Positions 1 to 38,788 of a DNA stretch of 38,788 bases are shown here, one piece after another (positions within the stretch are counted from its first letter, which is position 1; the number at the start of each line of letters is the position of its first letter). The notes beneath the pieces were generated by a model. That model was not told the origin of the DNA. It saw nothing but the letters and a program-made list of their open reading frames with translations, and did not search any database. The translations under genes were made by a program, and so were the position numbers. The DNA lies in IMG/VR virus record IMGVR_UViG_3300025679_000014, positions 1 to 38,788 of that record; one strand, 5' to 3'. This DNA comes from a virus.

Positions 1-10
1 GGGGGGGGGG
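1..10. other. Poly-G at contig start, probable artefact
   Basis: Ten G residues open the window and eight G close it. The left run interrupts a methyltransferase reading frame just upstream of its DPPY motif. Poly-G tails at contig ends are typical of two-colour Illumina reads, so I read this as an artefact and not as a biological terminus. Confidence 0.7.
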
Positions 11-11
11 C

Positions 12-731
12 CAAAAGGCCGATATGGTATTCACAGACCCTCCATACAACGTCAACTATAAAGGGCACGGAAAGAATACGAGCACCACCATTCAGAACGA
101 CAACATGAGTGAAGCGGAATTTAGAACGATGCTGACGGCCTGGTTTAAGAGCTACTGGTACGCGCTGAGGGCCGATGGCGCGCTTTATACCTGCTACGCC
201 AGCCGAACCCACCGGGAATTTGAAGATGCACTGAATGCCAACGATTTTACGGTGCGGAATCAAATCATATGGGTAAAAAAAGTTGCGAGCTATGGATTTG
301 GTGACTACCGATACAAGCACGAGCCGATTCTGTATTGCTTTAAGAAAAACGGAAAACCTGATTTTTTTGGTGACCGGAAACAGTACACCGAATGGACAGA
401 AGAACCGACTGACGAGGAGCTGCTAAAGGAGCTGCGGAGCATGGTGAAGCGCGACGAAGCCGGTGAGAGCACCGTGTGGCGCTTGCACCGGGAAATGAAG
501 TACGACCATCCGACACAAAAGCCGCTGAAGCTGGTGAGCATTGCAATCCGGAACAGCAGCAAGAGAGACGACATCGTGCTGGATTTATTCGGGGGCAGCG
601 GCAGCACGCTGATCGCCGCCGACGACCTGAATCGCATTTGCTACACGATGGAATTGGATCCGCGATACGTAGACGTAATTATAAAACGGTGGGAGAAGCT
701 GACAGGAAAGAAAGCGGTGAAAGAGGGGTGA
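12..731 (+). CDS. Beta-class DNA methyltransferase (N6-adenine or N4-cytosine), 5' truncated
   Basis: The catalytic motif IV (TDPPYN) lies at the very start and the SAM-binding motif I (DLFGGSGSTLIAA) near the C-terminus. This order, with HPTQKP just before motif I, defines beta-class site-specific amino-methyltransferases. The frame stays open upstream of the first ATG at 24 (reading Q-K-A-D before M-V-F), so that ATG is an internal methionine and the real N-terminus lies beyond the contig edge. Relatives often carry an N-terminal ParB-like domain, which may be missing here. The gene lies before the terminase genes and probably protects phage DNA from restriction. Target sequence cannot be inferred. 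Confidence 0.88.
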   Translation, partial: QKADMVFTDPPYNVNYKGHGKNTSTTIQNDNMSEAEFRTMLTAWFKSYWYALRADGALYTCYASRTHREFEDALNANDFTVRNQIIWVKKVASYGFGDYRYKHEPILYCFKKNGKPDFFGDRKQYTEWTEEPTDEELLKELRSMVKRDEAGESTVWRLHREMKYDHPTQKPLKLVSIAIRNSSKRDDIVLDLFGGSGSTLIAADDLNRICYTMELDPRYVDVIIKRWEKLTGKKAVKEG

Positions 732-765
732 GAGTTAAGGTAATGCATTAATGGTTTAAAAAGGT

Positions 766-774
766 GGTAGAATT
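766..774 (+). promoter_or_regulatory. Candidate extended -10 promoter before terminase genes
   Basis: TGGTAGAAT (extended -10, hexamer TAGAAT at 769-774) lies in the 63-nt gap between the methyltransferase and the small terminase. No good -35 box sits 17 nt upstream. The expected start near 781 would leave a 14-nt A-rich leader before the ATG at 795. Assignment is tentative. Confidence 0.35.
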
Positions 775-794
775 AAGAAAACACCACAGAGCAT

Positions 795-1493
795 ATGGCA
801 GATGAAAAAAAAATAAAGACGAACGAAAGCAAAGATACCGAGCGACCGCTGCCAAACAAGGTGGCTATTTACGATGAGTTTATCATTTGGAGCGCCATGC
901 CGCCGATGGAGCAGCGACGCCTGGGGCTTGAAACACAGGAGTCATTCTGCGAATACTACCACATCAGCATGGTGACAGCTTGGAAGTGGAAGCAGCGCGC
1001 GGATTTTCAGCCAAGGCGCATGGCCGTACTAAAGTCGTGGGCGCGCGACCGGACGCCGGCGGTAGTTCAGGGAATTTACGCATCAGCGGTAAAAGGCAAC
1101 AGCGACAGCCAGCGCATATGGCTGAAATACTTTGAGGGATGGATTGAGGAAACGAAAATAGACAACACCACCAAAGTCGAGATAAGTCAAAACGACATTC
1201 GCTTCTTGATTGAGGCAATGCCGGAAAAAGAAAAAATAGAATCCTATGAACACCTCAGAAGAATCCTGGTCACCGCGGAAGCCCTTCGTAATTCTGGACG
1301 TCTTCAAAACAGCGATGGCGAGTATGTCGCTGAAGGAGAAGTTCGCGAAGGCGCCGATAGGGCTGCACCGGACGTACCAGACAAACCCGCCGGTCAAATT
1401 TCCAAAGGTAATCGAAGATGCATACGCGGCGATTTGGAGCGGCCGCTATTCTCGCATCATTATCAAGGCGCCGCGCGGTGGTGGCAAGAGTAA
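795..1493 (+). CDS. Terminase small subunit-like DNA-binding protein
   Basis: Position directly before the large terminase and a helix-turn-helix-like segment at about residues 46-66 (CEYYHISMVTAWKWKQRADF) point to a small terminase subunit of the type that recognises phage DNA and loads the packaging motor. The first ~150-165 residues look like real protein. The last ~75 residues, read in the frame that overlaps the large subunit, are rich in Arg, Gly and Pro and look like shadow coding, so the true C-terminus may differ. The overlap with the next gene is 248 nt, unusually long. No SD site; the start follows an A/C-rich leader. Confidence 0.65.
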   Translation: MADEKKIKTNESKDTERPLPNKVAIYDEFIIWSAMPPMEQRRLGLETQESFCEYYHISMVTAWKWKQRADFQPRRMAVLKSWARDRTPAVVQGIYASAVKGNSDSQRIWLKYFEGWIEETKIDNTTKVEISQNDIRFLIEAMPEKEKIESYEHLRRILVTAEALRNSGRLQNSDGEYVAEGEVREGADRAAPDVPDKPAGQISKGNRRCIRGDLERPLFSHHYQGAARWWQE

Positions 1494-2838
1494 GCTGTTA
1501 GGAACCGCGGGCTTCGACTTGTGGTACTTGAAAGACCGCAGCGTCGTGAACATGGGCGGCAGTTTAGTCCAGGCAAACATTGTGTACGGCTATTTCAAAG
1601 ACTACTGCGAAATAGACCCGAGCATTTTGCATAACGTAGCCGGGAACGTGACGATGGACGAAACGCGGGCCATCACCGGCAACCGATTCTCGTGCGTAAC
1701 GGCTTCAGAGAAAGCAGTCCGAGGTAAACACCCGGACGTTTTGATTTCAGACGAAACCTGCGAAACCGATGACGCGCTGGTGCATTCAGCCCTGCCAATG
1801 GTAAACGACTCGGAGCACCCGCTGGTGGTCATGGCGAGTACCTTTCATAAAATATACGGCATTTTTCAGGAAACATGGGACAGCGCCGAGCAGCGCGGCT
1901 ACCATAGGATTCAGTGGGACATTTTTGACGTTTGCAAACCCTTTGAAGCGAAGATATGGGAACGCGAAGACGTAAAGAAAATAAGCGGCATAGACAAGCT
2001 GCGCAAATACGCCAACGGCAGAACCGGCGACCCGGAGGGATGGGTGCCGATTGAGAACATTTTCCAGGCCTGGAAAGAAAAACCGACTGAGGACTGGTTC
2101 GAGGTGGAATACTTGGGAAGCCGGCCGAGCGCCGCGGGTTTAGTGCTTAAACCGGAAGACGTGGATGCGGCAGTCTTTGACGAGACGGTTGACAAGCGGT
2201 ATAATTACCAAACGGGTGCGACGGTGGTGTTGGGAATTGACTGGGGATTCAGCAGCATGACCTCCGTAACGGAATGGATGGGCTACACCGACGGACTGGT
2301 GGCAATGCTCGACAACAACAACTACCACCAGACGCCGAGCGAAGACATCATCAACGCGATAGTTTCAAAAGTGAGAGCGCACGGAATACGGATGATTTAC
2401 GCCGACAGCGCCGGCAAGTTTGAAAACGTAGCGCTCCAGAACGCCCTGGCGAAAGCAGGACTAGGTTGCGCGGTAATAGAAGTGGTTTTTTCAAAGGAGA
2501 AGTACGGAACGCCCGGGCCGGAAGGTTCGCTGGGAATGCTGGGAAATTTGCGCGCACACTTCGAACAGCGTAAGATAAAAATACCAAAACGATTCCGCGA
2601 CGCATTCTGGCAATACAAACGCTACCGCTACCAGGAGGGAACCGACAAGGCCATGAAGAAAGACGACCACATCCCCGACTCGACCATGTGCGCCCTGCAG
2701 CATTTCAAGCTAGGGCAATTCGTACGCTCAATCCCGACGCAGAGCATCAGCGACCGCCCAAAAAGAAGAACCGAGCCGGAGCCGGTAAGAATGGAAAACG
2801 ATTCGGCAACATCAGCTCTGATAAAAAAAGTGTTTTAA
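1246..2838 (+). CDS. terL: Terminase large subunit
   Basis: Packaging ATPase-nuclease that pumps phage DNA into the procapsid through the portal and cuts it. The N-terminal ATPase shows Walker A (APRGGGKSK, residues 75-83) and Walker B (LISDE, acidic pair D169-E170). The C-terminal RNase H-like nuclease shows candidate metal-binding Asp residues at D332 (GIDWG), D387 (YADSAG) and D478 (HIPDS). A stop codon at 1237-1239 fixes 1246 as the earliest start; ATGs at 1315 and 1324 (before SLKEKFAKAP) are plausible alternatives and would shorten the overlap with the upstream gene. Length (530 aa) is usual for the family. Confidence 0.93.
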   Translation: MNTSEESWSPRKPFVILDVFKTAMASMSLKEKFAKAPIGLHRTYQTNPPVKFPKVIEDAYAAIWSGRYSRIIIKAPRGGGKSKLLGTAGFDLWYLKDRSVVNMGGSLVQANIVYGYFKDYCEIDPSILHNVAGNVTMDETRAITGNRFSCVTASEKAVRGKHPDVLISDETCETDDALVHSALPMVNDSEHPLVVMASTFHKIYGIFQETWDSAEQRGYHRIQWDIFDVCKPFEAKIWEREDVKKISGIDKLRKYANGRTGDPEGWVPIENIFQAWKEKPTEDWFEVEYLGSRPSAAGLVLKPEDVDAAVFDETVDKRYNYQTGATVVLGIDWGFSSMTSVTEWMGYTDGLVAMLDNNNYHQTPSEDIINAIVSKVRAHGIRMIYADSAGKFENVALQNALAKAGLGCAVIEVVFSKEKYGTPGPEGSLGMLGNLRAHFEQRKIKIPKRFRDAFWQYKRYRYQEGTDKAMKKDDHIPDSTMCALQHFKLGQFVRSIPTQSISDRPKRRTEPEPVRMENDSATSALIKKVF

Positions 2839-2847
2839 TTTTACACC

Positions 2848-5427
2848 ATGGCCAAAATATTCGGGTTTGAGATAAAGAGGTCGTTAACGGCAGCAGAACC
2901 AAACCCCGGCGTTCCATCAGCCGGCCCCAACCCCGTCAGCTTAGAACGGGCAAACCAAAAGACACTCCCGTCGATTCCTTTGCAGCGGTCGTTTCCGCGC
3001 GCCGAGCTGGGAGATTCCGGAACGAGAACGCTCCACGGAATAATCACGGAAGAATACAACTCGCAGCTCCAAGGCATTCAGGGCATCAGGGTGTTCGACG
3101 AGATGAGAAAATCAGACGGCACGATTCGGGCCGCCGTTTTAGTCTGCACGCTGCCGATAAGACGCGCCCAATGGTTTGTAAACCCGATCGTTGACGAAGA
3201 CCCCGTGCAATCCGAAAAGAACCAGGAAATAGCAAACTTCGTAGAGCATGCGCTGTTTGATTGGATGGACATCGTCTGGGACGATTTTATTCGCCAGGCA
3301 TTGCTGATGGTTTCTTTCGGCGTGATGGTTTTTGAAAAAGTATACGGAGTGGTTGAGCACGAAGGGAAACAATACGTCACCGTAACCAAGATGGCCCCGC
3401 GTTTGCCAAAGTCAATCCTTCAATGGGAACTGCCCGACCGGACGTTCGGCATCCAGCAAATAAGGCAGGACGGCGTGCTGGCGATGATTCCCGGAAGCAA
3501 AATGCTGATTTTCGTAAACGAGCGCGAAGGGGACAACTGGTGGGGAACCAGCATGCTGCGCGCCGCCTACAAACACTACTACTACAAAAATACCTTCTAC
3601 CACATCGACGGCGTAGCCTTTGAGCGACAAGGCATGGGCGTCCCGATGATTGAAATGCCCGCCGGCTACACCGCCGCCGACGAAGTAAAGGCGCAAACCG
3701 CCGCACAGAACCTCCGCGGAAACCAAAACGCCTACATGGTAGTGCCGCCGGGCTACAAGGCATCATTCATGGACATGGGCGGCAAAACAACGCGCGACCC
3801 GGCCACCAGCATCCAGCACCACGACAAAGCCATTCTGCAAAGCGTCCTGGCGCAGTTTTTGGAATTGGGAGCCAGCAAAGCGAGCAGCGGAAGTCGGGCA
3901 TTGAGCCAAGACCACAGCGATCTGTTCTTGAAGGCCATGGAGTCCATAGCCAACATCCTATCGGGTGTAGTAAACAAGGATTTGATTAAAGAGCTGGTAG
4001 ATTTGAATTTTGACGACGTGAAGGTTTACCCGCAGTTAGACTTTTCAGGCATCACGAAGGTAGACATCACCGCGCTGGGAACCGCTTACAGCCAGCTAGT
4101 GACCGCCGGAGCGCTGACACCGACCGAGGACGACCAGCAATACATTCGCGCCGCGCTAGGCCTTCCACCGCGCACGCAAGAGCAGATAGACGCCGAAGCG
4201 GAAGGCGATCCGAGCGCGGAAGAACAGGACGAAAGCGACTCAAACATTGACGACATTCCGGCGGAAGACGAAAACGGTGATCCCGTTGAACCGGATGAGA
4301 ACGAGCCGGTGGACAAAAATACCCCTCCAACCAAAACTCCCTCGGGAAAGCCGGTGCAAAAGAAAGCACCGAATACTCCAGCCGGCAAAAACGCCAAGGT
4401 GGACAAAGCCGCCAAGGACGCCAAAAAGCAAGCCCCGACGAAACAAGAGAACGCCAAAACGGACGCCGGAGCCAAGAAGTTGCCTCCGAAAAAAAACGCC
4501 CACGAATACGCCGGGACAATGCTGAGGAGATTTGACGACGGCAGCGGATTCATGTCATGGCGACCTTTGACCTTCGCCGAGCAGAAGGTAAACTTCCAGG
4601 ACATAGAGGACACGATGGATTCCATGCAGGACTCCTTTTCAGCCGAAGCCAAAGCGCTGCTGCAGAAAGAGAAAGACACCTTCATGGCAAAGTTGCACGA
4701 CGCCGTAGCGGCCGGCGACCAAAAGGCGATTGATTCGCTCGAGATGGGCTTTGTAGCCGATTACGCGGCCTTAGTGAACGACGCGATGAAAAGCGCCTAC
4801 GAATACGGAAAAAACAACGTGAGCAAAGAAATGGGCATCAAGGTGCCTCCCAGCACGGCAGACACGCTCGCCAACATCAAGCTGCTTTCAAACACGGTAG
4901 CGACGAAGACCGCCTCGGATTTGGTATCAAAGGCGAAAGTGGCGGCGGTAAACTCTCTTAACCAGAACCAAAGCTCATACGAAACCAGCGCCGGCATCGA
5001 CTCAACCCTGAACGACGCCATCGACAGCGCGGTAACCAACACCGCCGGGCTTTTGATTAACCAGGGCATCAACATGGGACGAAACGACGTATTCGAACGG
5101 AACGCCAGCGACATTTACGCCTTGCAGCGCAGCGAGGTGTTGGACGAGCGCACCTGTGACTTTTGTTTGAGCATGGACGGCCTGACGATAAGCCCGGACG
5201 ACGACTGGGCCGCAACCGATTCTTTTCACACCAACTGCCGCGGCATCTGGGTGGAAATTATGAACGACGAGCAGAACCCGCCGGAAATAACGGGCGTGCC
5301 CGACAACGTGGGAAACTACTACGGCGGCCAGCCCAACCAGTTGATTCAACCGAAAGCGCCGATCGTACAACCGAACAGCCCTGCAGCCGCGGAAGCCCAA
5401 CGCCGCAAGGACGCAAAAAGCAAATAG
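2848..5427 (+). CDS. Portal protein fused to MuF-like minor head protein
   Basis: The N-terminal ~430 residues resemble Mu gp29/DUF935-type portals, the dodecameric DNA gate at one capsid vertex. A low-complexity linker rich in Lys, Ala, Pro and Thr follows (roughly residues 450-545). The C-terminal part ends in a MuF-type signature near residues 765-800: ERTCDFC, then a Gly-containing loop and FHTNCRG, the Cys/His pattern of the Phage_Mu_F family. Portal and MuF are normally separate genes of about 450-520 and 300 aa; here one 859-aa frame holds both with no internal stop. The start ATG follows the terminase stop by 9 nt, without SD. Next genes are protease, cement and capsid. Confidence 0.88.
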   Translation: MAKIFGFEIKRSLTAAEPNPGVPSAGPNPVSLERANQKTLPSIPLQRSFPRAELGDSGTRTLHGIITEEYNSQLQGIQGIRVFDEMRKSDGTIRAAVLVCTLPIRRAQWFVNPIVDEDPVQSEKNQEIANFVEHALFDWMDIVWDDFIRQALLMVSFGVMVFEKVYGVVEHEGKQYVTVTKMAPRLPKSILQWELPDRTFGIQQIRQDGVLAMIPGSKMLIFVNEREGDNWWGTSMLRAAYKHYYYKNTFYHIDGVAFERQGMGVPMIEMPAGYTAADEVKAQTAAQNLRGNQNAYMVVPPGYKASFMDMGGKTTRDPATSIQHHDKAILQSVLAQFLELGASKASSGSRALSQDHSDLFLKAMESIANILSGVVNKDLIKELVDLNFDDVKVYPQLDFSGITKVDITALGTAYSQLVTAGALTPTEDDQQYIRAALGLPPRTQEQIDAEAEGDPSAEEQDESDSNIDDIPAEDENGDPVEPDENEPVDKNTPPTKTPSGKPVQKKAPNTPAGKNAKVDKAAKDAKKQAPTKQENAKTDAGAKKLPPKKNAHEYAGTMLRRFDDGSGFMSWRPLTFAEQKVNFQDIEDTMDSMQDSFSAEAKALLQKEKDTFMAKLHDAVAAGDQKAIDSLEMGFVADYAALVNDAMKSAYEYGKNNVSKEMGIKVPPSTADTLANIKLLSNTVATKTASDLVSKAKVAAVNSLNQNQSSYETSAGIDSTLNDAIDSAVTNTAGLLINQGINMGRNDVFERNASDIYALQRSEVLDERTCDFCLSMDGLTISPDDDWAATDSFHTNCRGIWVEIMNDEQNPPEITGVPDNVGNYYGGQPNQLIQPKAPIVQPNSPAAAEAQRRKDAKSK

Positions 5428-5439
5428 GACTTGACAGAG

Positions 5440-5468
5440 TTGTTGACAAACAGAAACGGTGCTATAAT
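5440..5468 (+). promoter_or_regulatory. Extended -10 promoter before protease/scaffold gene
   Basis: TTGTTG at 5440-5445, 17-nt spacer, TATAAT at 5463-5468 preceded by TG (TGCTATAAT). The same arrangement recurs at 21208-21236. A consensus TTGACA also lies at 5443-5448, but only 14 nt from the -10. The predicted start near 5475 coincides with the first ATG of the protease gene, which would make that transcript nearly leaderless. Confidence 0.6.
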
Positions 5469-5474
5469 TTATTA

Positions 5475-6731
5475 ATGACCATGAAAAAGAGAACGCAGGA
5501 CACTCTTGAAAAGGAAAAAGCCAGCGAACGGTACGTGGGAGTATTCCCCTTTGCCTTTGACGAAAACGCGGATGATGAGGCGGCAATCCCGGCCACCATC
5601 CAAGTTCTGCCGATAGGACAATGGGAGCACGACGTATACGGCCCGATTGTAATAGCTTCATCCGACATCAGGGAATTCGCGCAAAACTTCAACGCGAACA
5701 TCCGCAAGGGCGTGCCAATCACCGCAGGCCATGAGGGAATGCAGGAACTCCCGGCGGTAGGTTGGATAAAGCAAGTAGAGGCCAGACCGGACGGTTTATG
5801 GGGAACCGTAGAATGGAACGAAATAGGGGAGCAGGCTTTGAGCGACAGGCAATACAAGTTTTTCTCGCCGGAATTCTACGCAATGTACGAAGACCCCGAG
5901 AGCCATCAGCTCTACCGAAACGTGCTGACCGGCGGCGCATTAACGAAGGCGCCATACTTTAAAGAGCTGGAAGCCATCGTATTTTCAGAAAAAGCATTAA
6001 AAAAACAATTCAACGAACCAACCATGACAATCCAAGAATTAGTAGCAAAAAAGCCGGAAGATTTGACCGCCGAGGAAAAAACATTCCTCAACGCCAACCT
6101 TACGGAATTGACCGACGAACAGAAAACAGCCTTCGCTTCCGTGATTGAAGCCCCGGCGCCGACAGCCGAAGAAGTCGCAGCCAAAGAAGCAGCCGACAAG
6201 GCCGCAGCCGACGCAAAGGCAACCGAGGACGCCAACGTAGCCGCCGGAAAGAACGCAGACGGAACCGACAAGGTGGCAGCTTCCGAGAAAGTGCAAATCA
6301 GCGCCAGCGAGTTGAAAGCCCTCCGCAGTAAAGCAGATGAGGGAGCCAAAGCATTCGCCGAATTGAACCGGGCCAAAGTGGTCGCGGCTGTTTCAACCAT
6401 GACCTTCAGCGAATCAAACAAGAACGGAAAGTTTCTGCCAAAAAGCAAGGACACCCTCCAGGCTTTCATAGAAACATTGAACGAAGGCCAAAAAGCCAAG
6501 TTCTCCGAGCTGGTAGGACAGTTGCCGCAAACGCAAATCTTCAAAGAGCTGGGAGTTGACTCCAAAGCCGCAGAAGGAACCGTGCAGGCAGAAGTGGACG
6601 CCAAAGTAGGCAAGAAAATGTCGGAAAACAAGGAGCTGAAGTACTCCGAAGCGCTCCGCCAGGTATTCGCCGAAACCGAAGGATTGACCGCACGCTACGA
6701 CGCAGAGCTCCAAGGTCAGGTCAACGCATAA
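5475..6731 (+). CDS. Mu I-like head maturation protease with C-terminal scaffold
   Basis: The N-terminal half (to about residue 175) resembles Mu I proteins, which cleave and then leave the procapsid interior: a YGPIVIASSDI segment, a TAGHEG His-containing motif, WNEIGEQAL and KFFSPEF. The second half is Ala/Glu/Lys-rich, predicted helical (EEVAAKEAADKAAADAKATE), as expected for a scaffold that shares a frame with the protease. The frame is open further upstream, but ATG 5475 or ATG 5481 (in an ACCATG context) fits the end of the portal gene and the local promoter. It lies between portal and capsid genes, the usual place for this function. Length from 5475 is 418 aa. Confidence 0.85.
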   Translation: MTMKKRTQDTLEKEKASERYVGVFPFAFDENADDEAAIPATIQVLPIGQWEHDVYGPIVIASSDIREFAQNFNANIRKGVPITAGHEGMQELPAVGWIKQVEARPDGLWGTVEWNEIGEQALSDRQYKFFSPEFYAMYEDPESHQLYRNVLTGGALTKAPYFKELEAIVFSEKALKKQFNEPTMTIQELVAKKPEDLTAEEKTFLNANLTELTDEQKTAFASVIEAPAPTAEEVAAKEAADKAAADAKATEDANVAAGKNADGTDKVAASEKVQISASELKALRSKADEGAKAFAELNRAKVVAAVSTMTFSESNKNGKFLPKSKDTLQAFIETLNEGQKAKFSELVGQLPQTQIFKELGVDSKAAEGTVQAEVDAKVGKKMSENKELKYSEALRQVFAETEGLTARYDAELQGQVNA

Positions 6732-6753
6732 TTAACCAAACAACCAAACAACT

Positions 6754-7131
6754 ATGTCACAAGCTATAAGAGATTTTGAGAAATCGTTCATTGCGACCGC
6801 AGCCCTGGCAACAGAGTTCGTGATCGTAAAAGTGGACGTCAGCAACGACCAATCAGTCGTTATTGCAGCCGCCAGCACCGACCCGATTGTGGGAGTGTTG
6901 CAAAACAAGCCAGCCGCCGGAGCAGCCGCTTTGGTACGATGGCTGGGAAGCACCAAAGTAATCGCCGGGGGAACCATCACGCGGGGCGACCGAGTGACAT
7001 CAGACGGATCAGGACACGCTGTAACGACCACGACCAACAAGGACGTGCAGTTGGGAATCGCCTTGTCATCGGCAGTAAGCGGAGACATCGTAGAAGTCCA
7101 GCTCGGAGCATTCGGCAAACAGAGCTTCTAA
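6754..7131 (+). CDS. Capsid cement/decoration protein (DUF2190-like)
   Basis: A 125-aa beta-rich protein with hallmarks of DUF2190 phage cement proteins: PIVGVLQNKPAAG near the middle, then GGTITRGDRVTSD and GIALSSAVSGDIVEVQL at the end. These proteins bind the outside of the HK97-type shell and stabilise it. It sits directly before the major capsid gene, the usual order in Mu-like head modules. The start follows a leader of repeated CAAACAA units with no SD. Confidence 0.85.
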   Translation: MSQAIRDFEKSFIATAALATEFVIVKVDVSNDQSVVIAAASTDPIVGVLQNKPAAGAAALVRWLGSTKVIAGGTITRGDRVTSDGSGHAVTTTTNKDVQLGIALSSAVSGDIVEVQLGAFGKQSF

Positions 7132-7166
7132 TCACCGGCAAATTTATTAATCCAACATAAACCAAC

Positions 7167-8090
7167 ATGCTAGTTCAACAAGACGTAGTCGTCGATCCAG
7201 CGCTTTCCAATGTGTCAATCAAATACGCCAATGATACCTTCATTGCCGACTTGATTTTCCCGATGGTAAAAGTGGCAAAACAGACCGGCAAATACTACAT
7301 TTACGACAAATCAAACCTGCGCATTGATTCAACAACCCGCGCAGCCGGTTCAGGAGCCAACGAAGTGGACTTCGGAGTAGCGCCATCAGGAACATTCGCT
7401 TGCGACGACCACGCACTGAAAGGATTTATTTCCGACGAAGTGCAAGACCAGGCCGACGCAGCGTTGAACCCGTTGGTAGACGAAACGGAAACCGTAACGG
7501 AAAAATTGCTCTTAGACCGTGAGCAGAAATTAGCCACGCTGATCCGCAGCACCGCCACCCTGACAAACAACACCACGTTGTCCGGAACGAGCCAGTGGAG
7601 CGATTACACCAACTCAGACCCGATTGGAGATATCCGCACCGGCCGAAGCACCGTTCACCAGAACACCTTCAAAAAGCCGAACACCCTGATCATGGGAAAG
7701 CAGGTATTTGACATTTTGGCCGAACACCCTCAAATCATCGAGCGCGTAAAGTACAGCCAGCTCGGAGTTTTGACGGAAGAATTGCTGGCCAGAATCTTCC
7801 AGGTTCAAACCATCCTGGTAGGAGAAGCCGGAAGCAACACCGCACACGAAGGACAGACCGACAGTCTCTCATACATCTGGGGAAAGGACGCTATCCTAGC
7901 ATTCATCGCTCCTCAAGTACGGTTGAAGCAAGTAACCCTCGGTTACACCTTCACCTACAGCCAACGCATTGTGAAGCGCTGGAGGGACGAAGATAGAGAG
8001 GGCACCTACGTGAGAATCGGAAACGACAACTACGTTCAAAAAGTAGTATCAGTCGGCGCCGGTTACCTCATCGTCGCAGCAGTAGCCTAG
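7167..8090 (+). CDS. Major capsid protein
   Basis: A 307-aa protein following protease and cement genes. It resembles Mu/B3-like major capsid proteins: FIADLIFPMVKVAKQTGKYY near the N-terminus, then a region around FISDEVQDQADAAL and EKLLLDREQKLA, and a C-terminal strand-rich part (KQVTLGYTFTYSQRIVKRW). An HK97 fold is expected from family knowledge and cannot be shown from sequence alone. The gene is followed by a strongly structured intergenic element. Confidence 0.87.
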   Translation: MLVQQDVVVDPALSNVSIKYANDTFIADLIFPMVKVAKQTGKYYIYDKSNLRIDSTTRAAGSGANEVDFGVAPSGTFACDDHALKGFISDEVQDQADAALNPLVDETETVTEKLLLDREQKLATLIRSTATLTNNTTLSGTSQWSDYTNSDPIGDIRTGRSTVHQNTFKKPNTLIMGKQVFDILAEHPQIIERVKYSQLGVLTEELLARIFQVQTILVGEAGSNTAHEGQTDSLSYIWGKDAILAFIAPQVRLKQVTLGYTFTYSQRIVKRWRDEDREGTYVRIGNDNYVQKVVSVGAGYLIVAAVA

Positions 8091-8102
8091 TATTAAGTAA
8101 AA

Positions 8103-8172
8103 GAGCTTGCCATCGTTTTCCTGGCAACACGAAAACGATGGCAGCCGGGGATCGAATCCAAGGCCACAGCTC
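8103..8172 (+). ncRNA. Three-way-junction RNA structure downstream of capsid gene
   Basis: The gap after the capsid gene folds as a junction. The closing stem pairs GAGCT (8103-8107) with AGCTC (8168-8172). A perfect 12-bp arm pairs 8109-8120 (GCCATCGTTTTC) with 8131-8142 around a 10-nt loop. A second arm pairs GCC 8144-8146 with GGC 8162-8164, then GGAT 8149-8152 with ATCC 8156-8159. The second arm carries a T-loop-like GATCGAATC, but there is no anticodon arm or 7-bp acceptor, so it is not a normal tRNA. No U-tract follows, so it is not a standard terminator. It may protect or process the capsid mRNA, or be a separate RNA. Confidence 0.55.
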
Positions 8173-8191
8173 AAAATAAAAATACACGAAT

Positions 8192-8728
8192 ATGTCAGTC
8201 AAAACATCTCAATTAATTCTGGTAGCCCCGGAATTCCGCAGCCAGCGCGGCCCAAGAGTCGCATCAAGCGGATTGGTAGCAGCTAAAATGGCAGCCGCCA
8301 TTTTTGACACCGCAGGGAAAGACAGCTCAGGAGTAAGTAACGAAACCGTAGCCTCACACGGCACGGGCGTTTTTATTCCTACCGGAGCAATCGTAACCCG
8401 CGCATGGTACCAAGTGAAGACGAGCTTCACCACGGCCAGCACGAACGCCGGAACCATCGCCTTGACCCTGCAAACCGCAGGTGATTTGGTAGTTGGCATC
8501 GCCGTATCAGACGGATCAAACCCTTGGAACGCCGGACTGTCCGGATGCCTCCCTGGAAACCCGGCAGAAGCGACGGTAGCCGGAGACACCGGAATCTTGG
8601 CCGCAGCGAGAATGGCAGCCACGCAAATAGCATTGACCGCCGAACGGGAAATCGTAGTGACCGTAGGGTTGCACGCTTTGACCGCTGGAAAGATGGTTAT
8701 CTTCGTGGAATACGTCCAAGGATTATAA
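8192..8728 (+). CDS. Putative structural protein of unknown function
   Basis: A 178-aa protein in the head module, just after the capsid gene and its RNA element. It is Ala/Thr/Gly/Val-rich with alternating strand patterns (TGVFIPTGAIVTRAWYQVKT; EREIVVTVG), as in beta-sandwich decoration or head-fibre proteins. No transmembrane segment or enzyme motif is visible. Its place and composition suggest a virion protein; exact role unknown. Start ATG at 8192 follows an A-rich leader. Confidence 0.6.
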   Translation: MSVKTSQLILVAPEFRSQRGPRVASSGLVAAKMAAAIFDTAGKDSSGVSNETVASHGTGVFIPTGAIVTRAWYQVKTSFTTASTNAGTIALTLQTAGDLVVGIAVSDGSNPWNAGLSGCLPGNPAEATVAGDTGILAAARMAATQIALTAEREIVVTVGLHALTAGKMVIFVEYVQGL

Positions 8729-8748
8729 ACCTCTAACAAACAAAACCT

Positions 8749-9171
8749 ATGAGCATTTTTCAAGTTCTAAGCCGAATCAAACACAACAGCACGGAGTACG
8801 CGCCCGGAGAATTTCTCCAGGGCGAGTACGCCGAGTTTAAGAATTTAATAGGCGGAGCGCTTCGTTTCTTTGAAGGGGCAACCAGCATAGAAGAAGCCAA
8901 GAGCATAGTAGCCAACGAGAGCCAAGCCACCGTGGAAGCTCCCGTACCGGCAAAACCGGACACCTGGGCACCTTCACCGGAGAAAACCGCAGCGCCGGCG
9001 GCAGTTGAAGCCGCAGACGCCACAAACGACGCCACAGCGCCAACAGCAGCGCCGGAAACACCGGCGGCCGACAGCATCACTGTTGAAGCCACGGCAGAAG
9101 CGGCAGCGGCCGACACCGCAGTAAACACCGACACCGCCGAACAGCCAACCGCGAAGTCAGACCTAAACTAA
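8749..9171 (+). CDS. Small head-module protein with low-complexity Ala/Thr/Pro tail
   Basis: The first ~50 residues (RIKHNSTEYAPGEFLQ, a Leu/Ile-rich helix, then EGATSIEEAK) resemble short phage proteins of the form I-K-H-x-G/N-x-x-Y-x-P-G that often lie near Mu gp36-like connectors. The remaining ~90 residues are almost entirely Ala, Glu, Thr, Pro and Asp and probably disordered. The role is unknown; the tail could be surface exposed or act as a spacer. Flanking genes are structural. Confidence 0.6.
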   Translation: MSIFQVLSRIKHNSTEYAPGEFLQGEYAEFKNLIGGALRFFEGATSIEEAKSIVANESQATVEAPVPAKPDTWAPSPEKTAAPAAVEAADATNDATAPTAAPETPAADSITVEATAEAAAADTAVNTDTAEQPTAKSDLN

Positions 9172-9181
9172 ATAAAAAACC

Positions 9182-9775
9182 ATGTCATCAGTTTCAAAAG
9201 CAGTCGCTCAACTCCTAGGAAAGCTATCCCAGGTAACGCCTAATTTCTTCAATGCGTTGACATCCGTAATAGGCGCGGTTGTTCAGACAACCGGCTCAGG
9301 TTTGAACGACGCGACGTCGGGGGGAACCAGCACGGCTCTTGTAGATCACGTTTACAACGTGAAAATAACGACCGCGGGCGGAACCGACCACTACGAGCTT
9401 TCAACGGATGGCGGTGCCTACGGTTCGTCAATCGCTTTGACCGGCAGCGCGCAAACGCTGGCAAACGGTGTGACGATTACTTTTGCGGCAACGACGGGCC
9501 ACACGCTCGGGGACATTTTCACGATTACCGTGACTGCCGGAGTAGCCGTAGCGGCCAGCACGCTGATGAACATCTTTGAGGCAGCCGTTGGAACGACCGC
9601 GGAAATAACCATCTACAACGGAACCACCAGCGCCGGCCCGATTGTCTACCAAGGCATCACCGCGAACTGGTCAGCCGGCCGAAATGACAGTTTAGGATAC
9701 CTGCTTTCTTCGGGGAGCGCCTACGTTGTCATCACCGGATCCGCAGCCCCTACCATTATCATCGGAACCAACTAA
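9182..9775 (+). CDS. Putative virion protein with Ig-like/beta repeat domain
   Basis: A 197-aa protein. Residues ~50-115 (VYNVKITTAG, STDGGAYGSSIALTGSAQTL, GVTITFAATTGHTLGD) match a beta-rich module I recognise from virion and tail proteins of many metagenomic phages. The C-terminal part is also Thr/Ser/Gly-rich and strand-like. Probably a structural decoration or fibre component. The gene is followed by an intrinsic terminator, so it closes the head transcription unit. Start is an AAAAAACCATG context without SD. Confidence 0.6.
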   Translation: MSSVSKAVAQLLGKLSQVTPNFFNALTSVIGAVVQTTGSGLNDATSGGTSTALVDHVYNVKITTAGGTDHYELSTDGGAYGSSIALTGSAQTLANGVTITFAATTGHTLGDIFTITVTAGVAVAASTLMNIFEAAVGTTAEITIYNGTTSAGPIVYQGITANWSAGRNDSLGYLLSSGSAYVVITGSAAPTIIIGTN

Positions 9776-9799
9776 CGGCCACGCTAAAAATCAAAAGCT

Positions 9800-9837
9800 A
9801 AAAAGCGGAGCCGCTATTTAATGGCACTCCGCTTTTT
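9800..9837 (+). terminator. Intrinsic terminator after head module
   Basis: AAAAAGCGGAG (9800-9810) pairs perfectly over 11 bp with CTCCGCTTTTT (9827-9837), ending in five T. The loop contains a further GCC/GGC pair. Because of its A/T arms it could act in both directions. The next gene begins 18 nt downstream, so some read-through is needed unless a promoter was missed. Confidence 0.8.
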
Positions 9838-9854
9838 ATCCGAAAAAAACAACC

Positions 9855-11963
9855 ATGTCGCTAGACGCCGCCAAAAACTTCGCTAAAGTGACCGTTTCAG
9901 CCCTGTACGACGCTTCCGCAACGGAAGTGGTGCTTGCGGCCGGCGATGGCGCGAAACTGCCAGCAACGCCGTTTAATGCCGTCTGGTGGAACTCCAGCGA
10001 CTACCCCGACCCGTCAGACGACCCGAATAAGGAAATAGTGCGGGTGACGAACATAGCGACCGACACGTTGACGATTTTGCGCGCCCAGGAGGGCACCAGC
10101 GCTTCTACCAAGAACGTAGCCGGGAAGATTTACAAAATGATAGCCGGCATGACCGCCAAGGTTTTGACGGACATCCAAACGGAGATAAACTCCAAAGCCG
10201 CGACCAGCGACCTGCAGGCATTGATTAACGAACTGGCCGCGGTGGCATTTTCAGGATCGTACGCCGACCTTACCGGAGCACCAGACCTGGCAACCGTGGC
10301 AACCACCGGCGCATACAGTGATTTGACCGGCAGCCCGACGTTGGGAACGGCGGCTGCCCAAAACACCGGGTACTTTGACCTTGCGGGAGCCGCAGCAACC
10401 GCACAATCAAACGCGGAAACGTATGCCGCCGGATTAGTTTCGGCGCTGGCGACGGTTGCGAGCACCGGCGCATATTCAGACCTTGCCGGCAAGCCGACAA
10501 TCCCGACAAACAACAACCAGTTGGTTAACGGTGCAGGTTACATAACCGCCAACCAGAGCATCACACTTTCCGGCGACATTTCAGGAAGCGGCACAACGTC
10601 AATCACGACGACCATCGGATCCGGCAAGGTTACGAGCGCAATGCTGGCGGGAAGCATTGCCGCCTCAAAACTGACAGGAACGGACATCGCCACCGTAGGC
10701 ACGATAACCGCCGGCGTTTGGCACGGAACGGCCATAGCGAATACTTACCTTGCCAACTCAACCATCTCCGGCGTCTCGTTGGGAAATAACCTATTCGCAT
10801 TGACGGCCACGAACGCCACGCTGACATTTTCAGAGTCATACACCGGCGCGGCCGCGGCAACGGTGGGAATAAATCTCAGCAACCCCAACACGTGGCTGGC
10901 AAAGCAGACGTTCAGCCTTTCCAACATTTCAATAACCGGCGGAACGAGCACCTACATTCTTTCAACCAACGGTTCAGGTACTCTTTCTTGGATAGCCCAA
11001 CCAAGCGGCACGTCGCCGCTGACCACCAAGGGCGACATATGGGGTTATGGTTCGGGGGACGCCCGCATCCCCGTTGGAACAGACGGATACGTTCTAACGG
11101 CCGACAGCACCGCAACATTGGGAGTTAAATGGGCAGCAGGCGGAGGCGGCGGTTCTCTCCCTTTTATTGTTGATGTAAGCACAGCTATTATTCAAGCGCT
11201 GGCATTCCCGGGGAATACCATTCTGGGAACCGATGGCTTTGGAAATCTTTTGACGAGCAACGTAAGCGGAGCGCCGGGCACCGGCTATGATTCAAACGGA
11301 AGTCCTACCACTTGGAATAGTCAAAGCGGCTTGCCGATGATTGGAGAAAACGCAGCCGGATCATACGAGCCTACGGTTTGGAACCGCAACGGAAACTTAG
11401 TATTTTCAGTAGCGAGCAACCAGCCATATCTGCAAGACAACGCAGCAAATACCTTTTTGACCGGCGACGGCGCGGGTGGTACAATGATACCAAACTACCT
11501 AGTAATCCCCACCAACGAATCGGCGAGCATCCGTTCAACCGCAAACGCCAACAACGGCATCAGTATTGACGGAACGTACATCACGTTTTACGCAGCCGAC
11601 GCTAGTGCGATTTTCCAAGTATCGGGAGTTTCGGGGTTAGTGATGGTGAGTAGTCAACCGTTAGACCTGAACCAATCTAATCTTATCAGTAGCGGAGGCA
11701 CATTCATTACCCTAAACCAACCAGTTACCTTAAACGGAAACTCACTGGAAGGCGTAGCAACATTATCCAATAATAATGCTGGTTCGCCGATTCTTTTGTA
11801 TGACCCGATTACGATACAATCAGGAAACTACATTGACTTTCAGAATAATCCAATCAAATCAATCTCCTTGTTGTCGGATGGTAGTTACCCTATTTCTGGA
11901 ACATTTGGAGGTTCAATCGTAATTACTAATGGATTTATTTCATCTATTATCGCAGCATCGTAA
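9855..11963 (+). CDS. Tail fibre-like protein with repeated GAYSDLTG motifs
   Basis: The 702-aa product contains repeats of the form TGAYSDL-(T/A)-G-x-P (residues ~135-220), followed by NNNQLVNGAGYI, GDISGSGTTSIT and TTKGDIWGYGSGDARIPVGT, all common shaft elements of phage tail fibres. The C-terminal ~250 residues are Ser/Asn/Gly-rich with less repetition and may hold the receptor-binding tip. The N-terminus (SALYDASATEVVLAAGDGAK) resembles virion-attachment domains. Unusually it lies between head and connector genes and not downstream of the tail hub. Codon use becomes more AT-rich toward the 3' end (after ~11400), suggesting a recombined tip. Confidence 0.75.
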   Translation: MSLDAAKNFAKVTVSALYDASATEVVLAAGDGAKLPATPFNAVWWNSSDYPDPSDDPNKEIVRVTNIATDTLTILRAQEGTSASTKNVAGKIYKMIAGMTAKVLTDIQTEINSKAATSDLQALINELAAVAFSGSYADLTGAPDLATVATTGAYSDLTGSPTLGTAAAQNTGYFDLAGAAATAQSNAETYAAGLVSALATVASTGAYSDLAGKPTIPTNNNQLVNGAGYITANQSITLSGDISGSGTTSITTTIGSGKVTSAMLAGSIAASKLTGTDIATVGTITAGVWHGTAIANTYLANSTISGVSLGNNLFALTATNATLTFSESYTGAAAATVGINLSNPNTWLAKQTFSLSNISITGGTSTYILSTNGSGTLSWIAQPSGTSPLTTKGDIWGYGSGDARIPVGTDGYVLTADSTATLGVKWAAGGGGGSLPFIVDVSTAIIQALAFPGNTILGTDGFGNLLTSNVSGAPGTGYDSNGSPTTWNSQSGLPMIGENAAGSYEPTVWNRNGNLVFSVASNQPYLQDNAANTFLTGDGAGGTMIPNYLVIPTNESASIRSTANANNGISIDGTYITFYAADASAIFQVSGVSGLVMVSSQPLDLNQSNLISSGGTFITLNQPVTLNGNSLEGVATLSNNNAGSPILLYDPITIQSGNYIDFQNNPIKSISLLSDGSYPISGTFGGSIVITNGFISSIIAAS

Positions 11964-11987
11964 AATTAAATCATTAAAATAAATAAT

Positions 11988-12161
11988 ATGGCACAAACAG
12001 CAACACAGCTCAACGCTCAAATCGCATTAGTAGACGCGCAAATAGAACAGGCGAACGCAACACTGGCCGTTCAAACGAGCCAGAACGCCCTCACGTTGGC
12101 GAATCTAAACACCCAGAAAGCGAACTACCAAACGCAACTGGATGCACTTTCTCCGGCATAG
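11988..12161 (+). CDS. 57-aa predicted coiled-coil protein
   Basis: A short frame from ATG 11988 to TAG 12159-12161 starting MAQTATQLNAQIALVDAQIE. It is rich in Gln, Asn, Ala and Leu with hydrophobics at heptad-like spacing and no Cys or aromatic core, so a coiled coil is likely. It follows the fibre gene by 24 nt and may be a fibre trimerisation or chaperone factor; that is inference from position. The start context is A/T-rich without SD, as in its neighbours. Confidence 0.6.
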   Translation: MAQTATQLNAQIALVDAQIEQANATLAVQTSQNALTLANLNTQKANYQTQLDALSPA

Positions 12162-12186
12162 TTTCCAACAAACAAAAAAACAAAAA

Positions 12187-12648
12187 ATGAAAAAGTTAAA
12201 AATCCTCCGCTTATACGGAGCATTGAGCAAGATGGATCACAAGGGCGCCAAGTTCGCCTACGCCGTAGCCAAAAACGTGAAGATTTTGGAACCGGAAGCC
12301 GAGCCGATTATCAAAGCCCTTAAGTTTTCAAAGGAATACGAAGAATACGACAACGCCCGTATGGAATCGGTAAAAAAGTACGGCAAGCGCGACGAAAACA
12401 AGCGGCTGGTAATCATTGAAAACGAGTACGTGATTTTAGACCAGGAGAAATTTGACAAGGAGCTGGAGCCGCTGCAGAAAAAGTTCGCCAAGGCAATAAA
12501 AGAACGGAAAAAGCAGTTGGAAGATTTGGAAAAAATCATGGAGGGCGACGTGAAGGTGAAGTTGTACAAGGTAGCACTGAAAGACGTGCCCAACGACATC
12601 ACCACCCCGCAGCTTTTATCCATTTACGACATTATTGACGACGACTAA
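12187..12648 (+). CDS. Conserved charged phage protein, unknown function
   Basis: A 153-aa protein rich in Lys, Glu and Asp and largely helical (LKFSKEYEEYDNARMESVKK, KKFAKAIKERKKQLEDLEKI), with a C-terminal ITTPQLLSIYDIIDDD. The frame is open upstream, but ATG 12187 follows a run of CAAAAAAACAAAAA, the leader type used across this genome. No enzyme motif is visible. Lies between fibre and connector genes. May be an assembly factor; function unknown. Confidence 0.65.
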   Translation: MKKLKILRLYGALSKMDHKGAKFAYAVAKNVKILEPEAEPIIKALKFSKEYEEYDNARMESVKKYGKRDENKRLVIIENEYVILDQEKFDKELEPLQKKFAKAIKERKKQLEDLEKIMEGDVKVKLYKVALKDVPNDITTPQLLSIYDIIDDD

Positions 12649-12653
12649 AGACC

Positions 12654-12899
12654 ATGATATACGGCGGCACAGCATACGGGCAAACGGAGTACGGAGCGCT
12701 GACACCATTCCAGCAGGCCGTTTTCAACGCCACCCGGCGCATCGTGAGCCTGCTGACGACTGAAAACCGCGCCGCCGTAATGGCAACCGCGCTGTCCCGC
12801 GCGCCGATGACTTCAACGCTGGAGAAAACCGTGGTAACATTAGGAAACAGCAACCGCATAGCTCCGCTGACCACCAAACAACAAACGACCATTCTATAA
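12654..12899 (+). CDS. Small hypothetical protein in connector region
   Basis: An 81-aa protein starting 6 nt after the preceding stop, with a Gly/Tyr-rich N-terminus (MIYGGTAYGQTEYG) and an Ala/Thr-rich, mostly helical remainder. The N-terminal pattern resembles short phage virion-associated proteins, but no function can be assigned. Its stop codon overlaps the next tiny frame (TAATG). Confidence 0.5.
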   Translation: MIYGGTAYGQTEYGALTPFQQAVFNATRRIVSLLTTENRAAVMATALSRAPMTSTLEKTVVTLGNSNRIAPLTTKQQTTIL

Positions 12900-12949
12900 T
12901 GCCAAAAGCAAAAACAGCTGCAACAGCCGAAAACACGATAAAGAAGTAA
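12899..12949 (+). CDS. Possible 16-aa peptide MPKAKTAATAENTIKK
   Basis: ATG at 12899 overlaps the previous stop (TAATG), a coupling arrangement, and runs 16 codons to TAA at 12947-12949. It is Lys/Ala-rich. It fills the gap before the connector gene, but a frame this short can easily occur by chance. Confidence 0.2.
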   Translation: MPKAKTAATAENTIKK

Positions 12950-12964
12950 GGTACTAAAAATAAC

Positions 12965-13900
12965 ATGCTCACACTTCTCTCTCCAACCGAGGACTTTATC
13001 AAGCGCAACCGCACACGCCTATCAGCTGACGTAAACGCCGGCGACAATGCGGTAATTCCTACGGAAAACTCCGACGGCATCTTGGAAAACGACTACATTG
13101 TAGTCGGTCCCGAAGGCAGCGACCAGGCGGAAATTTGCCAGGTGGCCTCCGTGACGGAGCAGAGCATCACGGTAGCAGTCCTGAGAAAAAAACACTTCGC
13201 CTACGAACCGATTGTAAAATACCGCTACAACCAGCGGAAGTTTTACGGTTGCACGACGGAAGGCGGAAGCTACGCGGAACTGACCAGCGACGGAAGCCCG
13301 GCCGCAATCGCGGTAAACGATCCGCAAGGCACCTATTTTGAATACACCACCGACGAGGGATACATTTACTTTAAAAGCACCTACTGGAACGTGCAGACGA
13401 GCGAAGAAACCGACATCGCGCAATCCGTGGCGGTGCTGGCCGACGAAAGCGTGCGGTACTGCAGCATTTTCGCCATCCGGAAACAAGCCGGCATGACAAA
13501 CAACCCGTTTTTGACGGACGGCATCATTGAAATCTACCGGAAGCGCGCCGAGAACGAGGTAAACAGCTATCTCTACAACCGCTACGACCTCCCGCTGGTG
13601 AATCAGAGCGAAAGCGCTCCGGAAGTACCATTCATCGTTGAAAACGTCACCACGCTCCTGGCAGCCGGCTACATGGACTACCAGGAATTCGGCAGCGACG
13701 GCGAAGGGGTAAAGTGGCTCGGAGAAGCCCGGGCGGTTTTGAAAGCCGTGCAAAACGGCGTCCAGCGATTAATCGCCAGCGACTACCAGGAATTTCAAAC
13801 CAAGACGCAGACGCAGGGCATAAACAGCTACCCGAACACGGTAGACAACACCGGCGACGGAGGCCCATCGCAGCATTTCACGATGGATCAGTTATTTTAA
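12965..13900 (+). CDS. Head-tail connector, Mu gp36-like (DUF1320) with N-terminal extra domain
   Basis: The C-terminal ~150 residues carry the gp36 pattern: YCSIFAIRKQAGM, then TDGIIEIYRKRAENEVNSYL, YNRYDLPL and a later hydrophobic VENVTTLLAAGYM. In Mu-like phages gp36 proteins form the adaptor ring between portal and tail. Residues 1-150 are an additional beta-rich domain (ENDYIVVGPEGSDQAEICQV, SITVAVLRKKH) that most gp36 homologues of ~140 aa do not have; the total of 311 aa is therefore long. The next gene starts one nucleotide after the stop. Confidence 0.8.
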   Translation: MLTLLSPTEDFIKRNRTRLSADVNAGDNAVIPTENSDGILENDYIVVGPEGSDQAEICQVASVTEQSITVAVLRKKHFAYEPIVKYRYNQRKFYGCTTEGGSYAELTSDGSPAAIAVNDPQGTYFEYTTDEGYIYFKSTYWNVQTSEETDIAQSVAVLADESVRYCSIFAIRKQAGMTNNPFLTDGIIEIYRKRAENEVNSYLYNRYDLPLVNQSESAPEVPFIVENVTTLLAAGYMDYQEFGSDGEGVKWLGEARAVLKAVQNGVQRLIASDYQEFQTKTQTQGINSYPNTVDNTGDGGPSQHFTMDQLF

Positions 13901-13901
13901 T

Positions 13902-14369
13902 ATGGCCTCTACCCTGCATTTAAGCTTTACTATCGAAGGGGAAACGCAACTGAGCCGGCGGTTGAGAGCCATGGCCGGCGCCGTGCAGGACTGGACTCCA
14001 GCCTTTCAGGAAACGGCTATAACTTTAGAAAATATCTTCAGCAACGACGTATTCAACACCGAAGGCGCGGTAATCAATCAGACATGGTCTCCATTGAAAC
14101 AGGCCTACGCAGCGCAGAAGGCCAAGAAGTACCCCGGACAGGGCATCCTGCAGGCCACAGGAGCCATGCGCAACAGCTTTCAGGGATTATGGACGGCCAA
14201 CATGGCGCAGGTTTTCAACACCGCCGACTATTTCAAATACCACCAGAGCAACCAGCCGAGAAGCGGCAACCTTCCCCGGCGTGCGATGATAGCCCTAGCC
14301 GAAGCGCAACGCCGGCAAATCGTCCGCATTTTCAATACTTACTTCCAAAAGACCATAGCCGCCCAATAA
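13902..14369 (+). CDS. Phage virion morphogenesis protein (Mu gpG / tail_S family)
   Basis: A 155-aa protein with the features of the phage virion morphogenesis family: an N-terminal amphipathic stretch (SRRLRAMAGAVQDWTPAFQE), the segment FNTEGAVINQTWSPLK, ILQATGAMRNSF, a YFKYHQ-containing region and LPRRAMIALAEA. Family members act at head-tail joining. It begins 1 nt after the connector gene, consistent with co-translation, and precedes a tail terminator candidate. Confidence 0.85.
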   Translation: MASTLHLSFTIEGETQLSRRLRAMAGAVQDWTPAFQETAITLENIFSNDVFNTEGAVINQTWSPLKQAYAAQKAKKYPGQGILQATGAMRNSFQGLWTANMAQVFNTADYFKYHQSNQPRSGNLPRRAMIALAEAQRRQIVRIFNTYFQKTIAAQ

Positions 14370-14373
14370 AACC

Positions 14374-14877
14374 ATGGCAGACCAACAATACATCGATCCC
14401 GTGCTGAAGAAGTACGCCGATTTAATAAACACCACCACCAAGGTGTTCAAGCGGACGTACTTCGGCGACCCCGTGAGAGTGGGAAGCAGCGAACTGCCTG
14501 CGCTGATTTTAGCAAAAGTCGACACCAGGGTAAGCAACTTCAGCAACACGCAGGATCAGCACACCGTTCGCATTTCGCTGACGGTAATAACGGACGTGCG
14601 CGACAGCGTCAATGACGACAAGACTATGGTACGGGGAATCAATTCATTGTATGATATAATGGAGGGTAGACAGGACGGAACCTACGCCCTGAAAACCGAA
14701 TCGCTGCTGGGAATCATCCGGCACAACGTAGAGCTGGACGTGGCGCAAAACCTGCGCACCGACCTGAACACCCTGAGCACGGTGCAGTACGGCTTCACGA
14801 TGGACAAGCGAAAACAGAACAGCTGGGGCATCGAGGGAATGCTAGAAGTGTCGGTAAACTTTATTCAAAACAGGTAA
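14374..14877 (+). CDS. Putative tail terminator/completion protein
   Basis: A 167-aa protein in the usual tail-terminator slot, between the morphogenesis protein and the tail tube protein. The sequence has a helical N-terminus and a strand-rich centre (HTVRISLTVITDVRDS, YGFTMDKRKQNSWGIEGMLEVSV), as in proteins that cap the tail tube and join it to the connector. Assignment rests mainly on gene order and size. Start is AAAACCATG without SD. Confidence 0.6.
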   Translation: MADQQYIDPVLKKYADLINTTTKVFKRTYFGDPVRVGSSELPALILAKVDTRVSNFSNTQDQHTVRISLTVITDVRDSVNDDKTMVRGINSLYDIMEGRQDGTYALKTESLLGIIRHNVELDVAQNLRTDLNTLSTVQYGFTMDKRKQNSWGIEGMLEVSVNFIQNR

Positions 14878-14897
14878 TAAAAACTAACTAACAACAC

Positions 14898-16268
14898 ATG
14901 GCAAACAACACAATAGCCGGCCGCCAAGTTCAGGTTGGCATCGGGATCGAAACGACCCCGGGCACACCAGTATCAGCCGCCGCATTTATCGAATGGGAGA
15001 GTTTGAGCTTACTGAGCATGGCGGACAAGACGCTCCTGCAGAGCGCCCGCGGCATCAGAAACAAAACGAGCGACAGCATCGTCATCAACAAGTACGGAAA
15101 GGGAACGATTGAATTCGTGCCGACGGTGCGAAACCTGCCGTTCTTTTTGGAGCTGTTCATGGGAAGCCGGACAACCGCCGACCACTCCGGAGAAACGACC
15201 GTCTACGACCACACGATGGCAATTCAGAACGCCAACGCCAGCATGAAGACCGCAACCCTGACAATCATGCAAGGAGCGCTGCAAACGGAACGCTACGCCA
15301 ACGTGGTGGTTGACACCTTTGACCTGACGGTAGACAAAGATTTTGCAAAAGTGAAAATCGGTCTTTTGGGAAACTTCCCGGATACCAGCTCAATCAGCCC
15401 GAGCTATAGCCAACAGACCCTATTCAGCCGCAACCAGTTGCTGGCATTCTTCGGAACCAGTCTCTCAAACGCCATCGGAAGCCCGGCCAGCGCGACCCTG
15501 ACGAGCGACGCGACGAAGCCGAGCGACGGAGACGTTGTGGTAATCGGAACCATCACCTACACCTACAAAACGACACTGACCGGCGCACCTTACGAAGTGT
15601 TGATTGGAGCAGCCGCAGCCGACTCATTGGATAACATCAAAAGCGCCATCAACGGCAGCAGCGGAGCCGGAACGACCTACGGGACAGGAACGGTAGCCCA
15701 CCCGCTTGTTATAGCCACCGCAAACGCCGACACGACGCAAGTAATCAAGGCAATAGTAAACGGAACGCTCGCCAACGCGATCGTGACGACCACGACATCA
15801 ACTTATCTCTCATGGGACGGCGCGACAATGGACGCAGGAACCCCAGGAGTAGGAGCAGGCCCGACGCCACTGGTAAGTTTCTCATTGGCCGGAAAAAATA
15901 ACGTGGCATTCGCCGATGCATTCCTTTCGGGGGCCAACACGCCGATAAACGGCGGGTGGATCGCCGGAGATTTGGAAATAACCGGAACCTACGTCATCCA
16001 GTTCTCGAACACGACCGACCTGGCACGCTACCAGAATAACACCAAACAAGCCCTCGTCGTGGAGTTAACCGGAGCGCAGGTTGGCGTAGTGCCGAGCTTT
16101 GAGCAGATTATTCTGAAGTACGGCAAGCTGATTCTGACGAAAGCGCCGGTGGAATACAACATCAACGGCGTAAACTACTTGAAGCAGGAATTCACGGTGC
16201 AGTACGACGCCACCGACCTGGAATTCGGCGCAGTCATAACCAACACCGACGACGGAACAGACTACTAG
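14898..16268 (+). CDS. Major tail tube protein with inserted beta domain
   Basis: The start (VGIGIETTPGTPV), followed by a strand-rich body, and the C-terminal QFSNTTDLARYQNN with KQALVVELTGAQVG fit a siphovirus tail tube subunit. Between about residues 190 and 320 lies a separate module: ATLTSDATKPSDGDVVVIG, TYTYKTTLTGAPYEVLIG, AADSLDNIKSAING, and a Thr-rich end. I recognise this module from many phage virion proteins. It is probably displayed on the outside of the tail. With it the protein is 456 aa, longer than typical tube subunits. Frameshifted chaperone genes and the tape measure follow, which supports the call. Confidence 0.85.
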   Translation: MANNTIAGRQVQVGIGIETTPGTPVSAAAFIEWESLSLLSMADKTLLQSARGIRNKTSDSIVINKYGKGTIEFVPTVRNLPFFLELFMGSRTTADHSGETTVYDHTMAIQNANASMKTATLTIMQGALQTERYANVVVDTFDLTVDKDFAKVKIGLLGNFPDTSSISPSYSQQTLFSRNQLLAFFGTSLSNAIGSPASATLTSDATKPSDGDVVVIGTITYTYKTTLTGAPYEVLIGAAAADSLDNIKSAINGSSGAGTTYGTGTVAHPLVIATANADTTQVIKAIVNGTLANAIVTTTTSTYLSWDGATMDAGTPGVGAGPTPLVSFSLAGKNNVAFADAFLSGANTPINGGWIAGDLEITGTYVIQFSNTTDLARYQNNTKQALVVELTGAQVGVVPSFEQIILKYGKLILTKAPVEYNINGVNYLKQEFTVQYDATDLEFGAVITNTDDGTDY

Positions 16269-16280
16269 TAAAAATTAACC

Positions 16281-16304
16281 GCCGGGGGCAGCAATGTCCC
16301 CGGC
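16281..16304 (+). other. GC-rich hairpin between tail tube and chaperone genes
   Basis: GCCGGGG (16281-16287) pairs with CCCCGGC (16298-16304) around a 10-nt loop. The hairpin is followed by A-rich sequence and the next ATG, with no U-tract, so it is not a typical intrinsic terminator in the + direction. It could stabilise mRNA ends or lower expression of the chaperone relative to the tube protein. Confidence 0.6.
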
Positions 16305-16317
16305 AAAAAACAAAACC

Positions 16318-16704
16318 ATGGAAACCAGCAACAAAACCATCACCACAGTAAACGGGTACACGGTAGTGCTCCGGCCATTTATTACCGGCGGAGACAAGCG
16401 GCACATCAAGGACTCGTTCACTGAAGACATCATGCTCAACGGAAACACCGAGCAGAAAAACGGAGTTTCCTACAGCATGAAAGCGAGCAAAGCGAACATC
16501 GCCCAAGACCGCGCAGTAACCGCCGTGGTTTTTTCCGTAGACGGCCCGGGCGTAGACAAGACGAAAAGCATCCCGGAGCAAGTGCTGGGTTTGCCCGCTG
16601 ACGACAGCGATGAGGTAATGGCTTTGGTAGAAGAAGCCACCGCAGATAAAAAAAAAGCTCCGAATACGCCGACGACCTCCGCAGACTCTACGACGGCCGT
16701 CTAA
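16318..16704 (+). CDS. Tail assembly chaperone, short form (gpG-like)
   Basis: A 128-aa protein between tube and tape measure genes, the position of the lambda gpG equivalent that binds the tape measure during tail assembly. It is a small, soluble, charged protein (VLRPFITGGDKRHIKDSF; VLGLPADDSDEVMALVEEA). Near its 3' end the codons read GAT AAA AAA AAA GCT, a run of nine A that allows ribosomes to slip back one base. In-frame translation gives a ~15-residue Pro/Thr/Ser tail ending in TAA. The start at 16318 follows AAAACC. Confidence 0.8.
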   Translation: METSNKTITTVNGYTVVLRPFITGGDKRHIKDSFTEDIMLNGNTEQKNGVSYSMKASKANIAQDRAVTAVVFSVDGPGVDKTKSIPEQVLGLPADDSDEVMALVEEATADKKKAPNTPTTSADSTTAV

Positions 16705-16865
16705 GCGGGGACGTTTTGACGCTCCAAATAATGAAAGAGTACGGCTGGGATTGGCACACCTATCTAAGCCAGCCGTCCTGGCTGCTTGATTTGGCGGTTC
16801 AAAAGTACGTCATCGAGCAGAAGCTGGCCGACCAGGAACTAAAAAAGAACCAAGCCCATGGCTGA
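16318..16865 (+). CDS. Tail assembly chaperone, -1 frameshift product (gpGT-like)
   Basis: A -1 shift on the A9 run (16648-16656) after codon 113 adds 69 residues, giving a 182-aa fusion. The added frame (codons from 16656 to TGA 16863-16865) starts SSEYADDLRRLYDGRLSG and contains EYGWDWHTYLSQPSWLLDLA, a pattern familiar in phage GT-type chaperones, and no stop codons. It overlaps the tape measure start by 8 nt. Gene order, slippery run and open -1 frame match the lambda G/GT arrangement, which is conserved in many long-tailed phages. No ATG near the slip would give an independent gene of this length. Confidence 0.85.
16648..16656 (+). other. Slippery A9 site for programmed -1 frameshift
   Basis: Nine consecutive A occupy three in-frame AAA codons directly before GCT. 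Tandem lysine tRNAs can re-pair one base upstream. A clear downstream pseudoknot was not worked out by hand. Confidence 0.75.
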
Positions 16866-19653
16866 CGACAATTCACTAAGCATCGTAGTGCAGCTGCAGG
16901 ATGAAGCCAGCGCGGGTTTAAAGACGCTGGCAAACAACCTGGACTCAATGGGCCAGACGGTAGGAAACGCGGCCGCGACAGTAGGGCAAAAGTTATCCGC
17001 CATGGGGTCTATTTTGACGTCCACCGGAGAAAACATGACCTACGCCGGCCAGAGGATGACGGTGGGTTTGACCGTGCCGCTGGTAGCATTGGGAACGCTG
17101 GCGATGACATCGGCGAACGATTTTCAGGCTGCCATGCTGAAAGTGCAGACGGGAGCCGGAGCAAGCGCAGCGGAAGTGAAGAACATGTCGCAGGAGATTC
17201 TAAACATGGCCTTAAATGGGGCGCAGCAAACCCCGCTGGAAATAGCCAATGGGCTTTATTATGTAGAATCGGCAGGATTTCGCGGAACCGACGCCATGAA
17301 TGTTTTAAAGTCGGCCATGGAAGGGGCCGACGTAAGCGGGACGGATTTGAATACGGTGGCCCAGCAGCTCGTGACCGTAATGAACGCGACGCACAGCGCC
17401 ACCAGCGACTCGCAGAACGTGATGGCCTTGTTGAACGCGACGGTGGGTCAAGGTGTAATGACCATGAACGATTTAATCGGAGCCATGGGCACGGGAATTA
17501 TTCCAAAAGCTGAGTCGGCCGGATTGGGAATCAACGACGTGGCAGCAGCCTTGGATACGATGACCAGGGAAGGCATCCCTGCACAGCAGGCCGCAACAAG
17601 GGTAGGCTTAATGTTTTCTCAGCTCTCATCGCCATCAGCGACCGCCCAGAAAGCGTTTGCAACCATAGGATTGAGTCAAACCGATCTCGCCAACACTATG
17701 CGAAAGGAGGGACTTATCCCTGCACTGCAACAACTCGAGAGTCACCTGACAAAAACAGGTTTGACCGCGGTGCAACAAAACGACGTGCTATCCAAAGCGT
17801 TCGGTGGAGGCAGATCGTCGGGAGCCATTGAAACGCTGCTGCAAAACTTAGACCAAATGCAAACCGCCTTCAACGGGCTGGCCGGCGGCACCGCGCAGTT
17901 CTCCGGGTACGTTCAAGCGCAAGGAGAAACGACCGCGGCGTACTTTGCGCGCATGAAGGCGGCCGCATCAGCAGCCAGCATTGAAATAGGAAACGCCATG
18001 ATGCCATTGGAAGCGCAGGTTTTCCCGATTTTGGCTAAGGCAATCGAAGACGTAGCGAACTGGTTCTCAAAGTTGAGCCCATTTTGGCAGGATTTTATTA
18101 TTATATTCGCAGCCGGAGCAGCGATACTAGGGCCGGTTATTTACGGAATAGGCGCGGTGCTTATAGCATTCGGCACTATATTCTCGGGACTGGGGGCGGT
18201 TGTAACGTTCTTTTTTGGAACCGCAGCCACGGAAGCCGCCGTAGCGGCTGTGTCAATCGATGCAAGCGCGGGAGCATTCGCTTTTCTCGGAGGGGTAGTA
18301 TCAGACTTATGGGTATCTTTTATTGCCGGCGGCCCAATTGTGTGGGCGATCGTCGCGGCCGTGGTGGCGCTGGCGGCCATAGCGTACATAGTGTATGAAA
18401 ACTGGAGTACTTTTGCGCCGTTTTTTGACGGAATGTGGACAGCCATAAAGAGCACTTTTATAAACTCAATTTCAGCGATCAGCGGCTTCGTTGCGTCGTC
18501 ATGGAACTCGATAAAATCGGTGACGGAAGCAACGTGGGGGGGAATAAAAAGCACTTTCAACGACCTGAGCAATGGTTCCAAGGCGGAACTTGCTTCCAAT
18601 AAGACGTTTTTATCTGATTTGAGCGCTGGTACGAAGGCAGAACTGAATTCCAATAAGACGTTTTTAACGAATACGGTTAGTGGCATGCAGGCAGAACTGA
18701 ATTCCAATAAGACGTTTTTGTCAAACCTGTGGAGTGCTATAGCAGACGGCGCAGGAGTGGCGTGGAAAGGCATCGAAGCGGTTTTCCAATTCGCGCTGGA
18801 CTTGATCGTTGGCCTGGTAGTTGATGCCTTCGGTCTGATGGGAATAAACATCGTGCAGGTTTTCCAGTCGTCCATTAACTTCCTGAAGACAAGCTGGGCG
18901 ACAGTTCAAGCCGTATTTTCAGCGTCCCTGAATTTTATAGAAAACCTATGGAAAACATCATGGAGCATGGTAGGTTCCGTCCTGACGGCCTTGTGGAACT
19001 CGATGGTTAATTTCTTGAAACAGCAATGGCTGATGATTCAAACGGGTTTTTCAGATTTGCTATCGTTTGTTGAAAACTCATGGAGTACCCTATGGAATAA
19101 CACGGTGGCAGTTTTGACTACGGCTTGGGCGAAAGTAAAATCAATAGTAGGCGACGGATGGACTTGGATGGTTGCGCAGTTTGAAATGTACCGAGCGCCA
19201 CTGACGAATGCGTGGAACTCTCTATGGGATGGACTGACTTCAGGAGTGACCGCCGCATGGCAGGTGGTGGAAGCGACCATCGTTACTTCAATAAATTGGA
19301 TTGTAGATAAAATAAACGTAATGATCACCGCGGTAAATTCAGTCGCGGCAAAAGGAGCATCGGTCGTCGGAGCAAAGGCCCCGCAAATTCCACTGGTACC
19401 GGACATCGCCCTGGCTGACGGAGGCATCGTAACAAGCCCTACAATAGCTTTAATCGGAGAAGCCGGGCCGGAAGCCGTCATTCCCCTTTCGGGCGCAGGG
19501 GGAGGCATCACAGGGGCAGCAGGGAACGGTGGAGTGGTAATCAACATCAACAATCCTGTGGTGCGGAACCAAAGCGACCTGCAGGCCATGCGGAAAATGA
19601 TAGACCAGACCCTCCGGCCGCTTTTGGTAAACGCAAAACTAATCCACATCTAG
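16858..19653 (+). CDS. Tail tape measure protein (TP901/PhageMin_Tail type)
   Basis: The longest gene (931 aa) directly after the chaperone pair. Residues ~90-400 resemble the TP901 tape-measure core: ANDFQAAMLKVQTGAGASAAE, IANGLYYVESAGFRG, VTVMNATHSATSDSQNV, AFGGGRSSGAIETLL. Hydrophobic segments near residues 415-510 (IIFAAGAAILGPVIYGIGAV; AIVAAVVALAAIAYIVYE) may insert in the host membrane during DNA entry. Three tandem 18-aa repeats lie at residues 574-627. The C-terminus has the common ADGGIVTSPTIALIGEAG and EAVIPLSG motif. By the usual length scaling of about 0.15 nm per residue the tail would be near 140 nm. The start overlaps the end of the GT frame. Confidence 0.94.
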   Translation: MADDNSLSIVVQLQDEASAGLKTLANNLDSMGQTVGNAAATVGQKLSAMGSILTSTGENMTYAGQRMTVGLTVPLVALGTLAMTSANDFQAAMLKVQTGAGASAAEVKNMSQEILNMALNGAQQTPLEIANGLYYVESAGFRGTDAMNVLKSAMEGADVSGTDLNTVAQQLVTVMNATHSATSDSQNVMALLNATVGQGVMTMNDLIGAMGTGIIPKAESAGLGINDVAAALDTMTREGIPAQQAATRVGLMFSQLSSPSATAQKAFATIGLSQTDLANTMRKEGLIPALQQLESHLTKTGLTAVQQNDVLSKAFGGGRSSGAIETLLQNLDQMQTAFNGLAGGTAQFSGYVQAQGETTAAYFARMKAAASAASIEIGNAMMPLEAQVFPILAKAIEDVANWFSKLSPFWQDFIIIFAAGAAILGPVIYGIGAVLIAFGTIFSGLGAVVTFFFGTAATEAAVAAVSIDASAGAFAFLGGVVSDLWVSFIAGGPIVWAIVAAVVALAAIAYIVYENWSTFAPFFDGMWTAIKSTFINSISAISGFVASSWNSIKSVTEATWGGIKSTFNDLSNGSKAELASNKTFLSDLSAGTKAELNSNKTFLTNTVSGMQAELNSNKTFLSNLWSAIADGAGVAWKGIEAVFQFALDLIVGLVVDAFGLMGINIVQVFQSSINFLKTSWATVQAVFSASLNFIENLWKTSWSMVGSVLTALWNSMVNFLKQQWLMIQTGFSDLLSFVENSWSTLWNNTVAVLTTAWAKVKSIVGDGWTWMVAQFEMYRAPLTNAWNSLWDGLTSGVTAAWQVVEATIVTSINWIVDKINVMITAVNSVAAKGASVVGAKAPQIPLVPDIALADGGIVTSPTIALIGEAGPEAVIPLSGAGGGITGAAGNGGVVININNPVVRNQSDLQAMRKMIDQTLRPLLVNAKLIHI
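18577..18738 (+). repeat. Three tandem 54-bp repeats in the tape measure gene
   Basis: Units 18577-18630, 18631-18684 and 18685-18738 each encode 18 residues with a shared core AEL-(A/N)-SNKTFL. Units 2 and 3 share an identical stretch from GGCAGAACTGAATTCC through AATAAGACGTTTTT; unit 1 is diverged. A recent in-frame duplication that lengthens the tape measure is the simplest reading. Confidence 0.85.
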
Positions 19654-19656
19654 CCC

Positions 19657-21204
19657 ATGAGTACGCTCACGCTGACAATCGGAGGGGTTGACTTCATGCC
19701 GCGCTACGTTACCGGCACCGCGCAGATAACCTCCCAAATCCAAAACCAGGGCGACACGCTGGACATCACCCTGAACATCAAGAAAGGCCAGACGCCGCCA
19801 ACGGCAGGCCAAGAGATTATTTTCAAAGACGGCAGCCGAACACTGTTCGGCGGTTTTATTACGAAGATGACGCCGACCGAAATCGGCGCCGGCGAGCTAA
19901 TCAGTTTCGCCATTGAAGCGACCGACTACACCTACATTTTAATCAACAAAACGGTGCAGGGCGCCTACACCGACTGGACGCTTTATGAAATAGTAACCGA
20001 CATCATCACCAACGACATCGACTCCAGGTACGGCATAAGCTACGCAGGAGTTTCGGCAATCAGTCCGCCCATCCTTTCGACCGTAACCTTCAACCACACG
20101 ACCATCAGGCAGGCATTCGAAACATTAGCCAAGCTGACCGGCTGCATCTGGTGGATGGGATACGACAAGGTGGTTTATTTCATAAGCCCAACTCAAGCCC
20201 TGCCAGCCCCGGAGCAAATAACCGACACCAGCAAAAACTGGATTGAAGGCATGCAGATTTCAGTGGACGTGACTCAGGTAAAAAACGACATCGTAGTGCT
20301 GGGCGGAACGAGCGAGAGCGCGGCCTACACTCAAGAAATAAAATGCGACGGCGTGGCCCGAGAGTGGGTTTTGCTTTACCCCGTCCAAACCATGCAAGAA
20401 GTAGACCTAGACAGCGGCTCGGGGTACGTCACGAAAACATTTGGTGTTGACCCCGTAGACGATGAAACGCTTTACTATTCGGTTTACTCGCCGACGCGCG
20501 GATCAATCAGGGTGGGAAGCGGAACGACAACCCCGGCGTCCGGCTACAAGATAAAAGTGAAATACACCTATCCGGTGCCCATTATTACGGAAGTAAAAGA
20601 CGCAACCAGCATCATAGCCATGCAGGCGCTGGAAGGCGGCGACGGCATCCACAAGGACACCATAAGCGACCCGACCATAACCTCCCAAGACCAGGCAGTA
20701 ATTCAGGCGCTCACGGAGCTGCTGGCTTTTTCATTCCCGATTTTATCAGGGGAGTTTCAAACGCGCACCGGACTGCTGACAAAGCCGGGATTCTTTGCCG
20801 CGGGCCAAGCGATAACCGTATACCTGCCGAGCTGGGGGATTTCAGGCAGCACCGTCTACATCGTCCAAAAAATAGTAACCACGCTGGCGGAAAGCGGCAG
20901 CAGCATCGAATACTTCTACGACATCACCTTCGGCGGCCGCCTGATCGGAGTCCTGGACTTTTTGCAGGCATTGGCCGAACCGCAAACGCCCATGGACACA
21001 TCCGGATTGCTTCAAAAAGTGCTGTCGCTGGCCGACGTGGTAACGACCGCCGAGACGATAACGCAAAACGGCAACGAGAAGACCGACAACGAAACCGTAA
21101 CGACGGCCGAGACAATAGCCATGGCGCTTTTCACGCCGCCGTACAAATGGCAGACCGACCCGGGAGCAACCACCGCCTACTGGAACCTGGCTCAATGGGG
21201 TTGA
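19657..21204 (+). CDS. Tail hub/distal tail (baseplate) protein
   Basis: A 515-aa protein starting 3 nt after the tape measure, the place of the distal-tail or hub gene. The N-terminal part is strand-rich (TLTIGGVDFMPRYVTGTAQI; LDITLNIKKGQTPPTAGQEI). The centre (FNHTTIRQAFETLAKLTGC, WWMGYDKVVYFISP) resembles hub proteins that form the base of the tail tube. The C-terminal ~60 residues include two VTTAETI repeats and end in a Trp-rich tail. No peptidoglycan hydrolase motif is visible. A promoter and an unrelated cassette follow. Confidence 0.75.
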   Translation: MSTLTLTIGGVDFMPRYVTGTAQITSQIQNQGDTLDITLNIKKGQTPPTAGQEIIFKDGSRTLFGGFITKMTPTEIGAGELISFAIEATDYTYILINKTVQGAYTDWTLYEIVTDIITNDIDSRYGISYAGVSAISPPILSTVTFNHTTIRQAFETLAKLTGCIWWMGYDKVVYFISPTQALPAPEQITDTSKNWIEGMQISVDVTQVKNDIVVLGGTSESAAYTQEIKCDGVAREWVLLYPVQTMQEVDLDSGSGYVTKTFGVDPVDDETLYYSVYSPTRGSIRVGSGTTTPASGYKIKVKYTYPVPIITEVKDATSIIAMQALEGGDGIHKDTISDPTITSQDQAVIQALTELLAFSFPILSGEFQTRTGLLTKPGFFAAGQAITVYLPSWGISGSTVYIVQKIVTTLAESGSSIEYFYDITFGGRLIGVLDFLQALAEPQTPMDTSGLLQKVLSLADVVTTAETITQNGNEKTDNETVTTAETIAMALFTPPYKWQTDPGATTAYWNLAQWG

Positions 21205-21207
21205 CGG

Positions 21208-21236
21208 TTGTTTGAAAAATCAGAGGGTGCTATAAT
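21208..21236 (+). promoter_or_regulatory. Extended -10 promoter of the SD cassette
   Basis: TTGTTT (21208-21213), 17-nt spacer, TATAAT (21231-21236) with TG at 21228-21229. It closely matches the promoter at 5440-5468, including GGTGCTATAATT. Predicted start is near 21243, just before a long inverted repeat, so it should make the structured leader and the four downstream genes. Confidence 0.75.
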
Positions 21237-21242
21237 TGCTTA

Positions 21243-21535
21243 ATAGTCGCTTGCGGGGTGGGAGTTAGCGCGCGTCTAGTAATCCTAGGATTAGGATTCC
21301 CACCCCGCAGCCGATTAAAAAACCTCGCACCTGCAATAGGATATAGCGAGGCGAAAAACAGAGAGGTTTTATCTTTAAGGCATACAAGGTTCGGGAGGCA
21401 TAAAATCCCTGTTTGTATACATAGACGTCGTTGTAGAATCAAAATCCTTACAACCAGTCGGTTCAGGAAGGGGATTGCGTTCACCAATCTCCGTCCTCAG
21501 CCGATTGCAGCACCTTTCAAACAAAGGAGTTATCC
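21243..21535 (+). ncRNA. Structured ~290-nt leader or ncRNA upstream of HNH gene
   Basis: No convincing gene here. A perfect 12-bp stem pairs 21252-21263 (TGCGGGGTGGGA) with 21298-21309; its loop holds the palindrome AATCCTAGGATT (21281-21292). Next, CCTCGC (from 21323) can pair with GCGAGG (ending 21352), while the overlapping AAAACCTC can instead pair with GAGGTTTT near 21363-21370, so two exclusive folds exist, as in attenuators or riboswitches. Further stems pair ATACAAG with TTTGTAT (21383-21418 region) and GTTGTA with TACAAC (21430-21453 region). Last, CCTTT (21513-21517) pairs with AAAGG (21523-21527), masking the SD of the HNH gene. CAGCCGATT occurs at 21308 and 21498. Confidence 0.6.
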
Positions 21536-21769
21536 GTGGGTAAAAAAGGCAAACAACGCCGCAAGTACGGAACGGACACTCATCACGTCTTTCCCCGATC
21601 GCAATACCCGCAGCTACGCAACGAACCGTGGAATCAGGTAACGGTCAACGCTCGTCAGCACGCCTTGTATCATCAGCTTTTTTCCAACCGAAACCCCGAG
21701 GAGATACTCGATTTCCTTCTGGCGAACTTTTGGAACGGCATGATTTTTCTACCAAGGAGAATCAAATGA
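21536..21769 (+). CDS. Small HNH endonuclease-like protein
   Basis: A 77-aa basic protein starting at GTG 21536, chosen because a strong SD (AAAGGAG, 21523-21529) sits 6 nt upstream. It shows HNH-like residues: THHVFPRSQYP, then an Asn in WNQVTV and His residues in RQHALYHQLF, followed by PEEILDFL. Such short His-rich proteins occur in bacterial and phage genomes; nuclease activity is inferred. No separate DNA-binding or RuvC-like domain is present. The SD is sequestered in a small hairpin, so translation may be controlled. The stop overlaps the next start (ATGA). Confidence 0.65.
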   Translation: MGKKGKQRRKYGTDTHHVFPRSQYPQLRNEPWNQVTVNARQHALYHQLFSNRNPEEILDFLLANFWNGMIFLPRRIK

Positions 21770-21942
21770 AACCAAAGCGTCACTTCTTGGAGGAAGAATA
21801 CCTAGACGACACCGCAGACATCAGTTCACTGTGGCGCAAGCTAATGTGGCTTACCTACACCACCGACCCGAGCAGGCGAGTAGTTGTTCTCATTTTGGAG
21901 GAGGAAATCAACCAACAGGAGGGAGAATGTCATGGCAAGTAA
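21766..21942 (+). CDS. 58-aa acidic hypothetical protein of the SD cassette
   Basis: Starts at ATG 21766, overlapping the HNH stop (ATGA), with AAGGAGA 7 nt upstream. The frame stays open upstream, but this SD and overlap fix the start. The product is acidic at the N-terminus (FLEEEYLDDTADISSLWRKL) with a hydrophobic strand VVVLILEEEI. No recognised domain. Its 3' end overlaps the next small gene. Confidence 0.6.
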   Translation: MKPKRHFLEEEYLDDTADISSLWRKLMWLTYTTDPSRRVVVLILEEEINQQEGECHGK

Positions 21943-22060
21943 CTGGAGACTGTTGTTGTTCCCCTTCTGGCTGGTGCTGGTAGTGATGTTCGTTGCGGCG
22001 ATGGTGGTTGTTCGTCTTTTCGTGGAGGCAAAGTATTACTTCACAAGGAGGTTGCGATGA
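21932..22060 (+). CDS. 42-aa single-pass membrane protein of the SD cassette
   Basis: From ATG 21932 to TGA 22058-22060, overlapping the previous gene by 11 nt and the next by 4 (ATGA). A GGAGGGAG SD lies upstream inside the previous gene. Residues ~7-31 form a hydrophobic helix (LLLFPFWLVLVVMFVAAMVV), followed by a basic tail (YYFTRRLR), so the N-terminus likely faces outside. It could be a small membrane effector or holin-like peptide; function unknown. Confidence 0.55.
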   Translation: MASNWRLLLFPFWLVLVVMFVAAMVVVRLFVEAKYYFTRRLR

Positions 22061-22275
22061 AAGAGTACGATGTTATCAAAACATTCTACATCTACAACGT
22101 GGAGGACTCGGAAGATGCGGAGACAGAAATCAGGAGAGCGATGCAGACTGCACGCCTATCTAAAACGCCTCTCCGCATTGAGATTGCCCAGAAGATGGAA
22201 GAAGGTCAAACGATGACGTTCCACCCGGCCGAAGCCGCCACAGAAAACCCCTACGAAGGCCATCACGACCAGTGA
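22057..22275 (+). CDS. 72-aa hypothetical protein closing the SD cassette
   Basis: Starts at ATG 22057 inside the previous stop (ATGA) with AAGGAGG 6 nt upstream. The product (DVIKTFYIYNVEDSEDAETE, RRAMQTARLSKTPLRIEIAQ) looks like a small alpha/beta protein with a disordered C-terminal tail. No function assigned. Followed by a hairpin with a short T-rich stretch, which closes the cassette. Confidence 0.6.
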   Translation: MKEYDVIKTFYIYNVEDSEDAETEIRRAMQTARLSKTPLRIEIAQKMEEGQTMTFHPAEAATENPYEGHHDQ

Positions 22276-22290
22276 TAGCAACCCCGCACT

Positions 22291-22320
22291 GCACGCGTGC
22301 GTAATCGCGTGCCCATTTTA
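22291..22320 (+). terminator. Weak terminator-like hairpin after the SD cassette
   Basis: GCACGC (22291-22296) pairs with GCGTGC (22307-22312), followed by CCATTTTA. The stem is short and the T-run imperfect, but its position 15 nt after the last cassette stop supports a terminator. Confidence 0.4.
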
Positions 22321-22337
22321 CAAATTACAAAAAAACC

Positions 22338-22928
22338 ATGAACCAACTCGCCGAGCAAATGGAAATTAAAGGAGTGCATATTTTTACGCGCTACAACACG
22401 GAGAGCGCCGAAGCAAAACAGCTGGCGGAAGAAATTCAGGCGCACTCCCAAAAATACCGCGCCTGCAAAACCGCAGCGGAGCAAGCCGAGCACTACATCA
22501 CCTACAAAAACCTGACCGAGAAGTTGGCGAAGTTTCAGGTAGGCGAAAAAATAGTGCGCAACATTGTAGTGACCGCCGGCCGTTCCGTTTTGGCCCAGCG
22601 ATTAGCCAACACCACCACCTACACTGGAGTGATAAACTACGGAGCATTGGGAACCGCCAGCACCGCGCCGACGAACGCCGACACGCAACTGGGGACGGAA
22701 GTATTCCGCAAGACGGTAGCCAGCGCCAGTTTTACCACCAACAACGCATTTATAGATTTCTTTTTTACCGCCGCAGACTGCAACGGAACCTACAACGAGT
22801 TCGGCACATTCATTGACGGCAGCGGAACCGCAAACAGCGGCCAAATGTTCACGCACGCCCTGACCGGGGGATGGACGAAAACGAGCACAGAAACAATGAC
22901 GGTATCCTGTCAATACACCCTTTCGTAG
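22338..22928 (+). CDS. Putative tail tip/virion protein
   Basis: A 196-aa protein. The first ~75 residues are helical and charged (YNTESAEAKQLAEEIQAHSQ); the rest is strand-rich and resembles phage tail-tip proteins: NIVVTAGRSVLAQRL, TYTGVINYGALGTAS, FTTNNAFIDFFFTAAD. The pattern, AQRLA then NYGALGT, recurs in siphovirus baseplate-periphery proteins. It restarts the tail region after the SD cassette, which seems to have been inserted between hub and tip genes. Start is AAAAAACCATG without SD. Confidence 0.65.
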   Translation: MNQLAEQMEIKGVHIFTRYNTESAEAKQLAEEIQAHSQKYRACKTAAEQAEHYITYKNLTEKLAKFQVGEKIVRNIVVTAGRSVLAQRLANTTTYTGVINYGALGTASTAPTNADTQLGTEVFRKTVASASFTTNNAFIDFFFTAADCNGTYNEFGTFIDGSGTANSGQMFTHALTGGWTKTSTETMTVSCQYTLS

Positions 22929-22990
22929 TGATAAGCAATTCATTTTCCCTAGTGAAAAGTAAATAAAAAAGTTAGAGGCAATTATAAGCA

Positions 22991-23209
22991 ATGGCAACCG
23001 TAACCAAAAAAATAGGCTTCACGATAGACATAGACGAAGACGCCATCGCTCCGCAGAGCTGGATGGTGTGGGTTTACCGCTGGTTGAATAAGCTGGGATA
23101 CGAACACAACATCCAGAGCATAACGGTAGACGACGTGACCGTGGCAATCCCCGACAAACAGACGCTCTACGATTTGCCGCTCGGAGAAAATCAGGAATTA
23201 ACCACATAA
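22991..23209 (+). CDS. Small hypothetical tail-region protein
   Basis: A 72-aa protein, strand-rich at the N-terminus (KKIGFTIDIDEDAIAP) with a Trp-rich helix (WMVWVYRWLNKLGY). No recognised domain. It lies between two virion proteins and its stop is 5 nt before the next start, so it probably belongs to the tail tip operon. Confidence 0.5.
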   Translation: MATVTKKIGFTIDIDEDAIAPQSWMVWVYRWLNKLGYEHNIQSITVDDVTVAIPDKQTLYDLPLGENQELTT

Positions 23210-23213
23210 ACCT

Positions 23214-23906
23214 ATGTCAATCGTCGCCGGAAGTCCCATAACAGCCGCAGACGGAATAGCCCTTGCAGAGGGGCAGTTTGTCTACGCGGCGAGCAGCGGA
23301 AGCGCCAATGCCTACGTTTTGGCCCCTACGTTGAACTCAGGAGCGTACACGGCCGGAGCAAAGTACAAATTCAAGGCAAACTTCACTAACACCGGAGCTG
23401 CGACTTTGAACGTGAGCTCATTGGGAGCAAAAACGCTAAAGAAGCTCGGCGGTGTTGATTTGGCGGCCGGAGACATCCAAAGCGGCATGGTGGTAGAAGC
23501 CATCTACGACGGAACCTACATGCAAATTGTAAGCGCCCTTTACATTCAGCCCAATGCCATCGGAACATTCACGCACAGTATGTCAAGTACGACTACGACG
23601 ACCATCGCCCACGGCTTAGGGAGGACTCCCAAAATGGTAAGAATCCGCGGTATGGAATTAGACTCCGGAGATTTGGAAATAATGGAGGGAGTAATAAACG
23701 GAGCCGGGCAAGCCGGAATAAGCGTACAGGTGGGCCAAGGCATCAGCGGAGACAGCACCACCTACGCGATAGTATTCTCAAGCGGAAACGGATCTAATAC
23801 CCTAAGTGGAAGCGTGACCTTTGACGGCACCAACATTACCATCACCTGGACGTCATCAAATTCACCATCGGGTACGGCTCACTTTGTATGGGAAGCAATA
23901 AGCTAA
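23214..23906 (+). CDS. Putative receptor-binding/tail fibre protein
   Basis: A 230-aa protein. Residues ~45-105 (AGAKYKFKANFTNTGAATLN, LGAKTLKKLGGVDLAAGDIQ, EAIYDGTYMQIV) form a beta module common in phage fibres and virion-associated adhesins. The C-terminal domain starts near FTHSMSSTTTTTIAHGLGRT and PKMVRIRG, a motif frequent in receptor-binding tips, and ends strand-rich. It likely sits at the tail tip and contacts the host. No catalytic motif is visible. Confidence 0.72.
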   Translation: MSIVAGSPITAADGIALAEGQFVYAASSGSANAYVLAPTLNSGAYTAGAKYKFKANFTNTGAATLNVSSLGAKTLKKLGGVDLAAGDIQSGMVVEAIYDGTYMQIVSALYIQPNAIGTFTHSMSSTTTTTIAHGLGRTPKMVRIRGMELDSGDLEIMEGVINGAGQAGISVQVGQGISGDSTTYAIVFSSGNGSNTLSGSVTFDGTNITITWTSSNSPSGTAHFVWEAIS

Positions 23907-23912
23907 ACCAAA

Positions 23913-24383
23913 ATGACTGACACCTCAACCATCCTGGGAACAGCCCTCACCTTCGGCGGATATGTTATTGCCGGCGGATTCGCCGTATCGGGTTTTTTCA
24001 ACCGGCAGCAGCGGAGCCGGCGCGCGGATAACGACCTGACGGCCACCAACCTGATCAACAACCTAAAGACGACCACGGAGGTACAGGAAAAAGAGATTGA
24101 CCTTCTCCGCGCCAAGGAGATAGACCAGGGAAAGCAAATAGCCAACATGCAGGGACAGATCAAAGTGTTGTCTGACATTTTACAGGGCCGCGACCCAGCC
24201 ATGCAGAAGTTCCTATCAGACGCCCCGGAGGTAGCGCGGCTGGCCGCTGAAAACATTTTAATTGCAAAAAATACGGCGAGCATCGTGGCAGATTTGGCAG
24301 AAAAAAGGATGACGGAACTGACCAACTCCATCAACAACTTAGTAAAAGTGCTGACACCGCCAGCACCGGAAGCGGCAGCGTAA
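23913..24383 (+). CDS. Membrane-anchored coiled-coil protein, lysis candidate
   Basis: A 156-aa protein with one N-terminal hydrophobic helix (residues ~8-30, LGTALTFGGYVIAGGFAVSG) and a long charged helix (TTEVQEKEIDLLRAKEIDQG and onward) predicted to form a coiled coil, then a Pro/Ala-rich end. This architecture fits an inner-membrane spanin or a class of holin-associated proteins. Placement before a papain-like protein and a two-helix holin candidate supports a lysis role, but sequence alone does not prove it. Confidence 0.5.
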   Translation: MTDTSTILGTALTFGGYVIAGGFAVSGFFNRQQRSRRADNDLTATNLINNLKTTTEVQEKEIDLLRAKEIDQGKQIANMQGQIKVLSDILQGRDPAMQKFLSDAPEVARLAAENILIAKNTASIVADLAEKRMTELTNSINNLVKVLTPPAPEAAA

Positions 24384-24403
24384 AAAATTAAAACAAAAAA
24401 ACC

Positions 24404-25186
24404 ATGACAGACCAATCACACGTCCAGGCGCCGACAGCAATGGGGAGCGACCTAGTGGTAGAGCCGGTAATAAAAAACACCGCCGGAGACTGGAGTCCAT
24501 ACATAACGCTCCCGTCCGACAACCAATGGGCCGGAAGTTTTGACGAGGACAACTGCGTAACGCAAGCCGGCATTCACGCCGTGGAAATGATCATGAACTA
24601 CGCCATCGCAACCGAACAGCTCCCGGAACCGCTGATTGCTTTCCTGGAAGACCCGGCCAACGGATTCATGAATGAGAACGCGCAGATTTCGCTTTCGGTA
24701 CGGTTCAGCTCAGCCATGAACGGAACCACGGCAAACGGCCTGCCGATGGATGATTTTTGGAAATGCCTCAACCGAGACGGATTCGTTCCAAAAACGAAAT
24801 GGCCGAACTTGGCTCCGGGATTCACGCGCGCAGAATACTACGCCACCCCGGACGCCAGCGTCATAAAAGACGGCCAGCTTGCCGCGGTCATTTTTCAATG
24901 GACATGGCAATGCATCGTAAACGGCGACTGGAACGCGCCGAACATCCCACTGCTCCAAAAGGCGCTGACGGTAAGCCCGTTGCATTTCGCCGCAGCCGTG
25001 GGTTCCATGCTCGATGGGGTAGAACAGCCGGCGGCCGCGAAAGTGTACCAACACTCCCGCGACGTCTATAAAATCGACAGCAACATCGAAGTGCTCGACA
25101 GCGAATTCAACGCAAGCCCGGAGAAGAAGCTCGCGCTGACCGTTCCGCTGGCGTGCGTGATGACAGCATCGCTCAATATTAAATAA
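24404..25186 (+). CDS. Papain-like fold protein, possible cysteine peptidase or endolysin
   Basis: A 260-aa protein with DENCVTQAGIHAVEMIMNY, placing a candidate nucleophile at C51 at the start of a helix, as in C1-type peptidases. Downstream are FSSAMNGTTANGLPMDDFWK and a candidate His at H194 (SPLHFAAAVG), followed by a strand with IDSN. I recognise this family from many phages, where its substrate is not established. Just before a holin candidate, it could be an endolysin cutting peptide cross-links. Catalysis is inferred. Confidence 0.55.
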   Translation: MTDQSHVQAPTAMGSDLVVEPVIKNTAGDWSPYITLPSDNQWAGSFDEDNCVTQAGIHAVEMIMNYAIATEQLPEPLIAFLEDPANGFMNENAQISLSVRFSSAMNGTTANGLPMDDFWKCLNRDGFVPKTKWPNLAPGFTRAEYYATPDASVIKDGQLAAVIFQWTWQCIVNGDWNAPNIPLLQKALTVSPLHFAAAVGSMLDGVEQPAAAKVYQHSRDVYKIDSNIEVLDSEFNASPEKKLALTVPLACVMTASLNIK

Positions 25187-25196
25187 ATAAAAAAAC

Positions 25197-25493
25197 ATGA
25201 AAATCCCAGCAATTTTTTCTTCAAGCGTAAATCCAGACCAGCTTTCCCTGACCGTAAAGGGATTCATTCTGGCAGTCCTTCCGACGGTGATAACGGTGGC
25301 AGGTTTGGCTCATTTGAACTTAGGACAGCAGGAAATAACGGGCTTGGCAAACGGCCTGATTTCCGTAGTAAGCATCCTGGCGCAGCTGGCATCAGCGGTA
25401 ATGATTGTTTACGGAGTAGCGCGGAAAATGTTCGTAGACGTGGGAGTAATCAAGCCGGCAACCAGCACGAGCACCACGACGCCTGCTGCATAG
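25197..25493 (+). CDS. Putative holin
   Basis: A 98-aa protein with two hydrophobic helices, residues ~24-42 (FILAVLPTVITVAGLAHL) and ~54-77 (LISVVSILAQLASAVMIVYG), and a Thr/Pro/Ala-rich C-terminus. Small two-helix membrane proteins beside lytic genes are commonly class II-type holins that form membrane lesions at lysis. It is the last gene before a block of hairpins and tandem terminators, consistent with the end of the late operon. Confidence 0.6.
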   Translation: MKIPAIFSSSVNPDQLSLTVKGFILAVLPTVITVAGLAHLNLGQQEITGLANGLISVVSILAQLASAVMIVYGVARKMFVDVGVIKPATSTSTTTPAA

Positions 25494-25498
25494 GTTTT

Positions 25499-25600
25499 AC
25501 AGCAAGGTGCATAGATTTGACGCACCGCGCTGTTTGGAAGTTCGGTTTTTTGGCACAGTTGCTCGGCCTTTTGTACCGGATGCAATTTCATAGTTGCATC
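25499..25600 (+). other. Hairpin-rich untranslated region after holin gene
   Basis: Noncoding. ACAGC (25499-25503) and GGTGC (25506-25510) pair with GCACC (25522-25526) and GCTGT (25529-25533), giving a 10-bp stem with a 2x2 internal loop. GATGCAA (25579-25585) pairs with TTGCATC (25594-25600), 7 bp with an 8-nt loop. GGTGC and GCACC arms recur in the terminator that follows. Confidence 0.55.
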
Positions 25601-25614
25601 ATTCCAGGCAGCTC

Positions 25615-25643
25615 GGTGCGCCTAATCCTACGCACCATTTTTT
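25615..25643 (+). terminator. Intrinsic terminator 1 of tandem pair
   Basis: GGTGCG (25615-25620) pairs with CGCACC (25631-25636) around a 10-nt loop, followed by A and six T (25638-25643). Confidence 0.75.
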
Positions 25644-25656
25644 ACGGGGAAGCAGA

Positions 25657-25678
25657 AGCCGGCGATTACCGGTTTTTT
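25657..25678 (+). terminator. Intrinsic terminator 2 of tandem pair
   Basis: AGCCGG (25657-25662) pairs with CCGGTT (25669-25674), including one G-T wobble, and a run of six T starts at 25673. With terminator 1 it separates the late genes from the next promoter. Confidence 0.7.
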
Positions 25679-25689
25679 GCTTACAAAAG

Positions 25690-25747
25690 TTATCCACAGC
25701 TTGTGCCATTTACAAGGGTTGACAAGGAATGATAAGAAAACCATAAT
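25690..25747 (+). promoter_or_regulatory. DnaA box plus sigma-70 promoter of the first accessory operon
   Basis: A perfect DnaA box TTATCCACA (25690-25698) lies 20 nt before TTGACA (25719-25724); after 17 nt follows CATAAT (25742-25747). The -35 region opens an 18-nt motif, TTGACAAGGAATGATAAG (25719-25736), that recurs at 27719 and 31163. It drives the run of small genes from 25778. Confidence 0.7.
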
Positions 25748-25777
25748 GGACGTAGGATACAATTAAACAAAAAACAC

Positions 25778-25963
25778 ATGAGCAAAAGGGTAACATTAGA
25801 TTTGGTAGGGCTAGACGGAAACGCATTCGTATTGTTGGGAACATTCAGCCGGCAAGCGCGACGCGAGGGATGGAGTCCTGAAGAAATAGCGGAAGTGAGA
25901 AGCGAAGCCACATCAGGAGACTACGACCACCTCCTCCAAACATTAGTAACTCACTGCGAATAA
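25778..25963 (+). CDS. Conserved small phage protein, unknown function
   Basis: A 61-aa protein. The pattern VTLDLVGLDGNAFVLLGTF, SRQARREGWSPEEIAEV and TSGDYDHLLQTLV is familiar from small proteins of many phages, always short and uncharacterised. It is acidic at the C-terminus and probably alpha/beta. It is the first gene behind the DnaA-box promoter at 25690, so likely expressed early. Start is AAAAAACACATG. Confidence 0.7.
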   Translation: MSKRVTLDLVGLDGNAFVLLGTFSRQARREGWSPEEIAEVRSEATSGDYDHLLQTLVTHCE

Positions 25964-25964
25964 C

Positions 25965-26195
25965 ATGCACACACTACAAAAAACATTGAGCATCGGGGCG
26001 TTGGCGATTTGCGCCTGCGCCGGGCTGGTAATTTTAATGGCCTACGGGTTTGTTAAAGCATTAGACGGCCAAGACCAAGTTCAGTGCTACCAATGGCAAC
26101 AACAGGCCACGCAATTCAAAGGTTTTTATTTGACTAAGGACGAGGCCGCGCAATGCGCTTATTGGAAAATACCAGTAACGGCGCCAATTCAATGA
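25965..26195 (+). CDS. Small single-pass membrane protein
   Basis: A 76-aa protein with one hydrophobic helix at residues ~8-31 (LSIGALAICACAGLVILMAY) and a C-terminal domain containing two Cys (QDQVQCYQWQQQA and EAAQCAYW) that could form a disulphide if exported. It starts one nucleotide after the previous stop and overlaps the next start by 4 nt (ATGA). Function unknown. Confidence 0.55.
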   Translation: MHTLQKTLSIGALAICACAGLVILMAYGFVKALDGQDQVQCYQWQQQATQFKGFYLTKDEAAQCAYWKIPVTAPIQ

Positions 26196-26299
26196 CAAAA
26201 AAAGAGTTTGAAGAATTGACCGGAGAATCGCCAGAGGATTTCTTCGGGCCGGACTGGAAAGCGCTAATGGAGGAGTGGGAAAACAACAAGAACACATGA
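26192..26299 (+). CDS. 35-aa acidic hypothetical protein
   Basis: From ATG 26192, overlapping the preceding stop, to TGA 26297-26299, which overlaps the next ATG. It starts MTKKEFEELTGESPEDFFGP. Both junctions are ATGA overlaps, which supports translation as part of a coupled series. Function unknown. Confidence 0.5.
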   Translation: MTKKEFEELTGESPEDFFGPDWKALMEEWENNKNT

Positions 26300-26499
26300 A
26301 GCAAATAATCACCGGTAAGCTGGACGCGGAGAAGCCGGAAACAATCATTTCAATGCCGCGGGAATACTGGGAATCGACGGCCAACTACTGGAAAATAAAG
26401 CCGGAGTGGATCAAGAGCGCGGCCGGCCGCGACAACGTAATAGCGCGAATGCCGGACGGCACGAAACTAGTAATAGGTAACGAATCAAACAAACGATGA
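26296..26499 (+). CDS. 67-aa hypothetical protein
   Basis: ATG 26296 overlaps the stop of the previous small gene and fits better than the in-frame ATG at 26275. The product (TIISMPREYWESTANYWKIK, PEWIKSAAGRDNVIARMPDG) is a mixed small domain with three Trp. Ends with an ATGA overlap to the zinc-finger gene that follows. Function unknown. Confidence 0.55.
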   Translation: MKQIITGKLDAEKPETIISMPREYWESTANYWKIKPEWIKSAAGRDNVIARMPDGTKLVIGNESNKR

Positions 26500-26675
26500 A
26501 CGAGGGGGAGCAAAACATAGAGAAAATAGGATGGGGAGACGCGCTCATTTGCCGGACGTGCCACAAGGAGGTGCGAACCGCAAAGGAGCTGGCCGAGCAT
26601 TTGAAATCAGAGGAATGCGCCCGGCCCGAGTTTAAAACATTCAGCGGAGCAATTATTAATCACGTAAAAAAATAA
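26496..26675 (+). CDS. 59-aa putative C2HC zinc-finger protein
   Basis: ATG 26496 overlaps the previous stop. CRTCHKEVRTAKELAEHL followed by a Cys (EECARPE) gives C-x2-C-x11-H-x6-C with a helix before the His, a zinc-finger-like layout. It could bind DNA, RNA or protein; nothing more specific is visible. Confidence 0.55.
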   Translation: MNEGEQNIEKIGWGDALICRTCHKEVRTAKELAEHLKSEECARPEFKTFSGAIINHVKK

Positions 26676-26676
26676 C

Positions 26677-26952
26677 ATGCTAAAGATAACATTGCCGGGC
26701 GGGATTCAGATTGAGTCCGACGACCCGAACGAAATCATGCAGGTAGCAAAGGAGTACGGCGCCCGTGGCGTATCGACGAGAAGGTGCAAAGTATGCGGCG
26801 GCGCGCTTGGATACAAAAAGTCATCGTATTGCTCAAAGGCCTGCACCCTGGAAGGCGGCCGCAGGGCAAACCAGAGACACCGGGAAAAGAAACAGGCCGA
26901 TGCAGAGAGGACGCAAAAACTGCCGGAAGCGAGCGCAGAAAAAGTAAATTAA
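26677..26952 (+). CDS. Small protein with Cys4 zinc-finger-like motif
   Basis: A 91-aa protein. Residues 1-30 form a small alpha/beta part (LKITLPGGIQIESDDPNEIM). Then CKVCGGALGYKKSSYC with CSKAC gives two Cys pairs, similar to treble-clef zinc fingers, followed by a very basic stretch (EGGRRANQRHREKKQ). Nucleic-acid binding is a reasonable inference. Function unknown. Confidence 0.6.
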   Translation: MLKITLPGGIQIESDDPNEIMQVAKEYGARGVSTRRCKVCGGALGYKKSSYCSKACTLEGGRRANQRHREKKQADAERTQKLPEASAEKVN

Positions 26953-26958
26953 AAAACC

Positions 26959-27138
26959 ATGCACGAATTCACTATATTCTTCAGCGGCAAGATGACCGTG
27001 ACCGCAAAGGACGAAGACCAGGCGGTAGCGGAGGTGTACGACTACCTTCGCGACATGGCGAAGATGACCTACCAGATCGAGGGGGTGGACGAAAAACTGC
27101 CGCCAGATGACGACAGCGACATGTCCGGGGCAGAGTAG
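26959..27138 (+). CDS. 59-aa hypothetical protein
   Basis: From ATG 26959 (AAAAAACCATG) to TAG 27136-27138. It starts MHEFTIFFSGKMTVTAKDED, which reads as two strands followed by a helix (AVAEVYDYLRDMAKM), and ends acidic (PPDDDSD). It is the last gene before the transglycosylase promoter. Function unknown. Confidence 0.55.
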   Translation: MHEFTIFFSGKMTVTAKDEDQAVAEVYDYLRDMAKMTYQIEGVDEKLPPDDDSDMSGAE

Positions 27139-27139
27139 C

Positions 27140-27179
27140 TTGACAAGGTTGCATAAACCAGTGCGGGAAATGGTATAAT
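27140..27179 (+). promoter_or_regulatory. Extended -10 promoter of the transglycosylase gene
   Basis: TGGTATAAT with -10 hexamer at 27174-27179. TTGACA at 27140-27145 is too far (28 nt) to be the -35; TTGCAT at 27149 gives a 19-nt spacer. The extended -10 may suffice. Predicted start is near 27186, inside the small inverted repeat at 27183-27200. No DnaA box here. Confidence 0.65.
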
Positions 27180-27182
27180 TAA

Positions 27183-27200
27183 GAGGGGATAACTCCCCTC
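27183..27200 (+). promoter_or_regulatory. Inverted repeat at the transcription start of the lysozyme gene
   Basis: GAGGGG (27183-27188) pairs with CCCCTC (27195-27200), loop ATAACT. It begins 4 nt after the -10 box, overlaps the predicted start and ends 9 nt before the ATG. It may be an operator or a 5' stabilising hairpin. Confidence 0.55.
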
Positions 27201-27209
27201 AAAAAAACC

Positions 27210-27698
27210 ATGAACATACCAACCAAAGCAGTTCTTTTGACAGCAATGATGATAACCGCCTCGCTGGCATCGCCGCAACACGCGCAGGACGCCAAAATTG
27301 CCACGCAGGTGGCGACGGAAGCCCAAACAGTACTCGCGCAACCAATCAAGGTCATTTCAACGCTCTACACCCCTTCCGTGGCGGCCACAGAGGCGGTAGC
27401 ACAGCTGACCGGCGCCCAGGTGACGTGGCTGGCAAAGCTGATAACCTGCGAAAGCAGCGGAAACCCGGCGGCCATAAACCCGAAAGACAAAGATGGGACA
27501 AAAAGTTTTGGCCTGTTACAATTCAAGCCGGCAACCTTCTACGCCTTCGCCAAGGCCTACGGCATTCAGGTGGGCAACTACATGGATCCGGACGAGCAGG
27601 TGGAAATAACCAGCCGGATGATTCAAAGTTCCGCAACGATTGACTGGGCCGTGCAGTTCCCGGCATGCACCAAAAAGTACGGAACGCCGCCCGTTTGA
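27210..27698 (+). CDS. Secreted lytic transglycosylase/lysozyme-like protein
   Basis: A 162-aa protein with an N-terminal signal-like segment (residues 1-25, basic then AVLLTAMMITASLAS). The catalytic domain holds CESSGNPAAINPKDKDGTKS with candidate catalytic Glu E81, then FGLLQFKPATFYAFA, the SLT-type pattern for peptidoglycan cleavage. I associate close look-alikes with Patescibacteria genomes. It is unusual that a cell-wall hydrolase lies in the accessory region behind its own promoter and hairpin, away from the lysis candidates at 23913-25493. It may act at entry, in superinfection control or in lysis. Confidence 0.8.
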   Translation: MNIPTKAVLLTAMMITASLASPQHAQDAKIATQVATEAQTVLAQPIKVISTLYTPSVAATEAVAQLTGAQVTWLAKLITCESSGNPAAINPKDKDGTKSFGLLQFKPATFYAFAKAYGIQVGNYMDPDEQVEITSRMIQSSATIDWAVQFPACTKKYGTPPV

Positions 27699-27699
27699 T

Positions 27700-27747
27700 T
27701 TATCCACAGTCGCAAGGTTTGACAAGAAGTGGTAAGGGACATACAAT
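27700..27747 (+). promoter_or_regulatory. DnaA box plus sigma-70 promoter of the recombination operon
   Basis: TTATCCACA (27700-27708), 10-nt gap, TTGACA (27719-27724), 17-nt spacer, TACAAT (27742-27747). The 18-nt motif TTGACAAGAAGTGGTAAG spans 27719-27736. The gap from box to -35 is one helical turn shorter than at 25690 and equal to that at 34307. Predicted start is at or just before the ATG at 27754, so the mRNA would be almost leaderless. Confidence 0.75.
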
Positions 27748-27753
27748 AAACCA

Positions 27754-28005
27754 ATGAAAACAGAAAACAAAACAACGATAGAACCGCAGAAGTGGTACAC
27801 GTTGAGCGCCGTAGTGAAGGGTAAAATGATACCATGGGCAGATTCTTTCTGGTCGGCAAGAAAGCTCGTGGCTTCGGATAGCGTAAAAAGGAATATCCTG
27901 AAGGCAAACATTACCGGCACGGGACGCGGAACGAAATACCATTTAAAGGGAGAAAACATTATTAAATTCATCAACGAGTTTGAGTCCAAAGGAATCAAGC
28001 TCTAA
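27754..28005 (+). CDS. Small helix-turn-helix-like protein
   Basis: An 83-aa basic protein. The pattern WADSFWSARKLVASDSVKRN, ILKANITGTGRGTKYHLKGE and NIIKFINEFES looks like a short winged or MerR/excisionase-like HTH that I recognise in phage small proteins. It is first behind the DnaA-box promoter at 27700 and may bind the shared 18-nt promoter motif; that is speculation from position. No ligand-binding domain. Confidence 0.6.
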   Translation: MKTENKTTIEPQKWYTLSAVVKGKMIPWADSFWSARKLVASDSVKRNILKANITGTGRGTKYHLKGENIIKFINEFESKGIKL

Positions 28006-28017
28006 AAAAACAAAACC

Positions 28018-28356
28018 ATGGATGCAGCAACATCATTGTCACGATACAGCGAAGCCGTACAAGCCGTAGAAGACCACCGGAAGCAAAACGAAGCCGTATT
28101 TTCAGCTCACAAGGCGCTGGTAATGCGAGTAATAGACACGGAGAACGACCTCCGGGACACCGTAGCGGAAACAATGGAGAGCGTGAGCGACGGCGACAAC
28201 AAGGTGACGGTAACCCCGCAGACGCAAACCTGGGCAGACATAGCGGTAATTGACGCCCTGATTGCATCCGGAAAAATCCCGGCGGAACTGCGCGAGCAGA
28301 TCGTAAAGACGCAACAGCGGCCGCCGCGCATAACCATCAGCGCAATAAAAAAGTAA
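28018..28356 (+). CDS. Hypothetical helical protein upstream of RecT
   Basis: A 112-aa protein, mostly helical and charged (SRYSEAVQAVEDHRKQNEAV; IDALIASGKIPAELREQIVK). Its size and position between a regulator and RecT suggest an early accessory function, but no domain is recognised. The start is a CAAAACCATGG context. Confidence 0.55.
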   Translation: MDAATSLSRYSEAVQAVEDHRKQNEAVFSAHKALVMRVIDTENDLRDTVAETMESVSDGDNKVTVTPQTQTWADIAVIDALIASGKIPAELREQIVKTQQRPPRITISAIKK

Positions 28357-28366
28357 TAAAAAAACC

Positions 28367-28522
28367 ATGCAAGAAGTAGCAGACATCGAAGAAAAAATGA
28401 AGTGGGAAGACGACCAGGAAATAAGCAACCTGGGCGGCGAGGACGAAGAAGATGAGCCGGAGGGGATGGAAGACGAGGAGGACGAAGAAGACGAATCTCC
28501 TGACTTCATAGACGAAGAATAG
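28367..28522 (+). CDS. 51-aa very acidic protein
   Basis: From ATG 28367 to TAG 28520-28522. More than half of the residues are Glu or Asp (EDEEDEPEGMEDEEDEEDES), with almost no basic residues. Such strongly acidic small phage proteins can mimic DNA and inhibit restriction or other DNA-binding enzymes, but disorder or metal binding are alternatives. It lies directly upstream of RecT. Start context AAAAAACCATG supports translation. Confidence 0.6.
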   Translation: MQEVADIEEKMKWEDDQEISNLGGEDEEDEPEGMEDEEDEEDESPDFIDEE

Positions 28523-28541
28523 CATTCACCAACAAAAAAAT

Positions 28542-29441
28542 ATGAGCAACGAAAAACAACCAACACATGTGGCGGTGCGTTCCAATGCGAAAGCGCCGGT
28601 GCAAATCGACCAGCTGAAGGTAGTAATGCAGCGGGATTATTCGAAACAGGTGCAAAACTATTTCGGCGGCAACAAAGACGAGGCGCTGCGGTTCATGACC
28701 GCGGCCATCGACTACGTGCGGCGAGTGCCGAAACTATTGGAATGCGACCAGACGTCGCTGATGATTGCGTTCGTCCAGAGCGCGCAATTCAGGTTTATGC
28801 CAAGCGGCGTGGGCGGAGAGGCATACATCATTCCCTACGGCCGCGAAGCGAAGTTCCAGCTGGGCTACCAGGGCGTAGTGACGCTTTTATACCGGACGGA
28901 GCGCATCAGCACGATAACGGCCAACATCATCTACCAGAACGACGAATTTGACTACCAGGAGGGCCTGGAGACAAAGCTGGCGCACAAGCCGGCCATGTTC
29001 GGAAAACCGAAGGGCGACCCGATCGGGGTTTATGTGGTAGCAACCATGCGCGACGGAACCAAAACCTTCAAGGTGATGGACAAGGACGCCGTGCTGTCCA
29101 TAAAAAACCTGAGCAAAGCAAAAAACACCGCGGACAGCCCCTGGAACAGCGACAAAGACCCGGAAAAATGGATGTGGAAGAAAACCTGCCTGCTGCAATT
29201 AGCCAAACTGCTCCCGAAGACGCCAGACCTTCAGCAAGCCATTGAAAAGGATTTTGAAGGGGAGGGAATCGAACGGATGCACGTTGACGCGGCCGGCCCG
29301 GGAGTACCGAGCGCCAGCCACCGGCCGGAAGTCGAGGAGGGAAAGGTCAAAGAAAAACCGCCAGTTACTATCCCTAAAAACATTGACGACGACATTCCGA
29401 TTATTGAGGAGGGAAATTATCCGGGGCCTAAAGACAACTGA
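28542..29441 (+). CDS. recT: RecT-family ssDNA annealing protein
   Basis: A 299-aa protein with RecT hallmarks: RFMTAAIDYVRRVPKLLECD, then SLMIAFVQSAQF, PYGREAKFQLGYQGVVTLLY and GVYVVATMRDGTKTFKVMDK, and the Trp-rich WNSDKDPEKWMWKKTCLLQL. RecT proteins anneal complementary single strands in phage recombination and usually work with an exonuclease such as RecE. No RecE follows directly; the nuclease-translocase fusion at 31216 is the obvious candidate partner. The C-terminal 60 residues are Pro/Glu-rich and variable, as in homologues. Confidence 0.93.
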   Translation: MSNEKQPTHVAVRSNAKAPVQIDQLKVVMQRDYSKQVQNYFGGNKDEALRFMTAAIDYVRRVPKLLECDQTSLMIAFVQSAQFRFMPSGVGGEAYIIPYGREAKFQLGYQGVVTLLYRTERISTITANIIYQNDEFDYQEGLETKLAHKPAMFGKPKGDPIGVYVVATMRDGTKTFKVMDKDAVLSIKNLSKAKNTADSPWNSDKDPEKWMWKKTCLLQLAKLLPKTPDLQQAIEKDFEGEGIERMHVDAAGPGVPSASHRPEVEEGKVKEKPPVTIPKNIDDDIPIIEEGNYPGPKDN

Positions 29442-29442
29442 T

Positions 29443-29931
29443 ATGAACACATTTTTTAGAGAAGGCAAAAACGACATCGGCTGGATGGGTTCTAATTTCA
29501 AAGAACATTTTTCAGAGATGGAGGTTGTCCTGCCCAAAGAGGCGACCTTCACTATCAAAAAACTAGAACGAGGTATGACGGATAAAGAAATCCTAGCAGA
29601 ATTAAAGCCCAACGAGTGTACCTTGGGGGATTTGGCGTATGCGATGAAAAATGATTTATTGGACAAGGAAAACTATAACGCCAATATATTTTATATTAGA
29701 GATAAGAGTAATACTCTCTGGGCCGTGGACGCTTACTGGCTCTCCGTCCTCCGCTACTGGCTCGTCCTTGCCGCCTCGGTTGCGGATCCGCGCGATTGGC
29801 GCGCTGGCTACCAGGTTGTCTCTCGCGATTCTTTGAAACTTGGAGATTCTGACTCTTCTGAACCTTTGACGCTTTGTATTTCTGAAATTACTTTAAACGG
29901 AAAGCGGTATAAATTAACGGAGATTGAGTAA
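29443..29931 (+). CDS. Mosaic hypothetical phage protein
   Basis: A 162-aa protein from ATG 29443, two nucleotides after the RecT stop; the frame is open upstream within recT, but that part is out-of-frame shadow. The central part (WAVDAYWLSVLRYWLVLAAS and VADPRDWRAGYQVVSRDS) matches a Trp-rich module I have seen in many phage proteins of unknown role. DNA coding this module (~29700-29850) is GC-rich with CTC/CTT-type codons, unlike the AT-rich flanks, suggesting domain-level mosaicism. Starts an AT-richer stretch that runs to ~31109. Confidence 0.6.
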   Translation: MNTFFREGKNDIGWMGSNFKEHFSEMEVVLPKEATFTIKKLERGMTDKEILAELKPNECTLGDLAYAMKNDLLDKENYNANIFYIRDKSNTLWAVDAYWLSVLRYWLVLAASVADPRDWRAGYQVVSRDSLKLGDSDSSEPLTLCISEITLNGKRYKLTEIE

Positions 29932-29943
29932 ATAATTAAATAA

Positions 29944-30708
29944 ATGGAACAGATAATTTTAGGCGATTGCCTCATAGAAATGAAGAATATACCCGATAAG
30001 AGTATTGATATGATTCTTTGTGATTTGCCTTACGGAACGACTGCTTGTAAGTGGGATACAATTATTACCTTTGAGCCACTATGGAAAGAATACAAAAGAA
30101 TAATCAAAGACAATGGTGCGATAGTTTTAACAGCTTCACAACCCTTTACAAGTGCTTTGGTTATGAGTAATCCTGATATGTTTAAGTATTCTTGGATTTA
30201 CAAAAAGAGATGTGCTTCAAACTTCGCACAAGCGAAATATGCACCAATGAAAGAACACGAGGACGTATTGGTTTTTGCAAAAGGGAAAGTAAATTACTAT
30301 CCAATTAAAGAGGAACGACAAGGAAGTGGAGCTGAACGAGTAAAACATTCTTTCAGTGAAGCAACAAGGCATAAATCAGGCGAATTTGTCGGTGCTATGA
30401 ATGGAGAGTTTAATGAAATGGCAGACGAATTGCGTTATCCATCATCTGTCCAAGAGTTTAATAATCGTGCAAGTGGTGATAGGGGTTTACACCCCACTCA
30501 AAAACCCGTAGCACTCTTTGAATACCTAATCAAAACATATACCAACGAAGGAGATTTAGTTTTAGATAACTGTGCAGGAAGTGGTACAACAGGAGTCGCC
30601 GCCAGAAACCTTAAACGAAACTTCATCTTAATTGAAAAAGAACCAGAGTATGTGGAAATTATCAAAAAGCGTTTATCTCCCCCAATAAATAATAACCTAA
30701 AGGTATAA
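29944..30708 (+). CDS. Site-specific DNA methyltransferase (N6/N4, beta class)
   Basis: A 254-aa enzyme with motif IV as DLPYG (followed by TTACKWD, residues ~27-38), HPTQKP near residue 183 and motif I (LDNCAGSGTTGVAARNL) near the C-terminus, the beta-class order. It transfers a methyl group from SAM to exocyclic adenine or cytosine nitrogen, probably to evade host restriction. The gene is clearly AT-richer than recT and the nuclease gene, which suggests recent acquisition. It is distinct from the two methyltransferases at the window ends. No cognate restriction enzyme is visible. Confidence 0.9.
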   Translation: MEQIILGDCLIEMKNIPDKSIDMILCDLPYGTTACKWDTIITFEPLWKEYKRIIKDNGAIVLTASQPFTSALVMSNPDMFKYSWIYKKRCASNFAQAKYAPMKEHEDVLVFAKGKVNYYPIKEERQGSGAERVKHSFSEATRHKSGEFVGAMNGEFNEMADELRYPSSVQEFNNRASGDRGLHPTQKPVALFEYLIKTYTNEGDLVLDNCAGSGTTGVAARNLKRNFILIEKEPEYVEIIKKRLSPPINNNLKV

Positions 30709-30711
30709 ATT

Positions 30712-30873
30712 ATGGAAAAGACTAAAGTAGTTTGGGAAAAAACTAAAGATGAGTTGTATACATTTTTTGCGAAATGCGAACAGTGTAATTACTCTAACAT
30801 CGCCGCTGGAGCATTATTTTGCGGGAATTGTGGAAAAGAGATTGAAAACCCTATTAAAATAACTAACCACTAA
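30712..30873 (+). CDS. 53-aa zinc-ribbon protein
   Basis: From ATG 30712 (3 nt after the methyltransferase stop) to TAA 30871-30873. Two CxxC knuckles, KCEQCNY and FCGNCGK, 17 residues apart, form a classic zinc ribbon. AT-rich like the methyltransferase, so likely acquired with it. Function unknown. Confidence 0.65.
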   Translation: MEKTKVVWEKTKDELYTFFAKCEQCNYSNIAAGALFCGNCGKEIENPIKITNH

Positions 30874-30896
30874 ACCCCAACGGGGTGAAAAAGAAG

Positions 30897-31109
30897 ATGA
30901 AGAAAATAATCGGAGAATTACACGAAGCAAAAGAGTTCAAAAAAGAAATAGTCTACATTAGAGGATACTTTATTTCAATGAAAGACGAACACGGACAAGT
31001 TTTGTACACTTTCAAGGACAAGAAAAAAGCCGACCAGTTTTTCAAAGTATTACAGTCTCCACCAAAAGATTTGTATGGTGAAGGGGGACGCAGAAACAAA
31101 GTATTGTGA
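30897..31109 (+). CDS. Small basic hypothetical protein
   Basis: A 70-aa Lys-rich protein (KKIIGELHEAKEFKKEIVYI; SMKDEHGQVLYTFKDKKKAD). ATG 30897 is taken as start; an in-frame GTG at 30885 is the alternative and sits in a small ACCCC/GGGGT hairpin just downstream of the zinc-ribbon gene. The GYF-strand-turn-strand and helix order may form a small alpha/beta domain. No function. Confidence 0.55.
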   Translation: MKKIIGELHEAKEFKKEIVYIRGYFISMKDEHGQVLYTFKDKKKADQFFKVLQSPPKDLYGEGGRRNKVL

Positions 31110-31135
31110 ATGTTGCGGAAGATTAGCCCGTTGAC

Positions 31136-31200
31136 TTATCCACAGCAAACCACTTGCAAGGATTAGCAAGAAGTGACAAGATAAGGTCACAGGATATTAT
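31136..31200 (+). promoter_or_regulatory. DnaA box plus promoter of the nuclease-FtsK gene
   Basis: TTATCCACA at 31136-31144, followed by the shared motif TTAGCAAGAAGTGACAAG (31163-31180). The best promoter is GTGACA (31173-31178), 16-nt spacer, TATTAT (31195-31200). The box lies farther from the -10 (50 nt) than at the other three sites. The gene begins 15 nt after the -10 box. Confidence 0.6.
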
Positions 31201-31215
31201 TAAAAGCAAAACAAA

Positions 31216-33354
31216 ATGAAGCAAAAAGAGCAACCGGAGCAACAGCCCAAAGCCGTGCTGATGCCCGTCGATAAAATGAGCTACTCGGCGCTGACGCAAT
31301 TACTGCGCAACCCGCTTATTTTCAAATTGAAGTACGTCCTCGGGGTGTACGACGGCAAGGTAGGAGTTTCAGGAATGGTAGGCCGCGCGGCGCACGAAGC
31401 GCTGAAGGCCTACTACGGCCCGATGACGCAGCCGGACATTTACGGGGAGCCAAGGGAACACGACGAGGCGGTGGCGTTTGCCATCGAGGTGGGCGCAAAG
31501 TACATAGACGAGTTTGACGACAACTACATCAACTACGGCAAAACGGGAAGCCGCGAGCAAATCCTAAAAGGATACCACCAGGCCATGCAGTTTTATTTCG
31601 CCGAGGAGCCGGAGTACAACCACATTTTATACGCCGAGCAGAAGCTGGAAGGCAACCTGGAGACAGTAGACGGCGACAAGCTGCCGCTGCCGGCGGTGGG
31701 GATCCCCGACATTGTAGAGAAGCGCAAGGACGGAGGCGTGGAAATTATAGACACTAAGTTCGTAAAGACCTTCACGGACTACGACACGGAGGACTACATT
31801 AAAATAATCCAGGCGCAATTCTTGTGGCATTTGCTGCGCGCCAACGGAATCACCGCCGACCGGATGGTTTACCGGGAAGTAAAATACAGCGAGAACACGC
31901 GCGAGAACGCCGGAAAGCCGCAGCTCCGCGATTACGTAGTGCCGTTGAACCACGAGCCATACCGCATCATTTTCTACAATCTCTACAAAGACGTGGTGCG
32001 ATTTTTGAGCAACCCTGAAAGCATTTACCTGCCGAACCTGAGCGACCCGTTTGACGGGGAGCAAAGCGGCCTCTTATACGCCCAGGGTTTGCTGAGCGCC
32101 GACATGAGCGACGTGGAGGTAATGCACAAGGTAAAAGACGTGGCGCTGGTGAGTAAAAAGTTTATCTCAAGCCGGCTGGATAGGGTGGAAAACCAGCACC
32201 TAAACCCCGAGGAGAAAATAAAAGTGCGCCTGGCAGAATTCGGCATCCCGGTAGAGCCGGTGGAAGTAAAACACGGCAGCAGCGTAACTCAGTACCGATT
32301 CAAAGTGAGCGCCGGGGTGAGGATGGGGTCATTTGAAAAACACAAAGCCGACATCGCGCGGGCCATTGAAGCCAAGGGGGAAGTAAGAATCCTGGCTCCA
32401 ATCCCCGGAACGTCGCTGGTAGGCATTGAGGTGGCAAACGAGAAGCGCCAGACCGTGACGCTGACGGAAGCCGACCTGGTGCCGAACACGCTGACCCTGC
32501 CGATTGGAGTGACGGTGCAGGGCGACGTGGTAAAAATGCCGCTGGATGAAATGCCGCACCTGTTGATTGCCGGAAGCACCGGAAGCGGAAAGAGCGTACT
32601 TCTCCACAGTTTAATCACAGCCCTGACGCAGCAAATGAAGGTAAAGAACATGCACATGGTCTTGATTGATCCGAAACGCGTGGAGCTGGTGGCCTTCAAG
32701 AACGAAAAACACCTGAAAGGCGGAAAGATTATCTACGAATACGCCGAAGCATTGCTGGTTTTGAAAGGCCTGACGGACGAAATGGAACGCCGCTACAAGC
32801 TGCTGGAAGAAGCCGGAGTGCGGAACATCAGGGAGTACAACGACCCGGAGACGCACGTGCAAACGGAAAAAATGCCCTACATTGTGCTGGTGATTGACGA
32901 GTTCGCTGATTTGATTTTGCAGGGAAAGAGCATCGAGCGCCGGAAGAAGGTCAGCGGCCAGCTTCAGTATGCCGCCACCAAAGCCCAAATTGAGGCCACA
33001 GCGCGTCAAATGGCTAAACTTGGAATACCGTACCACCCGAACACGGAAATCGAAGATAAAGACCAGCCGGCCGATGAATTGATAGCGCGGCTGGCGCAGA
33101 TGGCCCGGGCGGTGGGCATCCACTTGATAATTGCGACACAAAGGCCGAGCGTGGACGTGATCACGGGACTTATCAAAGCGAATTTCCCGACGCGCATCGC
33201 AATGACGACCGCCAGCGCCACGGACAGCAAGGTAATCCTTGGCGAGGAGGGAGCAGAGAAGCTAGGCGGCAAGGGAGATCTTCTGTTTGCTCAACCCGGG
33301 CACGGGCTAGTTAGACTTCAAGGATTCCTGGCGCCGCAGACGCAAAAGAATTAA
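31216..33354 (+). CDS. PD-(D/E)XK nuclease fused to FtsK/SpoIIIE-type DNA translocase
   Basis: A 712-aa two-domain protein. Residues ~20-280 resemble RecB/Cas4-like nucleases: SYSALTQLLRNP, a GRAAHEALKAYY helix, P164-D165 in GIPD, D179-T-K181 in VEIIDTK, and QAQFLWHLL as the QxxxY-like helix. Residues ~355-430 match the FtsK alpha domain (GSFEKHKADIARAIEAKG), then the motor: Walker A GSTGSGKS (453-460), IDPKRVEL, Walker B VLVIDEFAD (D561-E562), HLIIATQRPSVDVITGLIK and a C-terminal GKGDLLF. The FtsK gamma domain and membrane anchor are missing. A ~50-aa insertion follows Walker B. The fusion could be a translocating dsDNA exonuclease that feeds RecT. Confidence 0.9.
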   Translation: MKQKEQPEQQPKAVLMPVDKMSYSALTQLLRNPLIFKLKYVLGVYDGKVGVSGMVGRAAHEALKAYYGPMTQPDIYGEPREHDEAVAFAIEVGAKYIDEFDDNYINYGKTGSREQILKGYHQAMQFYFAEEPEYNHILYAEQKLEGNLETVDGDKLPLPAVGIPDIVEKRKDGGVEIIDTKFVKTFTDYDTEDYIKIIQAQFLWHLLRANGITADRMVYREVKYSENTRENAGKPQLRDYVVPLNHEPYRIIFYNLYKDVVRFLSNPESIYLPNLSDPFDGEQSGLLYAQGLLSADMSDVEVMHKVKDVALVSKKFISSRLDRVENQHLNPEEKIKVRLAEFGIPVEPVEVKHGSSVTQYRFKVSAGVRMGSFEKHKADIARAIEAKGEVRILAPIPGTSLVGIEVANEKRQTVTLTEADLVPNTLTLPIGVTVQGDVVKMPLDEMPHLLIAGSTGSGKSVLLHSLITALTQQMKVKNMHMVLIDPKRVELVAFKNEKHLKGGKIIYEYAEALLVLKGLTDEMERRYKLLEEAGVRNIREYNDPETHVQTEKMPYIVLVIDEFADLILQGKSIERRKKVSGQLQYAATKAQIEATARQMAKLGIPYHPNTEIEDKDQPADELIARLAQMARAVGIHLIIATQRPSVDVITGLIKANFPTRIAMTTASATDSKVILGEEGAEKLGGKGDLLFAQPGHGLVRLQGFLAPQTQKN

Positions 33355-33366
33355 TACCATAAAAAA

Positions 33367-33609
33367 ATGAAGTTACCAATAAGACGAAGTAACGAATGCC
33401 CAAACTGCCACCAATTCAAACTGGTTCGGCAGGGATGGACAGCGATTCACCCCACCATCATACTCTTTATTGCCGGCTCGCTTTTCAGCATTTTTCCGGT
33501 GACGATGATTATAGGAATCCCCATGCTGATATTTTCACTGTTTGGAGCAATTGGAGTGGTGGTTCTAAATGACCGGATTTGTACGAACTGTAAAAAAGTT
33601 GTGAAGTAA
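33367..33609 (+). CDS. Membrane protein with two CxxC knuckles
   Basis: An 80-aa protein with CPNC near residue 11, two hydrophobic helices (residues ~28-70, IILFIAGSLFSIFPVTMIIG and MLIFSLFGAIGVVVL) and CTNC at residue ~72. A zinc ribbon split by a membrane hairpin resembles LITAF-like proteins. Function unknown. It lies 12 nt after the nuclease-FtsK gene. Confidence 0.6.
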   Translation: MKLPIRRSNECPNCHQFKLVRQGWTAIHPTIILFIAGSLFSIFPVTMIIGIPMLIFSLFGAIGVVVLNDRICTNCKKVVK

Positions 33610-33613
33610 AACC

Positions 33614-34258
33614 ATGGAACAAACAGAATACAAAGAGCAAAAAGTAAAGCCGCTGGTGCAGATCGTGGGCGGCATGGTGAAAAAAAACCCGGCGATAGCA
33701 GACAACAACGACTACTTATGGGCGAATGTTTGCAGCGTCGTGCCGGTTTTGCACGACAAAACGCACTGCTTCAACTGCGGCCGGAGCATGAAGATAATGG
33801 TCTACGAAGCCGACTTGCTCGACGCCCTGCTGATTTTAGCAATGGCAAAGCAGGTAAAAGAGAATATGCAACGCCTGCCATTCACCGAGGCAAATAAGGT
33901 TCACTTACCGACGCTGCAGACCACTCAGGGCATCCTGAAGCGCCAGACGAAGTGCGACTACTTAGGACTGATAAAGCAGTCGGATAACTGGCGCGGCAGC
34001 GGTTACTGGGCATTGACGAGCTGGGCATGGAAAGCGCTGCGCGGCGAACCGATTCCGGCCAAGGCGAAATACTGGGAGGGCGAATTTTTGGGACGCAGCG
34101 ACGAGACGACAACCCTCGCAAAAATGTTCATAACGCACACCGAGCAGGTGCTGAGGGCGATACAAAAACGAAACGCCATCCGCACCGACCACCGCGCCAA
34201 GTTTGAAGCATACGATCCGAACGACTGGGCCGGGGAAAACTTTAAAAGCGCGGAGTAA
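33614..34258 (+). CDS. Conserved phage protein with Cys motif, unknown function
   Basis: A 214-aa protein. HCFNCG near residue 53 and an earlier Cys (WANVCS) may bind zinc. The centre (VHLPTLQTTQGILKRQTKCD, YLGLIKQSDNWRGSGYWALT, WAWKALRGEPIPAKA) matches a phage protein family I recognise without known function; it may contain a winged-helix-like fold. Its end is followed by an intrinsic terminator, so it closes the operon from 31136. Start AAAACCATGG without SD. Confidence 0.65.
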   Translation: MEQTEYKEQKVKPLVQIVGGMVKKNPAIADNNDYLWANVCSVVPVLHDKTHCFNCGRSMKIMVYEADLLDALLILAMAKQVKENMQRLPFTEANKVHLPTLQTTQGILKRQTKCDYLGLIKQSDNWRGSGYWALTSWAWKALRGEPIPAKAKYWEGEFLGRSDETTTLAKMFITHTEQVLRAIQKRNAIRTDHRAKFEAYDPNDWAGENFKSAE

Positions 34259-34270
34259 CGCGATGGGGAT

Positions 34271-34293
34271 AAAACCGCCTTTTGGCGGTTTTT
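34271..34293 (+). terminator. Intrinsic terminator before the winged-helix operon
   Basis: AAAACCGCC (34271-34279) pairs with GGCGGTTTT (34284-34292), loop TTTT, ending in a T-run (34289-34293). The A/T arms allow action in both directions. Confidence 0.88.
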
Positions 34294-34306
34294 CCTCTGG
34301 GTAAAG

Positions 34307-34354
34307 TTATTCACACTTGTTATCCTTTGCAATTTCTTGACAGAATGATACAAT
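34307..34354 (+). promoter_or_regulatory. DnaA box plus sigma-70 promoter of the winged-helix operon
   Basis: TTATTCACA (34307-34315, fitting TTATNCACA), 10-nt gap, TTTGCA (34326-34331), 17-nt spacer, TACAAT (34349-34354). The box-to-minus-35 gap equals that at 27700. A TTGACA with GAATGATA, a shorter form of the shared 18-nt motif, lies within the spacer. Confidence 0.7.
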
Positions 34355-34391
34355 GGGAAAAAACACCTTATTTTTTAATTAAAATGGGCGA

Positions 34392-34979
34392 ATGAAAGGT
34401 TTTTATATAACAGTAAAAAATGGATTGCTGGATCCAAAACACATAAAAGCCATGGGTGGCGACAAAGGGTTTGGAACAGTTTGGCTCTTTCTCTATTTCC
34501 TTGACAAAATGACGGTAATCGATGAAGAAATAGGCGAAGGAAAAGTGCTGGGAGGACGGCCGATAAAGTACGATGACGTAAAAGAGGACTTGGGAATTTC
34601 GCGCCGCACCTACGCCCGGTGGTTGGAAATGTTGCGGAAAGGGCATTACATAAAAACCACTCAAACGCCATACGGACTTTCAGTTATTGTATACAAAGCC
34701 CACAAGGTTTTTGGCAGAAAAGCCAGCGGAAAAAATGGGGAAAAAACTGTGGGAAACAAGAAAACAGATGTGACCTATAAGGCACACCTGAATCCCGATA
34801 AGGCACATCTCATAGCGGGTGAAGGCACATCTAATATAAGACAACACAGTAGACAATACAATAAGACAAGTGATTTTAATAATTTTAAAGACGAACGACC
34901 TCCGCAGCCGCGATCGCCGGAAGCGGAAAGAGTGGTGCGGGAAATAAGGGAAAAATACAAAATCAAAACCATTTCATGA
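34392..34979 (+). CDS. Winged-helix replication/regulatory protein
   Basis: A 195-aa protein. The N-terminal ~110 residues (MKGFYITVKNGLLDPKHIKA; GTVWLFLYFLDKMT; DVKEDLGISRRTYARWLEML; GHYIKTTQTPYGLSVIVYKA) form a winged helix-turn-helix domain of the type found in phage replication-initiation or DnaD-associated proteins. The C-terminal half is Lys/Asn/Arg-rich and low complexity. With no polymerase or helicase in the window, this is the best candidate for phage-encoded replication initiation, or a repressor. The DnaA box in its own promoter strengthens the replication idea. Stop overlaps the next ATG. Confidence 0.65.
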   Translation: MKGFYITVKNGLLDPKHIKAMGGDKGFGTVWLFLYFLDKMTVIDEEIGEGKVLGGRPIKYDDVKEDLGISRRTYARWLEMLRKGHYIKTTQTPYGLSVIVYKAHKVFGRKASGKNGEKTVGNKKTDVTYKAHLNPDKAHLIAGEGTSNIRQHSRQYNKTSDFNNFKDERPPQPRSPEAERVVREIREKYKIKTIS

Positions 34980-35329
34980 GCAGCAAAAACCGAAAAACAG
35001 TGCGGGGAGTAAAAACCGAGCAGGACAAAAACGGCAACAGCATCCGGGTTTTGGAAACGGCTCTTTTTGATGAACGGACATGCAAACAATGCCGGAAGAA
35101 CAGCCGACAGCCGGGATCGAGCAGGTGCAAGGGATGTTCAGATGACCACCGCGCCATGGAAAACGACAATGACCGCCTGCAGCGGAAAATTGAAAAACAA
35201 AGGTCGGAGAATATAAACCAAGAAAACCCAAAAAATGCCAGTACCACTACGAGTGAAGGCGACCATCCAGAAAGTAATGCGCCAAAACGGGAAGCAGGAG
35301 TCAATAATGCAGGTAGCGATTCCATCTGA
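34976..35329 (+). CDS. Cys-motif protein with disordered C-terminus
   Basis: A 117-aa protein starting at ATG 34976 (ATGA overlap with the previous stop). CKQC and CKGC, 12 residues apart (ERTCKQCRKNSRQPGSSRCK), form a zinc-binding pair. The remaining half is Asn/Glu/Ser-rich and probably disordered. Its 3' 95 nt overlap the next frame, so its true end could be shorter. Function unknown. Confidence 0.55.
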   Translation: MSSKNRKTVRGVKTEQDKNGNSIRVLETALFDERTCKQCRKNSRQPGSSRCKGCSDDHRAMENDNDRLQRKIEKQRSENINQENPKNASTTTSEGDHPESNAPKREAGVNNAGSDSI

Positions 35330-35441
35330 TTCGTTTGCGACCATTCCGCTGGGTGAGGTTAATTTAATAATCACGCCGGTGCAGGAAAGCATGTTCCCGC
35401 CGAAGGGGGAAGCCCAACATGTGCACGGAGACAAGGGGTAG
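35235..35441 (+). CDS. 68-aa hypothetical beta-rich protein
   Basis: A small protein (PLRVKATIQKVMRQNGKQES, IPLGEVNLIITPVQESMFPP) with alternating strands, similar to short phage proteins that end in a PVQ-x-x-MF motif. It overlaps the 3' end of the upstream gene by 95 nt. Start AAAAAATGCC context. Precedes a structured RNA at 35448. Function unknown. Confidence 0.55.
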   Translation: MPVPLRVKATIQKVMRQNGKQESIMQVAIPSDSFATIPLGEVNLIITPVQESMFPPKGEAQHVHGDKG

Positions 35442-35447
35442 AAAAAC

Positions 35448-35551
35448 GAGGTTCGCTGATGGAGGGCGTGAAGGGGGAACGCACTGGAAGCTGTCAGCCG
35501 GTGTCCCGGAAATCCAGTGAAGACCTATCACCCTCACCACCAGCGAATCTC
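35448..35551 (+). ncRNA. Long structured RNA in the accessory region
   Basis: The intergenic stretch 35442-35589 folds as nested stems. The outer stem pairs 35448-35458 (GAGGTTCGCTG) with 35541-35551 (CAGCGAATCTC), 11 pairs with one G-U. The middle stem pairs GAGGG (35462-35466) and TGA (35469-35471) with TCA and CCCTC (35528-35535). The inner stem pairs CACTGGA (35482-35488) with TCCAGTG (35513-35519). There is no T-run after it. It begins 6 nt after a stop codon and ends 38 nt before the next ATG. It may be a small RNA, a cis-regulator or a self-cleaving element; no known family was recognised. Confidence 0.6.
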
Positions 35552-35589
35552 AAAAAGCAAAAAGTATTAATACGATTACATAAAAAACC

Positions 35590-36147
35590 ATGGATCCAGT
35601 TCAACAAATGCCCGACAACGGCTCGCTGACAAAAAACGAATACACAAAAAGGGATTGGCTGCGCTACTACAAAAACGTATGGACGCGCAACTTAATATCG
35701 CGCTGCATTGACGTGGAAACCGACAAAGCAGACAAGGCGCGCAACCCCGAGGAGATAGTCGCCGACGACGTGACGGGACAGCCGTTGCCCGTAAAGGTGC
35801 GGTTGGAGAAGCGGAAGATGGCAGTCCAGGAGTGCTTGGATTTGCTGGCCGGAATGGAGGTATTGGAAAAAATCCCGGATGAAGAATTTGAAGCCAAAGT
35901 GACGAGCAAAGAAGCCCTGGCGGTGGCCCCGGACATGATGCCCAAGCCGGAAGCCGCACCGGTAGTTCCCGTGGTGGGGATGATTTGCGAGGTGAACGGA
36001 ACGGCCGGAACCTACCAGGTGACGGTGGCGGCAACCGCGGACAAGCTGGAGAAACTGGTGTGCATTCCGACCGGCCAGACCGTGGAAGAATACCTGAAAG
36101 AGCAGGTGGAAGCGGCGGCGAAAAAAGAAGCGGAAAATAAACAATAA
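35590..36147 (+). CDS. Hypothetical protein of the accessory region
   Basis: A 185-aa protein with a Trp/Tyr-rich N-terminal segment (TKRDWLRYYKNVWTRNLISR), a charged helical middle (EKRKMAVQECLDLLAGMEVL) and an Ala/Pro/Val-rich linker, ending in a helical tail rich in Lys and Glu. No domain was recognised. It follows the structured RNA at 35448 and is followed by a strong hairpin. Start AAAAAACCATGG, without SD. Confidence 0.6.
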   Translation: MDPVQQMPDNGSLTKNEYTKRDWLRYYKNVWTRNLISRCIDVETDKADKARNPEEIVADDVTGQPLPVKVRLEKRKMAVQECLDLLAGMEVLEKIPDEEFEAKVTSKEALAVAPDMMPKPEAAPVVPVVGMICEVNGTAGTYQVTVAATADKLEKLVCIPTGQTVEEYLKEQVEAAAKKEAENKQ

Positions 36148-36152
36148 AAAAC

Positions 36153-36181
36153 CCGGGCCGGTCGCGGTAAGGCCGGCCCGG
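36153..36181 (+). other. Strong GC hairpin between accessory genes
   Basis: CCGGGCCGG (36153-36161) pairs perfectly with CCGGCCCGG (36173-36181), 9 bp with an 11-nt loop. No T-run follows; the next ATG is 13 nt downstream. It resembles the intergenic hairpin at 16281-16304 in placement. Confidence 0.7.
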
Positions 36182-36193
36182 AATAACAAAAAT

Positions 36194-36694
36194 ATGAGCA
36201 TCACACCCGAATCATTAAAAAAGCTACAGCGGCTCCATGAGCTGGAAGCCGAGATTGAGGAAATCCTGGGAGGCGGTTCACCGGCAGCGGACGAAGAAGA
36301 CGAGGAGAGAGAAGATGAAGAAGCCGACGAGCCGGAAAGGAAACAAGGGAAGGGTAAGCGGCTGAACGACGCCGAACGCGCAAAAATTGTAAAACTCCAC
36401 AAAGGGGGAATGAAAAAAGGGAGAATCGGCGAGGTAATGGGAGTGAGCGCGCAGACGGTAGGCAACGTGGTCAAAGCCGCCAAGGACGAACCGGACGACG
36501 ACGGCGAGGCCGAAGACCGGCTAGAGAAGTTGAAGCTGAACATTCTGCGCATGCACCGGAACGGAAACAACGCTATAACGATTGCCAAGATGCTGGAATT
36601 GACGGCGTACGAGGTAAAGGAAATTGTGGACGCGGCCATTGAAGCGGGAGAAATTGAGGAATTAAGTGACGAAGACGACGATGGAGAACGGTAA
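36194..36694 (+). CDS. HTH protein with acidic insert
   Basis: A 166-aa protein. After a helical N-terminus comes an acidic stretch (residues ~32-48, AADEEDEEREDEEADEPE), then a homeodomain-like HTH (LNDAERAKIVKLHKGGMKKG, RIGEVMGVSAQTVGNVVKAA) and a second, similar HTH (NILRMHRNGNNAITIAKMLE, LTAYEVKEIVDAA). Two HTHs suggest DNA binding as a regulator or resolvase-like helper. It overlaps the next gene by 14 nt when that starts at 36681. Confidence 0.68.
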   Translation: MSITPESLKKLQRLHELEAEIEEILGGGSPAADEEDEEREDEEADEPERKQGKGKRLNDAERAKIVKLHKGGMKKGRIGEVMGVSAQTVGNVVKAAKDEPDDDGEAEDRLEKLKLNILRMHRNGNNAITIAKMLELTAYEVKEIVDAAIEAGEIEELSDEDDDGER

Positions 36695-36917
36695 GAAGCC
36701 CCGGATGCCACAACTGAAAGTAATAAAATGCGACTGCGGAGGCAGAGTAACGCTAGGGGTACTGCACACTGAAATAGACTCGAGCGCCGTGCACATTTGC
36801 CTGGAGTGCAACCATATTTTAGCGAGATTTCCGAAGGATGAGTTTTTGAAAATGATGGAAGAAAACCTGCCTAAAAAGGGAGAAGACACCATAGGGATGA
36901 TAGAAGTAATCGAATAA
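36681..36917 (+). CDS. Small Cys-rich zinc-binding protein
   Basis: A 78-aa protein from ATG 36681; an in-frame GTG at 36666 is the alternative. CDCGG and CLECNH give four candidate zinc ligands, with a His-containing strand between. C-terminal half is charged and helical (PKDEFLKMMEENLPKKGEDT). Overlaps the upstream HTH gene by 14 nt. Function unknown. Confidence 0.6.
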   Translation: MENGKKPRMPQLKVIKCDCGGRVTLGVLHTEIDSSAVHICLECNHILARFPKDEFLKMMEENLPKKGEDTIGMIEVIE

Positions 36918-36921
36918 AACC

Positions 36922-37158
36922 ATGCAAAAAACAGTCTACATTTGCGACCATTGCAAACGAATAATCGGGGACGTAATTCACATCAGCCTTTCCATTGCTG
37001 GCCCGTTTAGTGGCATTGCGATACCGCCAGAAGTGGCAGTTTTGCCGTGTTGGACTATACCGAAAGAACAGAGAGTCGCAGGATTCTATCACTTCCACCT
37101 ACACTGCATCGAGAAGTACTTCATGAAAATGGCAAAACCATACCTCAACCAAAAATGA
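36922..37158 (+). CDS. Small Cys/His zinc-binding protein
   Basis: A 78-aa protein with CDHC near the N-terminus and FYHFHLHCIEKYF near the C-terminus, giving Cys and His ligands for one zinc site. The layout recalls short treble-clef or zinc-ribbon proteins. Start AAAACCATGC. Stop overlaps the RusA start by 4 nt (ATGA), so the two are probably translated together. Confidence 0.6.
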   Translation: MQKTVYICDHCKRIIGDVIHISLSIAGPFSGIAIPPEVAVLPCWTIPKEQRVAGFYHFHLHCIEKYFMKMAKPYLNQK

Positions 37159-37583
37159 GCGAACCATTCAAATTTATCATTTACGGAACGCACCGCGGGG
37201 AAACCGTAAACCCGCTGCCGAAGTTGAAGATGACCGGAAAGCAGCACTGGATGCCAAAGGCGCAGGAATACGTAAAGTGGAAAGGATGGGTGGTCGCCGC
37301 TTACTTTGACGCCAAGTTTCCGAATGCAGTGATTGAACGGGAAGATTTTGGAGAAGCGCACGACCTGATGAGTGGTAAGCCGATATCGCTGGGCAAAGAC
37401 AAAAAGGCGAGAATGGACATTATGATTCACTGGGCCAGCAAGGTACATGGCGACCCGGAAAACATCTTCGGAAGCATTGCCGACGCCTTATTTCACAACG
37501 ACAAGAACCTGGCTGGGAGTTTTGACTACGAATACAGCAGCGACGGTACCGCGTGGGTGGAAGTAACCATCACAACTTTATGA
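37155..37583 (+). CDS. RusA-like Holliday junction resolvase
   Basis: A 142-aa protein from ATG 37155, which overlaps the previous stop; the frame is open upstream but that part is shadow. The C-terminal motif GDPENIFGSIADALFHND matches the RusA active-site pattern D-x-x-N-x5-6-D-A-L with a later Asp (candidate acidic residues D100, D110, D116). RusA cleaves four-way DNA junctions and clears branches before packaging, which fits a phage with RecT-based recombination. Length is close to that of RusA (~120-140 aa). Confidence 0.78.
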   Translation: MSEPFKFIIYGTHRGETVNPLPKLKMTGKQHWMPKAQEYVKWKGWVVAAYFDAKFPNAVIEREDFGEAHDLMSGKPISLGKDKKARMDIMIHWASKVHGDPENIFGSIADALFHNDKNLAGSFDYEYSSDGTAWVEVTITTL

Positions 37584-38095
37584 ATTCTATCTCAAAAAAA
37601 GAAAACAAAATCGTCCTTTGCCAGTGGTGCATGGATCCCGTGACGGACGTTCAAGGAAACTGGTGCAGCACTTTCTGCCAGAGCAAAAAAATAGACGAAC
37701 AGGCCGCGCGCGACATGGGAAAAAAGAAGATATGGGTTTACCTGAATAAAAACATGCTGGACTTGGCAAAGAGCCAGAAAGTAGAGCCGCACGAGTTCTC
37801 ATACCTGTTCTACAGCGGCCACGAGCTCGTAGGCGTGGCTTGCTACGACGAAGACGAGCTGAACAGCATCGGCGACCACGAAACCAACGTGTACGACGCC
37901 TGGTGGCGCGAGGTGGGCAGGTTAAACATCAGTCTCGAGCCGCACACGCCGGCCACGATGCGGCGCGACGGAATTCTAAGCTACCTGTGCGACAGATTCG
38001 GTCTTTCAACCGAGAAGAACATCGCGCTGGCAATCGGCGACCTGACGGTCATCGAGGGATTTGAAAGCCCAATAGAATTAATTAACAGCCTTTGA
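37580..38095 (+). CDS. Cys-motif protein with unknown C-terminal domain
   Basis: A 171-aa protein starting at ATG 37580 (ATGA overlap with RusA). Residues ~12-32 (CQWCMDPVTDVQGNWCSTFC) give C-x2-C-x12-C-x3-C, a zinc ribbon or treble clef. The rest (KKIWVYLNKNMLDLAKSQKV; ELVGVACYDEDELNSIGDHE) is not recognised. The tight coupling to RusA suggests related expression timing. Confidence 0.6.
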   Translation: MNSISKKENKIVLCQWCMDPVTDVQGNWCSTFCQSKKIDEQAARDMGKKKIWVYLNKNMLDLAKSQKVEPHEFSYLFYSGHELVGVACYDEDELNSIGDHETNVYDAWWREVGRLNISLEPHTPATMRRDGILSYLCDRFGLSTEKNIALAIGDLTVIEGFESPIELINSL

Positions 38096-38096
38096 T

Positions 38097-38534
38097 ATGT
38101 GGAATTTGGACTCCGTGGTGCTAAAAATAAGCGACGAAAAGCCGCCGATTTGGGACGAAGCCCACAAGCTGTTTACTTTAGATGACAGCCAGACCGTTTA
38201 CACCTACGGCGACACCATCTACAACCCCGGCGGCATCGGCATCGACATCATGCTCTTGGAGCACGAGAAGGCGCACTTTTGCGAGCAAGAAGCGCACGCC
38301 GGAGGGCCGGCGGGATGGTGGAAGCAATACTTCGCCGACGACCAATTCAGGTGGGATCAGGAGTTTGAAGCGTTTTGGTACCAGTACCGGGAGTTCTGCC
38401 GCCAGGAAATAAACCGCGACAAGCGATTCAGGTACCGCCTTCACTTGGCAAAGCAATTCATCGCCGGAAGCAATGGCATCGACACGGGAGTGCAGCAGGT
38501 TGTAACATTATTAAAGTCCCACATCCACAAGTAA
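38097..38534 (+). CDS. Putative HExxH zinc metallopeptidase-like protein
   Basis: A 145-aa protein. LLEHEKAHFCEQ contains H56-E57-K58-A59-H60, the HExxH zincin signature, in a predicted helix. It is followed by GGPAGWWKQYFADDQFRWDQ and EFEAFWYQYREF, where E89 or E91 could be a third zinc ligand. I recognise the pattern from many small phage proteins of unknown substrate. Its role here is unknown. It starts one nucleotide after the previous stop. Confidence 0.65.
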   Translation: MWNLDSVVLKISDEKPPIWDEAHKLFTLDDSQTVYTYGDTIYNPGGIGIDIMLLEHEKAHFCEQEAHAGGPAGWWKQYFADDQFRWDQEFEAFWYQYREFCRQEINRDKRFRYRLHLAKQFIAGSNGIDTGVQQVVTLLKSHIHK

Positions 38535-38535
38535 C

Positions 38536-38715
38536 ATGAGCGCCGACGTTTACTGCAACGGCAAGCGGAGGTACGGCAGCCGGAACGAGGCCGAGCGAAC
38601 GCGCGACTGGCGATGGGAAGAATCGCACGTGAGGCTGCGAGTTTACGAATGCCCGATTTGTTTTGACTGGCATTTGACGAGCGACGTGGAAAACAAAGTG
38701 CGAAGGAAACAATAA
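38536..38715 (+). CDS. 59-aa zinc-ribbon-like protein
   Basis: From ATG 38536, one nucleotide after the preceding stop, to TAA 38713-38715. KRRYGSRNEAERTRDWRWEE, then VYECPICFDWHLTS. The C-P-I-C pair with a His and an earlier Cys resembles small phage zinc ribbons of the form YECP-x-C-x2-WHLTS. Basic at both ends, so nucleic-acid binding is plausible. Confidence 0.6.
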   Translation: MSADVYCNGKRRYGSRNEAERTRDWRWEESHVRLRVYECPICFDWHLTSDVENKVRRKQ

Positions 38716-38719
38716 AACC

Positions 38720-38780
38720 ATGAAATATCTATCACTATTCACCGGCATTGGAGGGTTTGAGCTAGGAATTGAAAAGGATA
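38720..38780 (+). CDS. C5-cytosine DNA methyltransferase, 3' truncated
   Basis: Only about 20 codons remain before the terminal poly-G. MKYLSLFTGIGGFELGIEKD matches motif I of C5-cytosine methyltransferases (FTGIGGFELG), the SAM-binding loop. The start AAAACCATG follows the genome's leader type. The catalytic Cys and target domain lie beyond the contig. It differs in class from the fragment at the other end of the window, so the two ends are not halves of one gene. Confidence 0.85.
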
Positions 38781-38788
38781 GGGGGGGG
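38781..38788. other. Poly-G at contig end, probable artefact
   Basis: Eight G residues break the methyltransferase frame. With the G-run at the other end they most likely reflect low-signal base calls and not a biological terminus. Confidence 0.7.

Follow-up and report, generated by a model that had tools for sequence, protein, structure and literature searches.

RNA structures that sequester the ribosome binding site (RBS) precede several homing endonuclease genes of phages, namely I-TevI, I-TevII, I-TevIII and segB of T4 and mobE of Aeh1 (PMC2988022, PMC3014915). In seg43(25) of Aeromonas phage 25, by contrast, a very stable hairpin lies just upstream of the RBS and leaves it uncovered (PMC2988022). 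The locus described here has features of both arrangements. Like the T4 and Aeh1 genes, it consists of an HNH or GIY-YIG gene, here HNH, set among conserved phage genes, with structure around its start and with phage promoters (PMC2988022, PMC3014915); like seg43(25), it has a stable hairpin upstream of the RBS of the inserted nuclease gene that does not cover the RBS (PMC2988022). It differs from the former in that a 290-nt chain of hairpins, with weak and non-distinctive pairing of the Shine-Dalgarno (SD) sequence, takes the place of one RBS-sequestering hairpin, and in that the protein has only 77 aa, its homing being putative. It differs from the latter, a GIY-YIG gene with a single hairpin, again in the 290-nt hairpin chain.

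The window, that is, the whole stretch of DNA analysed, comprises 38,788 nucleotides (positions 1 to 38,788 of IMG/VR virus record IMGVR_UViG_3300025679_000014), and the leader under study spans 21243-21535 (Table 1). Relatives were gathered by scanning with p196, the conserved gene downstream, which yielded 32 loci. The tail gene (19657-21204) and p196 are directly adjacent in the 29 kin contigs that hold both genes (not all of them independent, some being nearly identical to each other), and the gaps between the two are too small for a comparable insert. Only in the window and in one identical contig are they 1.1 kb apart, the space being filled, in order, by the leader, the 77-aa HNH gene and three small ORFs. 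Both genes flanking the insert are intact, and its left edge falls at approximately the predicted transcription start. Moron-type phage insertions likewise put additional genes between two that are neighbours in relatives; unlike those, the present insert did not carry in its promoter, which is ancestral, and it has no clear terminator.

Table 1. Features of the insert and its surroundings, in window coordinates
Feature	Position	Strand	Remarks
Ancestral promoter: weak -35-like TTGTTT (21208-21213); extended -10 TGCTATAAT, TATAAT (21231-21236)	21208-21236	+	Predicted start about 21243
Structured non-coding 5' leader	21243-21535	+	z -5.2; non-coding by codon usage in six frames; ORFs without protein relatives
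HP1, ~22 bp, starting at the predicted transcription start	21244-21317	+	-40.1 kcal/mol
HP2, CCTCGC/GCGAGG (21323-21328/21346-21351)	21323-21351	+	-10.8 kcal/mol; pair probability 0.99
HP3, ATACAA/TTGTAT, moderate	21382-21418	+	-9.4 kcal/mol alone; absent from some predicted ensembles
HP4, base common to HP1 (AGTCGnTT/CAGCCGATT)	21455-21507	+	-28.8 kcal/mol
Weak hairpin CCTTT/AAAGG (21513-21517/21523-21527) and HNH SD AAGGAG (21524-21529)	21513-21529	+	-2.7 kcal/mol
Small HNH protein, 77 aa, GTG start	21536-21769	+	PHROG HNH/homing endonuclease families, E 8e-7 to 1e-6
58-aa ORF, start overlapping the HNH stop (ATGA)	21766-21942	+	Strong SD AAGGAG; no family
42-aa ORF, hydrophobic, likely membrane peptide	21932-22060	+	SD AGGAGG; no family
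72-aa ORF	22057-22275	+	SD AAGGAGGT; relative only in the identical contig
Small GC hairpin, right end of insert, then CCATTTTAC	22291-22312	+	-12.8 kcal/mol; not called as terminator
p196, next conserved phage gene, PHROG 5417	22338-22928	+	Abuts the tail gene in relatives

The promoter that the initial annotation had placed at 21208 was borne out in part: the position of TATAAT and the extended -10 form are conserved in relatives, but the -35 element (TTGTTT, 21208) is poor and a strict promoter scan returned none. The extended -10, TGnTATAAT, lies 29 nt past the tail-gene stop in the window and 28 nt past it in two relatives (L008 and L009), in which it directly precedes p196, and a TATAAT near the p196 start is also found ahead of the p196 homologue in L012, L014, L024 and L037. 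Since the relatives use the same element for p196, the promoter -10 predates the insert. The 5' UTR of p196 would be only about 11 nt in L008 and L009, making this transcript nearly leaderless.

The HNH catalytic motif is present in the 77-aa protein as an HH-(x)-N-(x)-H-x3-H pattern. Its best tblastn matches in phages include MobE-type homing endonucleases, and the best named relatives are MobE-like. No Pfam domain and no evident DNA-recognition domain were found in it, its structure prediction was poor and of low confidence, and searches of solved structures and NCBIfam returned nothing relevant. As expected of a free-standing HNH homing endonuclease gene (mob type), the gene separates two genes that are neighbours in related phages. 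Further HNH genes stand at other junctions of the kin gene cluster (L008 4599-5204, 201 aa, separating p196 from the next gene; L009 1337-1852, 171 aa, before the tail gene; L037 6742-7026), a pattern to be expected where such genes have invaded a region. The HNH gene is probably a mobile, selfish gene, and homing by its 77-aa product, with cutting of insert-free alleles close to the site and spread through recombination, is putative. A relative of the small HNH protein in L037 has 94 aa and lacks a structured leader, and a C-terminal relic of a related small HNH protein occurs in a Candidatus Electronema genome (L003 5001-5054).

The structured non-coding leader that had been proposed ahead of the HNH gene was upheld, the fold being far beyond chance. 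Its predicted energy was -104.6 kcal/mol, compared to a mean of -78.5 over 100 shuffles (z -5.2; the folded stretch ran to 21545), and z was still -3.4 when the first hairpin was left out; among 131 genome tiles of 300 nt, the leader was the most extreme for folding. These values come from thermodynamic models of the RNA alone, without proteins or co-transcriptional effects. All sequence matches given in the initial annotation were found again. Its perfect 12-bp stem, TGCGGGGTGGGA/TCCCACCCCGCA (21252-21263/21298-21309), forms part of the longer HP1, and its "two more stems" include the strong hairpin HP4. Coding, which had been named as the finding that would speak against a structured leader, was rejected, as all six frames score as non-coding under the codon usage of the phage and neither overlapping ORF has relatives in PHROGs, nor has the 127-aa one any in phage genomes by tblastn.

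Other stretches of the window also fold or repeat. The second most structured tile of the genome contains a hairpin at 16281-16304, GCCGGGGGC..GTCCCCGGC, which encloses the ATG at 16294 of the gene just before the tape measure, and the tape-measure gene itself contains diverged tandem copies of a ~54-nt unit (18566-18720, ELNSNKTFL repeats). A very stable hairpin or three-way junction (8103-8172, z -6.1) stands behind the gene at 7167-8090, which its position suggests to be the major capsid gene; in the six relatives that were read (L045, L046, L048, L049, L051 and L052) the corresponding place is occupied by a hairpin of unrelated sequence with no U-tract, weaker in L045.

Homologues of the leader were confined to the window and its identical contig in a distant blastn search of phage records, in scans of IMG/VR for the stem pattern and the base motif, and in a search with a covariance model of HP1 and HP2 over 31 loci and 30 whole records. 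Where other base-motif matches were inspected, they fell within long open frames and seem to be chance occurrences. No independent homologue was found in these collections with which the leader stems could be compared across viruses. A comparison within the leader is nevertheless informative. Of 23 aligned pairs in HP1 and HP4, 13 are identical, 6 show compensatory double differences, 1 a one-sided difference, and 3 are broken in one hairpin; the similarity of the two bases was significant when pairs were permuted (p 0.0026). The window has two copies of the base motif AGTCGnTT...CAGCCGATT, a motif selected post hoc, and none of 100 shuffles contains it. From their sequences, HP1 and HP4 look like paralogues. 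This likeness supports the idea that selection acts on the leader RNA, as evidence internal to one sequence and hence weaker than covariation among independent viruses. We consider it quite unlikely that the leader is a fast-evolving neutral spacer, left by the insertion event and folding well by chance: its occurrence in one virus only and the stable hairpins elsewhere in the intergenic regions of the lineage would suit a spacer, yet the z of -5.2, the two matching hairpins with compensatory differences and the G-U bias would not.

The same two hairpins allow RNA to be weighed against DNA. The two borders of the insert are marked by hairpins, HP1 starting at the left one and a GC hairpin standing at the right one, as might be expected if these were DNA-level palindromes at the edge of a mobile cassette, serving insertion or replication, with the RNA fold as a by-product. 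However, HP1 and HP4 together contain 7 G-U pairs and 0 A-C pairs, and folding is stronger for the sense than for the antisense strand (z -5.7 versus -3.5), both of which favour a sense RNA over a DNA palindrome. With no clear target duplication or transposase at the locus either, the palindrome explanation is unlikely.

The initial annotation had further proposed that the CCTCGC/GCGAGG stem competes with AAAACCTC/GAGGTTTT, located at 21319-21326/21363-21370, and that the leader may thus be a riboswitch or attenuator. CCTC does have two complementary options in the sequence, but the two stems do not compete: their pair probabilities at equilibrium were 0.99 and 0.00, respectively, the alternative, when forced, raised the ensemble energy by 3.7 kcal/mol, and the favoured stem is also the first to form during transcription. 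We found no sense-strand terminator within the leader, including the region between it and the HNH gene, and no terminator stem with a U-tract; nor did an Rfam search of the leader, which had been suggested with HEARO and riboswitch families in mind, match any family, riboswitch classes included. With no bistable fold, we judge a two-state riboswitch or transcription attenuator very unlikely. A switch set by the transcript start was likewise rejected: a 10-nt complement (21208-21217/21515-21524) re-pairs in longer transcripts, and the SD is not freed. The chance expectation for such 10-nt complements in the region is about 0.6 matches (an estimate).

The results of these searches also bear on a separate, structured small RNA, transcribed from the old promoter and acting in trans or with a protein partner of its own, with the HNH gene merely downstream. 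A long multi-hairpin RNA would suit such a role, and the base motif shared by HP1 and HP4 resembles a repeated protein-binding site; against it, no sense-strand terminator separates the leader from the HNH gene, no RNA family was matched, and the element was found in no other virus. We regard a separate small RNA as fairly unlikely. To a guide RNA of the HEARO/IscB type or a group I intron remnant we give almost no credence. A structured RNA does adjoin an HNH gene here, as in HEARO/IscB loci, a likeness noted in the initial annotation, which also pointed out the missing RuvC part; unlike those loci, however, the present one has no HEARO match, no RuvC and no PLMP domain. When searched directly, neither the HEARO model (RF02033) nor the group I intron model (RF00028) gave a match at E up to 10, the 77-aa protein contains neither RuvC nor PLMP, and the flanking genes are intact.

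The claim that the CCTTT/AAAGG hairpin hides the SD of the HNH gene was not confirmed. The hairpin is present, and the model leaves little of the SD unpaired, but the pairing is weak and not distinctive: the probability that the hairpin forms varied from 0.1 to 0.8 with the modelled 5' end, and the unpaired fraction of the SD was 0.15 for the HNH gene versus 0.07, 0.01 and 0.12 for the next three genes, whose SDs are thus equally or more paired.

The insert genes differ from the other phage genes in their SD sequences. Each of the four has one of 6-8 nt (AAGGAG, AAGGAG, AGGAGG and AAGGAGGT), whereas anti-SD matches of at least 6 nt are absent from the 47 other genes in the window; such matches occur at a background rate of 1.4% in random 17-nt stretches of the window, and the native genes of 12 relatives have 0-1 of them per locus. 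Because of this contrast, the cassette looks foreign. Codon usage was rejected as a further sign of a foreign insert, since the phage's other accessory genes have similar scores. The native start context in the phage lineage (the window and L006-L037) is typically ..AAACC-ATG, with no SD. As the native genes lack an SD, the role of the insert SDs in the host is uncertain. One long shot is that the leader is a new RNA element that travels with an SD-dependent cassette in an SD-less phage lineage, its repeated hairpins binding a protein of the cassette or the host and the cassette being translated in a different mode.

The explanation we prefer, at about even odds of being right, is that the leader is a structured, cis-acting 5' UTR of a foreign HNH cassette, inserted behind the ancestral p196 promoter and tuning stability and translation. 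The earlier suggestion that the RNA controls the HNH gene is likely to hold in this cis-acting form, which has published precedent in phage homing endonucleases, but not as a riboswitch or attenuator. The old promoter would give rise to an RNA that opens with the ~22-bp HP1 practically at its 5' end, and HP1 may shield this RNA from 5'-end-dependent decay. The transcript would then continue past HP1 through three or four more hairpins, with HP4 ending about 16 nt before the HNH SD, and these downstream hairpins could embed the region around the HNH start in folded RNA and hold translation of the gene down. The net effect would be control in cis of a probable selfish HNH gene, a role like that of phage homing-endonuclease leaders fulfilled by a different sequence.

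The contrast between an SD-bearing insert and SD-less native genes offers a simple signature by which foreign cassettes can be recognised in such phages, and it raises the question of how the insert genes are translated in them. If the cis-acting explanation is true, the control of intrusive nuclease genes by RNA structure, known mainly from T4-like phages, would extend to a distant, uncultured lineage, where it would take a larger, multi-hairpin form.
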